Part shown: piece by piece, positions 1 through 64,000 of the stretch
Layout of the letters: the number at the start of each line of letters is the position of its first letter
Position numbering within the stretch: the first letter of the stretch is position 1
Source: Algoriphagus aquimarinus
GTDB taxonomy: Bacteria; Bacteroidota; Bacteroidia; Cytophagales; Cyclobacteriaceae
Assembly: GCF_007997215.1 (NCBI RefSeq)
Contig: NZ_VORW01000014.1
Location: 1-64,000, forward strand
DNA: 64,000 nt
Direction: 5' to 3'
The notes under the pieces: generated by a model
What the model was told of the DNA's origin: nothing
What the model saw: the letters and a program-made list of their open reading frames with translations, nothing else
Databases searched by the model: none
Position numbers and translations under genes: made by a program

Positions 1-87
1 GGAAATCAGGGTCAATTTAAAGCCTAAATTGTAATCACGTTGCGAACGCTTTTTCCCCTTGACACTAGAGAGGTTTTCTTTTTCCAT
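1..87 (-). CDS. IS3-family transposase OrfA, N-terminal 29 codons only
   Basis: The frame opens with ATG at 87 and gives MEKENLSSVKGKKRSQRDYN followed by LGFKLTLIS before leaving the window. A basic start followed by R-x-Y-x-x-x-F-K is the usual opening of IS3-type OrfA proteins, which carry a helix-turn-helix domain that binds the element ends; the catalytic DDE protein is normally a second, frameshifted frame. Only the first 29 residues are visible, so domain content and integrity cannot be judged. It sits inside the element end described at 1-127. An unrelated small DNA-binding protein is possible but less likely because of the adjacent IS-like tip. Confidence 0.6.
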   Translation of the reverse strand, partial: MEKENLSSVKGKKRSQRDYNLGFKLTLIS

Positions 88-127
88 AATAAGTCGATTT
101 GGTGTCAACTTATTTCAGGACGAGACA
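1..127 (-). mobile_element. Right end of an IS3-like insertion sequence (partial)
   Basis: A transposase-like reading frame starts at 87 and runs leftward off the window. Upstream of it, about 101-127 read on the minus strand begins TGTCTCGTCCTGAAATAAGT and continues TTGACACC, which looks like the terminal inverted repeat of an IS3-type element starting with TG. The outer tip is placed at about 127. The matching left end and the target duplication lie outside the window, so the boundary is inferred from one side only. Family assignment rests on the start of the encoded protein and the look of the tip. Confidence 0.7.
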
Positions 128-133
128 TATCCA

Positions 134-168
134 TAAAAAAAGGCGCATCATGTGATGTGCCTTTTTTT
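134..168. terminator. Bidirectional terminator between the IS end and panB
   Basis: GGCGCATCATGTGATGTGCC at 142-161 folds into an 8-bp stem with one G.T pair and a 4-nt loop. It is flanked by seven A on the left and seven T on the right, so it can end transcription from either side. It lies just past the panB stop codon. Confidence 0.8.
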
Positions 169-179
169 GCTTTAATCCC

Positions 180-1001
180 TTAATAACTCTCCCCCTCATT
201 CGGAAAGTCCTTACTCTTTACATCTTTAATGTATTGGCCGAAGGCCTCCATCATTATTCCTTGAAGATCGGCGTATTGCCTTAAGAACCTTGGTTTGAAT
301 TCCTGAGTGATTCCAAGCATATCGTGCATCACTAATACCTGACCATCCACTCCTCCTCCGGCTCCAATACCGATTATGGGAATGGACACGGACTCAGCTA
401 CTTTCTTGGCAAGATCAGCAGGGATTTTTTCCACTACTATTGCAAAGCAGCCTAGTTCTTCCAAAAGCTTTGCATCCTCCAAAAGCTTATTTGCTTCTGT
501 ATCTTCTTTGGCTCTTACCGTATAGGTACCAAACTTATATATCGACTGAGGAGTCAATCCCAAATGTCCCATTACTGGAACTCCGGCACTTAATATTCTA
601 GCAATTGATTCTTTTATCTCAGATCCACCTTCTACTTTCACAGCATGTGCACCAGATTCTTTCATGATCCGAATAGTGGATCGCAATGCCTCAGAGCTAT
701 TTCCTTGGTAGCTCCCAAAAGGAATATCCACGACCACAAAAGACCTACTTACAGCACGCACTACAGCTGAAGCATGGTAGATCATTTGATCCAATGTGAT
801 AGGCAAAGTAGTCTCATGACCAGCCATGACATTAGAGGCTGAATCGCCCACCAAGATGATATCGATCCCAGCAGCATCCACGATTTTGGCCATAGAATAA
901 TCATAGGCTGTGAGCATGGAGATTTTCTCACCACGATCTTTCATTTCCTGAAGAATATGCGTGGTAATTCGCTTGACGTTAGCAGATGAGTGTACAGACA
1001 T
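180..1001 (-). CDS. panB: 3-methyl-2-oxobutanoate hydroxymethyltransferase
   Basis: Transfers a hydroxymethyl group from 5,10-methylene-tetrahydrofolate to 2-oxoisovalerate to give ketopantoate, the first committed step of pantothenate and CoA synthesis in the cytoplasm. The 273-residue length matches the family. Visible motifs of the (beta/alpha)8 barrel are MLTAYDYS at 29-36, VGDS at 51-54 with metal ligand Asp53, Asp92 in VDIPFGSY, Glu124 in [14 protein letters not shown] near 145 and IGIGAG near 210. The ATG at 1001 is the only sensible start. It is the last gene of a minus-strand run; the phosphoribosyltransferase gene ends 4 nt upstream, so the two are probably cotranscribed. A strong hairpin follows the stop. 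No panC or panD is nearby. Identity is secure. Confidence 0.97.
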
Positions 1002-1005
1002 AATA

Positions 1006-1497
1006 TTAGTGGAGATGAACGCAGAAATTATCTCCTGAGAAATCTACTTTGATATGTTCATTAAGAGTAGTAGAAAGTTCGAACCCTGTGTAATCGGGAC
1101 GAATTGGAAAAAGTCCATGACTACGGTTTACCAGCACAGCAATTTCCATTTTATAAAGCTCCTCTTCCAAAAATGGCTTCATGGCATAGACCAATGTTTT
1201 TCCTGTATTGAGCACATCGTCCACCAGAATCAACGTTTTCCCTTGTAGATCAATTTCATTCGAAAGCTGAACTTCCTCAGAAGCAACATGCGCTTTATCC
1301 AAAATGATTTTGACTTGTTCTATTTCTAAAGGGGAAATCGCTTTGAGTTCTGTTGCTAGAAGATTGGCTAGAGTTTCCCCCATTCCAGAAATTCCTGCTA
1401 ACACAACGGCTTTTGAATTGAGATTTCTTTCGTAGATCTCATAGGCCATTCGGGTGATTTTCTTCTTTATCTGTTGGTGATTGAGTACTTCGCTCAT
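1006..1497 (-). CDS. PyrR/Upp-like phosphoribosyltransferase
   Basis: A 163-residue type I phosphoribosyltransferase. The PRPP-binding loop [14 protein letters not shown] lies at residues 89-102, with the paired acidic residues and the TGKT phosphate loop intact. In related proteins the substrate is a nucleobase, and PyrR proteins also bind pyr mRNA to control pyrimidine genes. Nothing here decides between a regulator and a plain enzyme, and no pyr attenuator is seen around the gene. ATG at 1497 is preferred; an in-frame TTG 12 nt upstream is the only longer option. The gene ends 4 nt before panB and starts 61 nt after rsgA, so it likely belongs to the waaA-rsgA-panB run. Two other phosphoribosyltransferases (upp, hpt) are in the window and are clearly different. 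Confidence 0.8.
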
Positions 1498-1558
1498 GGT
1501 GTTTTTCAAAAATGAAAATTAGGCCAATTCTACTTGGATTCAAAATCAAGAGAACAGC

Positions 1559-2482
1559 TTATCTGTAGTCGTCTTCCTCATTTAGGATATTCAAATAGCT
1601 TTCGTAGCGGTAAGGATGAATATATCCCGCCTCCACTTTCTCCAGCACGACACAGCCTGGCTCATTCACATGCTGGCAATTATTGTATTTACATTGCCCT
1701 AGGTATTTTCTCATTTCAGGAAAATAATGTGAAAGTTCATTATCCTCAATATCAAGTATCCCAAACTCCTTGATCCCAGGGGTATCAATCAAATCACCGC
1801 CGTATTCTAAGGCAAAAAGCTCTGCAAAAGTAGTCGTGTGAACACCCTTAGCGGTAAAACCAGAAACTTCTTTGGTATGCTGTGCGGCTTCTGGGACTAA
1901 AGCATTTAGTAAGGTGGACTTGCCTACTCCCGAATGCCCAGAAATTAGTGTGGACTTACCAGCCAGAACTGATTTGAATTTATCTTTCAAATTCTCTTCT
2001 TTCAATGCAGAAGCTTCAATTACCTGATATCCCAATGGCTCATAGATCTCATGAATATCCAAAAGCCAATCATCCGCTTTCTCACCAGACATCTGATCCA
2101 TTTTATTCACCACCAAAATTGCGGGAATCCTAAAACTCTCTGTACTGACAAGAAATCTATCTATAAAGCCTAAGGATGTTCTTGGGCTTTTCATGGTAAT
2201 GACAAGAATTGCCTGATCTAAATTACTAGCAATGATGTGTGAAAAATGTTGCTTTCGGGTAGACTTTCGTATCACGTAGTTTTCTCTAGGCAAAATATCA
2301 AAAATCACAGCCGTCTCCTGATTTTCTTCCCTATCCATCTCCACCCAATCACCCACCGCGATAGGATTGGTCAGCTTAAGGTCATCTTGCTTAAACTTCC
2401 CCTTCAATCGGCAAGCAACGACTTCGTCGTCGGTCTGCACCAAATACCAACTTCCGGTAGATTTTATCACTCTTCCTTTCAT
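1559..2482 (-). CDS. rsgA: Ribosome small-subunit maturation GTPase RsgA
   Basis: A circularly permuted GTPase that checks late 30S subunit assembly and releases maturation factors. The 307-residue protein shows an OB-fold region at about 1-70, then the GTPase motifs in the permuted order: NKMD (G4) at 126-129, GHSGVGKST (P-loop) at 182-190, a G2 region KGVHTTT at 212-218 and DTPG (G3) at 233-236. A C-terminal zinc knuckle is formed by Cys264, Cys269, His271 and Cys277. All key residues are present. Its start overlaps the stop of waaA by 4 nt in ATGA, indicating translational coupling. Identity is secure. Confidence 0.96.
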   Translation of the reverse strand: MKGRVIKSTGSWYLVQTDDEVVACRLKGKFKQDDLKLTNPIAVGDWVEMDREENQETAVIFDILPRENYVIRKSTRKQHFSHIIASNLDQAILVITMKSPRTSLGFIDRFLVSTESFRIPAILVVNKMDQMSGEKADDWLLDIHEIYEPLGYQVIEASALKEENLKDKFKSVLAGKSTLISGHSGVGKSTLLNALVPEAAQHTKEVSGFTAKGVHTTTFAELFALEYGGDLIDTPGIKEFGILDIEDNELSHYFPEMRKYLGQCKYNNCQHVNEPGCVVLEKVEAGYIHPYRYESYLNILNEEDDYR

Positions 2483-3723
2483 GCTCTTGACACTAGTTTC
2501 TCTACCTTATTAATGATTTTAGCTGCTGCTCCAATATTCGTTTTCACCCATTTTCGGGCTGAATCTGCACTTTCTTGATAGAAGTCTGGCTGCTCCATTT
2601 TCTCAAAGACCAACTTCAAACTCTCAACATCACTGACCTCAAATCCGCAACCATTCGCCTGACTTTCTGCAGATTCAGGAAATTTAGCGGTGTTTTTCAA
2701 CTTGCCAAAAATCACAGGAATCCCGAATCCTAGTGGTTCCAAAATATTGTGAAGCCCTTTACCAAATGCTCCGCCTACATAAGCAACCTTGGCAAATTGA
2801 TACAATGAACTTAGCATTCCAATATTATCGATGAAAAGTACATCAGGGGCTTCCTTTTTATCCCATTGCGAATACCTAACTGTCGATAGAGATAATTGAT
2901 CTGCCCATCGATTCATTGGTTCTGGATTCAAATCATGTGGTGCAATAATCCATCTATACCCAGGGTTAGCATTCATCAACGGAATAAGCAAATCCATATC
3001 TTCTTGCCAGACCGAGCCTGCAACGACAGTCGGGAAGTCACCTACCCAATCAAGTAGATCTGGGAAATCTTTTCGATTTCTGGCGGTCTCTGCTACCCTA
3101 TCAAATCGCGTATCCCCAGCTATACTAGTGTTAGAATAGTCAATCGACTTAAGTAAGTCTAGTGTATTTTGATTTTGAGTGAAAATATAATCGAACTGAA
3201 AAAGGATCTTTCTGAAGAACCCATCTCGCTTAAAATAAATCTGATCAGGTCTAAAAGATGCTGAAAAGAGGAAAAGTGGAATTCCTCTTGATTTAATTGC
3301 GGCTATATGATGATGCCAGAGATCGTATTTCACAAAAAAAGCAATACTTGGCTGCAAGGTATTTAAAAACTTCTCTGCCATAGTTTTACTATCAAGAGGC
3401 AAATAAGTAATAAAGTCCACATATGGCTGAGCCTTTTTGATCACATTATCAAAACCTGACGGACTAAAAAAACTTACTACTATAAGCTGATCAGGTTGTA
3501 CTCGCTTTAGTTCAGCGATCACTGGCTTAGCTTGCTCATACTCACCTAGTGAAGCTACATGAAACCATGCCAAATTACCTGGATTGCTCGACCTAAACTC
3601 TACAAGTCTGTGAAAAAGATATTTTCTACTAGAAGAGAAATGTCTAATTTTGGGCATGAACAGTCCGCCTAGGAGCAAAAGTATCCTGGCAAAAAATATC
3701 CCGATTCTATAAATCCATTTCAT
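2479..3723 (-). CDS. waaA: 3-deoxy-D-manno-octulosonic acid (Kdo) transferase
   Basis: Adds Kdo from CMP-Kdo to lipid A precursor at the inner face of the cytoplasmic membrane, a step of lipopolysaccharide core synthesis. The 414-residue length fits the GT30 family. A hydrophobic anchor spans about residues 5-23. The N-terminal domain carries ASLGEYEQ at about 57-64, where the Glu corresponds to the catalytic base of the family, and the C-terminal domain carries GGAFGKGLHNILEP, the sugar-nucleotide binding part. Whether it adds one or two Kdo residues cannot be read from sequence. It is the first gene of the run waaA-rsgA-PRTase-panB, with a 191-nt gap to the divergent phosphatase gene upstream. 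Confidence 0.95.
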   Translation of the reverse strand: MKWIYRIGIFFARILLLLGGLFMPKIRHFSSSRKYLFHRLVEFRSSNPGNLAWFHVASLGEYEQAKPVIAELKRVQPDQLIVVSFFSPSGFDNVIKKAQPYVDFITYLPLDSKTMAEKFLNTLQPSIAFFVKYDLWHHHIAAIKSRGIPLFLFSASFRPDQIYFKRDGFFRKILFQFDYIFTQNQNTLDLLKSIDYSNTSIAGDTRFDRVAETARNRKDFPDLLDWVGDFPTVVAGSVWQEDMDLLIPLMNANPGYRWIIAPHDLNPEPMNRWADQLSLSTVRYSQWDKKEAPDVLFIDNIGMLSSLYQFAKVAYVGGAFGKGLHNILEPLGFGIPVIFGKLKNTAKFPESAESQANGCGFEVSDVESLKLVFEKMEQPDFYQESADSARKWVKTNIGAAAKIINKVEKLVSRA

Positions 3724-3914
3724 TTGTCAAAAGTAGCCATTTGACGGGAAATAGTTTTATGCGCAGCAAATTCACCTAAGGCAGATCGTTAATACACTGG
3801 TTTTGAGATTTTCATGAAAAAAAAAGACAAATCCAGCTGTACATTTTCCCTAAAAATAAGTACTTTCAAAACCTCAGTTTTTTAAGTAGCATGTTCAGTT
3901 AGAGTTTAAATAAT

Positions 3915-4400
3915 ATGATTAGAGTTTTATTTGTTTGTCTAGGTAATATATGCCGTTCACCTTTAGCTGAAGCTATTTTTACTCAGAAGGTGAAAGCTGC
4001 TGGAATGCAAGCGCAATTTAAGAGTGACAGTGCAGGCACCTCTGATTTCCATATTGGAGAATTGCCTGATGAGCGAACTATAAAGTGTGCAGCTAAATAC
4101 AACCTACCATTGAAGCACCGTGGTAGACAAGTAAACCGTACTGATTTTAGAGATTTCGAGTATATCCTGGCAATGGATGACAATAACCTTAGAAACTTGA
4201 ACAACCTAAAAGCCCGATATGGATTTGCAGACAAAGAAATCTACTTGATGCGGGATTTTGTAACGGAAACACAAGGCATGCCCGTACCTGACCCCTACTA
4301 TGGCGGAGAAGAAGGATTTGAGGAAATATATCAGATTTTGGATGAGGCACTCGACAGTTTCCTGGCACAGGTAAAAGCTACTCACCATCTCTACGCTTAA
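3915..4400 (+). CDS. Low-molecular-weight protein tyrosine phosphatase
   Basis: A 161-residue cytoplasmic phosphatase. The P-loop CLGNICRS covers residues 8-15, giving the C-x5-R signature with nucleophile Cys8 and Arg14. The general acid is Asp126 in PVPDPYYGG. These are the complete catalytic parts of the family, which dephosphorylates tyrosine kinases of capsule or exopolysaccharide systems, or sometimes arginine phosphate. No kinase or polysaccharide genes are nearby, so the substrate is unknown. It is a single gene, divergent from waaA. Just after the stop, 4423-4442 is a 20-nt AT-rich perfect palindrome that could weakly terminate transcription. Confidence 0.93.
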   Translation: MIRVLFVCLGNICRSPLAEAIFTQKVKAAGMQAQFKSDSAGTSDFHIGELPDERTIKCAAKYNLPLKHRGRQVNRTDFRDFEYILAMDDNNLRNLNNLKARYGFADKEIYLMRDFVTETQGMPVPDPYYGGEEGFEEIYQILDEALDSFLAQVKATHHLYA

Positions 4401-4555
4401 TAAAAGCGAGTTTTTGCAGTAACTATTTTTTGAAAAAAATAGAATCTTCACGACACTTCCTGAGCAAGCACACTCAACTATTTAGATTTGGCCTACCTTC
4501 CAAGAATTGAGTATAATCAATCGATTTGAAAGATAGGCCAATCTACTACTAAGGA

Positions 4556-5680
4556 TTAGGCAAGCTTCAACGACACTTTCTCTCCTGTCTTAACAGCTTT
4601 GAAAATCGCATCAATAATCTTCATATCCTTCACTCCCTCTTCTCCATTCACTGGAACTTCAGGTTTTTTTCCGTCAAAAATAATCGCTGCCATTTCATCC
4701 ATCTGAACTGCCTGATGAGTAGTGTGTGGCTTATCTAATGGCCCTTGATTCGTTTTGCCGTTGATAGGCCCGTAGCCAGTAGATGGCTGCATTTCTGCCC
4801 AGCCTTTTGTTCCATTTAGGAAAAAACGATCTAAATTATTCATGCTGTAAGTGGAAAGGCAAGATGCTACCGCACCACTTGGAAATCCCATTTGAAACTG
4901 GATTGTCTCATCGATTCCCTCTTTGAATTTCTCAGGATTATTCTTTGTCTCTTGAGCAGTCACCCAGATTGGGTCTTCTCCCAACATATATCTGGCGCCA
5001 TTGATGGAGTAAATCCCTATATCCATCATCGCTCCACCACCCGAAAGTGACTTTTGTAACCTCCATTGACTAGGATCACCAATAATAAACCCACTTAAGC
5101 CCTGAAAAAACAAGGGAGTTCCAAACTCACCAGCCTTTCGCATTCTAATCACTTCCAATGTATTTGCTTCGAAGTGCATTCTATATCCGATCAGCAAATG
5201 GACACCAGCTGCTTTACAAGCATCCACCATCGCTTGCCCATCTGCTGCATTGACTGCCATAGGCTTTTCACAGATCGCATGCTTACCTGCTTTCGCTACT
5301 CGAATCACTTGGTCTTTGTGTAGGCCATTTGGCGTGATCACATAAACTGCATCGATGTCCGGATTATCCTTAATCGCATCGAAATTTTCATAATTGTAGC
5401 AGTTTTTAGCAGGAATACCATACTTGGTTTTCCATGCTTCCACTTTTGAAGGAGTACCGCTGATCACTCCCACCAACTTGGTTCTCTTCGTTTCTTGAAT
5501 TGCCTCTGCCACTCTTGTGCCATAGCTTCCTAATCCCATGATAGCTACTCGCAAAGGCTTCTCATCCATTTTTTTAGAGTCAAGAAAATTTGGCATTGCA
5601 GAAATTGGGTTAAAGGTTGAAATGTTTAATGCTAAGGCTGAAAGCCCTGCTTTTTGGAGAAAAATTCTTCTGGATTTCAT
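4556..5680 (-). CDS. Gfo/Idh/MocA-family oxidoreductase, Tat-exported
   Basis: A 374-residue NAD(P)-dependent sugar or cyclitol dehydrogenase-like protein. The N-terminus carries a twin-arginine motif, SRRIFLQKAG at 3-12, followed by a hydrophobic stretch, so it is probably exported folded with its cofactor. The Rossmann motif GLGSYG is at 49-54 and the family EKP motif (catalytic Lys) at 138-140; GGGAMMDIGIYS near 215 is the usual C-domain active-site segment. Annotated relatives are often called glucose-fructose oxidoreductase, but the substrate cannot be read here. It is divergent from a second Tat-exported member of the same superfamily, with 238 nt between them, which suggests related roles and shared control. 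Confidence 0.88.
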   Translation of the reverse strand: MKSRRIFLQKAGLSALALNISTFNPISAMPNFLDSKKMDEKPLRVAIMGLGSYGTRVAEAIQETKRTKLVGVISGTPSKVEAWKTKYGIPAKNCYNYENFDAIKDNPDIDAVYVITPNGLHKDQVIRVAKAGKHAICEKPMAVNAADGQAMVDACKAAGVHLLIGYRMHFEANTLEVIRMRKAGEFGTPLFFQGLSGFIIGDPSQWRLQKSLSGGGAMMDIGIYSINGARYMLGEDPIWVTAQETKNNPEKFKEGIDETIQFQMGFPSGAVASCLSTYSMNNLDRFFLNGTKGWAEMQPSTGYGPINGKTNQGPLDKPHTTHQAVQMDEMAAIIFDGKKPEVPVNGEEGVKDMKIIDAIFKAVKTGEKVSLKLA

Positions 5681-5918
5681 GAAAAGGTAGGTTTAAAGGT
5701 CTTTGTTAGCTTGAAAATAAGGAATAAAAACCAAACTTCATTTTTAGAGAATTTAGCTTATTACAAAATTCGATTAATACTACCGAACTATCTCCTTTGG
5801 GTGCATTATTTTAGATAGCTCAGAATCCCATCTATTGCGTCCGTTCATCCAATTTCATTTGCTAAGAATTTCTGTTTATGTAACTTAAGAGATGCAATAA
5901 ACCTCAAACCCAATCTAA

Positions 5919-7286
5919 ATGAATACACTCAATAGAAGAGATTTCCTCAAAGGCTCTTCCGCGTTAGCAACACTAGCAAGTTTCGGCCTTTTAGGCATGG
6001 ACTTCAAAGATCGAGAAGGCCCCTTACAAGTGGCGCTGATCGGAGCAGGCTGGTATGGAAAATCGGATCTTTTTCGACTCATTCAAGTAGCAGATGTAGA
6101 AGTAGTCGGCCTTTGTGATCCAGATAAAAACATGCTGAAAGCCGCAGGAGATATGGTGGCTACTCGCCAAAAATCAGGAAAAGTCCCTGCACTCTATGAA
6201 GATTACAAAGAGCTTCTAGCCAAAGAAAAGCCAGAGTATGTATTGATCGGTTCACCGGATCACTGGCATGCACTGATGTGCATCGATGCGTTGAAATCAG
6301 GTGCTCACGTCTATGTGCAAAAGCCGATTTCGGTGGACGTCATTGAAGGCGAAGCGATGATTGCAGCAGCTAGGAAGTACAATAAGAAAGTACAAGTCGG
6401 TACTCAACGCAAAAGCACCCCGCATCTGATTGATGCAAAAGAGCAGATCATTGACACAGGAAAGTTGGGCAAAATCTCTCACGTAGAGGTTTGCTGCTAT
6501 TTCCACATGCGTGCTAATGGTAACCCGCCGGTAGAACCAGTGCCTGAGTTTTTAAATTATGATCTGTGGACAGGCCCAGCGCCACTGAGACCGTACGATG
6601 GGATCCCTCACAAACGATGGTGGAGAACATTTATAGAATATGGAAATGGCATCACTGGAGACATGTGTGTGCACATGCTTGATACCGTTCGCTGGATGCT
6701 AAAGCTAGGCTGGCCTACACAGATCACTTCCTCTGGAGGCATTTATGTACAAAAAGACGGGAAGTCCAATATCTCAGACACCCAGTCGGCAATCTTTGAA
6801 TACCCTGAATTAAATGTTGTTTGGCAACATAGAACATGGGGCAATCCAGATGATGCAAATTATCCTTGGGCATTTAAGATTTTTGGAGATAAGGGAATGC
6901 TGGCAGGAAGCACCATGCAGGCAGATTACACTCCTTTAGATAAGGATGAAAAGCCAATTCATTTTGATTGTCTTTTCGAACGTGAAAAATATCCAGAAGA
7001 TGTTACTGAGCCAGACATCGAACTTAATGCAGCACCTGCAACCAGACTTCACATGCAGGATTGGCTGAAAGCTATCGGAAACGATACGCTTCCAATTGCT
7101 GACATAGAAGAAGGACATATTTCTACTGCTTCTTGCATCTTGGCAAATATATCCATGGATTTGGGAGGTAGAGCGTTGAAATACGATCCAAAGACCATGA
7201 CAGTGATTGGTGACAAAGAGGCGACCGGGCGATTGAGAAGGCCTTACAGAAAAGGCTACACTCACCCTGAGCCAAGCAAAGTCTAG
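5919..7286 (+). CDS. Gfo/Idh/MocA-family oxidoreductase, Tat-exported (long form)
   Basis: A 455-residue member of the same superfamily as the divergent neighbour but from a different subgroup. The twin-arginine signal NRRDFLKGSS begins at residue 5. The nucleotide-binding motif GAGWYG lies at 42-47, PDHWH at 113-117, and the catalytic-lysine motif reads QKP (134-136) rather than the more common EKP. The region HKRWWRTFIEYGNGITGDMC followed by VHMLD holds the conserved active-site His/Asp segment. Such proteins are abundant in sugar-degrading Bacteroidota and Planctomycetes and are thought to oxidise or eliminate carbohydrate derivatives in the periplasm; substrate unknown. A clear terminator follows. 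Confidence 0.87.
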   Translation: MNTLNRRDFLKGSSALATLASFGLLGMDFKDREGPLQVALIGAGWYGKSDLFRLIQVADVEVVGLCDPDKNMLKAAGDMVATRQKSGKVPALYEDYKELLAKEKPEYVLIGSPDHWHALMCIDALKSGAHVYVQKPISVDVIEGEAMIAAARKYNKKVQVGTQRKSTPHLIDAKEQIIDTGKLGKISHVEVCCYFHMRANGNPPVEPVPEFLNYDLWTGPAPLRPYDGIPHKRWWRTFIEYGNGITGDMCVHMLDTVRWMLKLGWPTQITSSGGIYVQKDGKSNISDTQSAIFEYPELNVVWQHRTWGNPDDANYPWAFKIFGDKGMLAGSTMQADYTPLDKDEKPIHFDCLFEREKYPEDVTEPDIELNAAPATRLHMQDWLKAIGNDTLPIADIEEGHISTASCILANISMDLGGRALKYDPKTMTVIGDKEATGRLRRPYRKGYTHPEPSKV

Positions 7287-7305
7287 TTGCTACAAAAAAA
7301 CATGG

Positions 7306-7340
7306 AAACCGAGCCTCACAAAAAGGGGCTCGGTTTCTAT
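7306..7340 (+). terminator. Terminator after the long oxidoreductase gene
   Basis: AAACCGAGCC at 7306-7315 pairs with GGCTCGGTTT at 7327-7336 around an 11-nt loop, followed by a short T-rich run. It lies 20 nt past the stop codon at 7286. Confidence 0.75.
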
Positions 7341-7385
7341 TTTTAAATACAATCGAGATAAATTGGCTTCTCATTTTTACTGCCT

Positions 7386-7880
7386 ATGATTCAAATAAAC
7401 CCAGCATCGAAAGAAGACTTAAAAATAGTCAAATCCATCGCACAGCGCACCTGGCCTGATACTTTTGGAGAGATCCTTAGTCCCGAGCAAATCGATTACA
7501 TGCTTAATTTGCTTTATGACCTAGCTCTTCTTGAGAAGCAAATCACTCAAGGCCATACTTTTCTGCTTGCAGATGAAGGTGGAGAAAAGTTGGGGTTTAC
7601 AGGTATTGAAATCAATCAGAAACCTGGGAAAACGAAGATTCATAAGATCTATATTCTTCCTACTGCTCAAGGGAAAGGAGTTGGCAAGAAATTGATCAAC
7701 GCGATCAAAGAAATTGCTTTGAAAAATGAGCAGACTAGCCTTCTGCTAAACGTAAATAAATACAATCAGGGAGCGATAGACTTCTACGAATACTTAGGTT
7801 TTGTAAACATCAAAAGCGAAATCATCGACATCGGAAATGGCTATGTGATGGATGATTATGTATTTGAACTGAAGCTTTGA
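7386..7880 (+). CDS. GNAT-family N-acetyltransferase
   Basis: A 164-residue acetyl-CoA-dependent transferase. The acetyl-CoA loop is seen as YILPTAQGKGVGKKLINAI in the middle of the protein (Q/R-x-x-G-x-G/A pattern), followed by LLLNVNKYNQGAIDFYEYLG and FVN, the typical C-terminal beta-bulge region of the fold. The opening IRPA-like segment (INPASKEDLKIVKSIAQRTW) is also usual. Substrate is not predictable. It stands alone between a terminator and a 130-nt gap; the convergent TruA-like gene follows. Confidence 0.85.
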   Translation: MIQINPASKEDLKIVKSIAQRTWPDTFGEILSPEQIDYMLNLLYDLALLEKQITQGHTFLLADEGGEKLGFTGIEINQKPGKTKIHKIYILPTAQGKGVGKKLINAIKEIALKNEQTSLLLNVNKYNQGAIDFYEYLGFVNIKSEIIDIGNGYVMDDYVFELKL

Positions 7881-8010
7881 TTTTTTTCTCGCTACGGCGC
7901 AGCGACGCAACGTTAGTTATTTTAAGCTTTATGCTTCACCTTTAGTTATCAGCTTCTCTCAAATGGCCATTTAGAATGTATTTTTCTAGTTCTTCAGCCT
8001 TTTAAAACCC

Positions 8011-8835
8011 TCAAAGGTTTGTCAACAATGTCTCCCAAAGCACCAACCCATTTGAGGGTGCTGGAGGCAGTTTCTCGAATCTATCCGGGAAATCAAATCG
8101 ACTTGTAATCTCAGTTAACTTTATTTCTTGGCTACCTATTTGCCAAACGGCAGACATCATCATGCGCACTTGATGATGAAGAAAACCTGTTCCCGTGATT
8201 TCGAAGTAATAGATTTCTTCTGGGAAATATTGACCCAAGAACTCCTTTGAAGTAAAAATATCAGCAGATAAAACTTCGCGTACATAGTCCGTCTTATTTT
8301 CTGAAGGTTTGCAAAAACCCTTAAAATCATGACTTCCTATGAATAGCTTACAAGCTTCCTTCATCGCTTCCCAATTCAATTCGCCAGGCACATTGACCGT
8401 AAACGCAGAAGCAAAAGGATGAAAAGACAGGGAATTAGTGAAATAGTAACGGTAGCTTTTCTGCGTTACAGATTGGATCAAATTAAAGTCTGTGGCAACC
8501 TCCTGCACGGAATTGAGTCGAATATCCTGAGGCAAGTGTTCATTGAATTGAGGCAGAAGTGTGTTCATATAATCAACTTTTTCCCGAAGGAAAATCTGCA
8601 CATATCCCCCAATACAAGAAACGCCAGCGTCAGTCCTGCTTGCTCCGATCAGAGAAAAGTCCTCATGCCCCATCACGTGTCGAAGCACTCGCTCCAACCT
8701 CCGCTGTACCGTCTGTTGATTCGGTTGTGGCGCCCAGCCTTTATATCTGGCGCCGAAATACGAAATGGAAAAGAGGTAAGAATACGGTCGGGATTGCAAG
8801 GGAACTAGAAATTTGAAATTTGAAATTAATTTCAA
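8011..8835 (-). CDS. TruA-family tRNA pseudouridine synthase, divergent paralogue
   Basis: Members isomerise uridines 38-40 in the tRNA anticodon arm. This 274-residue protein has the family layout: YFGARYKGWAPQPNQQTVQ at about 26-44 and the active-site segment ASRTDAGVSC at 65-74 with catalytic Asp69. The usual form is GRTDxGVHA; here Gly is Ser and the His after Val is Ser, so it is not a canonical TruA. TGTGFLHHQVRMM near 215 is intact. The open frame has no ATG before residue 55; translation must begin at a TTG, either 8835 or 8799 (leaving Y18 onward of the fold intact). The main truA is probably elsewhere. It may modify another RNA or position. Confidence 0.8.
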   Translation of the reverse strand: MKLISNFKFLVPLQSRPYSYLFSISYFGARYKGWAPQPNQQTVQRRLERVLRHVMGHEDFSLIGASRTDAGVSCIGGYVQIFLREKVDYMNTLLPQFNEHLPQDIRLNSVQEVATDFNLIQSVTQKSYRYYFTNSLSFHPFASAFTVNVPGELNWEAMKEACKLFIGSHDFKGFCKPSENKTDYVREVLSADIFTSKEFLGQYFPEEIYYFEITGTGFLHHQVRMMMSAVWQIGSQEIKLTEITSRFDFPDRFEKLPPAPSNGLVLWETLLTNL

Positions 8836-8877
8836 TTTCGCTCAAATCCTTTAAGGCCCCAAAAACAAGTTTGATCT

Positions 8878-10080
8878 TTAGTCTACTACTGGCTGCGTCC
8901 ATGCAACTTCTGTATCGCCCAACTGATAAGGATTCTCTTTGGGTTTGGAAGAAATGATCTTTGCCCGGACATACATATCACCTGCCTCCAAAGTATAAGA
9001 TGCTTTTTCACCTTGCTCCTCTTTCAACAATACACCGCTAGCTTCAGGACTTGGTTTTTTTGTGCCAAAAAACTGAATCGCATAGGTAATTCCTTCTTCA
9101 GGTTGTACCCCGACACTGAGTGTTTTCCCATCGAAATCTACAAACTCTAAAGTCACTCCGGTGCTGGAGTAGAAATCCCCACGCTCCATAGCTTCCACGA
9201 GAGATGCTGGCTCCAAACTTTCGGACGACACCATTACCCAACCTCTACCTGGATTGCTACTGTTTTCATCAAACACATGGTAATTATGAGCATCATCTAC
9301 AGCCAGACCATATAATAAGGGTTTTTCTTCTTGGAGATATGCCACCTGAACTTTGTCCCATAAAACTTCCATGCTTGGTCGAAGTGAGTCACCATAATTA
9401 TGTACTTGCGGATGGCCATTATAAACCTCAAAAAATCGCTCTCCATCCAAAGCAATAATGTCCTCAGGAGTGATCGCCCAGATAAAGTTCGGATGATTGA
9501 TATGCAAAAACATAGGTACTCCAGTAGAATCCCGCTGTGCTTTTACTTTATCAAGACTCCGCTGCATTACTTCTGAAACTGAATTACCACCTTGAGGTTC
9601 TATTTTTTCTCGGATATTGGTGACGTTCATATGAAGAGGTTTCTTGTCATATGAATCTGTCAATTCCTGTGATTTAACTATCAGAAACTTCCCCTCTTCT
9701 TCAAACATGGGCGCATATTCTGCTAAGGTTTTCAGTTTTACTTCAATTCTGCCTGCAGAGTCTTTTCTGTATTCAACTCCACTTTCCCCGTATTTGGCAA
9801 GGTATTTTTCGAAGCCAGCTTCATGCGAAGGAGATTTTGGCAGAAGCTTCCATTTCTCGCCTTCTGCCAACGTATTGTGATCAGAAAGTACCACAAAATC
9901 ATAATCATGTGACTTGTACCAATCCATAATCATCTCTGGATAATCATCCCCATCGCTCCAGTAAGAATGCGTGTGAAGATTGCCTTTGTACCATTGTTTG
10001 GTGGGTTTCAATTGTTCTTTTGTGGCACATGAAAAAATGCCTATTGAAAAAATGAAAAGAGAAAGTAAGAATGTTCGCAT
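8878..10080 (-). CDS. PHP-domain phosphoesterase, predicted lipoprotein
   Basis: A 400-residue protein with a lipoprotein signal peptide ending at FSC (Cys18), so it is membrane-anchored outside the cytoplasm. The polymerase-and-histidinol-phosphatase fold is shown by GNLHTHSYWSDG (His36, His38, Asp43) and LSDHNT (Asp67, His68), then FLHINHPNF and AVDDAHNYH farther along, all metal-binding motifs of the family. Relatives hydrolyse phosphate esters with a trinuclear metal centre; the substrate is unknown. A beta-rich C-terminal part of about 90 residues follows the PHP core. It starts 42 nt upstream of the TruA-like start and may be its operon leader. Confidence 0.85.
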   Translation of the reverse strand: MRTFLLSLFIFSIGIFSCATKEQLKPTKQWYKGNLHTHSYWSDGDDYPEMIMDWYKSHDYDFVVLSDHNTLAEGEKWKLLPKSPSHEAGFEKYLAKYGESGVEYRKDSAGRIEVKLKTLAEYAPMFEEEGKFLIVKSQELTDSYDKKPLHMNVTNIREKIEPQGGNSVSEVMQRSLDKVKAQRDSTGVPMFLHINHPNFIWAITPEDIIALDGERFFEVYNGHPQVHNYGDSLRPSMEVLWDKVQVAYLQEEKPLLYGLAVDDAHNYHVFDENSSNPGRGWVMVSSESLEPASLVEAMERGDFYSSTGVTLEFVDFDGKTLSVGVQPEEGITYAIQFFGTKKPSPEASGVLLKEEQGEKASYTLEAGDMYVRAKIISSKPKENPYQLGDTEVAWTQPVVD

Positions 10081-10174
10081 AATTGTAGCCGTTTGAAGGA
10101 AAGCCTAAAGATAAGAAACCCATGAATTCATTATGTTAGGGGTAAGTTATCAAATTCTTTAAAGGCCTTAAACC

Positions 10175-10200
10175 AAAAAACCACCTCTTTCAAGGTGGTT
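10175..10200 (-). terminator. Terminator after lolA
   Basis: AACCACCT at 10179-10186 pairs with AGGTGGTT at 10193-10200; on the minus strand the hairpin is followed by six T (A run at 10175-10180). It ends the ftsK-lolA transcript. Confidence 0.75.
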
Positions 10201-10244
10201 CGGTGTTTAATATCAAATTAAGCGCTTTATAAAGAACTAACCTC

Positions 10245-10898
10245 TTACCTCAAATCGATAACTTCAATTCCAGGGTATTGCTTAGTATCAAATACAAAAT
10301 AGGATGCAGGAAGATTAGCGTTAAGTTTTAGGTTTTTGAAGGTGTAAGAAAAAACTCCTCCTTGACCGTCAAACATTTCCCATCCCAGAAGATTTGAATT
10401 GCTTTTGTCAATCATCAATTTAACCTGTTCGAAAGGCGCATTATTTTTTTCCGCTAGCAATTCTACAACATAAGCCGTTTTGCCTTGAAATTGCTTTTCT
10501 CCTATCAATTTATAGCTATAGCCTGATTCGTAAAGTCGGTAAATATTAGAAGGTGTAAGCTCGCCTTCCATTTGATTAGCATCGTTGACGGTGACTTCCT
10601 TGTAGTTATCCGATTGGATAAAAGTCCAAACCGTTTTGCCATCATTATAGATTTCCTGATCTGGCAGCTTGAGTCTATACTGCTCACCTTTCACCGCGAT
10701 ATCCCCTGTTTGGCGATCTCCAGGTCCAGAAGCATCTTGGAAAGTAAAGTCAAAATTAGCCGTGAAACCATTCATTGCTTGAAACTTTTGGCTCATAGCA
10801 TCCAAAACAGTTTTTGCTTTTGGATCTTTTTGAGCGGAGGCTTCGAATGATAATAGTAAGGCTAGAAAAAGAGTATAAACTAGGGCGAATTTTTTCAT
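10245..10898 (-). CDS. lolA: LolA-like outer-membrane lipoprotein carrier protein
   Basis: A 217-residue periplasmic protein. A Sec signal peptide covers residues 1-22 (cleavage after ASA, before QKDPK). The mature part opens with LDAMSQKFQAMNGFTANFDF, the usual start of LolA domains, and has the alternating beta strands expected for the half-barrel that carries lipoproteins from the inner to the outer membrane. Key residues are poorly conserved in the family, so function is by overall fit. It lies 33 nt behind ftsK on the same strand; the ftsK-lolA order is common in bacteria and supports the call. Confidence 0.85.
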   Translation of the reverse strand: MKKFALVYTLFLALLLSFEASAQKDPKAKTVLDAMSQKFQAMNGFTANFDFTFQDASGPGDRQTGDIAVKGEQYRLKLPDQEIYNDGKTVWTFIQSDNYKEVTVNDANQMEGELTPSNIYRLYESGYSYKLIGEKQFQGKTAYVVELLAEKNNAPFEQVKLMIDKSNSNLLGWEMFDGQGGVFSYTFKNLKLNANLPASYFVFDTKQYPGIEVIDLR

Positions 10899-10931
10899 GT
10901 AAAGGAGCTGCTTGAACTACTTGAACAGCTT

Positions 10932-13421
10932 TTACAAACTATTCAATAACCGTTCCAAACTAGCTTCATCTTGAACGAGCACTTCCCGAGCTTTTGATCC
11001 TTCGAATGCTCCCACTATACCAGCAGCTTCCAATTGATCGATGATTCTTCCTGCACGATTGTAGCCCAACTTCAGTTTTCGCTGAATCAAAGAAGTACTT
11101 CCTTGCTGATGCATTACGAGTAGTCTTGCAGCATCATTGAAAAGTGGATCGAGATCCGAAAAATCAACACTCCCAATCGAATTGTCAGAATCTTCTCCTT
11201 CAAATTCAGGAAGTAAATAAGCATCTGAATAACCTTTTTGCTCTCCAACCCAATCACAAATAGCATCTACTTCAGGCGTATCTAAGAATGCACATTGGAT
11301 ACGCGTTATCTCTGATCCGTGGGATAAGAGCATATCTCCCATACCAATAAGCTGATCTGCTCCGCCCGTATCGAGGATAGTTCGGCTATCGATTTTGGAA
11401 GTCACACGGAAAGAAAGACGTGCGGGGAAATTCGCCTTGATAATACCGGTAATGACATTTACAGATGGTCTTTGTGTGGCGACAACCAAGTGAATACCAA
11501 TTGCTCTGGCAAGCTGTGCCAGACGGGCGATTGGACCTTCGATTTCCTTGCCAGCAGTCATCATCAAATCTGCTAATTCATCAATTACCAATACAATGTA
11601 AGGCATGAAGCGATGGCCATTGTCTGGATTAAGCTTGCGTGCGACGAATTTCGCGTTGTATTCTTTCAGGTTTCTTGTGCCTGCGTCTTTCAATAAATTA
11701 TATCGATTATCCATCTCGATACAAAGAGAATTCAGCGTGTAAATCACCTTTTTGGTATCGGTAATAATAGCTTCTTCGGCGCCTGGAAGTTTCGCTAAAA
11801 AGTGTCTTTCGATCTTATTGAAAAGTGTTAATTCTACCTTTTTTGGATCTATTAGAACAAACTTCAATTGAGATGGATGCTTCTTGTAAATCAAAGAAGC
11901 CAAGATCATATTTAAGCCCACAGATTTACCTTGACCAGTCGCACCTGCCATTAGCAAGTGAGGCATTTTTGCCAAATCCACCACAAACACTTCGTTGGAA
12001 ATAGTCTTGCCCAAAGCAATCGGTAGATCCTTGTCCGAACGCATAAATTTCTCTGTACCCAAAACTGCCCGGGCAGGAACTAGCTCTCTATTTTTGTTAG
12101 GAACCTCTATACCGATAGTACCTTTTCCTGGTATCGGAGCAATAATTCTAATCCCCAAAGCTGCCAAGCTCAAGGCAATATCATCTTCCAAATTTTTGAT
12201 TTTGGAGATTTTCACACCTGGTTCAGGGACGATTTCATATAATGTAACTGTCGGCCCGATCGTCGCTTTGATCTCCTGAATTCCGATCTTGAAGTTTTCA
12301 AGCGTCTCTACAATCTTGTTTTTATTGTCTTCAAGTTCCTGACGGCTCACAGTGACTTTCTGAACGTCATATTCATTGAGCAAATCAAGCGTAGGGTATT
12401 TGTAATGCGGAAGATCAAGTGTAGGATCATATGCATCCAAATTCTCAACCTCCTCAGCAGTTTTTTCTTCACCGGCTGGTTTTACCACTGAGAAATTACT
12501 TTCCAATACTTTTTCATGCTCACGCTCCACTACAGGGTCGAGAATATTCAGTTGAGGGACATCGAATGCAATCTCCTCTTTTTTGGGCTTTGGTTTGGAC
12601 TCTGGTTTGAGTTCGATTGGAGCATTGAGATTATCTTCCTTAATCGTCCAAGAGCTCCCATCGTCATCGATTTCTTCTTCCTCATCCAACTCATCCTCAT
12701 CTTTGAAAGGATTTTTCACTGGAGATGCCGCGTCTATTTCCAACTCATCATCGTCCATATCGGAATCTGAAGATTTGCTGCTGAACCAATCTAATTTGTC
12801 AATATCAAAGAAGAAAATCACGAAAATAAGCATGGATCCACCCAATAAAATGAATGTTCCCCAACTCAGAAAATCTGCCGAAAGTTTGGCTAATTCATAT
12901 CCAAAACCTCCTGAGAGGAAGCTCCAGTAGGAATATCCCTCAATCAAAATCACAATGTAGCCAGTCAATAAACCGAGCCAGAACGTGAAGAAAAGTGCGA
13001 AAGTAGTATAGCGAGTGAGGGAAACCAATGAAATTTTAAATGCCCACTTGAATCCTAATAAAAACAGAAATGGAGGAAATAAGAATGCTGCCACACCAAA
13101 CCAACGATAGATCATCCAGTTTCCAGCCTGAGCTCCCAGATATCCCAGCCAGTTGGTTGATTCACGAGCGGTTTCCCGAATCGCTTCACTACTATTGTTC
13201 ATGACCAAACTCTGATCTGCAGGACCATTCAATAGATAGCTGATAAAAGCGATCATCAAAAAGAAAGCGATTGACATGAGCAAAATACCAAGTGTCAAGA
13301 CAAACTTGGTAGTATTAAACTTCCCAAATGAAAAGCTCGGCGCTTTGAAGCCTGCTCCTTTCTTTTTGGTGGGTTCTGCTTTTTTTCTAAAAGTATTGGT
13401 CCTAGGTGAATTGGTGGCCAT
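10932..13421 (-). CDS. ftsK: DNA translocase FtsK
   Basis: Pumps DNA at the division septum and activates dif recombination. The 829-residue protein has an N-terminal membrane domain with four hydrophobic segments at about 38-63, 109-127, 139-161 and 184-205, a short acidic linker (about 215-330), then the alpha-beta motor. Walker A GATGQGKS is at 493-500 and Walker B LVIDELADL at 611-619. The C-terminal gamma winged helix (about 765-829) contains the LIQRKLKLGYNRAGRIIDQL segment that reads orienting DNA sequences. Shorter linker than in E. coli, as is usual in Bacteroidota. lolA follows after 33 nt. Confidence 0.97.
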   Translation of the reverse strand: MATNSPRTNTFRKKAEPTKKKGAGFKAPSFSFGKFNTTKFVLTLGILLMSIAFFLMIAFISYLLNGPADQSLVMNNSSEAIRETARESTNWLGYLGAQAGNWMIYRWFGVAAFLFPPFLFLLGFKWAFKISLVSLTRYTTFALFFTFWLGLLTGYIVILIEGYSYWSFLSGGFGYELAKLSADFLSWGTFILLGGSMLIFVIFFFDIDKLDWFSSKSSDSDMDDDELEIDAASPVKNPFKDEDELDEEEEIDDDGSSWTIKEDNLNAPIELKPESKPKPKKEEIAFDVPQLNILDPVVEREHEKVLESNFSVVKPAGEEKTAEEVENLDAYDPTLDLPHYKYPTLDLLNEYDVQKVTVSRQELEDNKNKIVETLENFKIGIQEIKATIGPTVTLYEIVPEPGVKISKIKNLEDDIALSLAALGIRIIAPIPGKGTIGIEVPNKNRELVPARAVLGTEKFMRSDKDLPIALGKTISNEVFVVDLAKMPHLLMAGATGQGKSVGLNMILASLIYKKHPSQLKFVLIDPKKVELTLFNKIERHFLAKLPGAEEAIITDTKKVIYTLNSLCIEMDNRYNLLKDAGTRNLKEYNAKFVARKLNPDNGHRFMPYIVLVIDELADLMMTAGKEIEGPIARLAQLARAIGIHLVVATQRPSVNVITGIIKANFPARLSFRVTSKIDSRTILDTGGADQLIGMGDMLLSHGSEITRIQCAFLDTPEVDAICDWVGEQKGYSDAYLLPEFEGEDSDNSIGSVDFSDLDPLFNDAARLLVMHQQGSTSLIQRKLKLGYNRAGRIIDQLEAAGIVGAFEGSKAREVLVQDEASLERLLNSL

Positions 13422-13474
13422 GTATGCGATTCAAATCCGATTTAAGATAAGATTAATGAATTGAGATTGACAAA

Positions 13475-14515
13475 TTATTGTGAAAAATGAGCCAATAATC
13501 CTTTTTTAATCTTTTTGATCAGCCCAGGTCCCTCATAAATCATGCCCGAGTAGACTTGAACCAAGCTAGCTCCAGCTTCGAGTTTTTCTATTGCGTCTTC
13601 AGCAGAAAAGATTCCGCCCACTCCGATGATTGGGAATGCCTTGTTGGACTTTTCAGATAGATATCGGATGACTTCTGTACTTCTTTTCCCTAAAATTTTC
13701 CCACTCACTCCACCTGCTCCTATGGCTTCCACTTCTTCCTTCGATGTGCTCAATTGTGAACGGTCTATAGTGGTGTTGGTCGCTATTACACCATCAATTT
13801 TGGTTTCCTGTACGATTTCGATGATGTCATCCAATTGTCCATCGGTCAGATCAGGAGCAATTTTCAGAAGTATAGGCTTAGGATTTGGCTTGAGGTCATT
13901 CGCGTTTTTCACCGCTTGGAGCAAAGCTTTAAGAGGTTCCTTTTCCTGAAGGTCGCGGAGATTTGGTGTATTCGGCGAACTCACATTGACCACGAAATAA
14001 TCTACGTGATCATGTAATGCCTCCAGACAAATCAAATAATCGTCCACCGCATTTTCGTTTGGAGTGACTTTGTTTTTACCAATATTTCCTCCTACCAGTA
14101 CGTTTGACTTTCGCTTCTTCAATCGCTCCACTGCTTCGTAAACGCCTCCATTATTAAAACCCATGCGATTGATCAGAGATTCGTCTTGCGGAAGTCTAAA
14201 TAGTCTAGGCTGAGGATTTCCTTCCTGAGGTTTTGGTGTCAAAGTCCCGATTTCGATGAAGCCAAATCCTAGCATGGCCATTTCATCAATGACCTTTGCA
14301 TCCTTATCGAATCCTGCTGCCAAACCTACGGGGTTCTTAAATTTCAACCCAAAAACCTCTCGCTCCAAACTTTTGTCCTCCAGATGAAAAGTCGATTCTA
14401 CTATTGAGCCGATTACAGGGAGATTGAAAGTTAACTTTGTGAGATCTACCGTGAAGTGGTGAGCATCTTCTGGTTTTTTGAGGAAAAAGAGGGGCTTGAG
14501 CAGAGATTTGTACAC
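13475..14515 (-). CDS. pyrD: Quinone-dependent dihydroorotate dehydrogenase
   Basis: Class 2 enzyme oxidising dihydroorotate to orotate with FMN and passing electrons to the quinone pool, the fourth step of pyrimidine synthesis, at the inner membrane. Motifs include [42 protein letters not shown] (catalytic Ser of class 2) and the FMN phosphate site [10 protein letters not shown]. The open frame reaches 14587 only from a TTG and adds residues not typical of the family; the GTG at 14515, giving [20 protein letters not shown] and a 346-residue protein, fits class 2 lengths and the N-terminal membrane helix much better. It sits alone, 53 nt from ftsK. Confidence 0.94.
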
Positions 14516-14766
14516 GGATATTTTGATTACGTTCGGAAGGCAAAGATACCTTTTTATAAAAATTGAAGATTGGAAAAGTGTAATCAATTTTTTTTACAGC
14601 AATGTTCGAAGATATTGACGCAGTTTAGTTTTGGCTGTGACCGTTCGTGTGGTACGAATGGTGGCGGAATGGTAGTCACCTTGAGTACTTGAGAGACGAG
14701 AGTCTCGAAATCGAAAGGTCCTCAACTTCGCTACCAATGACGGATTTTGTTTTTCACCACAAATAG

Positions 14767-14889
14767 TGTCAGTCCGAGTGAAGTCGAGGACAATCACTTC
14801 ACTTATTTTAAAAGAGCCTTCGACTTCGCTCAGGCTGACACCGTCATCTTTGTTTTATAAATTCTAAATTTTTCTTACTCGGACTGACC
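14767..14889. repeat. Inverted dispersed repeats in the pyrD upstream gap
   Basis: The 440-nt gap between pyrD and the M28 peptidase has no convincing gene. TGTCAGTCCGAGTGAAGTCG (14767-14786, continuing to 14789) and CCTTCGACTTCGCTCAGGCT (14817-14836, continuing GACA) are imperfect inverted copies, and a third fragment CTCGGACTGACC lies at 14878-14889. A related piece, CCTCAACTTCGCT, occurs near 14719. Repeats of the form GTCAGxCxGAGxGAAGTCGA are widespread in Bacteroidota intergenic DNA; that is from general knowledge and the copies here look partly decayed. Confidence 0.6.
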
Positions 14890-14975
14890 CCATTTCAGTC
14901 TTCTCAAACTTAATCTTTCATCTGTATCGAAGTCTTAAAAGGACAAATTTGCCTTTTTGAAATTTCCCCTATACC

Positions 14976-15008
14976 AAAAAAGGCTACTGGATTTCTCCAA
15001 TAGCCTTT
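14976..15008 (-). terminator. Terminator after the M28 peptidase gene
   Basis: AAAGGCTACTGG (14979-14990) pairs with CCAATAGCCTTT (14997-15008) with one mismatch; the A run on its left becomes a T run on the minus strand. It lies 21 nt past the stop. Confidence 0.75.
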
Positions 15009-15029
15009 CAATTATTTATAAAAGCTTAA

Positions 15030-16526
15030 TTATCTCTCAGCTCTGTTGTTTGTGCCATCAACTCGAATTCTATTTTCTCTGTTGGCAATATCCCAAATTG
15101 TATGGAAGATTAATCTTGCTCTCTTTTCCATTAGCGGGAATTCGATTTTGTCCACCGTGTCAGTTACCTGGTGATAATCGTCATGAACTCCATTGAAGAA
15201 GAATGCTACGGGGATATTATGCTTTGCAAAGTTATAATGATCAGATCTGTAGTAGAATCTGTTAGGATCATCTTCAGCATCGTATCTGTAATCCAAGATC
15301 AAGTCAGAGTAAGTGATGTTGTTATACTCCAAGATTTTTTTCAAATCTGTAGAGAGCATTTCAGAACCAATCACATAGACGAAATCTTTGTTTTCAGCAT
15401 CTTGATATTCGTAGTCAATTCTACCTACCATGTCAATGTTGAAATCTACTACTGTGTTTTCCAATGGGAAGATTGGGTGCTCAGAGTAGTATTCAGATCC
15501 CAAAAGGCCTTTCTCTTCACCAGTTACATTTAGGAAAAGGATAGATCTTCTTGGTTTCACTCCATCTTTTGCTGCCAAAGCAAATGCTTCAGCAATTTCA
15601 GTAACAGATACTGTTCCTGATCCATCATCATCAGCGCCGTTGAATACTTCGCCAGTGCTGCTTACACCTACGTGATCGTAGTGAGATGAAATTACTACCA
15701 ATTCGTCTTTCTTATCAGTTCCTTCGAGGTAGCCCATTACGTTTGAGCTTTCTACCTCTTCGATTTTCTTCTCGATTTGGTAAGTAGCTTTTTGGGACTT
15801 GATAGACTCAGGGTTTGTTTTTGCAGCTTCTTTCAAGACTTCCACAGGAGTATTGAACAATTCAGCCATTTTATCAGAGCTAACCATGAATACTGGCTTT
15901 TGCTCAATTTCCTTTGCGAAACCTACTCTGCCTTTTCCAGCTAAGCTTTTGTAACGATTAGCAATACGGTCAAAATTTGCCTGACCTTCCATGCTCACGA
16001 TTACGATACCTGCAGCTCCAGCATCCATTACTTTAGTCTGAAGGTCGTTAGATCTTACGCCAACAGCCCAGATTCCAACCAATTTACCTTTTACTTCGAC
16101 TTTAGCTAGGTTTTCGTCAGTAACTAATCCTAGGAAAACTAGGTCTGTTTTAGACGCTTTCTTCATATCTCCATCGCCGGAGAAAACAAAATCCTCATTG
16201 TTGACAAGTTTGTTTTTTCCAACTTTCAAAGAAACCTCTCCAAAAGAAGAGCTTACCAACTCAACAGCTTGCAGGTAGCTTCCAGCTACTGGGCCTGTCA
16301 AACCAATTTTTTTGTAAAAATCCGCCAAGTAATTAGCAGCTACTTTTTGCTCTTCAGAACCTGTGTCTCTACCCTTCATTTCGTCAGAAGCGAGGTAAGT
16401 AAGACGCTCTTTTAGGTCTCCTGCAGTGATTGTGTTGGCATATTTCACCTGAGCAGGTTGCTGCGCCAATGACGGTAGAGCAAGGCCCAAAGCCATTGCT
16501 CCCGTTAATAACAGACTTTTATTCAT
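15030..16526 (-). CDS. Secreted M28-family metallopeptidase with PA domain
   Basis: A 498-residue zinc aminopeptidase. The signal peptide covers about residues 1-21. A protease-associated insert lies at about 100-225. The M28 core begins near 258, with metal and catalytic residues His282/Asp284 (SSHYDHVG), Asp299-Asp300 (GADDDGSG), Glu337-Glu338 (TGEEKG), Asp365 (NIDMVGR) and a C-terminal His in DDYHQVTDT. All five expected positions are filled, so it should be active, probably freeing amino acids from peptides outside the cytoplasm. Its 5' leader (16527-16620) is one of three near-identical leaders in the window. It is a single gene with its own terminator. Confidence 0.92.
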   Translation of the reverse strand: MNKSLLLTGAMALGLALPSLAQQPAQVKYANTITAGDLKERLTYLASDEMKGRDTGSEEQKVAANYLADFYKKIGLTGPVAGSYLQAVELVSSSFGEVSLKVGKNKLVNNEDFVFSGDGDMKKASKTDLVFLGLVTDENLAKVEVKGKLVGIWAVGVRSNDLQTKVMDAGAAGIVIVSMEGQANFDRIANRYKSLAGKGRVGFAKEIEQKPVFMVSSDKMAELFNTPVEVLKEAAKTNPESIKSQKATYQIEKKIEEVESSNVMGYLEGTDKKDELVVISSHYDHVGVSSTGEVFNGADDDGSGTVSVTEIAEAFALAAKDGVKPRRSILFLNVTGEEKGLLGSEYYSEHPIFPLENTVVDFNIDMVGRIDYEYQDAENKDFVYVIGSEMLSTDLKKILEYNNITYSDLILDYRYDAEDDPNRFYYRSDHYNFAKHNIPVAFFFNGVHDDYHQVTDTVDKIEFPLMEKRARLIFHTIWDIANRENRIRVDGTNNRAER

Positions 16527-16620
16527 GTGTTTTTAATTTGGATTTTTAAAGGTCCCATGGAATCTCGCATGTTTTATGATCGCTTTAGTTTTTGACGATT
16601 AGGTCATGCTCGATTTCATT
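16527..16620 (-). promoter_or_regulatory. Conserved 5' leader, copy A (M28 peptidase)
   Basis: Read on the minus strand, this 94-nt stretch opens ATGAAATCGAGCATGACC, then has GATCATAAAACATGCGAGAT followed by TCCATGGGACC, and ends CCAAATTAAAAACAC directly before the ATG at 16526. The same blocks precede the genes starting at 47596 and 59937. AATC-GA-GCATG in the first block can pair with CATGC-GA-GATT in the second, leaving tandem G.A mismatches. The remaining 16621-16893 of this 367-nt gap is AT-rich and holds the presumed gcvP promoter; TACCTTCG at 16828-16835 is one base from the -7 consensus. Confidence 0.6.
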
Positions 16621-16893
16621 AGTTTATATTTAGGTTTTTAATTCAAATAGAAATCACTTTTAGGAACTCAATACTTAAGCATGATAGACTATAGGTAATT
16701 TCAATCTTTTTGCATTTCAGGCGCTAAACTAGAGAATTTTTCTACCCTACAATAAACCGTTTATATATTTTGATGTTATACATAGGAAATAATAGAGGGC
16801 ATGAAAGCATTATCTTTCAATAAATTGTACCTTCGCACCTTGAAAAATTAGAGGATTTCAAACCCAAATAGTTCATCGTCTTAACGTTCTTAT

Positions 16894-19782
16894 ATGAAGA
16901 TCAATCTTTCTAATGCTGTCAAATTTGAGAGCAGACACAATGGCCCGACAGATGCAGAAATCTCAGCGATGCTGGAGAAAATCGGAGCCTCATCTTTAGA
17001 GGAATTAATCAACCAAACAGTACCGAAATCTATCCAACTGGATCGCCCGTTGGATCTTCCTGCTGCAAAGTTAGAGTCTGAGTTTTTGAAAGACTTCAAA
17101 AAACTCGCTTCTAAAAACAAGGTTTTCAAGTCATTTATAGGCTTGGGATACTATGACACATTAGTACCTGGTGTGATTTTGAGGAACGTACTTGAAAACC
17201 CAGGATGGTACACTGCCTATACTCCGTATCAGGCAGAAATCGCTCAAGGCCGATTGGAAGCCTTGATCAATTTCCAGACTGTAATCATGGAGTTGACTGG
17301 AATGGAGCTTGCAAATGCTTCACTTCTAGACGAAGGAACTGCTGCTGCTGAGGCGATGAATATGCTTTTTGCAGTGAAACCAAGAGAGAAAAAGAATGCA
17401 ACGAAATTCTTTGTCGACGAAAAAGTATTCCCTCAGACCAAAGCTGTATTAGAAACTAGAGCTGAGCCAGTTGGAATTGAGTTGGTTTTCGGATCAATTG
17501 ATTCTTTGGACTTGACAGATGAGAATCTTTTCGGAGTGCTCTTCCAATACCCAGACGCAGATGGCGAAGCGCGTGATTACTCTGCTATCGTCGCTGCAGC
17601 AAAAGAGAATAATGTGACAACAGCTTTTGCAGCTGATCTTTTAGCATTGACACTATTGACTGCTCCAGGTGAAATGGGCGCTGATGTGGTGATTGGTTCT
17701 TCTCAGAGATTTGGCGTTCCGATGGGCTACGGTGGACCACACGCAGGATTCTTCGCTACTAAGGACGCTTATAAGCGTCAGATTCCAGGTAGAATCATCG
17801 GTGTTTCTCAGGATCGTGAAGGCAACAAAGCTTACAGAATGGCTTTGCAAACACGTGAACAACATATTAAAAGAGAAAAAGCAACTTCAAATATTTGTAC
17901 TGCACAGGTTCTTTTGGCTGTCATGGCTAGCTTCTATGCTGTCTATCACGGACCAAAAGGTCTAAAGAATATTGCACTTAGAACACATGGACTAGCGAAA
18001 CTTACTGCTAAGTCTCTTGAGCATTTGGGTTACGAGGTTACTTCCAAAAATTACTTTGACACCATCAAAGTAAGCATAGAAGCCAAGTCGCTTAATGCAA
18101 TCCAATCTTTAGCACTTTCTGCGGAAATGAATTTCCGTTACGATTACGATACAGTTTTCTTGACTTTTGACGAAGCCAAGACTTTAGAAGATATCGCTTC
18201 AGTAGTGGAGGTTTTTGCGAAAGCAAAAGGAGTAGAAGCCCCAGACCTTTCGGCTTTGGCTTCTGAGATTGAATTAGAATTGCCAGAAGGACTTGTGAGA
18301 ACTTCTGAGTATTTGACTCATCCAGTATTCAATGATTACCAAAGTGAGCACGAGATGCTTCGCTACATCAAGCGTTTGGAGAATAAAGATTTATCGTTGG
18401 TACATTCTATGATTTCTCTAGGCTCATGTACGATGAAGTTAAATGCTACAGCTGAAATGATCCCGGTGACTTGGCCTGAGTTTGGACAGATGCACCCATT
18501 TGCTCCAACCGATCAGACTGCTGGATACCAAGAGCTTTTTGCAAACTTGAGACATTGGTTGAATGAAATCACTGGTTTTGCAGACACGTCCCTTCAGCCA
18601 AATTCTGGCGCGCAAGGTGAATTTGCTGGACTAATGGTAATCCGTGCCTATCACCAGAGCAGAGGTGATCATCACAGAAATATAGCGTTGATCCCAACTT
18701 CCGCTCACGGCACCAACCCTGCTTCCGCTGTCATGGCTGGAATGAAAGTGGTTTTGGTGAAATGTGACGAAAAAGGAAATATTGATCTAGAAGATCTAAA
18801 ATCAAAAGCCACTACTCATTCGAAAGATTTGTCCGCGCTTTTGGTGACTTATCCTTCCACACACGGAGTATTCGAAGTGGCAATTCAGGAAATCTGCGAA
18901 ATCATCCATGAAAATGGTGGACAGGTTTATATGGATGGTGCTAATATGAATGCTCAGGTAGGATTGACTAGCCCAGGCAGAATTGGTGCTGACGTATGTC
19001 ACTTGAATCTTCACAAAACCTTCTGTATCCCTCACGGTGGTGGTGGACCGGGCATGGGGCCGATTTGTGTCGCAAGTCATTTGTCTCCTTTCCTTCCAGG
19101 CAATCCTTTGGTGAAAGCAGGTGGTGAGCAGGCTGTATCTTCTATTTCGGCGGCACCTTATGGTAGCGCGAGCATTTTGCCAATCTCTTACGCGTACATC
19201 GCTATGATGGGCGGAGATGGCTTGACAAATGCTACGAAAATGGCAATCCTAAATGCTAACTACATTAAGGAAAGATTGAAAGATCATTTCCCGATTTTAT
19301 ATACAGGTACTCAGGGAAGAGCAGCTCACGAGATGATTGTGGATTGCAGAGCTTTCAAAGAAGTTGGAGTGGAAGTAGAAGATATCGCTAAGCGTTTGAT
19401 GGATTATGGATACCATGCGCCTACAGTGTCTTTCCCAGTAGCGGGCACCTTAATGATTGAACCTACTGAATCTGAGACTAAGGCTGAATTGGATAAATTC
19501 TGTGATGCGTTGCTTTCTATTCGCGCAGAGATCCAAGAGATCGAAGATGGAGTAGCTGATCGAGTAGAAAACGTATTGAAAAATGCACCTCACACGGCGA
19601 TGATGGTTCTTACAGACAAGTGGGAATTACCATATTCTCGAGAAAAAGCTGTTTATCCTCTTGACTATGTGAAAGGAAATAAATTCTGGCCAACCGTACG
19701 AAGAATTGATTCTGCATTCGGAGACAGAAACCTGATCTGTAGCTGTATTCCAGTGGAAGATTATGCTAGTGAAGAAGTTTAA
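16894..19782 (+). CDS. gcvP: Glycine dehydrogenase (decarboxylating), full-length P protein
   Basis: The pyridoxal-phosphate subunit of the glycine cleavage system; it decarboxylates glycine and loads the aminomethyl group on lipoylated GcvH. At 962 residues it is the fused form in which the two halves seen separately in some bacteria are joined. The N half has the motif [20 protein letters not shown] and [16 protein letters not shown]; the C half has the PLP site [18 protein letters not shown] with Lys708. gcvH and gcvT are not in the window, but lipA, which makes the lipoyl group the system needs, is the next housekeeping gene downstream on the opposite strand. No glycine riboswitch is evident upstream. 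A strong terminator follows. Confidence 0.98.
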
Positions 19783-19802
19783 TATACTCTCATTCTAGAA
19801 TG

Positions 19803-19830
19803 AAAAGGCTGCCATATGGTAGCCTTTTTT
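19803..19830. terminator. Terminator between gcvP and the convergent membrane gene
   Basis: AAAAGGCTGCC (19803-19813) pairs with GGTAGCCTTTT (19818-19828) around ATAT, with one G.T pair, followed by T7. The A run on its left lets it serve the minus-strand gene too. Confidence 0.85.
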
Positions 19831-19834
19831 TGGT

Positions 19835-20146
19835 TTATAGTAATGGAATTTTATCGTCTTCTGAGAATTGAATTTCCAAACCTCCAATTTTTGAAGCCAC
19901 AAAATTATAGACTATTGCTCCTAATGCCCCTACGATAAAACCTATAATTCCATAAATAATCGGGAAGACTATCGCCATTCCAATCCCCAACCCTAGGCCA
20001 TAAGAATACATTTCATCACCTAACAGACCTGAGAATATGGAAAAGAAAAGCGCATAAAATATTCCAATCACAAAGCCTAAAACGCCAAGTGTCAAGCTGT
20101 AAATTTTTGCAGCGGAAGAAACTCCGATTTTTTCAATTTTTACCAT
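19835..20146 (-). CDS. Small membrane protein of unknown function
   Basis: A 103-residue protein starting MVKIEKIGVSSAAKIYSLTL. The start at 20146 is chosen because the longer frame adds an unlikely hydrophobic leader and would run to within 38 nt of lipA. Two hydrophobic hairpin-like regions, at about 15-45 and 50-85, are rich in Gly and are followed by a short charged tail (IQFSEDDKIPLL). The pattern KIGVxSxAKIxG...GIxGFIxGxxGAxxYN is like that of DUF3566-type membrane proteins; this is a resemblance, not a firm assignment. Nothing in the neighbourhood suggests a role. It lies between gcvP (convergent) and the lipA terminator. Confidence 0.65.
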   Translation of the reverse strand: MVKIEKIGVSSAAKIYSLTLGVLGFVIGIFYALFFSIFSGLLGDEMYSYGLGLGIGMAIVFPIIYGIIGFIVGALGAIVYNFVASKIGGLEIQFSEDDKIPLL

Positions 20147-20212
20147 TTGGTTGTAGTTTATTGTGAATTCTATCCATTCTATTAGACATGAAAATATTGA
20201 AAAATTAGGAAT

Positions 20213-20239
20213 AAAAAAGCACACCCGAAAGTGTGCTTT
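20213..20239 (-). terminator. Terminator after lipA
   Basis: AAAGCACAC (20216-20224) pairs with GTGTGCTTT (20231-20239) around CCGAAA; the A run at 20213-20218 is a T run on the minus strand. It lies 23 nt past the lipA stop. Confidence 0.85.
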
Positions 20240-20261
20240 AAATTTTCACGAGCTGACAAAT

Positions 20262-21140
20262 TTATACGTTCACGTGTCTCTCTGCATGGTAAGATGATCT
20301 CACCAACGGACCAGACTCTACGTATTTCAATCCTCTTGCCAGACCTTCTTCTCTGTATTCTGCAAAAAGATCTGGATGTATAAACTCAGCAACTTCTATG
20401 TGCATTTTGGTAGGCTGAAGGTATTGTCCCAGCGTCAGGATATCACAGCCATGCTCTACTAGGTCATCCATCGCTTTTAATACTTCTTCTTTTTTCTCTC
20501 CGAGACCTAGCATCATACCAGTTTTAGTTCTTTTACCAAACTCCTTGGTCAATTTGGTCTGTTCCAATGAGCGGGCGTATTTTGCTTGTGGGCGAACTCT
20601 TCTATAAAGACTTTCCACTGTTTCCATATTATGAGAAACAACTTCCTGACCAGCACTGATCATTCGATATAATGCATCCCAATTTGATTTCACATCTGGA
20701 ATAAGTGTTTCGATAGTAGTCTCAGGAGAAAGCTCTTTAGTCTGAACGACCGTTTGATACCATATTTCAGCACCTTTATCTTTCAGCTCATCTCGATTCA
20801 CAGAAGTCAAAACAGCATGTTTTACTCCCATGAGTTTTATAGCCTCGGCTACTCTTCTAGGTTCGTCAGTATCATACTCCGGCGGTCGGCCAGTCGCTAC
20901 TGCACAAAATGAGCAGGAACGCGTACATACATTTCCTAAAATCATAAAGGTAGCAGTGCCAGCACCCCAGCATTCGCCCATATTTGGGCAATTGCCGCTT
21001 TCACAGATAGTATGAAGCTTATGCTCGTCTACTAACTTGCGGACTTTGGCGTATTCTTTTCCTACCGGGAGTTTCACTCTAAGCCAATCAGGCTTTTTTC
21101 TTCGAGTTGCTTCTTCGGTAATAACAGGTAATTCTATCAT
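20262..21140 (-). CDS. lipA: Lipoyl synthase
   Basis: Radical-SAM enzyme that inserts two sulfurs into protein-bound octanoyl groups, making lipoamide for the 2-oxoacid dehydrogenases and GcvH. The 292-residue length is normal. The auxiliary cluster ligands are Cys46, Cys51 and Cys57 ([12 protein letters not shown]), the radical-SAM cluster ligands Cys72, Cys76 and Cys79 (CTRSCSFC), and the C-terminal RSSY segment that supplies the auxiliary-cluster Ser is present. All catalytic parts are intact. Single gene; no lipB nearby. Confidence 0.98.
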
Positions 21141-21194
21141 TGATTTCTGATTTGATACAAAGGTAACTCAGCAAAGGGCAAAACCCAAGTTGAC

Positions 21195-21923
21195 CTACTG
21201 TCTGAACCCGTAGAAAAACGTGAAGTACGCGGACTGGAACAACTGTCGATTTTCTGTAGTCGGGATCAAAGGGATTTCTTTGGTGAAACCTTCAAGCATG
21301 TATCCAAGTTCCAATCCCATTGCATTAGAGCGAAAAACTCCAAATTCAAAGGATAGTGCGGCTTTAAGATTTGCACCGATAGCAAACTCTGATTGTCCTA
21401 TACCTTCGAAAAGCCTTCCAGTGCCCAAAATATTAAACCGGCTTTGATGAATCTCCGGATTGTATTGCTCTCGTACCGTTTCTACTCGGTTCAGGGCATA
21501 TTCTATATAATAAGGAGCGATTATACCAAAAGATGGCCCGATCGCCGCAAGTGCAGAAACCTGTACACCTTGATTGGGAGCTTTTTTGAAAAGAATTATT
21601 TCACGCCCGTATTGCGGCCTGATGGAATAGAGGTAATTCGACTTTCCAAAAATATAGCTGTTGCCGAGCACTGTATTGTAGCGGATTTCCTTTGGGTTTT
21701 TGACATTGGAAAATTCCACAGCCCAAAAACTAAATTGGGTGTCGTCAATTCGTGTTCCTGCTTTGAATACAAGACCTCCTATCAGTCCCCCGTTAGTGTT
21801 TTTGTTGCCGCCAAACATATATTCCTTATCGTAATCATAGTTGCCGATATCTTCTCTCTGGGCAAAAGATTCAATGGAAAAGGAAAGTAAAAGAAGAGGT
21901 AAAATGAATTTCAGCTTGGTCAT
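21195..21923 (-). CDS. Predicted outer-membrane protein of unknown function
   Basis: A 242-residue protein with a Sec signal peptide (residues 1-21, ending SFAQ). The mature part has many aromatic-rich, alternating strands and ends YFTFFYGFRQ, with a C-terminal aromatic pattern as in outer-membrane beta-barrels. No named family is recognised. It is divergent from the OsmC-like gene; CAAAAATA at 21934-21941 gives a perfect minus-strand -7 box (TATTTTTG) 11 nt before its start. That would make a very short leader, so the box is only a candidate. Predicted location: outer membrane. Confidence 0.7.
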   Translation of the reverse strand: MTKLKFILPLLLLSFSIESFAQREDIGNYDYDKEYMFGGNKNTNGGLIGGLVFKAGTRIDDTQFSFWAVEFSNVKNPKEIRYNTVLGNSYIFGKSNYLYSIRPQYGREIILFKKAPNQGVQVSALAAIGPSFGIIAPYYIEYALNRVETVREQYNPEIHQSRFNILGTGRLFEGIGQSEFAIGANLKAALSFEFGVFRSNAMGLELGYMLEGFTKEIPLIPTTENRQLFQSAYFTFFYGFRQ

Positions 21924-21993
21924 TCGAATTGGTCAAAAATATAGCCCTATTTTTGGGTGTTAGTATTTTAACTGATTTTAAAAATAAGAGTTT

Positions 21994-22398
21994 ATGCCCA
22001 CTATAAAAAGTTCATATTTAGGGAATTTGAGAACCGAGTCTGAGCACTTGCAATCAAGCGTGAAAATACTGACTGATGCTCCCATAGATAATAACGGAAA
22101 AGGAGAAGCTTTTTCTCCGACTGATCTGGTAGCTAGTGCTTTAGGAAGTTGCATGATTACCATTATGGGAATCGTGGCTAATCGTGATTCAGTTTCATTG
22201 GAAGGATTAACTTGGGAAGTGACGAAAATAATGCAGTCATCGCCACGAAAAATAAGTGAAATCATTATTGATTTTCACTGGGATAGTCCGAGTAGTGATC
22301 CGGCGATGATCCAAAAATTAAAAAATTCAGCTAGGACTTGTCCTGTAGCATTAAGCTTGGATCCAGAGATTAAGCAGACACTGAATTTCAATTTCTAA
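21994..22398 (+). CDS. OsmC-family peroxidase-like protein
   Basis: A 134-residue protein of the OsmC/Ohr fold, which reduces organic hydroperoxides with a pair of cysteines. The two expected cysteines are present: Cys53 in ALGSCMITIMG and Cys116 in ARTCPVALSL. The segment GEAFSPTDLVASALGSC is a standard OsmC signature. Length and both catalytic residues fit the YhfA/OsmC branch more than Ohr. A TATTTTTG box (21948-21955) lies 38 nt upstream and is a good candidate -7 element, though no clear -33 TTG sits at the best distance. Single gene. Confidence 0.88.
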   Translation: MPTIKSSYLGNLRTESEHLQSSVKILTDAPIDNNGKGEAFSPTDLVASALGSCMITIMGIVANRDSVSLEGLTWEVTKIMQSSPRKISEIIIDFHWDSPSSDPAMIQKLKNSARTCPVALSLDPEIKQTLNFNF

Positions 22399-22549
22399 AT
22401 GAAACAGTACAGGACAATGGAAATCTAGAATTTGTCAGACCCTATCGAGGATGCTACATCTGTCTTCGCTCTTCCAACCTTCAAACTAAAGAAATTAAGT
22501 TTGCTGGCGTTATTTAGAACAAATGTAAAAGTATATAAACCCATCTATT

Positions 22550-23458
22550 ATGAGCTATTTATTTGAATCCTTCAAGGACTGGAAAAGCTATTGTGAAGAG
22601 AAAAATCTATCCTTACCTGAGTCTGTCATCGAATATGAAGTAGATCAAAAAAACGGAACTGATGATAAGATTAAAGCTGGTCTTCTTCAGGCTTATGGCG
22701 TGATGAAAGATGCAGTGAAGACTGGACTGGAAGAAGAAATGACCTCTCGCTCGGGGATGATTAACAATGGAGCCAAGAAAGTATTTAACCATCCACTTTC
22801 TGTCCTCTCTCCAGAATTTCAAAAGCTGATCTCACGGGCACTGGCTGCCAAAGAAGTTAATTCCTGCATGGGTAGAGTGGTAGCAGCACCTACAGCGGGT
22901 GCAAGCGGCATCCTACCAGGAACGTTAGTTACGCTTCAAGAAATTCATGGATTAAGTGATGAGCAAATAGTTGAAGGGCTCCTTGTAGGTGCTGGGATTG
23001 CTTTGATAATTGAAGAAAAAGCAAGCTTAGCCGGAGCTGTAGGGGGATGTCAAGCTGAAACAGGTTCAGCAGCAGCTATGGCTTCAGGTGCTATTGTATA
23101 TTGCTTGGGTGGAAATACTGATCAGATTTTCAATGCGGTGGCAATTACGATACAGTGCATGCTAGGACTAGTATGTGATCCTGTAGCTGGATTAGTGGAA
23201 GTGCCTTGTGTAGTGCGAAATGCAAGTGCAGCTGCTATTGCTTTTAGCTCGGCTCAGATAGCTTTGGCAAATGTTAGCGCCGTGATCCCTGTAGATGAAT
23301 GTATAGACGCAATGGGTGAAGTAGGCGCATCTATGGAAAGTAGATACAAGGAAACAGCTATGGGTGGATTAGCAGCTACATTGACTGGTCAGTCCATCGC
23401 TGAGCGGATTCTGATAAAAGATATAGAAATCTTACCTGACGAAGAGTTAGAGGAATAG
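22550..23458 (+). CDS. sdaAA: L-serine dehydratase, iron-sulfur type, alpha subunit
   Basis: Deaminates L-serine to pyruvate using a 4Fe-4S cluster. The 302-residue protein corresponds to the alpha (catalytic) half of the fused enterobacterial enzyme. Cysteines available for the cluster include Cys106 (NSCMGRVV), Cys203 and Cys209 (IQCMLGLVC) and Cys220 (VEVPCVVRN); the APTAGASGILPG segment at 113-124 binds substrate. The beta subunit is not adjacent, so it must be elsewhere, or this protein works with an unlinked partner. The 3' end overlaps the convergent membrane-protein gene by 12 nt. Identity is firm at the family level. Confidence 0.9.
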   Translation: MSYLFESFKDWKSYCEEKNLSLPESVIEYEVDQKNGTDDKIKAGLLQAYGVMKDAVKTGLEEEMTSRSGMINNGAKKVFNHPLSVLSPEFQKLISRALAAKEVNSCMGRVVAAPTAGASGILPGTLVTLQEIHGLSDEQIVEGLLVGAGIALIIEEKASLAGAVGGCQAETGSAAAMASGAIVYCLGGNTDQIFNAVAITIQCMLGLVCDPVAGLVEVPCVVRNASAAAIAFSSAQIALANVSAVIPVDECIDAMGEVGASMESRYKETAMGGLAATLTGQSIAERILIKDIEILPDEELEE

Positions 23459-23908
23459 GTTTTTAATAAAGGGAACTGCTAACAGATGATCTATACTCAA
23501 ACTAAAAACCACCGCCCAAAGGCAGGCACTCCAAAACATATGTAAATAAATGTGTCTTTTTTTGACGCCAAATGAAACCATTATTAGTGTCCCTCCGATT
23601 GGAGTAAGAAGCATTGGTGTAAAGAATGCGATACCGATTTCACCGTATTTTCCCCAAAGCTGAACTATCCTCCTATTCTTCTTTGAGAATACAAGTTTCG
23701 GTTTTGTAGAGATTTTTTCATCAAAAAGATTCTTGAGTCTAGTTCCTATTAATGTGAAAATAACTACGCTGGTCATCATTCCTGCAACAGTCACTAACAC
23801 ATTTTCCCATACGCTATACCCAGCTGCTGATCCTAAAATTGGCCCAGCAAGAAACTTGAACCAACATAGAAAGTAGATTCCCAATAATGTAAGAATAGAT
23901 TCCATCAT
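23447..23908 (-). CDS. Small multidrug-export-like membrane protein
   Basis: A 153-residue integral membrane protein with about four hydrophobic segments (near 3-25, 35-58, 90-112 and 120-142) separated by a basic loop KNLFDEKISTKPKLVFSKKN. The arrangement and the motif GIAFFTPMLLTPIGGTLIM, with paired prolines between helices, resemble the family annotated as small multidrug export proteins (Sm_multidrug_ex), whose real substrates are mostly untested. Its start overlaps the antiporter stop by 4 nt (ATGA), so it is translationally coupled to that gene and likely serves the same transcript starting at upp. Confidence 0.65.
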   Translation of the reverse strand: MMESILTLLGIYFLCWFKFLAGPILGSAAGYSVWENVLVTVAGMMTSVVIFTLIGTRLKNLFDEKISTKPKLVFSKKNRRIVQLWGKYGEIGIAFFTPMLLTPIGGTLIMVSFGVKKRHIYLHMFWSACLWAVVFSLSIDHLLAVPFIKNLFL

Positions 23909-24843
23909 AATAGGAAGAACAAGTAGGCAAAGTAACTTAGCAAGAGCAGAGAACCTTCAACTTTTGAAACTCGCATCTTCGTACGCATCAACACGAATAG
24001 AAAGAGAGTAATTCCAAGCATCCATAAGAAATCAAAATCAATAAATGCTTGCGACACGCCAATCGGCTTAATGATCGCCGTAATACCTATAATAGATAGA
24101 ATATTCATGATATTACTGCCTAGAATATTACCTAACGCTAAATCCGTTCGCTTCGATAAGGCTGCAATAATAGAGGTGATAAGTTCGGGTAAGCTTGTCC
24201 CAATGGCAATAATGGTCACTCCAATTATGCGCTCCGAAACTCCGAACTCTCTGGATATTTTCACGGCGTTATTGACTAATAGTTCAGATCCAAGGTACAA
24301 ACCTATTACCCCACCTATAAACAAGGCAATGGATGCAAACCAAGAGTAGTTTTTCACCTGCTCTATTTCCTCTTCTACTTCCGTATTATCAACTAGATCT
24401 GCTCCCGGGCTTTTAAAAAGGTAGATGTTAAATGCAATGAATAATCCTAAAAGCAGGATGCCTTCCCAAAATCCGATGAGCCCATTGTAGCTTAAGCCGT
24501 AGAAAAGAATGGACACCAGCAACGTAACCAAATAGTCAAATCGGATATGCGTTTTTCGGATTAGGATGGGATAAAATATCCCGCTAATTCCTAGTACCAA
24601 AGCAATATTGGCAATATTGGATCCAATCACATTTCCAATAGAAATATCACTATTTCCCTTGAGTGCGGCATTTACACTTACTAAAAGCTCTGGTGCAGAT
24701 GTACCAAAAGCTACCACAGTCATCCCGATTAGTCCAGCACTCATCCCCAGCTTTACTGCCATTGCGGAAGCGCCGTCTACAAGAATTTTACCTCCGTAAA
24801 GTAAAATGACCAAACCAAGAAATAATAGGAAATAAGGTAGCAT
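23905..24843 (-). CDS. Calcium/sodium antiporter-like CaCA-family exchanger
   Basis: A 312-residue cation exchanger with about ten membrane helices. The two inverted alpha repeats carry the ion-binding motifs GTSAPEL (47-53) with GNVIGSNIANI, and GTSLPEL (215-221) with GNILGSNIMNI; both acidic residues are present. An acidic cytoplasmic loop lies between (about 150-165). Family members exchange Ca2+ (or K+) for Na+ or H+; the ion is not fixed by sequence. An ATG at 24885 is in frame, but ATG 24843 is preferred because it starts right after the upp stop and gives a normal N-terminus. Confidence 0.88.
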   Translation of the reverse strand: MLPYFLLFLGLVILLYGGKILVDGASAMAVKLGMSAGLIGMTVVAFGTSAPELLVSVNAALKGNSDISIGNVIGSNIANIALVLGISGIFYPILIRKTHIRFDYLVTLLVSILFYGLSYNGLIGFWEGILLLGLFIAFNIYLFKSPGADLVDNTEVEEEIEQVKNYSWFASIALFIGGVIGLYLGSELLVNNAVKISREFGVSERIIGVTIIAIGTSLPELITSIIAALSKRTDLALGNILGSNIMNILSIIGITAIIKPIGVSQAFIDFDFLWMLGITLFLFVLMRTKMRVSKVEGSLLLLSYFAYLFFLL

Positions 24844-24850
24844 GTAGTAA

Positions 24851-25495
24851 TTAAAGTTTTGGGCCAAAAGCAAGATCTCCAGCATCGCCTAATCCAGGGA
24901 CAATGTAGGATTGGTGATTCAATTTCTCGTCAATAGCTCCAAGCCAAAGCGAATAGGAGCACGAGATATTTTTACTGAGGTATTCTATGCCCTCAGGAGC
25001 TGCAATTACTGCAGCAATGTGAATGTGTTTTGGTGTACCGTAAGAAAGAATAGATTGAATCGATTCTACTAGAGATTTACCAGTAGCAAGCATTGGGTCA
25101 GCAAGAATGATTATTCTGCCCTCTACGCTTGGACTAGCGTGATAGCCCAATTGCACAGTGATTTCTCCTGCCTGACTCTCATCTCTAAAAGCACCAATAA
25201 ATCCACTATCTGCCTGATCGAAATAGCTTAAAAAACCATTGTAAAACGGCAATGATGCCCTCATCACAGAAATGATTACAGGTTGCTCTATTGGATTCAG
25301 TGCAGACGAGGTGGTAAGGGGAGTATCTATTACTTCCGAGCAATATTCAAATGACTTGGATATTTCATAAGCCATTATTTCGCCCATCCGCTCTAAGTTT
25401 CTTCGAAAGCGCATTCTATCATTTTGAATGCGGACGTCTCTCATTTCTCGCAGGAAGCGATTGGCTAGTGATGGTGTATCAGATAGAACAAACAT
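24851..25495 (-). CDS. upp: Uracil phosphoribosyltransferase
   Basis: Salvages uracil with PRPP to UMP in the cytoplasm. The 214-residue protein shows the PRPP loop LADPMLATGKS at 131-141 and the C-terminal uracil-binding segment GLGDAGDLAFG. SVMRASLPF near 77-85 is the second family signature. It is the first gene of a run upp - antiporter - small membrane protein. A terminator-like hairpin separates it from the ABC exporter genes upstream. Confidence 0.95.
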   Translation of the reverse strand: MFVLSDTPSLANRFLREMRDVRIQNDRMRFRRNLERMGEIMAYEISKSFEYCSEVIDTPLTTSSALNPIEQPVIISVMRASLPFYNGFLSYFDQADSGFIGAFRDESQAGEITVQLGYHASPSVEGRIIILADPMLATGKSLVESIQSILSYGTPKHIHIAAVIAAPEGIEYLSKNISCSYSLWLGAIDEKLNHQSYIVPGLGDAGDLAFGPKL

Positions 25496-25510
25496 GCTGC
25501 GAAGATAAAA

Positions 25511-25532
25511 TAAAAACTCGGGCTGATAGCCC
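25511..25532 (-). terminator. Terminator after the ABC exporter genes
   Basis: GGGCT (25520-25524) pairs with AGCCC (25528-25532) around GAT; on the minus strand the hairpin is followed by GAGTTTTTATTTTAT. The stem is short, so strength is uncertain. Confidence 0.55.
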
Positions 25533-25615
25533 AGATTATATGGTCAATAATTCATAGGCTTCAATCGAAGCTGTTTTCTGTGCAGCTTTTGACAAAGCCA
25601 GGTATGCCTGAATGA

Positions 25616-26926
25616 TCAATTATTGGTTTTGATCCATTTCCAAAGCGTCTTGTAACTTGGCTTAGTTCCATGCATGAGAATCCCGATTCTGTAGATTTTC
25701 CCAGCTACCCAGGTTGTAAATAGAAAACCCGCAATCAATAACCCCATTGAAAGCATAAGTTCCCAAAATGGCACACCGTAGCTGACCCTTCCCATCATAG
25801 CAATTGGAGAAGTCAACGGAACGACTGAAAGCCAAAATGAGGTAGTACTATTTGGGTCATTCAGAACAAACACAAACAAGCCCATGTAGGCAACGATCAA
25901 AGGAATAGTCACTGGCAACATAAACTGCTGCGCATCTGAAGGAGCATCTACCGCAGATCCAATTGCTGCAAACAAGGCTCCGTATAGTAAATATCCTCCC
26001 AAGAAGTAAAAGACAAAACTTAAGACAATCTGAATGTAGTTGATACCTGAAAGCACTTGAAGAATCTCACCCATGTCAGTGTTTTGGGCTAACCCTTGAG
26101 CCAATTCAGGATTGGCCATTTCCATAGCTTGCTGCTGTGGCATCTGCATTCCGAGGAACCCAGTAACGATGGTGGTAAGGGTACCAATTAGTACAATCCA
26201 AATCAAAAGTTGCGTGAGTCCTACTCCAGCGATCCCAATAATTTTGCCAAGCATCAGCTGAAATGGCTTAAGTGAGGAAACTAAAATCTCTACGATTCTA
26301 CTGGACTTTTCCTCAATGACCCCTTGCATAATCTGATTTCCATAGATGAAAATAAACATGTAGATCAGTATACCTGCCACAAAGCCTATCGCATAGTTCA
26401 CTGTGGCATCGCTCACCGTCTCCGTTCCTTCATCATCCATTGTGATGGACTTAATCGCAACTTTCGTTCGGACGTCGTTGATGATTTTGGGATCAATCCC
26501 GCTTTCAAACAGTCGTTGCTCTTCGATTTTCTTTCGCAGATTGTTCTCCAAATAGCTAATCAAACTCATACTTGGATTCTCTTCTCCGTAGAATGAAATC
26601 CCAACAGGGTCTTTTATATCAAATTCCGGAATGTGCAGAAAACCATAGCGGCTCCCTTCCTGTACCAGGGTCTTCGCTTCTTCGGGACTTGCATCTGAAA
26701 AGGAAAACGCATATTGCTCCGAGCTCTCTAGGAAAAACAATTTATTGTCATCTACTACTTCAATAATTCGTAGAGCCTGATTATCCTCCTCCTCTAAAGC
26801 TATCCACACGAAAACTCCCATGATCGCCGGGAAAATTAATGGCGTTAATAAAGTAACGAGTAAAAAAGATTTCTTTTTGACACGTGATACATACTCACGC
26901 TGAATAACTAACCAGATCTTATCCAT
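25616..26926 (-). CDS. ABC exporter permease, NatB-like
   Basis: A 436-residue permease of the ABC-2 type. One membrane helix lies near the N-terminus (about 20-42), then a large extracytoplasmic loop of about 130 residues, then five or more hydrophobic segments from about 177 onward. The order matches NatB/YhaP proteins, which with an ATPase partner export Na+ or drugs; the substrate here is not known. The ATPase gene overlaps its start by 8 nt, so the two subunits are translated together. A 27-codon TTG-initiated frame begins across its stop codon (see findings). Confidence 0.87.
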   Translation of the reverse strand: MDKIWLVIQREYVSRVKKKSFLLVTLLTPLIFPAIMGVFVWIALEEEDNQALRIIEVVDDNKLFFLESSEQYAFSFSDASPEEAKTLVQEGSRYGFLHIPEFDIKDPVGISFYGEENPSMSLISYLENNLRKKIEEQRLFESGIDPKIINDVRTKVAIKSITMDDEGTETVSDATVNYAIGFVAGILIYMFIFIYGNQIMQGVIEEKSSRIVEILVSSLKPFQLMLGKIIGIAGVGLTQLLIWIVLIGTLTTIVTGFLGMQMPQQQAMEMANPELAQGLAQNTDMGEILQVLSGINYIQIVLSFVFYFLGGYLLYGALFAAIGSAVDAPSDAQQFMLPVTIPLIVAYMGLFVFVLNDPNSTTSFWLSVVPLTSPIAMMGRVSYGVPFWELMLSMGLLIAGFLFTTWVAGKIYRIGILMHGTKPSYKTLWKWIKTNN

Positions 26927-27812
26927 TTTCTGTTGACTTTACCTGGTGAATGAAAATTTCTTCCATGCTTGGGATAAGCTCCTGAAATTTGCTCACTTGT
27001 CCATACTGCATTAATTCATTTAGAAGATCATTGGGCTTTTTCCCACTTAAAGGAAGTGTGAAATTGTAGCTTCCTTCATCTTCTTTGGATATCCACTCAG
27101 CTGGCAAGTCTCTCCTGAGATGATCTAATGTGACCGAATATACCTCCGGGCGATAAGTGGATTTAAGCTTTTTGATGGTGCCATCCAGAATTTTCTTGGA
27201 GCGATTGATCATCGCTACCTGATCACAAAGGAGCTCAACAGACTCCATCCTATGAGTACTTAGGATTACTGTTGTTCCTTTTGCTTTGAGTTCTAAAATC
27301 TCATTTTTGATAATCTCAGCATTTACAGGGTCAAAGCCCGAAAATGGTTCATCGAGAATCAAAAGAGGAGGATTATGAATAATGGTAGAAATAAACTGGA
27401 CTTTCTGCGCCATTCCTTTGGAGAGATCTTCGATCTTCTTGTCTTTCCAGGTTTCCATTTCAAGTTTTTCCAGCCAGTATTTGATCTTCATCTTGGCTTC
27501 CTGCGGACTTAACCCTTTGAGTCTGGCAAAATAAAACATCTGATCCCAGACTTTCATCTTCTTATAAAGCCCACGCTCTTCTGGTAGATATCCTATCAAT
27601 CCAATATGCTTCGGCGCTAGAAGCTCTCCACCTATGTAGACTTTACCACTATCTCCATCGATAATCTGATTGATAATTCGGATCAAGGTAGTCTTACCTG
27701 CACCATTTGGACCAAGAAGTCCAAACACCACTCCTTCGGACACATTCAAATCTACATCCGTTAGTGCTTTATTGGCTCCGTAGGATTTATTAAGCTTTTC
27801 TATTTTTAGCAT
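26919..27812 (-). CDS. ABC exporter ATPase, NatA-like
   Basis: A 297-residue ATP-binding subunit. Walker A GPNGAGKT is at 34-41, the signature LSKGM at 130-134, Walker B LLILDEP at 150-156, and the switch His in LSTHRM near 190. The signature reads LSKGM rather than LSGGQ, which is usual in this NatA subgroup. A C-terminal extension of about 80 residues follows the ATPase core. It overlaps the permease gene by 8 nt; together they form a two-gene exporter, 17 nt downstream of a secreted protein gene on the same strand. Confidence 0.92.
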   Translation of the reverse strand: MLKIEKLNKSYGANKALTDVDLNVSEGVVFGLLGPNGAGKTTLIRIINQIIDGDSGKVYIGGELLAPKHIGLIGYLPEERGLYKKMKVWDQMFYFARLKGLSPQEAKMKIKYWLEKLEMETWKDKKIEDLSKGMAQKVQFISTIIHNPPLLILDEPFSGFDPVNAEIIKNEILELKAKGTTVILSTHRMESVELLCDQVAMINRSKKILDGTIKKLKSTYRPEVYSVTLDHLRRDLPAEWISKEDEGSYNFTLPLSGKKPNDLLNELMQYGQVSKFQELIPSMEEIFIHQVKSTENG

Positions 27813-27829
27813 GATTCAAAAAATTGGGA

Positions 27830-28717
27830 TTATTCTACAACTAATGAACCGACTCCCACATCAATGATCAATTCCATTAATCTCGGATCATTGGCATTGT
27901 AGCCTTTAGTGACATAGGTCCCTTTCTCTAACGGTTTTAAATATTTCGGCAAGGTAGTTTTACACATCGCCGTTGTTCTCATTTTTATTTTAATGGGAAA
28001 TGAATCCGAAGGTAGCTTTAAATGAAGTGAACCTGCACCTACGGCAGCTATCACTTGACTGCCATTTGGCATTCCTTCAGAGAAAGCCAAATCAATCTTG
28101 CCATAATTCACCTCAAAAATCATCTTTTTAGCATTCGTGAAATTGGCATTTTCAATCACCACTGTCCCCATATTTAAGGTGACTAGCAGCGTATCCATCT
28201 GGACTTGGTTAGGAGAATTACTTCCATAATGAATAGTCACATCGGCACTGGCACTTTTCACCTTAAGCTGATTAATAGTCAAATTAGCCAAGTCAAAATC
28301 TGACTTGCCCATTCCCAGATTAAAATCAAGATGATAAAGGTAATTAGTGCTCAGGCTAACATTCCAGCTGTGATCAAAATCATCAGAAGATCCTGAAAAA
28401 AGTTTTGAAGTGATACTTTTTCCTAAATTTTCAGACTCCACGTTCTTATGAATCAGAGATGTCTGAAGAATATTATTTGATATTTTCTGAGAAAAAATTG
28501 GAAGGATATTAATTTGATCAAGATGTCCATGAATATAGACAGGGTCGGAAGATTTGGTTTTCCTCAGTTGAGTGCTACTCTTATAGGTAGTAAACTCAAG
28601 AGCAACCATATCAAAACCTTCTTTTTCTGTCGCTTTGAACTCTTTGACAAGTTGCGCCTTACTCACAGCTACCCCTCCAATCATCATCAGAAAAAGCAGA
28701 CACAATTTTCTAAGCAT
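27830..28717 (-). CDS. Secreted protein of unknown function, beta-helical adhesin-like
   Basis: A 295-residue protein with a Sec signal peptide (residues 1-22, SKAQ). The mature part is mostly short strands with repeated hydrophobic patterns such as LTINQLKVKSASADVTIHYG and VVIENANFTNAKKMIFEVNY, followed by GSLHLKLPSDSFPIKI. This layered pattern is like the DUF4097/DUF2807 putative auto-transporter adhesin fold, but the match is by eye only. It precedes the natAB-like genes by 17 nt and is probably cotranscribed with them; a role in envelope stress sensing has precedent for such pairs but is inference here. Confidence 0.6.
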   Translation of the reverse strand: MLRKLCLLFLMMIGGVAVSKAQLVKEFKATEKEGFDMVALEFTTYKSSTQLRKTKSSDPVYIHGHLDQINILPIFSQKISNNILQTSLIHKNVESENLGKSITSKLFSGSSDDFDHSWNVSLSTNYLYHLDFNLGMGKSDFDLANLTINQLKVKSASADVTIHYGSNSPNQVQMDTLLVTLNMGTVVIENANFTNAKKMIFEVNYGKIDLAFSEGMPNGSQVIAAVGAGSLHLKLPSDSFPIKIKMRTTAMCKTTLPKYLKPLEKGTYVTKGYNANDPRLMELIIDVGVGSLVVE

Positions 28718-28763
28718 ACGGTAAGGTTACGAGGCGACTTTAAAAAGGTTTTTTAAAAATATA

Positions 28764-28794
28764 AAAAAAGCCAGAATTGCATCTGGCTTTTTTT
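28764..28794. terminator. Terminator after dnaJ
   Basis: AAAGCCAGA (28767-28775) pairs with TCTGGCTTT (28782-28790) around ATTGCA; flanked by an A run on the left and T7 on the right, so it can stop transcription from both sides. It lies 4 nt past the dnaJ stop. Confidence 0.88.
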
Positions 28795-28797
28795 GTT

Positions 28798-29916
28798 TTA
28801 AAAGAACTCTTTCATCTTATCGAAGAATGATTTTTCGCTATTACCTGGATCAGGTTTGAAATTATCTGAATCCTTTAGATTTTCCAGTGTTTCTTTTTCC
28901 TCTCTTGACAAATGTGTAGGTATCCATACATTTACCATGATAAGTTGATCTCCTTTGGAATATCCATTGATATCCTTGATCCCTTTACCTTTCAAGCGGA
29001 GCATCTTACCGCTTTGGGTTCCCTGATCAATTTTTATCTTAACTTTTCCTTCTATAGTAGGCACTTCTACCGAAGCTCCAAGAGCTGCGTCTATAAAGGA
29101 AACATATAGATCATATATTACATTATTACCATCGCGCTGAAGGACCTTGTCCTCAATTTCTTCAATAACAATAAGTAAATCACCTGCGATCCCACCTGGT
29201 ATTTCATTTCCCTTTCCAGACATACTTAGCTGCATTCCTTCAGCTACTCCTCCTGGGATATTGATAGAAATTACTTCCTCTTTAATTATAAGACCTCTAG
29301 CGTCTGCATCTGCCGGTTTTTTATCAACGATTTGACCACTTCCACCACAAACTCCACATGTGCTTGCTGAAACCATTTGGCCAAGCATGGTATTGACCAC
29401 CTTCTTCACTTGTCCGGCTCCTTGGCACGTAGAACAAGACTTAAATGTAACTCCGTCTGCTATCAAATGGCGCTTCACTTTTATCTTCTTTTCTACACCA
29501 TTTGCAATCTCTGCAAGGGTCATTTTCATCTTCACCCGAAGATTTGTTCCTTTTTTGGTACGTCGGCCTCCTCCGCCTCCGCCGAAAAATGATCCAAATC
29601 CACCACCTCCGCCGCCTCCGCCGAAAATATCGCCGAACTGGGAGAAGATATCATCCATGTTCATTCCGCCGCTGCCATATCCTCCAGCACCGCCTACACC
29701 TTGATGACCGAATTGATCGTAACGTTGTTTTTTCTCTGGATTGCTTAGTACCTCGTATGCTTCCGCAGCCTCTTTGAATTTATCTTCAGCTTCAGGATTA
29801 TCAGGATTTTTATCTGGGTGAAACTGAATCGCCAGTTTCCTGTAAGCTTTTTTTATTTCATCTGTTGAAGCCGATTTATTTACTCCAAGTACTTCGTAAT
29901 AATCTCTTTTAGCCAT
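28798..29916 (-). CDS. dnaJ: Chaperone protein DnaJ
   Basis: Hsp40 co-chaperone that stimulates DnaK ATPase and delivers substrates. The 372-residue protein has a J domain (1-70, HPD at 33-35), a Gly/Phe-rich stretch (about 73-118 with long Gly runs), a central zinc region and the two C-terminal beta domains ending [11 protein letters not shown]. Only two CxxCxGxG motifs are present (Cys161/164 and Cys187/190) instead of four; they correspond to the middle pair, so one zinc centre is missing. Coupled to grpE, 4 nt upstream. dnaK itself is elsewhere. Confidence 0.95.
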
Positions 29917-29920
29917 AATC

Positions 29921-30493
29921 TTATGCTCCTATCACTACTTTTGCGTAGCGTACTACTTTATCTCCTAAGACATAACCTTTTTCGATTACGTCTACTACTT
30001 TACCTTTTAATTTTTCGTTTGGGGCAGGAATCTGTGTGATTGCCTCTTGAGTTTCAGCATCGAAAGGTTTTCCAACAAGGTCGTCCATTGGCTTTAAACC
30101 CTTAGATTCAAGAATTTTTACCAACTTATGAAAAATAAGTAGGTTGCCTTCTCTCACTTTTGATCCTTCTACTTCACTATCACTAGCTTTCAAAGCACGC
30201 TCGAAGTCATCGACTACTGGAATCAACTCCCTCAACATATCTTCCGATGCTGTGGTGATTAAATCCAAACGCTCCTTTGCTGTTCTTTTTCTATAATTCT
30301 CAAAATCTGAGTATAGTCGAAGATATTTATCTTTCAGATCAGCTACTTCGTATTCCAGCTTATTCTCATCTGAAGCAGTTTGAGGCTCTACGCCTTCGAA
30401 TTCCATTTCTGAAGAGACGTTTTCAACTGATTCTTCATTTATATTTTCGTCCTTAAGATTCATTTCTTGATCCACTTGTTCGTTATTATTCAT
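29921..30493 (-). CDS. grpE: Nucleotide exchange factor GrpE
   Basis: Releases ADP from DnaK. The 190-residue protein has an acidic, disordered N-terminus (about 1-45), a long coiled coil opening with [20 protein letters not shown], then the compact beta domain with the signature [20 protein letters not shown] near the end. ATG at 30493 is preferred; the longer frame starts only at a TTG 15 nt upstream. Overlap with dnaJ is avoided by 4 nt, so the pair is an operon. No CIRCE element or other heat-shock operator was recognised upstream. Confidence 0.96.
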
Positions 30494-30570
30494 AATTGAA
30501 ATAGACAATAATTGGAGCTATGGGGTTATCAATATTGTTGCCATTGCACTTTCTCTGACAAACTGACACC

Positions 30571-31566
30571 TTAACCTTCGTGAATAGCCTGCCAGATTAG
30601 ATCTTTGAGTCTGTCAAGATTGTACTGAGAGACAGATGAAATGAAAACGTGAGGAATTCCTTTAGGTACTTCTTTCTCCATTTCTTTCACCAGCTCTTCG
30701 TCCAGCATGTCTGCCTTGGATATAGCTAAGAGTCTTCGTTTGTCCAGAAGCTCTGGATTATATTTCTCTAGTTCCCCAAGAAGAATTTTGTATTGCTCTG
30801 CGATATCCGGTGCGTCGGCAGGTACCATGAAAAGTAAAATCGAGTTTCGCTCTATATGACGAAGGAACCGAATACCAAGACCTTTTCCTTCTGCTGCTCC
30901 TTCAATAATCCCAGGGATATCAGCCATCACAAAGGATTGATCGCCATGATAGCCGACTACGCCAAGATTTGGAACCAACGTAGTAAATGGATAATCTCCT
31001 ATCTCGGGTCTAGCTGCAGATATAGAGGAAAGCAAGGTTGACTTACCTGCATTAGGGAATCCTACTAACCCAACGTCAGCAAGAAGCTTCAACTCCAAGA
31101 TGATCCACTCTTCTATACCTTCTTCACCAGGTTGTGAATAATGCGGAGCTTGGTTGGTCGAAGTCTTGAAGTGGTCATTTCCTAAACCGCCTCTTCCACC
31201 TTTGGTCAGAATTATTTCCTGCCCATCTTCAGTGATTTCAAATCGCTTTTCTCCGGTCTCTGCATCCTTTGCGATAGTTCCGAGAGGTACTTCTAGGATC
31301 ATGTCTTTCCCATCCGCTCCAGTTCTTCTCCCGCCTTCTCCGCTTTTACCAGCCTCAGCGATTACATGCTTTTTATATTTCAGATGGAGCAAAGTCCACA
31401 CTTGGGTAGTGCCTCTTACTATAATATGTCCACCTCTTCCGCCATCACCTCCGTCGGGACCACCTTTTGGGACATGCTTTTCTCTTCGAAAATGAGTCGA
31501 CCCAGGTCCACCTGCGCCTGATCGGGAGCAGAACTTAACGTAATCTATGAAATTTGAATCAGCCAT
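30571..31566 (-). CDS. obg: Obg-family GTPase
   Basis: Ribosome-associated GTPase needed for 50S assembly and growth control. The 331-residue protein has the glycine-rich Obg fold at 1-159 (with [12 protein letters not shown] and [11 protein letters not shown]), then the G domain: P-loop GFPNAGKST at 169-177, switch region YPFTTLVPN at 192-200, G3 DIPG at 216-219 and a late SKAD (G4). It lacks the C-terminal OCT domain found in Gram-positive forms, as is usual here. Neighbours adk and hpt upstream form a conserved Bacteroidota group (hpt-adk-obg). Confidence 0.96.
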
Positions 31567-31576
31567 TTTTTGATAA

Positions 31577-31605
31577 AGAAAAAGGCTAAGCTTAAAAGCC
31601 TAGCC
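31577..31605 (-). terminator. Possible terminator between adk and obg
   Basis: GGCTA (31584-31588) can pair with TAGCC (31601-31605), and AGGCT with AGCCT in an alternative fold; an A-rich run on the left becomes a T-rich run on the minus strand. Competing folds make it a weak call; adk and obg may still be partly cotranscribed. Confidence 0.35.
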
Positions 31606-31640
31606 AAATATGAATTGCAAAATTAGGAAAATAAAGGGAA

Positions 31641-32213
31641 TCAGTAGCTATCAATCACCGAAGTGATGTCATTGAATATTTGGTTGATTTCTCCTACACC
31701 ATTGATTTTCTGAAGTTTGCTTTGCGAAGCATAGTAGTCTGCTACAGGAAGAGTCTCATCTAAGTACACTTTAATACGTGTATTGATTTTCTCATCATCC
31801 TGATCATCCACACGATTAGATGTTTTACCTCTTTCCTTAATTCTTACTCTTAAAACCTCTTCAGGCACATCTAACGCAATCATTCCATTGATTTCAAGTT
31901 TGTGATGAGAAAGCATTTCGTCCAAAGCTTCTGCTTGGGCAGTAGTACGTGGAAATCCGTCAAAAATAAATCCGCGCGCGTCCTTAGTTTCATTGATTTT
32001 ATCCTCGACCATGCCTATTACTACTTCATCAGGCACCAATCGTCCCTCATTCATGTACTTTTTCGCGAGCTGGCCAAGTTCCGTTCCTTCGCCAAGATGC
32101 TTTCTGAAAAGATCCCCTGTAGATAAGTGCGTAAGTCCGTATTTCTCTATAAGTTTTTCACTTTGAGTGCCTTTGCCTGCACCCGGAGGGCCAAATAATA
32201 CAATATTATACAT
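31641..32213 (-). CDS. adk: Adenylate kinase
   Basis: Interconverts ATP, ADP and AMP. The 190-residue protein has the P-loop GPPGAGKGT at 8-16, the AMP-binding segment LSTGDLFR near 34-41, and FDGFPRTTAQAEAL near 84-97. The lid is short: RIKERGKTSNRVDDQDDEKI lacks the Cys4 zinc site and the roughly 30-residue insert of long bacterial forms, so it is the short type. It lies 15 nt behind the hpt stop. Identity is secure. Confidence 0.97.
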   Translation of the reverse strand: MYNIVLFGPPGAGKGTQSEKLIEKYGLTHLSTGDLFRKHLGEGTELGQLAKKYMNEGRLVPDEVVIGMVEDKINETKDARGFIFDGFPRTTAQAEALDEMLSHHKLEINGMIALDVPEEVLRVRIKERGKTSNRVDDQDDEKINTRIKVYLDETLPVADYYASQSKLQKINGVGEINQIFNDITSVIDSY

Positions 32214-32228
32214 TCGTAAGTCTATTAT

Positions 32229-32765
32229 TTAAGGAGTACTGAGTTGATAAATATCGGGAAGATTCCTACCCAAACCATCGTAATCAAGGCCGTAACCGAC
32301 CACAAATTTATTGGGAATTTCAAAACCGACATAATCTAACGCGTAATTAAAACGAAAAGCATCAGGTTTATGCAGTAATGTTACGATGGAAAGTTTGGCT
32401 GGATTGAATTCAGAAAGTGCCTTTAACAAATAATCCATGCTGATTCCTGTGTCTACTATATCTTCCACGATAAGGACATTTTTGCCTTCAATTTTTTCTT
32501 CTAAGCCCAATATAGACCGGACCTCCCCAGTAGTTCCCATACCCGAATAGCTGCTAACCTTTACAAAAGAGGTGGAAAGAGGTAAGTCAATATATCTACA
32601 GAGGTCAGCCATGAATACAAATGATCCATTCAAAATCCCAAGTACAACTAACTCCTCTCCTCCAAAGTCTCGCGTGATTGCTTTCCCAAGCTGGGAATTA
32701 CGTTGATTAATTTTCTCAGAAGTGAGAAATATTTCAAATTCTTTATCTTTTACTAAAATATTCAT
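32229..32765 (-). CDS. hpt: Hypoxanthine phosphoribosyltransferase
   Basis: Purine salvage enzyme making IMP (and often GMP) from PRPP. The 178-residue protein has the PRPP loop VLIVEDIVDTGISM at 97-110, GILNGSFVFMADLCR near 43-57 and the C-terminal FEIPNKFVVGYGLDYDGLGR that contacts the base. ATG at 32765 is chosen; the longer frame needs a TTG. The start lies 9 nt after the stop of the M42-like peptidase gene. The order hpt-adk-obg is conserved in the phylum (general knowledge). Confidence 0.95.
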   Translation of the reverse strand: MNILVKDKEFEIFLTSEKINQRNSQLGKAITRDFGGEELVVLGILNGSFVFMADLCRYIDLPLSTSFVKVSSYSGMGTTGEVRSILGLEEKIEGKNVLIVEDIVDTGISMDYLLKALSEFNPAKLSIVTLLHKPDAFRFNYALDYVGFEIPNKFVVGYGLDYDGLGRNLPDIYQLSTP

Positions 32766-32774
32766 TCTCAATTA

Positions 32775-33683
32775 TTAGAGTTTTTCCATTAAATATGGAT
32801 AAATCTTAAGCATAGCCTCCAAATCAACTAAGGAAACCTTTTCGTCAGGCGTGTGGACATTCTCCTCAGCCGCACCGATAAAACACCAATCAATCGCATA
32901 AGGGGAAAACTGAACCTCTCTACCATCACTGCCACCGTACTCTTCTACCTCAAGCTGATAAGGAATCCCACTATCGCTCACAAGGTCAATGATTCTATCA
33001 ATAAACTTCTTTCTCGGGATAAATTTATCCCGAATAGAGATCACAACTCCATTATGGAACTGCACTCCCTCAGTAATCCATGTGATGTCTGCTATCAATG
33101 CCTGCTTAATAGGAGAAGTTTCTTGAATAAATTTGAGCAAAAACGGCATGCTTCCGCCCCCATGTTCCTCAAATGTGGAAAAAATCACCCAACCATCGGT
33201 AATAGTTTCGCAAAGCTTTAAGGCCGTATATACTCCCAATCTATTATCTAAATAGGCTGCCTGTATATATTCTTCATCAATTCTGATGTTTTGAGCAAAA
33301 GAAAGTCGAGTTCCAGGAGCAATTCCCCGAGGAAAATCATGAGTAATGTCATTTTCTTGACCTTTTAATTTACATGATATCTCGCCTAGAGAATCTCTTC
33401 CCTCTAGAATAGTACCTTCAATTATTTCAGGACCTCCGACGCTAATTAACTGATTATTATACCTTGACATGAAACCAATGGTGTCGATGTGCGCAAAAAC
33501 CGCAGTTCTAGGCACTCCGAATTTCAATAAAATACAATCATGAAAATCTTCACCAGAATAGATTTCAGGCAAAACATTCCAATAATTCTTTCGTTGGTCT
33601 ATATATTGTAAAAGAAAATCTGATGTTTCAGACTCATCACCCGAAACACTATTTTGTTTGAGGATTTCGAATAGAAATTTCAT
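32775..33683 (-). CDS. M42/M20-like zinc aminopeptidase
   Basis: A 302-residue metallopeptidase-like protein. The dinuclear metal site is traced by AHIDTIGF (His65, Asp67), YLDNRLG (Asp146), FEEHGGG (Glu172, Glu173) and the late VHTPDEKV segment with the final His. These match the M42/M20 clan layout. M42 enzymes are cytosolic aminopeptidases forming large tetrahedral shells; this protein is slightly shorter than usual. No signal peptide is seen. It is the first gene of the run leading to hpt-adk-obg. Confidence 0.85.
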   Translation of the reverse strand: MKFLFEILKQNSVSGDESETSDFLLQYIDQRKNYWNVLPEIYSGEDFHDCILLKFGVPRTAVFAHIDTIGFMSRYNNQLISVGGPEIIEGTILEGRDSLGEISCKLKGQENDITHDFPRGIAPGTRLSFAQNIRIDEEYIQAAYLDNRLGVYTALKLCETITDGWVIFSTFEEHGGGSMPFLLKFIQETSPIKQALIADITWITEGVQFHNGVVISIRDKFIPRKKFIDRIIDLVSDSGIPYQLEVEEYGGSDGREVQFSPYAIDWCFIGAAEENVHTPDEKVSLVDLEAMLKIYPYLMEKL

Positions 33684-33779
33684 TTTGGCATAAATTATGT
33701 TAATATTTCATCGATAAATTTGAACAAAGACAGGAATTATTTATTTCCCGGAATTGGGTTTAAAATAATTCAGCTAGAT

Positions 33780-33808
33780 TTGTAGTAAATTAAAAGTTAA
33801 TAAATTTG
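33780..33808 (+). promoter_or_regulatory. Bacteroidota-type promoter of the OmpA-family gene
   Basis: TTG at 33780-33782 and TAAATTTG at 33801-33808 are separated by 18 nt, matching the phylum consensus (TTG near -33, TAnnTTTG near -7). The predicted transcript starts near 33814, giving a leader of about 40 nt. This is the clearest promoter in the window and fits an abundant outer-membrane protein. Confidence 0.75.
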
Positions 33809-33854
33809 TATTCACATCAATCAACACTTAAAATTTGAACAAAAATTTTTTGTT

Positions 33855-35141
33855 ATGAAAAAACTAATACTATCTACCCTAATGGCAGGAGCTTTGGCAT
33901 TTGGAGCCAACGCCCAAGAATTCGACAAGTGGTCACTTGAAGTAAACGGCGGTTTTAACAAACCAATGGCTCCTTTGACCCCTGGATTTCTTTCGCCTTC
34001 CCTTAACCTTGGTCACATTGACTTTGGTGCTCGTTACATGTTCAATGAAAAATTCGGTGTCAAAGTAGACTACGGTTTTGGTTCTTTTAAAGAAGCTGAA
34101 AACGGAAACCCTTCGACTGGTACTTTTAGTACAAAATACAACCGATTAGATCTTCAAGGTGTTGCAAACATTGGTCGTATCATGAATTTTGAATCTTTTA
34201 CAAGATCATTTGGATTGTTACTTCATGGTGGAGCAGGCATTGGCCAAGTTAAGCCTGAAGAAAATCTTCATGCAGGATTCAAAGATGATGTTTACACTTT
34301 AATCTTTGGAGTTACTCCTCAATTGAAGTTGGGTAAAGGAGTTGCACTTGTAGGTGACATCTCTACTATCCTAAACGGTCGTCAGACTGTTGCATTTGAT
34401 GGCGCTTCAGCAATCACTGCTCAGTCAAACAATGGCTTCTACGGAGCTAATGGAACTTGGTGGACTGGAACTCTTGGAGTTCAGTTTTACTTAGGTAAAA
34501 ATGAGGAGCATGCTGATTGGTTCATCGCAGCTGATAAATATGCTACTAAAGAAGAGCTTGCTACTCAGATCAACGGTATCAAAGATATGTTGAAAGATTC
34601 TGACGGTGATGGCGTTCCTGATTACTTGGACAAAGAGCCTAATACTCCAGCTGGAGCTAGAGTAAACTCTTCAGGTATGACTTTGGATTCTGACGGTGAC
34701 GGAACTCCTGATCACATGGACAAGTGTCCATTCCTTCCTGGCCCAGTATCTACAAATGGATGTCCAGTTGAGGAAGTACAAGAGCAAGTTGATTTCTTCA
34801 AGAAAGCAATCAATGACGGTTACGTAAACGTATACTACGCATTCGATAGCGCTAAGCCGCTTGGATACTCTACTAGCGCTGCAAACTATGTATCTAACTT
34901 CTTGAAAAAGAATCCAGGAGTAAGTGTTGAGATTAAAGGTTATGCTGACGAAATCGGCCCTGAAGATTACAACATGAAGCTTTCTGAAAAAAGAGCTAAA
35001 GCAGTTTATGACATCATAGTTGCTTCTGGAGTTGATGCTTCTAGACTATCTTACAAAGGATACGGTGAAGACACTAGCGTTGATAAATCTTCTGCTGACG
35101 CAAGACAATTGGCTAGAAGAGCTAGCTTCGAAGTGAAGTAA
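33855..35141 (+). CDS. OmpA-family outer-membrane protein with TSP3 repeats
   Basis: A 428-residue protein: signal peptide 1-20 (ANAQ), an N-terminal beta-barrel of about 200 residues, two calcium-binding thrombospondin-3-like repeats (DSDGDGVPDYLD and DSDGDGTPDHMD, with a CPFLPGPVSTNGCP pair), and a C-terminal OmpA peptidoglycan-binding domain from about 320. The domain has GYADEIGPEDYNMKLSEKRA followed by the usual LSxxRAxxV helix and ends in ARRASFEVK. It should tie the outer membrane to peptidoglycan and be abundant; the strong promoter and terminator agree. Such proteins are major outer-membrane components in Cytophagales. Confidence 0.93.
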   Translation: MKKLILSTLMAGALAFGANAQEFDKWSLEVNGGFNKPMAPLTPGFLSPSLNLGHIDFGARYMFNEKFGVKVDYGFGSFKEAENGNPSTGTFSTKYNRLDLQGVANIGRIMNFESFTRSFGLLLHGGAGIGQVKPEENLHAGFKDDVYTLIFGVTPQLKLGKGVALVGDISTILNGRQTVAFDGASAITAQSNNGFYGANGTWWTGTLGVQFYLGKNEEHADWFIAADKYATKEELATQINGIKDMLKDSDGDGVPDYLDKEPNTPAGARVNSSGMTLDSDGDGTPDHMDKCPFLPGPVSTNGCPVEEVQEQVDFFKKAINDGYVNVYYAFDSAKPLGYSTSAANYVSNFLKKNPGVSVEIKGYADEIGPEDYNMKLSEKRAKAVYDIIVASGVDASRLSYKGYGEDTSVDKSSADARQLARRASFEVK

Positions 35142-35164
35142 TTCACCCCGATATATTACATTAA

Positions 35165-35198
35165 AAAAAGAGCTCGATATTCTATCGAGCTCTTTTTT
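35165..35198 (+). terminator. Strong terminator of the OmpA-family gene
   Basis: AGAGCTCGATA (35169-35179) pairs perfectly with TATCGAGCTCT (35183-35193) around TTC, followed by T-rich sequence to 35198. It lies 23 nt past the stop codon. Confidence 0.92.
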
Positions 35199-35858
35199 AT
35201 TGCTCTCACTGTCCTTACTTATAAGGTTTGAGCATAAAATCGTCCCCTCCCTTTAGGAATAAGTCCAAATACCGCCTTTCATCCATTTGGCATGTTCTCC
35301 TATGTAAAACTGTCTTACCTGATAAATATTCAACTCACATAGTCTGACCGTTACTATTATACTCATGATCGATGCTGGACTTTACGAATAAGACAACATA
35401 GACCAAATGAACAAGAACGCTAACATTATTCAAGGTGTAGAAAGATCTAGTGTAATTCGGTCTAAAATTGCCTTAAACAAAATTTTTATCACCCAGAAAA
35501 ATTGTGGCAGTATATATCATTGCAAAAATAATTGATGCCTTGAAAAGTCTATTTACATTGTTGTCTGACGTCACATGATTGCCAATTACATAGAGAATGT
35601 CCACAATTGTGTATATTCTTCATCTATCTAGACAGACTAGATATTCTTAACCTTTTGAACTTGACCAGCTATTCAATATCCTTAACCAATAAATAAATCG
35701 TCATAAAAGTCGAATCAAACCTTATTTCAACTAAATAATTATCTAAATCATCTAGACTTCCTTCAACCTCAGATTGAGGCCACTAAAAAATAAAACTTGC
35801 TTATACCACTAAATAAGAGGGATATATAAAATACCAACTCCTTTTTTTCAACTAAAAC
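35199..35858. other. 660-nt gene-free stretch between ompA-like gene and sdhB
   Basis: No frame of convincing length or family exists here; the longest plausible one is a 42-codon ATG frame at 35407-35535 with no recognisable features. Base composition is AT-rich. TGTCCACAATTGTG near 35610 contains one weak DnaA-box-like piece, not enough for an origin. No tRNA-, RNase P- or 6S-like fold was recognised by eye. It is the longest non-coding run in the window and could hide a small RNA. Confidence 0.5.
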
Positions 35859-35886
35859 CAAAAAAAGCCGACTCTCGTCGGCTTTT
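35859..35886 (-). terminator. Terminator of the sdhCAB operon
   Basis: AGCCGAC (35866-35872) pairs with GTCGGCT (35877-35883) around TCTC; the A run at 35860-35866 gives the T run on the minus strand. It lies 27 nt past the sdhB stop. Confidence 0.88.
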
Positions 35887-35912
35887 TCATTCTTTATGAA
35901 TTTCTGATTCAA

Positions 35913-36662
35913 TTATACATTCTCGCTCTTTAGAGAAGCAGAGAAGTACTCTCTGTTCATTCGAGCGATGTTCGTCAGGCTAATTCCCTTAGGACATTCT
36001 GCTTCGCAGGCACCGGTGTTGGTACAGGCTCCGAAGCCTTCCTCGTCCATCTGAGCGACCATATTCTCTGCTCTGGACATTCTTTCCACTTGACCTTGTG
36101 GAAGCATTGCCAGCTGAGAGATTTTCGCAGAGGTGAAAAGCATCGCAGAAGCATTCTTACACGCTGCCACACAAGCTCCACAACCTATACACGTAGCCGA
36201 ATCAAAGGCTTCATCAGCGACTCTCTTTGGTATAGGAATCTCATTTGCATCTGGTACGCCACCTGTATTCACATTCACGTATCCGCCCGCTTGGATGATT
36301 CTGTCAAATGCTCCACGATCTACAACCAAGTCTTTTACCACTGGAAAAGCTTTTGCTCTCCAAGGCTCGATCGTGATAGTATCTCCATCAGAGAACGAAC
36401 GCATGTGAAGCTGACAAGTAGTCGTCTGCTTCGGACCATGTGGATGGCCATTGATATACAGGGAGCACATGCCACAGATACCTTCGCGGCAATCGTGATC
36501 AAAATGTACCGGGTCTTGTCCTTTTATAGCAAGTTCCTCATTCAAGACATCCATCATTTCTAGGAATGACATGTCAGCGGAAATTCCATCTATAGGATAG
36601 GTGACAAAACCGCCTTTATCGCTGGCGTTCTTCTGTCTCCATATTTTTAATGTCAGTTTCAT
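35913..36662 (-). CDS. sdhB: Succinate dehydrogenase / fumarate reductase iron-sulfur subunit
   Basis: Carries electrons from the flavoprotein to the quinone site. The 249-residue protein has the 2Fe-2S site Cys58, Cys63, Cys66 and Cys83 (CREGICGMC ... TTTC), and the C-terminal cluster cysteines Cys158/161/164/168 ([11 protein letters not shown]) and Cys213/219/223 ([11 protein letters not shown]). All cluster ligands are present. Last gene of sdhC-sdhA-sdhB, 27 nt behind sdhA, with its own terminator. This arrangement is the Bacteroidota type B enzyme, which can work in either direction. Confidence 0.97.
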
Positions 36663-36689
36663 ATATAATTATGAATTAAAGTCTTGAAT

Positions 36690-38624
36690 TTATTTGTAGG
36701 ATCTCTGAGTCAACTTCACGTTTTCGAACACGAGCGGCTCCTTATGCAATTCCTCAGGGGAATTTTCTGCCATAAATTTCCAAGCTGCTACATAAGCAAA
36801 GTTCTCATCATCTCTGAGCGCTTCTCCTTCCGGAGTTTGAGATTCTGTCCTGAAGTGTCCACCACAAGACTCATTTCTGTTCAGTGCGTCGTCCACCATC
36901 AATTCACCAAGTTCTAAGAAATCAGCTACTCGACTTGCTTTCTCCAAAGTCTGGTTCAATTCTTCATTTGCACCAAGCACTTTCACATCTCTCCAGAACT
37001 CTTTTCTAAGCTCCTGAATCATGCCTTTAGCTTTGGTCAAACCCTCAGCGTCTCTAGCCATACCACAGTAGTTCCACATGATATGTCCAAGTGCTTTATG
37101 GAAGTGATCTACAGTCTTGGTACCGTTGATGCTCAATAACTTTTGGATTGCATCCTTCACTCCTTTTTCTGCTTTGGCAAATTCAGGATGATTGGCATCT
37201 ACTGGAGCGGGACCTATCTGTGCTAAATAATCACCGATAGTATATGGAACTACGAAGTAACCATCTGCCAAACCTTGCATCAAAGCAGAAGCTCCCAATC
37301 TGTTTGCTCCGTGATCTGAGAAGTTCGCCTCTCCCAAGGAATAAAGCCCGGGAACTGTAGTAGACAAGTTATAATCAACCCAAAGTCCACCCATAGTGTA
37401 ATGAACAGCAGGATAAATCTTCATTGGGGTTTGGTAAGGATTCTCACCGGTGATCTGCTGATACATGTCAAACAAGTTGCCGTATCTCGCGCGGATCGCG
37501 TCTTCGCTGTCACGATTGATGGCATCACGGAAGTCAAGGAAAACAGCTTCGCCAGTTTCGTTTACACCTTTACCTTCATCACAAACGTCCTTCGCATTTC
37601 TGGAAGCCACATCACGTGGTACAAGGTTACCGAAAGATGGATACTTTCTCTCCAAGTAATAATCTCTTTCTTCTTCCTTAATATCCTTTGGCTTGATTTC
37701 TCCTTTACGAAGTTTTTCAGCCATCTCCTTCGTGCTTGGTACCCAAACACGCCCATCGTTTCTTAGTGACTCAGACATCAAGGTCAACTTGGACTGATGA
37801 TCTCCAGAAACTGGAATACAAGTAGGGTGAATCTGCGTGTAGCAAGGATTGGCGAAGTAAGCACCTTTCTTATGCGCTCTCCAAGCTGCAGTTACATTCG
37901 ATCCCATCGCATTGGTAGATAGGAAAAATACGTTTCCGTAACCACCAGTACAAAGTAGCACTGCATGAGCAGCGTGAGTTTCGATAGCGCCAGTGATCAA
38001 ATTTCTAGTCACAATACCTCTTGCATGACCGTCGATAGTTACGACGTCCATCATTTCAGTACGAGGATAAAGTTTCACTTTACCATTGGCAACCTGACGG
38101 CTCAAAGCTGAATAAGCTCCTAAAAGCAACTGCTGTCCCGTTTGGCCCCTAGCGTAGAAAGTTCTGGATACCTGCGCTCCACCGAAAGAACGGTTGGCAA
38201 GCAATCCACCATATTCTCTGGCAAAAGGTACACCCTGCGCCACACACTGGTCAATGATATTTACAGAAACTTCTGCAAGACGGTACACATTCGATTCACG
38301 GGAACGATAATCTCCACCTTTGATGGTATCGTAGAAAAGTCTGTAAACCGAGTCACCGTCATTTTGATAGTTTTTAGCAGCGTTGATCCCGCCTTGTGCA
38401 GCGATAGAGTGCGCACGACGAGGGCTATCCTGGAAGCAAAAAGCTTTCACTTTATAGCCCAATTCTGCAAGAGAAGCAGCAGCAGAGGCTCCGGCAAGAC
38501 CGGTACCCACTACGATCACTTCGTATTTTCTTTTGTTTGCCGGGTTCACCAGCTTACTGTTAAACTTATGTTTAGTCCACTTTTCGGCTAAAGGTCCGAT
38601 TGGGGATTTTGAATCTAGTATCAT
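36690..38624 (-). CDS. sdhA: Succinate dehydrogenase / fumarate reductase flavoprotein subunit
   Basis: Oxidises succinate (or reduces fumarate) with covalently bound FAD at the inner face of the membrane. The 644-residue protein has the dinucleotide motif [13 protein letters not shown] from residue 38, and [10 protein letters not shown] at 71-80 with His72 as the expected FAD-linking residue. The substrate and capping segments ([51 protein letters not shown]) are intact. The length and the separate 15-30-residue N-terminal extension match type B flavoproteins. It lies 13 nt behind sdhC. Confidence 0.97.
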
Positions 38625-38637
38625 AGGGGACTATTGA

Positions 38638-39318
38638 TTAGCTCTGTGTGAAATAGATATAAACTGGCATGCTGGCAAATAGTATCGGAACTACTATGCA
38701 GTAGATTTTTCCGATTACTTCAATTGCTGGCGAGTATTTCGCATGATTCAAACCTAAGGTCTGGAATGCGCTTGCAAATCCATGAGAAAGGTGGAATCCC
38801 AAGAAAGCCATTGCTATTACATATCCGATTACCATCAGTTCATTCTGGAAAGCAAAAGCCACAATGCTGAACAAATCCTTGTATTCTACACCATCATAAG
38901 TCACGAAAGGAACTTCTCCCCAGTGCATCTGATACCAGAAAGTCTGCATGTGTATCACGATGAAGATCAAAATGATCGTGCCCAAAATACCCATGTTGCG
39001 GGAAGATACAGTCGTAGAAGGCGGAGTAGATACGCCATATCCTATCGGACGTGCAGCTTTGTTTCTTCTGGAAAGCCAGATAGAAAAGATCACGTGACCG
39101 ATAATGGAAATGTAAGTAAGGTAAGAAAGCAATTTTACCGCAGGGTTAGTAGTCATGAAATGAGCATAAATATTAAATGCTTCACCACCATCACTCTTAA
39201 ACAACTGCAAGTTTCCTGCAACGTGACCTGTCAAAAACAGGATCAGGAAAAGCCCGGTCAAAGCCATGATCAATTTCCTGCCTATTGTGCTACTCAAGGT
39301 TTTTGTAACCCAGCTCAT
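38638..39318 (-). CDS. sdhC: Succinate dehydrogenase cytochrome b subunit (single fused anchor)
   Basis: A 226-residue membrane anchor with five hydrophobic segments (about 14-34, 62-82, 106-126, 151-173, 198-221). Histidines suitable for two haems are spaced along the helices (TGHVAGNL, IIGHVIF, IVIHMQTFW, GFHLSHGF, LNHA). One fused subunit with five helices and two haems is the type B form seen in epsilon-proteobacteria and Bacteroidota. It leads the operon; a consensus promoter lies 47-77 nt upstream. Confidence 0.93.
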   Translation of the reverse strand: MSWVTKTLSSTIGRKLIMALTGLFLILFLTGHVAGNLQLFKSDGGEAFNIYAHFMTTNPAVKLLSYLTYISIIGHVIFSIWLSRRNKAARPIGYGVSTPPSTTVSSRNMGILGTIILIFIVIHMQTFWYQMHWGEVPFVTYDGVEYKDLFSIVAFAFQNELMVIGYVIAMAFLGFHLSHGFASAFQTLGLNHAKYSPAIEVIGKIYCIVVPILFASMPVYIYFTQS

Positions 39319-39364
39319 ACAATTTTTGCGATTAGATTAAAACGAAATCTTTGATTAATTGTGC

Positions 39365-39395
39365 CAAATTTACGTTTGGAACAACTAGCAAACAA
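39365..39395 (-). promoter_or_regulatory. Bacteroidota-type promoter of sdhCAB
   Basis: On the minus strand TTG (39395-39393) and TAAATTTG (39372-39365) are spaced by 20 nt, a full match to the phylum consensus. Predicted start is near 39359, about 40 nt before the sdhC ATG. Confidence 0.7.
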
Positions 39396-39620
39396 TCCAT
39401 TCAAAAACACTTCTCTTATTTTAATCAGTTCTAAATAGACTTTAATCTTTGAAGAATTTGCTGGCTGTATAACTATATGAAGAGATTTAATGTTTGATTT
39501 TGCGGAGATTTTCTCCTTACTTCCCTTTATTTAGTAATAGGAAGAAAATCATGTACAAAATCTTTATTATCGATAAATACGTACATTCTTTTTTCACTGT
39601 AATCAAAGACCTTGATCAAT

Positions 39621-42401
39621 ATGAAGCTTAAAATAACACTGGGATTTTTTTTACTCTTCCTGCTAGCAGGAATTTCAGAAGTTTGGGCAACGCATATTCG
39701 GGCTGGTGAAATCATCGCCGAGCGGGTTTCAGTTCAAAACCTTACTTATAAAATCACAGTCGTAGGGTATACAGATACTCGATCAAATGTGATTTTTGGG
39801 CCAGGAGAAATCAATTTTGGAGATGGGAGAATTGTAGATGGTCTGAATACTGAAAGTGATTTCAATACAGTAATAAGTTTGGGTAATCAAATTGAGAAAA
39901 ACATCTTCGTGATTTCTCACACGTTTCAGGGACCTGGAACTTACACGATCAGATTTCAGGAATTCAACAGAAATGATAGAACGCTGAATATGGATAATTC
40001 AGTAGACACGCCGTTTTATGTAGAAACCACTATTACAATTGACCCATTTATTGGAGTAAATAACTCTCCAGTCCTGACAATCCCACCAGTTGACAATGGC
40101 GCTATAAACGTAAGATACATTCATAACCCTGGCGCTTTTGATCCAGATGGCGATAGTTTGGCTTATTCAATGGACATTCCTAAGCAGCAGTTTCAACGTC
40201 CAGTTAATAACTATAGAAGCCCTGCTTCTCCAGAGTTCAGTTTCAAACAAGAAGATGGTAGCACGCCGGCATTTTTGACATTGAATCCAATTACCGGAGA
40301 TTTGATTTGGGATGCACCTGGTACCGCAGGGCAGTTTAATGTGGCATTTAGAATCAATGAATATCGGAAGCTAGATGGAAAATGGGTGCTCATAGGCTAC
40401 GTAGTCCGGGATATGCAAATCATTATTGAAAACTCGAATAACAGAAGACCAGAGTTGATTTTGCCCCCAGATCTTTGTGTGGTGGCAGGTACTAAAATAG
40501 AAGAAATCATCCAAGGTCAAGACCCAGACGGAGACCCTATCAAAATAGAGGTCTTTGGCGAACCTATAGAAATAACCACATCTCCTGCTAGCTATAGCCC
40601 TAAAAGCACTTACCAGCCAACTCCCGGCATCGTAAACTTCGATTGGCAAACAGTCTGTAACCACGTGCGAGCAAGGGAATATGAGGTTCGGGTAAGGATC
40701 TCAGATCAACCTAGCTCAGGGCCTTCATTAGTTGATATTAAAACTTGGCGTATCAAAGTAGTAGGCCCACCACCTGTCTTCGATCAAATAGAGCAAATGC
40801 CAGGCAGAACGGTAGAGCTGAATTGGGATCCATACGTATGTGCGAACTCAGCTAGTGAAATGCAAATCTGGAGGAGGATCAATTCTGATCCTTATCAGCC
40901 TGACAGCTGTGAAACTGGAATCCGTGCTGGTTATGAATTGATCGGAACCACCAATATGCAAACGCTAAATTTCTTAGATGTAAATGGTGGAGATGGATTA
41001 GCTCCAGGCAATACGTACTGCTATAGACTGGTGGCAGCATATCCTGAGCCTAGACTTGGCGAAAGCATAGTTTCCGATGAAATCTGCGTCACCATAGACG
41101 TGGATGTTCCGATAATTACTAATGTCAGCGTGGAAGAAACTGATCCAACCGCTGGAGAGATATTCGTGAAATGGACACCTCCATATGATATTGATAAAGT
41201 TCAGTTCCCAGGACCTTATACTTATGAGCTTTTGCGAAGCACTGGATTCAATGGCGATGCAGGACAAGTCTCACTGGGAGTCACTTCTGACACGCTTTTC
41301 ACCGACACGGGATTGAACACACAAAGTGTCGTGTACAATTACGAAGTCGTCTTACTTGATAGGAATACAAAAATTGACACCTCCTCTAAAGCTTCTTCAG
41401 TCTGGCTCGAACCAACAATTATCAATGAAGCCATTGAGCTGAATTGGGAATTCATCGTTCCTTGGAACAATTCTGTCAGCCAATACAAGCATGAGGTTTA
41501 TAGAAACAGAACAGATGCAGCAGCAGCTGACGACGCTACCTTTGTGAAAATCGCAGAAGTGGATGTCACCACCAGTGGATTCAAATATTTGGACGACGGT
41601 AGTTTCAATGGTGTTCCATTAGAAAAGGAAGTTGAATACTGCTATTACGTGATCACGAAAGGTTCTTACAACGTAGCTGGACTAGTTTATCCTCTGGAAA
41701 ACAAATCTCAAATCGTGTGCGCTAAGCCTGATGATAATCGCTTGCCATGTCCTCCAGTATTGACTTTCGAAGGCCCAGAATGTTCCGCCTATCTCGCAGA
41801 AGTTCCTTGTGGCAATACCACTTACGAACATGAATTAAGCTGGACTCCTGACTTTTCAGGCGAATGTGATGACGAATTAAGTGGGTATAAATTATATTAT
41901 ACTTCGAATGGCGAGGACAGCCAGTTTGAATTGATAGCGACAGTTTCTTCCCTGAATCTCTCTACCACTATACGTGATCTGACCACCTACCGTGGCTGCT
42001 ATTACATCACTGCGGTAGATAGATCTGGCAATGAGTCTGAGCCGAGCAATATCGTCTGTGTAGAAAATTGTCCTAGCTACAATCTGCCTAATGCATTTAC
42101 ACCGAATGGTGATGGGATAAACGAAACCTATATGGCTTTTGACAATCCATTCTCGATGTGTCCAAGGTTTGTTTTAGGAGTTGATATCTTTATCGTAAAC
42201 CGTTGGGGAGTGGAAGTATTCTCTTACAATAGTCTTGAATCTTCCGAAAACGACATCTACATCCGATGGGATGGAAGAGACAAAAATGGCAATGATTTAC
42301 CTGCAGGCACCTATTATTACTCCGGAAATGTAGTATTCGACGTACTCGATCCTGCCAAAAAAGACCAAAGCCTGAAAGGAACGATTCAACTCCTTAGATG
42401 A
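39621..42401 (+). CDS. Large secreted protein with T9SS type B sorting domain
   Basis: A 926-residue surface or secreted protein. Residues 1-23 form the signal peptide, starting at the ATG 39621 rather than the in-frame TTG nine bases earlier. The body has PKD/cadherin-like and fibronectin type III-like modules: repeated segments such as VELNWDPYV, IFVKWTPPYD, IELNWEFIV and HELSWTPDF each open a beta-sandwich. The C-terminus from about residue 820 (LPNAFTPNGDGINETYM ... IFIVNRWGVEVF ... WDGRDKNGNDLPAGTYYY) is the gliding-motility-associated type B sorting domain, which sends proteins through the type IX secretion system. The function of the body is unknown; adhesion is likely. Its stop overlaps the next start (ATGA). 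Confidence 0.9.
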   Translation: MKLKITLGFFLLFLLAGISEVWATHIRAGEIIAERVSVQNLTYKITVVGYTDTRSNVIFGPGEINFGDGRIVDGLNTESDFNTVISLGNQIEKNIFVISHTFQGPGTYTIRFQEFNRNDRTLNMDNSVDTPFYVETTITIDPFIGVNNSPVLTIPPVDNGAINVRYIHNPGAFDPDGDSLAYSMDIPKQQFQRPVNNYRSPASPEFSFKQEDGSTPAFLTLNPITGDLIWDAPGTAGQFNVAFRINEYRKLDGKWVLIGYVVRDMQIIIENSNNRRPELILPPDLCVVAGTKIEEIIQGQDPDGDPIKIEVFGEPIEITTSPASYSPKSTYQPTPGIVNFDWQTVCNHVRAREYEVRVRISDQPSSGPSLVDIKTWRIKVVGPPPVFDQIEQMPGRTVELNWDPYVCANSASEMQIWRRINSDPYQPDSCETGIRAGYELIGTTNMQTLNFLDVNGGDGLAPGNTYCYRLVAAYPEPRLGESIVSDEICVTIDVDVPIITNVSVEETDPTAGEIFVKWTPPYDIDKVQFPGPYTYELLRSTGFNGDAGQVSLGVTSDTLFTDTGLNTQSVVYNYEVVLLDRNTKIDTSSKASSVWLEPTIINEAIELNWEFIVPWNNSVSQYKHEVYRNRTDAAAADDATFVKIAEVDVTTSGFKYLDDGSFNGVPLEKEVEYCYYVITKGSYNVAGLVYPLENKSQIVCAKPDDNRLPCPPVLTFEGPECSAYLAEVPCGNTTYEHELSWTPDFSGECDDELSGYKLYYTSNGEDSQFELIATVSSLNLSTTIRDLTTYRGCYYITAVDRSGNESEPSNIVCVENCPSYNLPNAFTPNGDGINETYMAFDNPFSMCPRFVLGVDIFIVNRWGVEVFSYNSLESSENDIYIRWDGRDKNGNDLPAGTYYYSGNVVFDVLDPAKKDQSLKGTIQLLR

Positions 42402-42841
42402 CAGAATATAAATCCATCATATTCTTTGATGGGGTTTGCAACCTCTGTAATGCTTCCATTGATTTTGTGATCCAAAGAGATCATAAGGATCACTTCTTAG
42501 TGGGAGCATTGCAAGAGGATTTTAGCAAAACAATACTCTCCAATTTTGAGGTTCGAGAAGATTACCTCGACTCTCTTGTTCTTTTGGAAAAGGGTGAAAT
42601 CTATTACAAAAGCACAGCTGCACTGAAAATAGCCAGAAACCTATCTGGACTATGGCCGGTTTTGTATCCCCTTATTTTTCTACCAAAATTCCTTAGAGAT
42701 CCTGTTTACAATTGGATTGGCAGTAATCGCTACCGCTGGTTTGGAAAGAAAAGCACCTGTAGACTTCCCACTCCAGCCGAAAAAGCAAAGTTTCTTTCAG
42801 CAGAAACCATATCCCAAACAGGGATCAAGCTAAGTTCCTAA
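42398..42841 (+). CDS. DCC-family (DUF393) thiol-disulfide oxidoreductase-like protein
   Basis: A 147-residue protein opening with IIFFDGVCNLCNASIDFVIQ: the D-x-x-C-x-x-C motif is Asp11, Cys14, Cys17. Members are thioredoxin-fold-like proteins presumed to handle disulfides; enzymatic proof is scarce. A hydrophobic segment LSGLWPVLYPLIFLPKFL lies near the middle. The ATGA overlap with the upstream T9SS cargo gene shows translational coupling, an unusual partner for this family. No other redox genes are near. Confidence 0.88.
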   Translation: MTEYKSIIFFDGVCNLCNASIDFVIQRDHKDHFLVGALQEDFSKTILSNFEVREDYLDSLVLLEKGEIYYKSTAALKIARNLSGLWPVLYPLIFLPKFLRDPVYNWIGSNRYRWFGKKSTCRLPTPAEKAKFLSAETISQTGIKLSS

Positions 42842-42875
42842 AAGCGCAAGTGCAGTATGACTTTGGGAAAAGCCA

Positions 42876-42883
42876 TATATTTG
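42876..42883 (+). promoter_or_regulatory. Candidate -7 element for fabD
   Basis: TATATTTG fits TAnnTTTG exactly and lies 24 nt before the fabD ATG. No TTG sits at the preferred 18-21 nt upstream (the nearest TTTG is only 10 nt away), so only the -7 part is supported. Confidence 0.45.
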
Positions 42884-42907
42884 CACCGAACAAAAAAACA
42901 CTAGTTA

Positions 42908-43783
42908 ATGAAGGCATTTGTTTTTCCGGGCCAAGGCGCCCAATTCCCAGGAATGGGAAAAGCACTTTATGAAGAAAATCCTCAAGCAAAAGAGTTATTT
43001 GAGAGAGCTAATGAAATCTTAGGTTTCCGCATCACAGACATCATGTTTGAGGGAACTGCAGAGGAATTAAAGCAAACTAATGTAACCCAACCAGCTGTAT
43101 TTCTTCATTCCGTGATTTTGGCGAAAACAACTCCAGACTTCGCACCGGATATGGTTGCAGGTCACTCTTTGGGAGAACTTTCTGCTTTGGTTGCCAATGG
43201 CACTCTTGCTTTCGAAGATGGATTAAAGTTAGTCTATCAGAGAGCACTTGCGATGCAGGAAGCTTGTGAAATCAATCCCTCTACCATGGCAGCAATCCTA
43301 GGACTGGCAGACGAGAAAGTAGAAGAAATCTGCGCTACTTTCACTGAGGAGGTTGTCGTGCCTGCAAACTATAATTGCCCAGGTCAGTTGGTGATTTCTG
43401 GTTCGAACAAAGGAATCGAGCTTGCCTGCGAAAAGATGAAAGAAGCTGGAGCCAAGCGAGCTTTACCACTTCCAGTGGGTGGTGCATTTCACTCTCCGCT
43501 GATGGAGCCAGCTCGCGAGAAATTGCAGACAGCCATAGAAGCAACGAGCTTCAATACACCTAGCTGCCCTATTTACCAAAATGTAAGCACCACGGCAGTT
43601 ACCGATGTAGCTGAAATCAAAGCAAACCTAATCGCCCAGCTTACTGCTCCGGTGAAATGGACGCAATCCGTTCAAAACATGGTTGCAGATGGTGCTACTG
43701 AGTTTGTAGAATGCGGCCCAGGAAAAGTGCTCCAAGGCTTAGTCAAAAAAATTCATCCTGAAGCTGAGGTTTCTGGGTTGTAA
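42908..43783 (+). CDS. fabD: Malonyl-CoA:acyl-carrier-protein transacylase
   Basis: Loads malonyl groups onto ACP for fatty-acid synthesis. The 291-residue protein has PGQGAQFPGMG near the start (Gln of the oxyanion hole in GQG at 8-10), the nucleophile Ser87 in GHSLGE, and the catalytic His in GGAFHSPLM near 197. VECGPGKVLQGLVKK closes the domain. All catalytic residues are present. It stands alone with its own terminator, away from other fab genes. Confidence 0.96.
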   Translation: MKAFVFPGQGAQFPGMGKALYEENPQAKELFERANEILGFRITDIMFEGTAEELKQTNVTQPAVFLHSVILAKTTPDFAPDMVAGHSLGELSALVANGTLAFEDGLKLVYQRALAMQEACEINPSTMAAILGLADEKVEEICATFTEEVVVPANYNCPGQLVISGSNKGIELACEKMKEAGAKRALPLPVGGAFHSPLMEPAREKLQTAIEATSFNTPSCPIYQNVSTTAVTDVAEIKANLIAQLTAPVKWTQSVQNMVADGATEFVECGPGKVLQGLVKKIHPEAEVSGL

Positions 43784-43824
43784 CCGCAGAGTGTTTCGCG
43801 GAGGAACACAGTGAAAATAAAGTA

Positions 43825-43866
43825 AAAGCTTGGTTCAAATCTTACGACTTGAACCAAGCTTTTTTT
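43825..43866 (+). terminator. Terminator of fabD
   Basis: AGCTTGGTTCAA (43827-43838) pairs with TTGAACCAAGCT (43849-43860) around a 10-nt loop, then T6. It lies 44 nt past the stop. Confidence 0.9.
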
Positions 43867-43921
43867 GTTACAGATTTGAGATAAATGAATGCCGTTTGCT
43901 CATAAGCTAAACCTTGGCCCA

Positions 43922-44130
43922 ACTAATTTTACCAAAAATTAGCCTAGACGGAGCAATTAGATTCTTTAAACTTTTATGTGGCTAAGGGCTGAAAGCCCTA
44001 AATACCTAAGCCCAGCTCGGTAGGACTGGGTAAAAAATAGAACTCTAGTGCAAAGCTCTGAAAGAGCGAAATCTTAGTTTCGTTTAGTACTAATTGATTA
44101 TGATTCCTGCAGCTTCTGGAGAAGCAGCAG
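43922..44130. repeat. Cluster of short hairpins, dispersed-repeat-like, in the fabD-folK gap
   Basis: The 276 nt after the fabD terminator hold no gene but five hairpins: CTAATTTT/AAAATTAG near 43923-43942, GGGCT-GAA-AGCCC at 43986-43998, CCCAG/CTGGG at 44010-44030, GCTCT-GAA-AGAGC at 44055-44067 and GCTTCT-GG-AGAAGC near 44112-44125. The middle three, with text such as TAAGCCCAGCTCGGTAGG, look like the three-hairpin palindromic repeats found between genes in many Bacteroidota. That comparison is from memory. The element is not repeated elsewhere in the window. Confidence 0.55.
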
Positions 44131-44142
44131 AACACAAAACCA

Positions 44143-44628
44143 TCAACCTTCCAACTCCCATACCTCAGATTTATCCTCACATTCTTCCAACATTTGCTGG
44201 CTACTTTTTCCCAAAACTGGATGAATAAACTCCGATAAAACCTCTGCTAGCGGTACTAACACAAATTTCCGCTCCGCAATAAATGGATGAGGAACTTGGA
44301 GCTCAGGAGTATCAATTACCCTATCTCCAAAAAAAATAATATCAATATCCATCGTCCGATCTCCCCAATGCTCATCTCTTTTTCTACCTAGAGTTGTTTC
44401 GATTTGCTGGATAAAGGCTAAGAGTTCGAATGGAGAATATGCCGTTTTGATTTCAACCACTTGATTCAAAAATGGCCCTTTAGCCACTCCTCCCCATGCT
44501 TCAGTTTCATAAACCTTAGACCTGAGTGTCATTTCCCCTAATTCTGAAACGGCCTCCACCGCCGACTTTAGCAGCGCATTTCGATCGCCTTTATTTCCTC
44601 CTACTATTAAAACAGCTTTTTCAAACAT
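44143..44628 (-). CDS. folK: 2-amino-4-hydroxy-6-hydroxymethyldihydropteridine pyrophosphokinase
   Basis: Transfers pyrophosphate from ATP to the pterin in folate synthesis. The 161-residue protein opens AVLIVGGNKGDR, contains FLNQVVEIKT, and has RTMDIDII at 91-98 with Asp94 and Asp96 as magnesium ligands, then VPHPFIAERKFVLVPL. ATG at 44628 is the family-like start; the longer frame begins only at a TTG 36 nt upstream. Divergent from sppA with a 71-nt gap. Identity is firm. Confidence 0.95.
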   Translation of the reverse strand: MFEKAVLIVGGNKGDRNALLKSAVEAVSELGEMTLRSKVYETEAWGGVAKGPFLNQVVEIKTAYSPFELLAFIQQIETTLGRKRDEHWGDRTMDIDIIFFGDRVIDTPELQVPHPFIAERKFVLVPLAEVLSEFIHPVLGKSSQQMLEECEDKSEVWELEG

Positions 44629-44699
44629 TCTCAGCTTATTATTGCTTTTGTAAACATGGCTCAAATTAGGTTATTTTGGGGCTTCAAATAATTTAGCTT

Positions 44700-46469
44700 A
44701 TGAAATTCTTAGGAAATGTACTGGCGGTGATCGTCGGTCTTTTTGTTTTCAGCATACTGAGTGTGCTTCTTATGTTGGGCCTGATCGGCATTTTGGCCTC
44801 ATCAAGTGGATCTGAAGAAGTGAAGGTAAGCGAAAACTCTGTTTTGCACCTGGATCTAAACGGAAGAACTATAGTAGAGCGTACGTCTGAGGATGATTTG
44901 GATCTTTCAATCTTTGGTAATCCGTTCGGGCAGGAAATGACTGCTGGACTTATTAACCTTAAAAAAGCCATCGGCGAAGCAAAAACCAATGATAACATTA
45001 AAGGAATTTACCTAAATACTGGCCTTATCATGGCTGGTCAAGCTAATTTGCTTGAGCTTAGAGAAGCATTGGTTGACTTTAAGACTTCCGGGAAATTCAT
45101 CGTGGCTTACGATGAAGCTTACACTGAAGGCGGTTATTACATCGCTTCTGTTGCTGACGAAATCTACCTGAATCCTTTAGGAGGAATAGACTTCAACGGA
45201 TTTTCTTCGGAGGGAATCTTCTTCAAAGGACTTTTTGAAAAAGTAGGTGTAAAACCTGAAATCTTCCGAGTTGGGGAATTCAAGTCTGCTGTAGAGCCTT
45301 TTATCCTAGAAAAAAACAGCCCTGAAGCTAGATTACAAACGCAGTCATTTTTGGACGATATGAATCAGTTTGCGCTTCATGGCATCTCTGAATCAAGAGG
45401 TATCGGTTATGACAGCTTGAAAAGAATCAATGATTTGATGCTTGTTCGCAAGCCTCAAGATGCAGTGACCTATGGTTTGGCCACAGAGCTGCTGTATTTG
45501 GATCAAGTGCTCACCAAACTGAAAGAAAAGCTTGGCATTGATGAGGGGGATGATATCAAAACTATCAATGTAACTGACTTGAATAAAACGGCTAAGTCGA
45601 AAAACATCACTTCCTCTAATAGAATAGCCGTAATCATCGCAGAAGGGGAGATAGTAGGAGGAGATGCAGATGGAGTGATCAGTTCAGAGAAATTTGCCAA
45701 AGAAATCCGTAAAGCTCGTAAAGATGATAACATCAAGGCAATTGTACTTCGTGTGAATTCTCCAGGAGGATCCGTGGTCGCTTCTGAGGTGATCTGGAGA
45801 GAAATGGCTGAAGCCAAAAAGGTAAAACCAGTATATGTATCCATGGGTGAAGTAGCTGCCTCAGGTGGATATTACATCTCAGCTCCAGCGGATACTATCG
45901 TTGCCCAGCCAAACACGATCACTGGCTCTATCGGTATTTTCGGCATGATGTTCAACGCGCAAGAATTGCTTAATGACAAGCTGGGTATCACTACGGATGT
46001 GGTGAAAACAGGAGAACTTTCTGACTTCATGAATCCAACCAGACCAATGACCGATGTGGAGCGAACCATCATCCAAAACACTGTGGAAGATGGTTATGAG
46101 ACCTTTATTTCCAGAGTATCTGAAGGTAGAGGCATGTCTCCAGAAGCTGTAAAAGAAGTAGCCTCCGGCAGAGTATGGACTGGAAACCAAGCTAAAGAAA
46201 GAGGATTAGTAGATGTGCTTGGAGGTTTGAATACGACTATTGAAATCGCTGCTGCTAGAATTGGTGCTGTCGATGACTATAGAGTAGTATATTATCCTAC
46301 AAAGAAACCTTGGTTTGAATCGATCATGGAAGACTTGGGAAACAGTGTTCAAATCAAAATTCTAAAAAGTGAATTGGGATCAAACTACACGCTCTACAAG
46401 CAAGTAGAAAAATTAAAAACCTATCAAGGTGTTCAAGTGAGAATGCCTCAGGAAATCATCATAAAATAA
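44700..46469 (+). CDS. sppA: Signal peptide peptidase SppA, 67K type
   Basis: Membrane-bound S49 serine protease that degrades cleaved signal peptides. The 589-residue protein has one N-terminal membrane helix (about 5-33) and two tandem S49 domains. The catalytic Lys195 lies in the first (GEFKSAVEPF) and the nucleophile Ser388 in the second (VAASGGYYIS), the split Ser/Lys dyad of the long form. VNSPGGSVVASEVIW at 352-366 is the oxyanion segment. Length and residue spacing match the E. coli enzyme. Single gene, clear terminator. Confidence 0.96.
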   Translation: MKFLGNVLAVIVGLFVFSILSVLLMLGLIGILASSSGSEEVKVSENSVLHLDLNGRTIVERTSEDDLDLSIFGNPFGQEMTAGLINLKKAIGEAKTNDNIKGIYLNTGLIMAGQANLLELREALVDFKTSGKFIVAYDEAYTEGGYYIASVADEIYLNPLGGIDFNGFSSEGIFFKGLFEKVGVKPEIFRVGEFKSAVEPFILEKNSPEARLQTQSFLDDMNQFALHGISESRGIGYDSLKRINDLMLVRKPQDAVTYGLATELLYLDQVLTKLKEKLGIDEGDDIKTINVTDLNKTAKSKNITSSNRIAVIIAEGEIVGGDADGVISSEKFAKEIRKARKDDNIKAIVLRVNSPGGSVVASEVIWREMAEAKKVKPVYVSMGEVAASGGYYISAPADTIVAQPNTITGSIGIFGMMFNAQELLNDKLGITTDVVKTGELSDFMNPTRPMTDVERTIIQNTVEDGYETFISRVSEGRGMSPEAVKEVASGRVWTGNQAKERGLVDVLGGLNTTIEIAAARIGAVDDYRVVYYPTKKPWFESIMEDLGNSVQIKILKSELGSNYTLYKQVEKLKTYQGVQVRMPQEIIIK

Positions 46470-46472
46470 GGA

Positions 46473-46495
46473 AAGCGGCTCAGGCCGCTTTTTTT
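46473..46495 (+). terminator. Terminator of sppA
   Basis: AAGCGGC (46473-46479) pairs with GCCGCTT (46484-46490) around TCAG, followed by T5 more. It starts 3 nt after the stop. Confidence 0.9.
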
Positions 46496-46702
46496 ATGCC
46501 TTTATATTAACCGCAGCATGGGTCCAGATACTCACAGCCTGATTTTTTCGAGAAACGCATTTTGATTTATGCCCCGCTGGTTCGAGCCAGTCCGAAGGCA
46601 GGTTTCACTTCTTGTACCTATTATTATAAAGTTTCCATACGGCTAATGATTAAGATCTACGAGGGAGTTCTAAGAACTGAGACTGATCACTGAATACTCT
46701 TT

Positions 46703-47596
46703 TTACCCTTTCTGAAGCAATATCAGCCAAGCTCGGTCGACATCATCTTCATCTAGTGCTTCCTTAGCCAAAAGATGCAAATGGTCCGCCAGTGAGTCTA
46801 GATCATACTGGAAGCGAACTCTCATTTCTTGGATCTCTGCGCCTTGCCCAAAATCAGCAACCTCAGCCGGACTTGGAAGAGCCTCTACATTGCCCAGTCT
46901 CCCAAGATTGTTTCCACTTAAAATGGTGCTATTTCTAACTTCGGCTGGCATTTGGTCAATACCAATACCCAGGGTTCGCAAGGGCTTTGGAATTTGAAAT
47001 AGAGATGCTCCACTGGCACGGCTATACCAGTTCCCGCCCAATCTTGCCACAGCATCTAGTTTCCTAGGATCAATCACGCCCATCTCATCCAAAACAGCTT
47101 CATTCACATGCGCTACCAAAACCTCGCATATCACCAAATTCCCAGCTCCTCCACTATCTCCAAGCGACTTCACTTCATTCACTTTGCACTCAAAGGCAAC
47201 ATGTGCTTCTTTGATGCGCGGAGGCTTAACTTCATTTGATTTTACTTGAGTAAATCCTGCTTTATCAAATTCATTCACACCTTTTTTATACTCCGTACTC
47301 GCTAGCGACATTTGCTCCACCATTCCAAAATGAACGACATGGATCACCACTTCGGGTACTTCTAACACATTTTCCAAAGTATGCTTAGTAGTATTATCAC
47401 GCACGCGTCTGGATGGAGAAAAGATCAATATCGCAGGATTCGTACTGAACAAATTGAAAAAGCTAAACGGACTCAGGTTCACATTTCCTTCTCGATCAAT
47501 AGTACTAGCAAAAGCAATCGGTCGAGGAGCTACTGCTCCTTGGAGCAAGCCATGAAATTCCTGAGGTGTTAGGTCTTTGGGATAAAAGGTTTTCAT
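46703..47596 (-). CDS. Flavin reductase-like FMN-binding protein
   Basis: A 297-residue protein with a split-barrel flavin-binding domain in its first two thirds: VAPRPIAFASTIDREGNVNL followed by SPFSFFNLFSTNPAILIFSP is the usual FMN/NAD(P)H site. A C-terminal helical extension of about 90 residues (AEIQEMRVRF ... DRAWLILLQKG) is not part of the core. Partners such as two-component monooxygenases are not nearby, so the reaction is uncertain. Its 5' leader is copy C of the conserved leader. Single gene. Confidence 0.85.
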   Translation of the reverse strand: MKTFYPKDLTPQEFHGLLQGAVAPRPIAFASTIDREGNVNLSPFSFFNLFSTNPAILIFSPSRRVRDNTTKHTLENVLEVPEVVIHVVHFGMVEQMSLASTEYKKGVNEFDKAGFTQVKSNEVKPPRIKEAHVAFECKVNEVKSLGDSGGAGNLVICEVLVAHVNEAVLDEMGVIDPRKLDAVARLGGNWYSRASGASLFQIPKPLRTLGIGIDQMPAEVRNSTILSGNNLGRLGNVEALPSPAEVADFGQGAEIQEMRVRFQYDLDSLADHLHLLAKEALDEDDVDRAWLILLQKG

Positions 47597-47712
47597 GTGT
47601 TTATAATTTGATTTTCTAAGGACACGTTGCCTGTCCCGATTTTTCTTCGGGAGAATCTCGCATGTATTATGATCATCGAAATGTTTGACATTTTTGTCAT
47701 GCTTAATTTCAT
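47597..47712 (-). promoter_or_regulatory. Conserved 5' leader, copy C (flavin reductase)
   Basis: On the minus strand: ATGAAATTAAGCATGACAAA, later GATGATCATAATACATGCGA then GATTC, and finally AAATCAAATTATAAACAC directly before ATG 47596. Compared with copy A it has an extra hairpin, CCCGAAGAAAAATCGGG, just after GATTC. The stem partner in the first block reads AATT-AA-GCATG, where one C-G pair becomes T.G and the pairing to CATGC-GA-GATT is kept in part. The divergent nuclease gene starts 64 nt farther on. Confidence 0.58.
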
Positions 47713-47775
47713 TTGATGAAATTATGATTCAATTTTAAATACTTAAACCATTTTTCAAGAATAAGTTCTGAAATC

Positions 47776-48633
47776 ATGAATTCAATCATTAGAAGTATTT
47801 TAAAAACATCTGTGTTTCTCCTTGCTTTAACGGTAGGGACAAACACGCTATCTATAGCGCAAACGCATAATTTTGCGACTTTCAACATCCGATATGCCAA
47901 TCAAAATGACGTCGGAAACCTCTGGGCAGACAGACTTCCACATGTCGCAGGTCTAATTCAGTTTCACCAAATCGAGCTTTTCGGTGTACAGGAAGCATTA
48001 AACAATCAACTAATGGATCTAAGCAATGAACTTGGATATAAATACATTGGCGTTGGTCGTGATGATGGAACCGAAAAAGGTGAATATGCAGCGATTCTCT
48101 ATGATGCCAAAAAGTTTGAGATTTTGGATCAAGGCACTTTCTGGCTATCGCCCACTCCTGAGAAACCAAGTAAAGGCTGGGATGCGGCTTTGAACAGAAT
48201 CTGTACCTGGGGAAAATTCAAGGATAAAGGCGGTAAAACCTTCTATGTTTTCAACATTCACTACGATCACATCGGACAGCAAGCTCGCGAAGAAAGCAGT
48301 AAACTTGTGATGGCTCAAGTGTCTAAAATCAACAAAGAAAATGCTCCTGCTATACTTATGGGCGACTTTAATGTAAAACCCGATAATGCGGCTTACGCTA
48401 CCATTACTTCAAATCCCGATTGGCAAGACGCTAGATTGATCTCCGAAATCCCTTCTTACGGTCCTGCAGGTTCTTTCACAGGTTTTGACTGGGAGAAAAT
48501 GCCTGATGGCATCATTGATCATGTATTTGTCAAAGGAAATCTGAACGTAATTCGTCACGGAATTCTCACTGATAACTATGGTAAAAAGTATCCGTCGGAT
48601 CATTTTCCAGTGCTAGTGGAGATTGAATTCTAA
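47776..48633 (+). CDS. Secreted endonuclease/exonuclease/phosphatase-family protein
   Basis: A 285-residue protein with a signal peptide (about 1-29, ending SIAQ). The metal-dependent phosphoesterase fold is complete: FNIRY at 36-40 (Asn), VQEAL with Glu73, GDFNVKP with Asp197 and Asn199, and SDHFP with Asp275-His276. Relatives cleave DNA, inositol phosphates or sphingomyelin; in Bacteroidota secreted members are often phosphate scavengers. Substrate unknown. Divergent from the flavin reductase gene. Confidence 0.88.
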   Translation: MNSIIRSILKTSVFLLALTVGTNTLSIAQTHNFATFNIRYANQNDVGNLWADRLPHVAGLIQFHQIELFGVQEALNNQLMDLSNELGYKYIGVGRDDGTEKGEYAAILYDAKKFEILDQGTFWLSPTPEKPSKGWDAALNRICTWGKFKDKGGKTFYVFNIHYDHIGQQAREESSKLVMAQVSKINKENAPAILMGDFNVKPDNAAYATITSNPDWQDARLISEIPSYGPAGSFTGFDWEKMPDGIIDHVFVKGNLNVIRHGILTDNYGKKYPSDHFPVLVEIEF

Positions 48634-48679
48634 CTCCTCAAAAAATTCAGCATTCGGCTTTCGATATTCATTATTATTA

Positions 48680-48712
48680 AACTTTGAGGTCTTTTTTAGA
48701 CCTCGAAGGTTT
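48680..48712. terminator. Weak hairpin between convergent genes
   Basis: AGGTCT (48687-48692) pairs with AGACCT (48697-48702), extended imperfectly by ACTTTG/CGAAGGT. The loop is T-rich; a T run does not follow. It may serve both the nuclease gene and the convergent GIY-YIG gene. Confidence 0.35.
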
Positions 48713-48729
48713 AAATCATTCAGTAAACA

Positions 48730-49545
48730 TCAATTCACATTGTAGCCAAATCTTCTAGATTGTAATATTTGTTTCCACCAATTTTCCCGTGCTATAATAA
48801 TTAAATCGTCGGTTGTGGATTTGTATATGTCCAAAATTGAAAACCTAAAATTTTCCTGAATATGAATAAAGGTTATCGGTATTAATCCGATATTTCCACC
48901 GTGCCCATTTCTAATATAAGATCGCCAGCGCCCTAAAATCATGCTTTCTCCATACGCTGATCCTACATATTGTTTACCGTTAGATATGTCTGTAAGTAAA
49001 TAAACTCCTTTTTGATTTTCTAAGGCAGTTTTCCAAGTGTCCTTTTCGATTACTCTTTTTAATTCTTTCCAAGAAACATTCACTTTATCATAGCCTGGAA
49101 AAAGATCGTTGTCAAAAGTATCAGGCAATAATTGTGATACTTCACATTCATCTATTACAGATGCTGCATTCCGAATCATCATTTGAGATTTGTTCTTAAA
49201 TCTTATAATTAACCTCCCAAAGTATTTTTCGTATTCCTTCAATGGCTCGTATTCGTATCCTATTCCATTGAAGATATTTAAGTCCTTAGTCACTTTTCCA
49301 ATATGGAACAGCAACCAATAATTTTCTTTGGGGTGTATTTTGACAAATGCAATAGTCATCTGTCCTTCTTTATAAGATCGTTTATTGGGATAATTATGAT
49401 AATGCCCTTCGAACATCACTTCAAGGTTGTCATTTTTAAAGTCTTCTATTGGGTTCCAATTATCTCTAAACATCAAATTGAACCTTATCTTCACATTTGA
49501 CAAATCCTTGATTTGCAAAATCTCATTTAGATTTATTTTGTCCAT
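48730..49545 (-). CDS. GIY-YIG nuclease-family protein with unknown N-terminal domain
   Basis: A 271-residue protein. Residues 180-271 form a GIY-YIG nuclease domain: GVYLLTD (180-186), QYVGSAYG (192-199), an Arg in GRWRSYI (205-211) and the metal-binding Glu254 in ARENWWKQIL, ending in GYNVN. The key Tyr, Arg and Glu are all there, so it may cut DNA. Residues 1-175 are not recognised; they are rich in aromatic and charged residues (NYWLLFHIGKV, YEPLKEYEKYFGRLIIRF). The gene is AT-richer than its neighbours and stands between a weak hairpin and repeat DNA, all signs of an accessory gene. Restriction-like or repair roles are both possible. Confidence 0.8.
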   Translation of the reverse strand: MDKINLNEILQIKDLSNVKIRFNLMFRDNWNPIEDFKNDNLEVMFEGHYHNYPNKRSYKEGQMTIAFVKIHPKENYWLLFHIGKVTKDLNIFNGIGYEYEPLKEYEKYFGRLIIRFKNKSQMMIRNAASVIDECEVSQLLPDTFDNDLFPGYDKVNVSWKELKRVIEKDTWKTALENQKGVYLLTDISNGKQYVGSAYGESMILGRWRSYIRNGHGGNIGLIPITFIHIQENFRFSILDIYKSTTDDLIIIARENWWKQILQSRRFGYNVN

Positions 49546-49594
49546 CTTTCAATGTATTAGTTAAATATCAACTTAGAGATGTAGGATTAATTTT

Positions 49595-49751
49595 TTCTAG
49601 CGCTGTACCTATAGGCACAGCAAAAGGACGCTAGAATCTATTAGCTACACATAGTTTGCCCCGATGAGGCAAGTAGTCTCAACAATTAGAGACAATCATA
49701 TTATCAATAAGAAAGTGTCAGTGCTCTTTGCGATCCCGATAGCTATCGGGA
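49595..49751. repeat. Palindromic repeat DNA between GIY-YIG gene and pgk
   Basis: TTCTAGCG (49595-49602) and CGCTAGAA (49629-49636) flank a smaller hairpin (CCTATAGG at 49608-49615); TTGCC/GGCAA around 49657-49673 forms another. At 49734-49751 lies the perfect 18-nt palindrome TCCCGATAGCTATCGGGA, a sequence seen many times in Bacteroidota genomes (from general knowledge). The gap 49546-49829 has no gene. Confidence 0.6.
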
Positions 49752-49780
49752 CTTTGCGCACTTTGTGGTTAAAAAAAAAT

Positions 49781-49822
49781 CAAAAAAAAAGACCTTCGGG
49801 GTTTTAAAAACCCCAAAGGTCT
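49781..49822 (-). terminator. Strong terminator after pgk
   Basis: AGACCTTCGGGGTTTT (49790-49805) pairs with AAAACCCCAAAGGTCT (49807-49822), one mismatch; the long A run on the left is a T run on the minus strand. It ends the long minus-strand gene series. Confidence 0.92.
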
Positions 49823-49829
49823 GAAATAC

Positions 49830-51029
49830 TTAAGGCTCCAAAGCAGCAACTCCTGGAAGCACTTTGCCTTCCATGTGCTCTAGCAATGCTCCACCGCCAG
49901 TAGACACGAAGGAAACATCCTCACCAAAGCCAAACTTATTAACTGCAGCTGCAGAATCACCTCCACCGATAAGTGAATATGCACCAGCTTTAGTCGCCGC
50001 TACTACCGCTTCCGCAACAGCCTTTGTTCCTTTATCAAAAGACTCCATTTCGAATACTCCCATAGGACCATTCCAAAGAATAGTCTTAGAATTTGCGATT
50101 ACCTCAGAGAAAATCACACGAGTTTTTGGCCCGATATCCAAGCCCATCCAGCCGTCAGGAATCTCACCTTTATCAGCCATTCCCTGCTCAGCATCATTTG
50201 CAAAAGCTTTGGAAATCACTGTATCAACTGGAAGAATCAGGTTAACACCTTTTTCTTTGGCAGTCTCCATTAGCTCAAGTACGAAATCCATCTTATCAGC
50301 CTCTAGCAAAGAATCACCGATAGTTCCGCCTTGCGCTTTAGCAAACGTGTAAGACATACCGCCACCGATAATCAAGTTGTCCACCTTATTGAGCAATTGC
50401 TCGATGATCATAATTTTATCTGCGATTTTTGCACCGCCCATGATCGCTGTGTATGGTCTTTCAGGATTACCCAAAACTTTGTCTGCGTTTTTCAACTCAG
50501 AAAGCATCAAATAACCACAAACTTTATCTGTAAAAAACTGTGCGATCACCGCTGTAGAAGCATGTGCTCTATGAGCTGTGCCAAATGCATCATTCACATA
50601 GATATCACCTAGTTTCGAAAGTTTCTTAGCAAAGTCAACATCACCTTTTTCTTCCTCTTTGTGGAAACGAAGGTTTTCAAGTAACAATACTTCACCTGGC
50701 TTCAAGCCTTCAGCAAGCATTTCAGCCTCTCGTCCAATGCAGTCCGGCGCAAATTTCACTGGTCTGCCCAAGGCCTTCTCTAAAGCCACCACAATATTTT
50801 TCAAAGAGAATTTATCCTCAGGACCAGATTTAGGTCTGCCTAAGTGTGACATCAAAATCACTGATCCACCATCGGTCAATATTTTATTGATAGTTGGAAG
50901 CGCAGCTTGGATTCTAGTGTCGTCAGTTACATTCAACTCATTGTCCAAAGGAACATTGAAATCCACTCTTACGAGTGCTTTTTTACCTTCAAAACTGAGG
51001 TTATCTACATTTTTGATTCTAGAGTTCAT
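49830..51029 (-). CDS. pgk: Phosphoglycerate kinase
   Basis: Makes ATP from 1,3-bisphosphoglycerate in glycolysis. The 399-residue protein opens with the substrate loop [11 protein letters not shown], then [17 protein letters not shown], and in the C domain has GGAKIADKI, the adenine-site [13 protein letters not shown] [13 protein letters not shown] and [13 protein letters not shown] with the C-terminal [16 protein letters not shown]. Normal length, all motifs intact. It is the last gene of a minus-strand series; the 125-nt gap from the Sua5/TsaC gene may hold its own promoter. Confidence 0.98.
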
Positions 51030-51154
51030 AGTAAGGTTAATAGCTTTTGATTAATTAAATAGATAAAAATCAGGTGTGAATTTATCAAAGATTACGGCAA
51101 AAACAGACTTTCATCTGTGATCAATTTGCTAAGAAGTATAGGAAAGTAAATTTA

Positions 51155-52117
51155 TCATTTCGTTGCAGCACGCCTTAAGCGATCATTTATGGCTTTCCCG
51201 AGGCCTTCTTCAGGCATTAGCTCTGCCAAAATCACAACGGCATTTGACTCATCCAAAGTTCGCATAGCAGCAAATAGATGGGTAGCAGCTTCTTTCAAAT
51301 CAGTCTGAGGACTTAGAGCAATTTGATTTCCGACAGGAACAGCTGGAAATGTTTGGGCTAAAGAAAGTACAGCGAAGTCAATTCCTTTGTCTTGATATTC
51401 CGCAATCAAAGTCTCCAGATTTCCCAGCAAAAAAGACTTGGTAGGCGCATAATGGCTTTCCAGCAAACCAGGCGCTTGCGGATTAGAAGAGCTATGACTT
51501 TTCACTATCACTTTCCCAACAATGCTTTCAATCTCTGAAATGTCTAAACCTCCCAATCGATAAACCACGACTTCATCCTCTTCCATTCCTACGATCGTGC
51601 TTTCTAAGCCCACTTTACATTTTCCTCCATCCAGAATGTACGAGATCTTATCTCCCAGCTGAGCATCCACATGCTTTGGTGAAGTAGGACTGATGTACCC
51701 AAAGGGATTTGCACTTGGAGCAGCCAAAGGAAAGTCTAACTGAGCTAGTAATTCTAGGGTCAGTGGATGATCAGGAACACGCACAGCCACGCGATCCAAT
51801 CCAGAGGTGACTATATCAGGAATGTTGCTTTTTCTAGGAAGTAACAGTGTAAGTGGTCCTGGCCAAAAGTGTTCTGCAAGTTTGCGAAGTGCTGCGGGAA
51901 TATCATTTACATAATTCTCAGCTTCTACAAGCGAAGGAACATGGATAATCAAGGGATCAAAACTAGGGCGATTTTTCGTTTCAAAAATCGATGCTACAGC
52001 CACAGGATTCAGCGCATTTCCAGCCAAACCATATACGGTTTCGGTAGGAATTGCAACCAATTCACCTGCATCCAGAATTCTTTTTGCTTGCGATATATCT
52101 TGACCAATTACTGCCAT
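51155..52117 (-). CDS. L-threonylcarbamoyladenylate synthase (Sua5/YwlC type)
   Basis: Makes threonylcarbamoyl-AMP for the t6A modification at tRNA position 37. The 320-residue protein has an N-terminal YrdC domain (GELVAIPTETVYGLAGNALN near 17-36, KVGLESTIVG near 170) and a C-terminal Sua5 domain, which distinguishes it from the short TsaC form. The linker SSNPQAPGLLESHYAPTKS has the Sua5 motif HYAP that closes the active site. It starts one nucleotide before the TPR gene stop. Confidence 0.94.
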   Translation of the reverse strand: MAVIGQDISQAKRILDAGELVAIPTETVYGLAGNALNPVAVASIFETKNRPSFDPLIIHVPSLVEAENYVNDIPAALRKLAEHFWPGPLTLLLPRKSNIPDIVTSGLDRVAVRVPDHPLTLELLAQLDFPLAAPSANPFGYISPTSPKHVDAQLGDKISYILDGGKCKVGLESTIVGMEEDEVVVYRLGGLDISEIESIVGKVIVKSHSSSNPQAPGLLESHYAPTKSFLLGNLETLIAEYQDKGIDFAVLSLAQTFPAVPVGNQIALSPQTDLKEAATHLFAAMRTLDESNAVVILAELMPEEGLGKAINDRLRRAATK

Positions 52118-52118
52118 T

Positions 52119-52832
52119 TTATTCGCAGAAATCGTCTATCCAAGTTTTGGCTTCGGTGTAACCAAGCTGAAGTGCCATCTTCAGATCTGCACAACCTGCC
52201 TCTTTTTCAGACTCACCCAAAGCAGACATTCTAGTCACTCCAAGCAAGTAATAGGCAGCAGCATTTTTCCCATCCAAATTGACTGCATCAGTTAATGCTT
52301 TCATCGCATTGCCTGGATCATTATTTCCTAAAAGTGCTTTTCCGCGATTGAAATGTACGAGAGCTTGGTTTGGTTCTACCTGAAGGGCTTTATCAAAATC
52401 CAACAAGGAATCTTCGTATTCTTCCAGACCCAGCAATGCCAAGCCACGATTGTAATAAATATCTGTTTGAGTTGGATCTAGCATACTTGCCATATTATAA
52501 TCCGAAACTGCATTTTTGAAATTCTCCAGCTTCAAGTTCGCATTTCCACGATTGAACCAAGCTTTGTAGCTAGCAGAATCTGCTTCTATAGCTGCCGTGA
52601 ATACAGGAACAGCTTCTTCAAATTTTTCTTCCTGAAATAGCGCTGCTCCTTTTGCATTCAAGGCAAGTCCATTCTTAGGATTAATCTCCAATGCTCGGTC
52701 AAAAAGCGTAATAGCTCCCTTCCAGTTTTGGGCGTCCATTTGATTTATTCCCTCTTGAACCAATTCCTCTTCACTTGGGCTACAACCCATCAATCCTGCC
52801 ATAAGCAAGGTAATTATCCAAAGTTTTTTCAC
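52119..52832 (-). CDS. TPR-repeat lipoprotein
   Basis: A 237-residue protein with a lipoprotein signal (MGC, Cys17) and about five tetratricopeptide repeats: successive segments such as WKGAITLFDRALEINPKNGL, FEEAVPVFTAAIEADSASYK and YEDSLLDFDKALQVEPNQAL, each about 34 residues. Such repeats mediate protein contacts; the partner is unknown. The start is GTG at 52832; no upstream ATG is in frame. It is one nucleotide from the Sua5/TsaC gene and 41 nt behind the thioesterase gene. Confidence 0.85.
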   Translation of the reverse strand: MKKLWIITLLMAGLMGCSPSEEELVQEGINQMDAQNWKGAITLFDRALEINPKNGLALNAKGAALFQEEKFEEAVPVFTAAIEADSASYKAWFNRGNANLKLENFKNAVSDYNMASMLDPTQTDIYYNRGLALLGLEEYEDSLLDFDKALQVEPNQALVHFNRGKALLGNNDPGNAMKALTDAVNLDGKNAAAYYLLGVTRMSALGESEKEAGCADLKMALQLGYTEAKTWIDDFCE

Positions 52833-52873
52833 AGCTTAAATTTTGCGCAAAGATAAGGATTGCGTCTTTGTTA

Positions 52874-53311
52874 TCAGGATTTGGGCTGAAGTTTTGCCCT
52901 ATAGTTTTCCGGAAGCGGCATAGGCTTCATCGTTTTCATATCTACGGAGACCAGAATGCATTTACTTTTTGCAAAAGTGTACGGTTCTCCGTCCTTAGTC
53001 TCTCCTACTAAATATTGCTCTAGATCAAAGGATGTATTACCTATTCTACTGCATTTCACCAGAGCTCTTACCGTATCATCTATATGAATTGGCCTGAAAT
53101 AATCCATTTCTATTCTTCCGACCACAGAACCTACTTCCATCACATTCCAATCACATACTTGAAATAGATACACCGCCCTGGCATGTTCAAAATAATTGAA
53201 GTATACCCCATTATTGACATGCATGTAGCCATCGATATCTGAGAATCTAATCTGAATAGGTAAGGAAAATTCAATCTCTCGCTGTAGCTCCGCGGGGTCA
53301 GGTTTGATCAT
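52874..53311 (-). CDS. Acyl-CoA thioesterase of the 4HBT hotdog family
   Basis: A 145-residue hotdog-fold thioesterase. The motif RFSDIDGYMHVNNGVYFNYF near 22-41 carries the catalytic Asp and the Asn-rich loop; EHARAVYL and VGRIEMDYFRPI follow as in YbgC-like proteins. Substrate not predictable. ATG at 53311 shares its A with the TGA of the NUDIX gene (TGATG), so translation is coupled. The in-frame TTG three bases earlier is less likely. Confidence 0.88.
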   Translation of the reverse strand: MIKPDPAELQREIEFSLPIQIRFSDIDGYMHVNNGVYFNYFEHARAVYLFQVCDWNVMEVGSVVGRIEMDYFRPIHIDDTVRALVKCSRIGNTSFDLEQYLVGETKDGEPYTFAKSKCILVSVDMKTMKPMPLPENYRAKLQPKS

Positions 53312-53865
53312 CAAAGAAGAATTTCTGATTTACTGGTTTTGTCAAGCATTCTAAGAATAGATGGATTATAGCCTATCACATCCTGAACCGAATCAAATGC
53401 CACCCAAGCCAAAGAAATACTCTCGTCACTTTTGATCAAAGGCTCGTATAGATCTGCTTCCAAAATGTAGCGAACATCAAAATGAAAATGCTCAGGCACA
53501 TGTGGGCGCTCTGGGATGATATGCTTATCCAAGTCGAAAATGGTCTTGTCTACGAACTCTAAACTCTTCAAACCACTTTCTTCATTTGCTTCTTTCATAG
53601 CGACTTCCAGCAAATCCTCATTACCGTCCGCATGTCCACCAAGCTGCAACCATCGGCCAAGTTTGCGATGAAGCGTGAGCAAAGTATGCGTGCGTTTACG
53701 GTTCACTATCCAAGCCGAAGCTGTAAAATGTCCATCCAACCGCTCTCTTCCGTAAGCCAGAGGGTCTTCTGTCAAATCCAAAAAGTCCTGAATAAAGCTA
53801 GATTCCTCCTCGTATGGCGTCCTGTATCTCCCTAGTTGCTCTTTTAAGTTAATTCTGTCCATCAT
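53311..53865 (-). CDS. NUDIX hydrolase
   Basis: A 184-residue hydrolase of nucleoside diphosphates linked to other groups. The Nudix box GHADGNEDLLEVAMKEANEE then SGL fits G-x5-E-x7-REUxEExGU, with Lys in place of the usual Arg; the metal-binding Glu residues are present. The segment HFHFDVRYILEADLYEPLIK is typical of the subgroup. Substrate unknown. Overlaps the upstream unknown gene by 17 nt and the thioesterase start by one. Confidence 0.88.
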   Translation of the reverse strand: MMDRINLKEQLGRYRTPYEEESSFIQDFLDLTEDPLAYGRERLDGHFTASAWIVNRKRTHTLLTLHRKLGRWLQLGGHADGNEDLLEVAMKEANEESGLKSLEFVDKTIFDLDKHIIPERPHVPEHFHFDVRYILEADLYEPLIKSDESISLAWVAFDSVQDVIGYNPSILRMLDKTSKSEILL

Positions 53866-54457
53866 TGGTCGTTTCTAATAAATGATCAAGAAATTGATCG
53901 AAAGGTTTGGGATCCTGGTATAGCCTATCCGAATAAAACGTAGCTAGTACCTTGAGGTAATTGGGCTGGTTATTTACGCTGATTTTCTCAATGGAAATAT
54001 TGCCATATAACTGAGAAATCAATTCATTCTCTGCTAGTGATTTAAGTGGCGGTTTGAAATAAAACTTATCAGTGACTTTCACTTGCTCGTTTATTTCCTC
54101 CATTTTCCTATCCAAACTCACTTGCTGATATCCCAAAGCTAGAACTCGCTGTGCAAAAGCCAAGAAAAGCAGGGGAAATGTTTTTTCATCCAAGGGCTCA
54201 TCGTAGGTGATCGCAAACCCTCTGGCATACTTCGAGTCCAACACATGAATCTGCGGACGCTCTTCTATCTGAATGGTCTTAAAATGATAAGATCTGGATA
54301 TCTGAGCAAAGGTCTCCCGACCTTCCGAAGAATTCAGCCAAACTTGTACTTCTTCTATTTCCTGCGCTTTAAGAACAATATTCTCCTTATGCGTCATCGG
54401 AGACTTTTCCGAAGACTTGAAAACCTTGTTGAATAAATCGTCTAGAAAATTACTCAT
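53849..54457 (-). CDS. Conserved-context protein of unknown function
   Basis: A 202-residue soluble protein with no signal peptide or membrane segment. No family was recognised. Its middle has RGFAITYDEPLDEKTFPLLF and LAFAQRVLALGYQQVSLDRK; the end is acidic (LDHLLETTNDGQN). Its frame overlaps recQ by 8 nt and the NUDIX gene by 17 nt, so it is clearly a real gene within a coupled group. Confidence 0.75.
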   Translation of the reverse strand: MSNFLDDLFNKVFKSSEKSPMTHKENIVLKAQEIEEVQVWLNSSEGRETFAQISRSYHFKTIQIEERPQIHVLDSKYARGFAITYDEPLDEKTFPLLFLAFAQRVLALGYQQVSLDRKMEEINEQVKVTDKFYFKPPLKSLAENELISQLYGNISIEKISVNNQPNYLKVLATFYSDRLYQDPKPFDQFLDHLLETTNDGQN

Positions 54458-56372
54458 GAGCTGTAAGTACGTAACTGCCCGAAGCCAGTAGTGTAATATA
54501 TCCCTGATCCTGCAAAATCCGCAAAACTCGAAGGTTTTTCTCAGCCATAGGCAGGCGAATACTTTCGAATATCTGTTTATCAGTCAACTCACCAGCCTTG
54601 GTTAATGTTTCCAATATCTTTTTCCTGAGCTTATTTTCTGCTATTTCAGGGTGATTTTCCTTTCGCTGAGTAATGCAGATATCACAAACACCACATTGCT
54701 CATCGGTATTTTCTCCAAAATATTCCTGAATAAACTGAGTGCGACAGAGCTCAGTTTGCTGCCCATACTTCACCATACTTTGAGCTTTTTCCAGCGTCAA
54801 AGCTCTCCTCAGTTCTATCCTCTTGAAATTGAGAGGCAACTTCCCAGCATCGTATCGAGGTGTCAAAAAGGTAATCTGAGGTTTATCCTTTCGCTGGTCA
54901 TAGACCATCACTTCCAGTTGTTCCAGATGTTTGAGTGATTTTACCAACTCATTTTCATAGATATTGAGCGACTTGGCAAGCTTAGCTTCCTGAATTTTGA
55001 TGTATTCCGAGAAGACATTCCCTCCATACGTACGCATGATGATTTTCACCACAGGATCCAGCTTTGCGTAGGCAATCTGAATCTCATACAATCTGGAAGG
55101 GTCTACGGTGAAATGAATTTTGGATGGAGTGTAATAGCTTTCGCTGAGTCCAATAAAGCCTTCTTCTTCCAGTAATTTCAAAGCATAAAAACTCTCCAAA
55201 ACGCCCAATTCATAGGTATTTGCAAACTCATTCCATTCGAAATCAAAGCTGCTTAGCATGTTACTCCCAACTGCAATGCGGTAATAATTTGCCAGGCATT
55301 GATACACCCGCTTTACAAAATCTAAAGGTGGATAGACTAGCTCTGCGCGTTTTAAAACAGTTTCAAAATCTTGATTATTCGCTAGTAGAACTCCATAGGC
55401 TTTTTCTCCATCTCTTCCTGCACGCCCAGCTTCCTGATAGTAATTCTCCACATTTTCAGGCAAGTCGCTATGAATAACTACACGGACATCTGGCTTGTCA
55501 ATTCCCATCCCAAAGGCATTCGTACTCACCATCACACGGACTTCATTTTTCATCCAAGCATCTTGGCGCTTCGCCCGATCTTGCATAGACAAGCCAGCAT
55601 GATAGGCTGAAGCCGAAATCCCCATTTGACTTAGCGCTTTAGCGATTTGATGAGTCCCCTGACGATTTCTCACATACCAGATCGCTGATCCATCTATTCT
55701 ACTCAGTATTTCCAGTCCTTTTTCAAGTTTGTTTTCTACGAGTCGCACACTGTAACTGAGATTTTTTCTCGCAAAACTCTGATGGAATTCCGCTGGTTTT
55801 TTCATTTCCAACTTTTCCATGATATCCGCGCAAACTTGCGGAGTAGCCGAAGCAGTCAGAGCCAAAACAGGGACTTTGGCGTGATAAGGTCGAATCAGAG
55901 CGATCTCCAAATAAGGCGGGCGAAAATCATAACCCCACTGAGAGATACAATGCGCTTCGTCCACGGCGATCAAATTGATCTTCATCTGCCGAAATCTCTC
56001 GACAAAAAGCTCCGCCTTCAATCGCTCTGGAGACACGTACAGAAACTTGTAATCTCCATAAATGCAATTATCCAGCGTGCGATCGATCTCTCGATAACTC
56101 ATCCCGGAATAGATCGCCGCAGCCTTAATTCCTTTCGCCTTTAGTGCATCCACTTGATCTTTCATCAAAGCGATAAGAGGACTAACGACAAGACAAATCC
56201 CCTCCTGAGTCAGCGCGGGGATCTGATAGCAAAGTGACTTGCCTCCACCTGTTGGCAATAGTGCAAGCGTATCCTTCCCAGCCAGAACTGACTCGATGAT
56301 TTCTTTCTGGACAGGCCGAAAATCAGCATGCCCAAATACTTGATGAAGGATTTCAGTAGCTCTATTCAGCAT
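54450..56372 (-). CDS. recQ: ATP-dependent DNA helicase RecQ
   Basis: A 3'-5' helicase acting in recombinational repair. The 640-residue protein has Walker A PTGGGKS (40-46), VDEAHCISQWGYDFRP with DEAH at 138-141, and motif VI (YYQEAGRAGRDG). The RecQ C-terminal zinc site is formed by CRTQF and CGVCDIC. After the winged helix, the C-terminus (about 570-640) has a small helical region but no clear HRDC domain, which is usual for the short Bacteroidota form. It follows the enoyl-CoA hydratase gene without a gap and overlaps the unknown gene by 8 nt. Confidence 0.95.
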   Translation of the reverse strand: MLNRATEILHQVFGHADFRPVQKEIIESVLAGKDTLALLPTGGGKSLCYQIPALTQEGICLVVSPLIALMKDQVDALKAKGIKAAAIYSGMSYREIDRTLDNCIYGDYKFLYVSPERLKAELFVERFRQMKINLIAVDEAHCISQWGYDFRPPYLEIALIRPYHAKVPVLALTASATPQVCADIMEKLEMKKPAEFHQSFARKNLSYSVRLVENKLEKGLEILSRIDGSAIWYVRNRQGTHQIAKALSQMGISASAYHAGLSMQDRAKRQDAWMKNEVRVMVSTNAFGMGIDKPDVRVVIHSDLPENVENYYQEAGRAGRDGEKAYGVLLANNQDFETVLKRAELVYPPLDFVKRVYQCLANYYRIAVGSNMLSSFDFEWNEFANTYELGVLESFYALKLLEEEGFIGLSESYYTPSKIHFTVDPSRLYEIQIAYAKLDPVVKIIMRTYGGNVFSEYIKIQEAKLAKSLNIYENELVKSLKHLEQLEVMVYDQRKDKPQITFLTPRYDAGKLPLNFKRIELRRALTLEKAQSMVKYGQQTELCRTQFIQEYFGENTDEQCGVCDICITQRKENHPEIAENKLRKKILETLTKAGELTDKQIFESIRLPMAEKNLRVLRILQDQGYITLLASGSYVLTAHE

Positions 56373-57146
56373 TTACCAATCTGGCGTAGTTTTATTAAGG
56401 AAAGCAGCAATTCCTTTTTTGCAATCGGCATGGGCGCGTGCAGTGGCATTCATCTCCGCAGCAAGCTCAAGCGATTTATTTCTAGTTGATTGATTTAGCT
56501 CGCGCAAAAGAGTTTTGGTTTTCCCCATAGAAAATCCGGAATTCTGTGTGATAAGCTTGGTAGCAAATTCACGCACATATTTCTCTAAAAACTCCGTAGG
56601 CTCCACTCCCGTGATCAAGCCTAATTCGGCAGCTTTGGTAGCCGAAACAAACTCCCCAGAAAGTAGCAATTCCTGCGTTTTGGCAGCACCAATTTGCTCT
56701 TGCAAAAAGACTGAAACCAATGCAGGCACAAAACCGATTCTCACTTCGGTATAGCCGAACAGCGCATCAGGAACAGCAAAAGCGAAATCACAGACTGTAG
56801 CCAATCCACAGCCTCCAGCCAAAGCATGTCCTTGAACCTCTGCGATCACGACTTTGGGAAGGCAATAGATCAAATTAAACAAGTCCATCAGGTGGCGGCT
56901 ATCTTCCAGATTTTGCTCGTAAGAAAAATCCTGAAGCTGCTGCAAGTAGGCCAAATCTGCTCCTGCACAGAAAGCCTTTCCCGTAGATCGAAGCACAATG
57001 ACTTTCACGTCATCATTGAAATTCATCACCTCAAAAGCGGCATGCAGTCCTGCAATCAACTCTGGACTGAGTGCATTCCGCTTTTCAGGCCTGTTCAAAG
57101 TAATGTATCCTATTCTATCGGTGATCTCTGTGAGTACAGCGCTCAT
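56373..57146 (-). CDS. Enoyl-CoA hydratase/isomerase-family protein
   Basis: A 257-residue crotonase-fold enzyme. The oxyanion-hole segment AFCAGADL is at 58-65 and the second HALAGGCGLATVCDFAFA near 108-125; EVRIGFVPALVS follows, with its Glu in the usual catalytic place. Close relatives act as methylglutaconyl-CoA or enoyl-CoA hydratases; the exact reaction is open. ATG at 57146 gives the normal start (MSAVLTEITDRIGYITLNRP); the longer frame adds 31 unlikely residues. Directly abuts recQ. Confidence 0.9.
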   Translation of the reverse strand: MSAVLTEITDRIGYITLNRPEKRNALSPELIAGLHAAFEVMNFNDDVKVIVLRSTGKAFCAGADLAYLQQLQDFSYEQNLEDSRHLMDLFNLIYCLPKVVIAEVQGHALAGGCGLATVCDFAFAVPDALFGYTEVRIGFVPALVSVFLQEQIGAAKTQELLLSGEFVSATKAAELGLITGVEPTEFLEKYVREFATKLITQNSGFSMGKTKTLLRELNQSTRNKSLELAAEMNATARAHADCKKGIAAFLNKTTPDW

Positions 57147-57207
57147 TTGTTTACAATTTGGGTTTGGGATCAAGTTAGTTTCAATAGCAGGGTTTGCAAA
57201 ATCAAAC

Positions 57208-59142
57208 TCAGAAAAGTATTCGATAAGCCAAAGAATCAATAGCTATTGAATCGGTCACAGGTAAGTCAATCCACTTTCCTCCATACCATAAATGGACAGC
57301 TTTTGGAGTAGATGAAAAGTGCAGTTTCTTGTTTATGGGGTGAAAAGTAAAATCAGTACCAATAAATTCTAGCTGACCCGAATCATGCTGAAAAGCCACT
57401 AATGAGATTGGAATCTGTGACCACTGCTTTTGCACACGATTAGGATCTACTGAGTAACTGATTTCTCCTGGCTCAAGCCCTTGATTCCATGAATACGTTT
57501 TACCTGAATATGAAAAATCGAAAAGTTGAGATTTCTTCCCCTGATATACGATCAACTCTTTGGAGGGAATCTGAAACTCTACATAAAGCTGAAAACCAAC
57601 CCATAAAAATGCTAGACTCATAGCCAGCCAAGTCAGCTTTCTTTTAGATCCAAACTCCCAACCTGCTATAATCAATAGCATTCCCCACACGAATATCATT
57701 CCTGAGAAATCCATCGTGAGTCTATCCAGCTTTCCGCCAGGAATCAAACGAATAGTCTCAGCAATCCAATTTTGTACCCAAATCAACCAACTCAAAACCC
57801 AACCTAAAACATCGCCTACAACTGGAATCCATCCAAAAATCATCAAAGGAACTCCGACTTGCATGATCAAAAATGCCAGTGGCAGTATCAATAAATTACC
57901 CAGCAAAAAGTAGGTGGGAAACACATGAAAATAATACAAGGACAATGGAAAAGTTACCAGCTGAGCAGCTAGACTAACGGAAGTTAATTGCCAGATGTAT
58001 TCTAGCACCTTGTGTCTCGGCAACCACAAGTTTAGAATCAACGGCTGAATCATCACTATCCCCAACACGGCCAAATAAGACAATTGAAAACCAACTTCGT
58101 AGATCACGTCCGGATTCGTGGTAATCATCAGAATAGCAGAAAATGCCAAAATATTATAAATGGATGGACGTCGCTCACGCATCTGACCCAGCGTAAGCAA
58201 TGAAAACATGGTGGCAGCCCGAACCACCGAAGGTGATAACCCTGTGAGAAATGCATACAGCCAAATCACTAAAATAACAGCAAAGAGATACAGCCTAGCT
58301 TTCTCTTTTTTCAGTTTGAGTGGTTTCAAAACCAAGATAAACAAGGCGTAAATAATACCAACGTGAAGTCCCGAAACAGCCAAAATATGCATCACTCCAG
58401 CCTGAGTGTAAGCCTCGCGAATCGTCGGATCGAGTTCTTTTTTCTGACCTAAAAGCAAGGCCAGCGCTATTTGGGCCGAGTTCTGATCTGGGATTTTTGA
58501 CTGAAGCATCTCGCCAATCCTGTGTCGTAAATGCACCAAAAAGTAATTCAGACCAGTGCTCGGGACTGAATCAACCAGCTGAAAATCCTTTCCTAAAAAT
58601 TGACGGTATTGAATTCCCTGTCTGGACAGATACTGCCTATAGTCAAACTCATGGGGATTGAGAGGGCTCGCGATTTCCTCTGGCTTTTTATTCACCAATA
58701 GTATTTGTCCTGGCTCTAAATTTTTGTCACTTTGATGATAAACTAGGACTTTGCCTTGGAAATCATTCCATTCTCCTTCTATAAGCACAGATTTCACTTC
58801 GAGTAAATTCTCGAAAGAATTCGGCTTTTGCAGATCGTATGCCGTCACCTCCGCTAGATAACTTTCCGCTTGAAGAATATCCGTACTGACATCTGTTTGA
58901 CGCTTCTGATTTTGAACTAGCAGTGCGCCGAAAACAATCAACGATAAATATGCGATAGAACTCATCTGGAAGAAAGATGCATACTTCCCAAGATTTGAAA
59001 CTAACATCAAATAGCAAAGCCAACTTATGCTAAGAATGATGGCAAGCACGAGCAAGTCAGGAGACCAATCCGATTGACCTAAAAAAATGCCTATCAATAG
59101 AAATGGCAGATACCGTAAAAATGGAAAGTCAGCAAATCTCAT
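57208..59142 (-). CDS. comEC: ComEC/Rec2-family DNA-uptake channel protein
   Basis: Inner-membrane channel that imports single-stranded DNA in natural transformation. The 644-residue protein has N-terminal membrane helices, a soluble OB-like DUF4131 region (about 70-190), and the Competence domain with many helices, including MHILAVSGLHVGIIYALFIL and the ALLLGQKKELDPTIREAYTQ segment. After the last helix only about 100 residues follow and no metallo-beta-lactamase domain is seen; that shorter form is common in Bacteroidota. First gene of the minus-strand series to pgk. Confidence 0.93.
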   Translation of the reverse strand: MRFADFPFLRYLPFLLIGIFLGQSDWSPDLLVLAIILSISWLCYLMLVSNLGKYASFFQMSSIAYLSLIVFGALLVQNQKRQTDVSTDILQAESYLAEVTAYDLQKPNSFENLLEVKSVLIEGEWNDFQGKVLVYHQSDKNLEPGQILLVNKKPEEIASPLNPHEFDYRQYLSRQGIQYRQFLGKDFQLVDSVPSTGLNYFLVHLRHRIGEMLQSKIPDQNSAQIALALLLGQKKELDPTIREAYTQAGVMHILAVSGLHVGIIYALFILVLKPLKLKKEKARLYLFAVILVIWLYAFLTGLSPSVVRAATMFSLLTLGQMRERRPSIYNILAFSAILMITTNPDVIYEVGFQLSYLAVLGIVMIQPLILNLWLPRHKVLEYIWQLTSVSLAAQLVTFPLSLYYFHVFPTYFLLGNLLILPLAFLIMQVGVPLMIFGWIPVVGDVLGWVLSWLIWVQNWIAETIRLIPGGKLDRLTMDFSGMIFVWGMLLIIAGWEFGSKRKLTWLAMSLAFLWVGFQLYVEFQIPSKELIVYQGKKSQLFDFSYSGKTYSWNQGLEPGEISYSVDPNRVQKQWSQIPISLVAFQHDSGQLEFIGTDFTFHPINKKLHFSSTPKAVHLWYGGKWIDLPVTDSIAIDSLAYRILF

Positions 59143-59307
59143 TTTCGAAAAAATTAAAGTTTTAATTTACTTCATTTTTACGAAAAAACGCAGGACACAA
59201 ACTCAATATATTCCTTTATATATCAATCATTTACAAAGTATCATAGGTTCACATAGATTTTGCTAAACCTTCATAACCTATGTGGCTGTACGCTAAAAAT
59301 ATTTACA

Positions 59308-59334
59308 TAAAAAAAAGAGTCCAAACTGGACTCT
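59308..59334. terminator. Terminator after the outer-membrane barrel gene
   Basis: AGAGTCCA (59316-59323) pairs with TGGACTCT (59327-59334) around AAC; an A run on the left becomes a T run on the minus strand. It lies 27 nt past the barrel gene stop. Confidence 0.88.
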
Positions 59335-59361
59335 CTGATACTTATTGTATTGAATAAAACC

Positions 59362-59937
59362 TTAGAACCTATATCCAAGATTGAATCCTCCATTCAATTC
59401 TATTCCTGTAAAGCGGTTTGCAACATCATCACTGAAGTTTCTGCCAATGCTGGCAAATGGGCCAAATGCAAAGTTTTTAGAAAGCTCCCACTTATATCCT
59501 ACTCCTGCACCTAAGATGAAAGCAGTCATATCTGTAGTCTGAATCCCTCCACCATCATTTGGCTCTTCAAAATCACCAAATCGTATCTTAGCCAATGGGA
59601 ATAAGAAGAAACGACCACTTCCATTGTCGCCAAAGTAAAAGTTCATGGAAGCCTGTAAAGAGTTCGTCTTGTATTTTTTTCCACTGTTTTCATTATTAAA
59701 TCCAAAGCGGTCGTTAATAAAACCCTTGAACTCTATCGAATGATCATCACTCAAATAGCGCTCATATCCTGCTTCTAGTGAGCCGAACCAAATGAGTGTC
59801 ATGAAATTGACATGTATTTCATTTGAAAAACCACCTCTATTCGGAGTAGAACCACCACTGCTCGAAATCACTTCTTGTGCATATCCTGAAACTACTAACG
59901 CCAGAATAAGAGTAAGGGTAAAGATTGATTTTTTCAT
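59362..59937 (-). CDS. Outer-membrane beta-barrel protein
   Basis: A 191-residue protein with a signal peptide (about 1-20, GYAQ) and alternating strands with aromatic girdles, such as EIHVNFMTLIWFGSLEAGYE and ILGAGVGYKWELSKNFAFGP; the end NGGFNLGYRF has the C-terminal Phe typical of outer-membrane proteins. DUF3575-like by appearance. ATG 59937 is chosen over a TTG 21 nt upstream that lies inside the conserved leader (copy B). Function unknown. Confidence 0.8.
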   Translation of the reverse strand: MKKSIFTLTLILALVVSGYAQEVISSSGGSTPNRGGFSNEIHVNFMTLIWFGSLEAGYERYLSDDHSIEFKGFINDRFGFNNENSGKKYKTNSLQASMNFYFGDNGSGRFFLFPLAKIRFGDFEEPNDGGGIQTTDMTAFILGAGVGYKWELSKNFAFGPFASIGRNFSDDVANRFTGIELNGGFNLGYRF

Positions 59938-60046
59938 CTGTTTATAATTGTTTTTCAAAGGTCATATGGAATCTCGCATGGCTGAATCATCTCAGAGTCT
60001 GAGGTTTTTTGTCATGCCTGTCTGCCTCAGGCAGGCTCGATTTCAT
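59938..60046 (-). promoter_or_regulatory. Conserved 5' leader, copy B (outer-membrane barrel)
   Basis: On the minus strand: ATGAAATCGAGC, then an 18-nt palindromic insert (CTGCCTGAGGCAGACAGG), CATGACAAAAAA, later CATGCGAGATTCCATATGAC, and AAACAATTATAAACAG directly before ATG 59937. Apart from the insert it follows copies A and C closely, and the AATC-GA-GC / GC-ATGC-GA-GATT pairing is preserved around the insert. Confidence 0.6.
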
Positions 60047-60081
60047 ATTTCTATAATTAGTTAACAAATATGTGGCAATAC

Positions 60082-60516
60082 TTAAGCCAGTTGCATTTTG
60101 TAGTGCAAAATATTACATTCTTCAAACATATCTCCTGATTTTTCAAATCCAAACTTTGAATAAAGTGGAACTGCATTAAGCTGAGAATGAAGGTATTTCA
60201 ATTTCCCAATTGCTTTAGGATTGGATTCAATGTCGTTGAGTACTGCAGTCACTAAAGCTTGACCCACTCCTTTGCCGCGGGCTTCTTCCAATACGGCAAA
60301 ACGCTCCAATTTCACCCCATTTGGTGTAACTCTCCACCTAGCCGTACCCACTGGTTTATTATCAAGATAGGCAAGAAAGTGTGCGCATTGACTTTCAAAC
60401 TCATCATACTCCGCCTTCGGATCTACTTCTTGCTCGAGCACAAAAACTTGTTCTCTGATCCAATACGCTGATTTTAGCTGATCATCACGAGTTATTCTTT
60501 CTACTTGCAGACTCAT
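60082..60516 (-). CDS. GNAT-family N-acetyltransferase, ElaA-like
   Basis: A 144-residue acetyltransferase. YWIREQVFVLEQEVDPKAEY near 18-37 and the acetyl-CoA loop RFAVLEEARGKGVGQALV are the family features; the end NAVPLYSKFGFEKSGDMFEE is typical of ElaA/YitI-like proteins. Substrate unknown. Its start lies 32 nt inside the end of phoH, so the two are cotranscribed and perhaps coupled. Confidence 0.87.
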   Translation of the reverse strand: MSLQVERITRDDQLKSAYWIREQVFVLEQEVDPKAEYDEFESQCAHFLAYLDNKPVGTARWRVTPNGVKLERFAVLEEARGKGVGQALVTAVLNDIESNPKAIGKLKYLHSQLNAVPLYSKFGFEKSGDMFEECNILHYKMQLA

Positions 60517-61474
60517 CTTTTTGTAATTCTTTTTGGTAGTGATCTTTTTCGTAAGCTTCGATAATCGACTTCACTAATCTATGTCTGATCACATCTTTTC
60601 CACTCAGATTTACTACACCAATCCCAGACACATCTTTGAGGATTTTAAGGGCCTCAGACAGTCCACTTTTTTGCCTTACTGGCAAATCCACCTGAGTCTG
60701 ATCACCTGTGATGATTACTTTGGAATTAGGCCCCATACGGGTTAAGAACATCTTAATCTGCTCATTTGTTGTGTTTTGCGCTTCATCTAGCAAAACAAAT
60801 GCATCATGAAGCGTTCTACCACGCATATATGCCAAAGGAGCAATTTCGATCACGCGAGTTTCCTGATAGTATTTGAGTTTCTCAGGCGGTACCATATCCT
60901 GAAGTGCATCGTAAATCGGCCTTAGGTATGGATCCAGTTTCTCCTGCAGATCACCTGGCAAAAAACCTAGATTTTCACCTGCTTCCACAGCCGGCCTGGT
61001 GATAATGATACGTTTGACTTCGCGGTTTTTCAAGGCCCGCACAGCCAAAGCGACAGCTATATAGGTTTTACCAGTTCCGGCAGGACCTAAAGCAAAGACT
61101 AAATCATTTTTCATGGCTGATTCCACCAGCTTTCTCTGATTTGCAGACTTCGGCTTGATGACTAATCCTTTGTTGCCAAAGACGATGACTTGATCCCGGT
61201 TAGCTTCTTCGAAAGGCACTCCTTCGACTTCTAAATAATCTTTTACATTCTCTGGAGTGATGTGACCAAATCGATCCACATGCTCCAATAAAAGATTAAG
61301 AACATCGTTAATTCTCAGAATCTCAGGAGCTCCGCCTTGAATTCTGATTTCATTACCACGGGAAATAATTTTACTTTGGGGAAAGGCAGCAGCAATTTGC
61401 CGGATGTTCTCATTGGCTTCGCCTAAAAACTCAGCCAAGGGGACATTTTCTAATGTGATTACTTTTTCGACCAA
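60485..61474 (-). CDS. phoH: PhoH-family ATPase
   Basis: A cytoplasmic ATPase with a proposed RNA-related role. The 329-residue protein has an N-terminal KH-like region (1-110), Walker A GPAGTGKT at 130-137, ITRPAVEAGENLGFLPGDLQ, Walker B LLDEAQNTT near 228 and ITGDQTQVDLP. All motifs are present. No ATG fits: upstream of residue 1 the frame is open to a TAG without any ATG, and TTG at 61474 is the best start, though it may begin slightly earlier at another rare codon. Divergent from the SAM-hydrolase gene. Confidence 0.93.
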   Translation of the reverse strand: MVEKVITLENVPLAEFLGEANENIRQIAAAFPQSKIISRGNEIRIQGGAPEILRINDVLNLLLEHVDRFGHITPENVKDYLEVEGVPFEEANRDQVIVFGNKGLVIKPKSANQRKLVESAMKNDLVFALGPAGTGKTYIAVALAVRALKNREVKRIIITRPAVEAGENLGFLPGDLQEKLDPYLRPIYDALQDMVPPEKLKYYQETRVIEIAPLAYMRGRTLHDAFVLLDEAQNTTNEQIKMFLTRMGPNSKVIITGDQTQVDLPVRQKSGLSEALKILKDVSGIGVVNLSGKDVIRHRLVKSIIEAYEKDHYQKELQKDESASRKNNS

Positions 61475-61499
61475 ACTATTTCTATTGATTAGATTTTCA

Positions 61500-61531
61500 T
61501 TGAAGGTAGACGAATAAAATTTCTAATTTTG
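61500..61531 (+). promoter_or_regulatory. Bacteroidota-type promoter of the SAM-hydrolase gene
   Basis: TTG at 61500-61502 and TAATTTTG at 61524-61531, 21 nt apart, match the phylum consensus. The predicted transcript starts near 61537, 45 nt before the ATG. Confidence 0.65.
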
Positions 61532-61581
61532 TCCGCAGCCCTCCTTAACAAAAGTACATAAATTTTAATTGACTTGCTTCT

Positions 61582-62352
61582 ATGGCATTGGTGACATTCC
61601 TCTCAGATTTTGGGGACAAAGATTACTACGTACCGGCAGTAAAAGCGAAAATGCTTGCCGTAAATCCACAATTGAACATCATCGATATTTCACACAATAT
61701 CGACACGTTTGACATTGCCCACGCTGCATTTGTGCTTCGATCTACTTTCAGGGATTTCCCGAAAGGAACAGTACATCTAGTATCTTTAAACACCACTGGA
61801 AGTATTACCCATGGTTATATAGGTGTAAAACTTGAAGAGCACATTTTTGTTGGCCCAAACAACGGAATTCTAAGTCTGCTCGCAGATCATGAACCCGGCA
61901 TTATGGTACAGTTTGCGGATATACATCTGAAAGACTCCACTTTTCCTACCAAAGATATCCTTGCGCCTATAGCTGCAAAAGTAGCCAGCGGCGCAGCTAT
62001 TCATGATTTTGGAGGGCCTTTGAAGAACTTTCGAAAACTCATGTCCCGTCACCCGAAAGCTACCCGGGAGCATATTATAGGACATGTGCTGCGGGTGGAT
62101 CGTTATGGCAACTTGATCACAAATGTCAACAAAGAGGTCTTTGATAAATTGAACCCAGGCAACTTCTCAATTGAATTCGGTAGAGAATCAGTCAATAGAC
62201 TTCACAAAGGCTATGATCAGGTAGAGCCTGGAGACTGCTTTGCATTTTTCAACAGTCTGGATTTATTGGAAATCGGCATCAACCATGGTCACGGCGCTGA
62301 ATTGCTTGGATTGAAATACGACAGTGTGGTTTATGTAACCTTCCATCCCTGA
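61582..62352 (+). CDS. SAM hydroxide adenosyltransferase / SAM hydrolase (DUF62)
   Basis: A 256-residue protein of the fluorinase/chlorinase-like superfamily that cleaves S-adenosylmethionine to adenosine and methionine with water. The start LSDFGDKDYYVPAVKAK with Asp9 contacts the ribose; FVGPNNGILS and VLRVDRYGNLITNV are further family blocks. The 20-residue halide-binding loop of fluorinase is not present, so the hydrolase version is expected. Its physiological role is poorly known. It overlaps the next gene by TGATG. Confidence 0.88.
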   Translation: MALVTFLSDFGDKDYYVPAVKAKMLAVNPQLNIIDISHNIDTFDIAHAAFVLRSTFRDFPKGTVHLVSLNTTGSITHGYIGVKLEEHIFVGPNNGILSLLADHEPGIMVQFADIHLKDSTFPTKDILAPIAAKVASGAAIHDFGGPLKNFRKLMSRHPKATREHIIGHVLRVDRYGNLITNVNKEVFDKLNPGNFSIEFGRESVNRLHKGYDQVEPGDCFAFFNSLDLLEIGINHGHGAELLGLKYDSVVYVTFHP

Positions 62353-62651
62353 TGCTGATCCGAATTGTACGAATGACTTTCAAGCCCAAAGCAGTAGCTG
62401 ATTTCTTGGAAAATTTCAACGCAAACAAGAAATCCATTCGGGATTTCCCCGGATGTCACCACTTGGAGCTATGGCAGGATGAAAATGATAAAAATATTTT
62501 CTTAACACATAGTCATTGGGAAAGCGAAGAAAAGCTGAACCAATACCGTGACTCTGAGCTTTTTAAAAGCGTCTGGACCTTCACCAAAGCGCTCTTTTCT
62601 GAAAAACCCATGGCTTTCAGTTCACGAAATTTGGAAGAAGTGGAAAATTGA
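62352..62651 (+). CDS. Antibiotic-biosynthesis-monooxygenase-fold protein
   Basis: A 99-residue dimeric ferredoxin-like barrel protein (ABM domain). RIVRMTFKPKAVADFLENFN opens the fold, and LELWQDENDKNIFLTHSHWE then SEEKLNQYRDSELFKSVW give the remaining strands and helix. Members include haem-degrading and quinone-oxidising enzymes as well as proteins with no known activity; the key residues do not assign a function here. Its start shares the A of the upstream stop (TGATG), so translation is coupled. Confidence 0.85.
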   Translation: MLIRIVRMTFKPKAVADFLENFNANKKSIRDFPGCHHLELWQDENDKNIFLTHSHWESEEKLNQYRDSELFKSVWTFTKALFSEKPMAFSSRNLEEVEN

Positions 62652-62730
62652 GTTTGTAGAAAAAAGATTCTTTGCTCATATTTGCATCCCGTTACGCAAG
62701 TGACGGGAATGAGACATACTCTCACCACAA

Positions 62731-62812
62731 GCCCAGGTGGCGGAATCGGTAGACGCGTTGGTCTCAAACACCAATGCCGCAAGGCGTGCCGGTTCGACTC
62801 CGGCTCTGGGTA
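62731..62812 (+). tRNA. tRNA-Leu, anticodon CAA
   Basis: An 82-nt gene without encoded CCA. Acceptor GCCCAGG pairs with TCTGGGT (G.T at both ends), discriminator A at 62812. Anticodon stem TTGGT/ACCAA encloses CTCAAAC, giving anticodon CAA, which reads UUG leucine. The long variable arm TGCCGCAAGGCG is that of a class II leucine tRNA, and the T arm is GCCGG-TTCGACT-CCGGC. All stems are good. Confidence 0.97.
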
Positions 62813-62813
62813 C

Positions 62814-62840
62814 AAAAGCTCGCTGAAAAGCGAGCTTTTT
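62814..62840 (+). terminator. Terminator after tRNA-Leu
   Basis: AAAGCTCGC (62815-62823) pairs with GCGAGCTTT (62830-62838) around TGAAAA, followed by more T. It starts 2 nt past the tRNA. Confidence 0.88.
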
Positions 62841-62922
62841 CTTTTTCACTTCCCTAGCTTTCAACATCTTTTTCATCACGCCTACATCAATTCACAATTT
62901 TCTCTAAACATGTTCAAACCCT

Positions 62923-62996
62923 AAAAACCATGCAATTTGAAAGTTTAATTTTCAAATTGCATGGTTTTTGTTTTATTTTTATGCAATTTGAAAGTA
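62923..62996. repeat. 20-bp perfect inverted repeat plus a third direct copy before the DUF4143 ATPase gene
   Basis: AAAAACCATGCAATTTGAAA (62923-62942) and its exact reverse complement (62950-62969) are separated by 7 nt. A third copy of the core, ATGCAATTTGAAAGT, recurs at 62981-62995, followed like the first by TATAAT/TTTAAT-type sequence and 14 nt before the ATPase ATG. The hairpin is followed by T-rich DNA and could end transcription of the tRNA side; three copies of one core also look like an operator. Confidence 0.75.
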
Positions 62997-63009
62997 TAAT
63001 ATAAAGGAG

Positions 63010-64000
63010 ATGATCCAAAGATTACTTGAAGAAAAGCTTATTGATAGCCTAAGAAATATGCCTGTGGTAGTTATTCTTGGCCCACGGCAAGTAGGCAAAA
63101 CTACACTGGCCTTAGACTTGGCAAAGACTGCTTTGGACAAACCTATCCATTATTTGGATCTGGAGCTGAATTCTGATTTGGCTAAACTCGATGATGCAGA
63201 AAGCTATTTAAGACGCTTTGAAAATCAGCTTTTGGTAATCGACGAGGTGCAAAGAAAACCAGAACTCTTCCCGGTGATTCGAGCTTTGGTGGATTTGCGC
63301 AAGCGGAATGGAGAGCGTGCGGGACATTTTCTTCTATTAGGCTCTGCCTCACGAGATCTTTTGCAACAATCTTCTGAATCTCTTGCAGGACGAATTCGGT
63401 ACTTGGAACTCAATCCCTTTTCTGCCAATGAACTTAACATTAACGATCCCTTAGGTTTTAACTTGGAGAAATTATGGTTTCGTGGTGGTTTTCCAGACAG
63501 CTATCTAGCAGAATCAGAAATCCAAAGTCAAAACTGGCGACGAGACTTTATTTCCACTTATGTTGAGAAAGATATTCCGCTCTTTGGTCCACAAGTTCCA
63601 GCCACACGAATGAAACGCTTCTGGTCCATGTTAGCGCATTATCACGGGCAACAAGCGGTAATGACAGAGATCGCCAAAAGTCTGGAGGTAAGCCACACCA
63701 CCGCCCGAAATTACTTGGATATTCTTCAGGATTTCTTCATGGTGAGGCAGGTACACCCTTGGTCTGGCAACACAAAAAAGCGATTGGTAAAAACCCCCAA
63801 AGTATATATTCGGGACACAGGATTATTACATAGTCTACTGAACGTTTCTTCTTTCGATCAGCTGCTAGGACATCCAGCCGTCGGGGCAAGCTGGGAAGGA
63901 TTTGTGATGGAAAATATCCTAAACCAATTACCCGCTGACTGGACAGCAAGCTATTATCGCTCAAGTAATCAGGCAGAAATTGACTTAGTTCTTGAGTTTG
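63010..64000 (+). CDS. AAA ATPase with DUF4143 domain, cut by window end
   Basis: At least 330 residues are visible. Walker A GPRQVGKT is at 24-31, Walker B LLVIDEVQRKPELFPVIRAL near 74, and sensor region LLLGSASRDLLQ near 118. The C-terminal part has the winged helix EIAKSLEVSHTTARNYLDIL and the start of the DUF4143 domain (KTPKVYIRDTGLLHSLL, GASWEGFVMENILNQL), ending ... SNQAEIDLVLEF, where the nuclease-like core D/E residues of the C-terminal fold begin. Members are common, patchily distributed and of unknown function. A 20-bp inverted repeat precedes the gene. Frame is intact to the window end. Confidence 0.88.
   Translation, partial: MIQRLLEEKLIDSLRNMPVVVILGPRQVGKTTLALDLAKTALDKPIHYLDLELNSDLAKLDDAESYLRRFENQLLVIDEVQRKPELFPVIRALVDLRKRNGERAGHFLLLGSASRDLLQQSSESLAGRIRYLELNPFSANELNINDPLGFNLEKLWFRGGFPDSYLAESEIQSQNWRRDFISTYVEKDIPLFGPQVPATRMKRFWSMLAHYHGQQAVMTEIAKSLEVSHTTARNYLDILQDFFMVRQVHPWSGNTKKRLVKTPKVYIRDTGLLHSLLNVSSFDQLLGHPAVGASWEGFVMENILNQLPADWTASYYRSSNQAEIDLVLEF

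Follow-up and report, generated by a model that had tools for sequence, protein, structure and literature searches.

Short folded elements that very probably insert into ATGAA start codons precede three unrelated genes in an Algoriphagus genome

Three unrelated genes in one bacterial genome share a leader that runs into the start codon of each, which raises the question of whether such a leader is a regulatory RNA or a piece of DNA that has moved there. The genes lie in a window of 64,000 nt from Algoriphagus aquimarinus, the whole stretch of DNA analysed here, and a first-pass annotation had offered both answers. It had placed the leaders correctly: all three are present, reach the start codon and lie on the minus strand, and the genes behind them are indeed unrelated, encoding an M28 peptidase (PF04389), a flavin reductase-like protein (PF01613) and a 191-aa open reading frame (ORF) with no Pfam match. 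A covariance model places copy A at 16521-16619 (E = 2.9e-15), copy B at 47591-47712 (E = 2.5e-10) and copy C at 59932-60046 (E = 9.5e-12), all on the minus strand, and these are its only matches in the window; of the three, copy A alone contributed to the model, which is built from 35 sequences. With blastn, a 201-nt query containing copy A gave 41 matches including itself, namely copy C at 2.2e-8, copy B at 3.2e-6 and 38 further places in the genome. Because of these E values from two methods, the likeness of the leaders cannot be ascribed to chance.

The earlier count of three copies was too low, as the model finds 106 matches at E ≤ 0.01 in the genome as a whole (G000). It was built from an alignment (A2) of 35 of 48 places, which remained after four false or doubtful ones had been dropped from a motif collection of 52; the 13 omitted, copies B and C among them, were left out mostly for inserts, and 150 of 2475 first-look candidates were scored. 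The unit boundary also needed correction: the match does extend to the start codon, as had been described, but does not stop there, since ATG and the next two bases are repeated as well. With this boundary, the features of the window are as follows.

16527..16619, minus strand: copy A, 93 nt of net inserted DNA, counted from the left ATGAA up to, but not including, the right ATGAA
16615..16619, minus strand: left ATGAA of copy A, the start-codon position at the empty site of relatives
16522..16526, minus strand: right ATGAA of copy A, the present start codon of the gene
16605..16615, minus strand: 5' strand of helix P1 in copy A, AATC-GA-GCATG
16561..16571, minus strand: 3' strand of P1 in copy A, CATGC-GA-GATT
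16554..16559, minus strand: 5' strand of helix P3 in copy A, CATGGG (CATNTG in the family), which can pair with CACATG at 16524-16529 with one mismatch
16524..16529, minus strand: 3' strand of P3 in copy A, CACATG, with the start codon inside
15030..16526, minus strand: M28 peptidase gene, its start codon occupied by copy A
47597..47712, minus strand: copy B, a net insertion of 116 nt at the start codon of the flavin reductase-like gene; site empty in G019 and G021
47712-47708 and 47596-47592, minus strand: left and right ATGAA of copy B
46703..47596, minus strand: flavin reductase-like gene downstream of copy B
59938..60046, minus strand: copy C, a net insertion of probably 109 nt, sized by analogy with other copies
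60046-60042 and 59937-59933, minus strand: left and right ATGAA of copy C
59362..59937, minus strand: 191-aa ORF behind copy C, without a Pfam match

Copies B and C are longer by foldable hairpin inserts (47634-47652 and 60016-60034, minus strand), of the form TCCCGA...TCGGGA in copy B and CTGCCTGAGGCAGACAGGC, close to the 5' end of the element, in copy C. Many copies of the element carry inserts of the TCCCGA..TCGGGA and CTGCCT..AGGCAGACAGG types, always at one of two positions, as if other small palindromes had inserted into the element or these were interchangeable tips.

The origin of the leaders can be read from the same genes in other genomes. The M28 gene had a match in 38 of 40 genomes and was read at 30 loci; its start codon, where copy A sits, is occupied in G000 and G058 and empty in G017, G019, G021 and G061, where the same flank runs into ATGAAC or ATGAAT. 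No element was seen in the other loci read, several of which lack an ATGAA start. Empty alleles thus read ATGAAT or ATGAAC against ATGAA-ATCGAG...ATGAAT when occupied, and the duplication is therefore exactly ATGAA. For the flavin reductase gene (a match in 37 of 40 genus genomes, 30 loci read), the upstream flank of the window (...ttaaaattgaatcataatttcatcaa) runs straight into ATGAAAACC in G019 and G021, an empty site; besides the window, the gene is occupied in G031, G016, G014 (two units) and G059, some genomes have diverged stretches of uncertain class (e.g. G017, G009 and G025), and the other loci read are free of the element. The third gene is rpmJ. Having found infA in 65 of 71 genomes, we read 50 infA-rpmJ junctions (the 30 best loci and 20 fetched): in 31 rpmJ starts within 15 nt behind infA (...atcgatataaataaactgat joined to ATGAAAGT), and in 19 there is a gap of 63-96 nt. 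By eye, the 15 gaps of 92-96 nt are recognisable copies, some much diverged, and the four of 63-77 nt are remnants; G002 and G006, read via other loci, are also occupied before rpmJ. At three genes, then, empty and occupied alleles show insertion in the start codon with a 5-bp duplication of ATGAA or, equivalently, with one ATGAA brought in by the element.

Copy A is thus very probably a short, non-coding, non-autonomous mobile element that inserts into ATGAA, preferably ATGAAA, chiefly at start codons and in the sense of the gene, with ATGAA at both ends. The first-pass suggestion of a mobile repeat named the right class, given the three empty sites with duplication, the differing copy numbers of congeners and the unrelated downstream genes. 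Its alternative was a cis-regulatory RNA, a riboswitch or translational leader controlling a regulon. Such leaders are structured 5' regions that reach up to the start codon, as are those of ribosomal-protein genes, and the element is alike in structure; it differs in being mobile and in having no conserved gene association. A regulatory role would suit the conserved, covarying helices described below, the start codon within a helix and the retention of the rpmJ copy in small-genome members of the genus, but the genes downstream are unrelated, their orthologues in congeners mostly lack the element, and copy numbers differ widely. As a general explanation a dedicated regulatory RNA is therefore unsupported and contradicted by the empty sites, and we consider it very improbable indeed, though single copies may have been co-opted. 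Rfam searches returned only a tRNA at the gathering score in the window, and nothing at E ≤ 5 in eight loci.

The element is about 92 nt long net; it typically opens with ATGAAA and closes with ...CANATGAA, where the final ATG is also a gene's start codon, and the unit consensus is about ATGAAATCGAGCATGAC-NNAAN-GTCACACACTGGGATGATTATNNNNCATGCGAGATTCCATNTGNCCNTTAAAAAACAAATTATAAACANATGAA(A). Among the 106 matches, ATGAA stands at the beginning in 93 and at the end in 103. The base that follows is A in 92 of the 93 left ends, and A in 94, G in 5 and T in 4 of the 103 right ends, so the left sixth base belongs to the element and the right one to the gene. An A at this position is found at 90% of 93 occupied and 50% of 42 unoccupied ATGAA starts (p = 1e-6), the sole clear difference among 45 flank positions compared (two others gave p values of 0.02 and 0.04, uncorrected), and the preferred target is therefore ATGAAA. 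Units also occur in tandem with one ATGAA common to both (L040, L365, L366 and L368), the arrangement that insertion of the element into its own end would produce. A second subfamily opens with ATGAAATGCCCATG or ATGAAATACCCATG (L188 6838-7109, L469, L096, L099, L141); its P1 is fully Watson-Crick, without a GA/GA step, and in several places it stands in tandem with the main type.

How strict is the choice of start codons? In G000, the last ATG of 91 of the 106 copies starts an ORF of at least 60 aa; of the other 15, one precedes a 50-aa ORF, four precede another unit, eight have no ORF of 45 aa and two have no ATGA. The complete genome G021 has 118 matches, and its 30 best-scoring copies divide into 24 at ORF starts, three before another unit and three others, one of which runs into a diverged unit. 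As a background, the window contains 262 ATGAA: 19 serve as start codons, 42 lie between genes away from starts, and within genes 115 are in sense and 86 in antisense, by simple longest-ORF gene calls and with the three copies counted within the first two classes. Start codons thus make up 19 of 61 non-coding ATGAA, as against 91 of 101 copies (binomial p = 4e-35; the four copies before another unit and the one before the 50-aa ORF excluded). The excess at start codons is strong, and it extends to positions directly behind an upstream gene. For the 86 copies that keep the left ATGAA intact and precede an ORF of 60 aa, we measured the distance back to the end of a same-strand ORF of at least 100 codons: 31 overlap that end or lie no more than 30 nt from it, 20 are 30-100 nt and 13 are 100-600 nt away, and 22 have no such ORF within 600 nt. 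In eight copies the stop codon of the upstream ORF is the TGA inside the left ATGAA, and the right ATGAA is the start codon of the next gene. Because so many copies adjoin the end of an upstream gene, a promoter is unlikely to be the recognised feature.

The preference is not absolute, and it is weaker in our named loci than in G000 and G021: of 108 matches in 80 loci, out of at least 116 stretches, 53 precede an ORF of 60 aa, 22 another unit and six the end of the sequence, leaving 27 others, some of them before a diverged unit. Copies lying equally within and after genes, which had been proposed as the mark of a transposable repeat, were not what we found; they are mostly, though not all, at start codons. 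Non-start sites can be hit: in G009, the 3' end of a Y1 transposase gene carries one copy (L345 1933-2030) in antisense orientation, and other REP-like repeats flank this gene.

Two explanations of this bias compete. One, possible but short of probable, is a class of mobile element with insertion machinery that recognises translation start sites themselves: a folded strand of about 92 nt, in which TTCCAT pairs with its own ends and with the target, would rebuild stop and start codons almost silently at any gene, including one directly behind another. The bias could instead arise from retention, with any ATGAA hit, copies elsewhere lost by deletion or selection, and those at start codons kept as the initiation site. 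This would rival targeting, not mobility, and we see it as a real possibility, if one short of probable. A copy, once inserted, is the start site and so cannot be lost without damage; with no clean loss, retention could mimic targeting. That non-start copies exist (10 of the 106 own copies, eight without a 45-aa ORF and two without ATGA, and the 27 of 108 in named loci), the antisense copy in G009 and the remnants that persist before rpmJ all agree with retention. It is harder to reconcile with the best-scoring, presumably youngest copies of G021, which are equally biased, or with the intergenic non-start ATGAA of the window, which outnumber start sites 42 to 19 and should tolerate insertion.

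The fold of the element is conserved in two helices, P1 and P3. The first-pass annotation had described the former as a helix with facing GA steps and had called for compensatory changes in it. The helix is real, the changes were found, and it covaries across subfamilies and families; the GA/GA step itself is absent from one subfamily and from G037. Coordinates confirm that AATC-GA-GC faces GC-GA-GATT in P1, and two of its pairs show double changes in A3, an alignment of 108 matches to the model, which favours the model. P1 has been rebuilt as AATGCCC/GGGCATT or AATACCC/GGGTATT in the subfamily and, by eye, as AACCCGC/GCGGGTT without GA steps in G037 and AAC-GA-GC/GC-GA-GTT in G079, both outside the family, and as AACC-GA-GC/GC-GA-GGTA in G314, from another genus of the family. 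With variants of both kinds, the GA/GA step is one solution among several. A helix P2 (TGAC/GTCA and variants) is paired in 85.6% of cells in A3 and has less support.

In P3, CATNTG pairs with CANATG, so that the start codon itself is in a helix. The variable bases are paired in 177 of 195 distinct copies, compared with 88 on average and at most 107 in 2000 shuffles that ignore relatedness, and in a cross-family alignment of 21 chosen sequences (A4) the pair is GC in nine, AU in six, CG in three, UA in two and unpaired in one. Close copies, with at most 10 differences, were tallied as pairs of copies, which are not independent events: 111 pairs are identical at both bases, 27 differ at both without loss of pairing, 12 have a one-sided change that stays paired through G-U, 28 have a one-sided change that breaks the pair, and 17 differ at both with one copy unpaired. 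Selection on P3 is therefore real but not strict. That close copies show as many breaking as switching changes, and that some old rpmJ copies have lost P3, counts against the mobile-element reading as we have framed it. Folding energies are only mildly better than those of shuffled sequences (z of 0.1 to -2.0 in six copies).

Between P1 and P3 lies TTCCAT, which is complementary to ATGAA save for one extra C. It can pair with either ATG, never with both together: on the left the pairing would lengthen P1 beyond an A.C mismatch, which is the fold predicted for copy A, and on the right it is that of P3. Because it could pair in turn with ATGAA at either end, TTCCAT may be a guide by which the two ends of the element and its target are set, an idea that draws on the complementarity of near-invariant sequences, too constant at the left end for covariation to bear on it. 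The folded single strand, whether DNA or RNA, would be recognised by an enzyme supplied in trans.

A difficulty for a mobile element is that neither a mobilising enzyme nor an autonomous copy was found, and among congeners the presence of Y1_Tnp and RVT_1 does not follow copy number. A version of the mobile-element reading that names the enzyme invokes a Y1 transposase of the IS200/IS605 or RAYT type acting on single-stranded DNA, with the element as a REP- or PATE-like passenger. The element is short, bears hairpins and has no terminal inverted repeats, its left 20 nt being, by eye, unlike the reverse complement of its right end; the pentamer of its left flank recurs at the right end, it contains an internal complement, and 37 of 40 genomes have a Y1_Tnp match. 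Derivatives of IS200/IS605 go by the name of PATEs, and the element, like them, lacks terminal inverted repeats; its fixed ATGAA at the left flank and its TTCCAT, complementary save for one C, may correspond to their fixed target and their internal complement of the cleavage site. It departs from them in its identical boundary pentamers and its start-codon bias, and no Y1 parent with such ends was found. To REP/RAYT systems (REPtrons) it is similar in being short, high-copy, folded, non-coding, non-autonomous and placed between genes, and dissimilar in its greater length (about 92 nt net), its position on start codons, its ATGAA at both ends and the lack, here, of a tie to Y1 genes; no GT[AG]G foot (GTAG or GTGG) is seen by eye in its consensus. 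REPs measure 21-65 nt according to PMC6006769, which also describes the pairing of guide and cleavage site in IS200/IS605 that the proposed role of TTCCAT recalls.

Other evidence speaks against a Y1 enzyme, and we think this version rather unlikely. No Y1_Tnp match at E ≤ 0.001 exists in G014, a genome with at least 71 copies; neither of the two Y1 genes in G000 is flanked by the element; and none of 31 Y1 loci read is enclosed by copies, L345 alone having both element-like ends, which are those of an ordinary copy. A left-end-like 11-12-mer without a right end occurs in L340, L341, L347, L351 and L362. Nor does orientation follow the replication fork beyond what genes do: in G021, 72 of 118 copies are co-oriented with the fork, against 157 of 226 sampled genes (p = 0.06), and with tandems collapsed 62 of 103 are (p = 0.04, in the direction of fewer). 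There is no replication strand bias beyond that of genes. A RAYT-like Y1 gene of G000 (L060 1330-2065; C8, around 77259) is flanked by a different hairpin, GCTGCTTCTCCAGAAGCAGC; its NHLH and YIHQNP match the motifs of subclass 2.6 in PMC6006769.

Copying through RNA, from mRNA leaders and by a reverse transcriptase, would explain the sense orientation at start codons and would agree with old rpmJ copies, in which hairpin loops that look RNA-like (UUCG, UCCG) were noted by eye. Four genomes with many element matches, though, have none to RVT_1, namely G004 (42 element matches), G023 (at least 71), G024 (63) and G034 (43), and we regard this route as improbable. A longer, autonomous version was sought among 302 distinct GAAATCGAGC places in 1.73 Mb, a sample biased to known copies: 25 have no expected partner within 160 nt, and these are, by eye, mostly diverged or hairpin-bearing copies and some coding sequence, and no transposase was seen within any of them. 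Plasmids, phages and viral contigs gave no match to the one query sequence or one exact pattern used for each.

What does insertion do to the gene? The proposal that the repeat supplies promoter and start region holds for its mobility, for the start codon and for the sequence just before it, but is not supported for the promoter. The -7 motif of Bacteroidota is TANNTTTG; 2 of the 106 copies contain it, and 12 have it in the preceding 100 nt. The native start region of the M28 gene in G021 has acctaactataaactg before the ATG, and the 3' end of the element is alike, with aattataaacac; gene expression would continue by way of this normal-looking, A-rich initiation region. In the four rpmJ remnants much of the middle is gone and the ATG-side end is kept, and P3 is not needed for rpmJ expression, because some old rpmJ copies have lost it. 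The occupied genes include what we take, by eye from their first residues, to be sucC-like and argG-like genes.

In part of the copies, a short frame opened by the old start codon closes at the new one or slightly ahead of it. Of 91 own copies, 24 have this frame ending at the ATGA overlap and 14 have it ending no more than 12 nt before the ATG; in 48 it stops early, and in five it runs through. A coding role for this frame of about 31 codons was considered, as it is open in 58 of 70 non-redundant 92-nt units, and rejected: of 115 single-base differences between codons only 24 are synonymous, and third positions have the lowest column entropy, which means that the peptide is not conserved. Openness in 92-nt units was equalled in 10 of 1000 column-shuffled and 31 of 300 Markov nulls, the latter not convincingly exceeded; the figures are 25 of 1000 and 24 of 300 for 91-nt units and 30 of 1000 and 66 of 300 for 89-nt units, 90- and 93-nt units show no excess, and the comparison across unit lengths is confounded with indel position.

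The family is commonest in Cyclobacteriaceae. Congeners have from 0 to at least 71 matches per genome, and 33 of 58 genomes, the own included, have one. In the order as a whole, 40 of 291 genomes have a match; 31 of these are among the 42 family members listed, and nine belong to other families. Counts per genome here are lower bounds, as fewer places were scored. Named hosts are Algoriphagus, Cyclobacterium, Lunatimonas, Lunatibacter, Pararhodonellum, Anditalea, Aquiflexum and Pleomorphovibrio, of which a taxonomy look-up places Algoriphagus and Pleomorphovibrio in Cyclobacteriaceae.

Whereas transposable elements commonly avoid genes or disrupt them, this one inserts at the start codon and gives the gene a replacement, so that about 90 genes here carry the same folded initiation module. 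Bacterial MITEs are also non-autonomous, with many copies and a target-site duplication; the element differs in having no terminal inverted repeats and in duplicating a fixed sequence, ATGAA, where theirs is random. Rickettsia palindromic elements are short repeats within reading frames whose genes stay expressed, and the element likewise inserts into genes, with expression probably kept, but at the initiation site. A literature search, at the level of titles and abstract openings, found no description of such an element, and as far as that search shows the start-codon site and the fixed ATGAA duplication are new. The targeting mechanism, very compact, is possibly new as well. The occupied and empty alleles form a natural series with and without the element for effects of start-codon structure on translation in Bacteroidota, and they warn that recurrent structured leaders are not necessarily riboswitches.

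In congeners, rpmJ is among the genes whose initiation region has been replaced. Members of the genus with small genomes (2.2-2.8 Mb) keep the copy between infA and rpmJ (L113, L115-L119, L379-L386 and L389); by eye, these copies have UUCG/UCCG-like loops and a rebuilt inner hairpin, and in these members the copy may have been co-opted.
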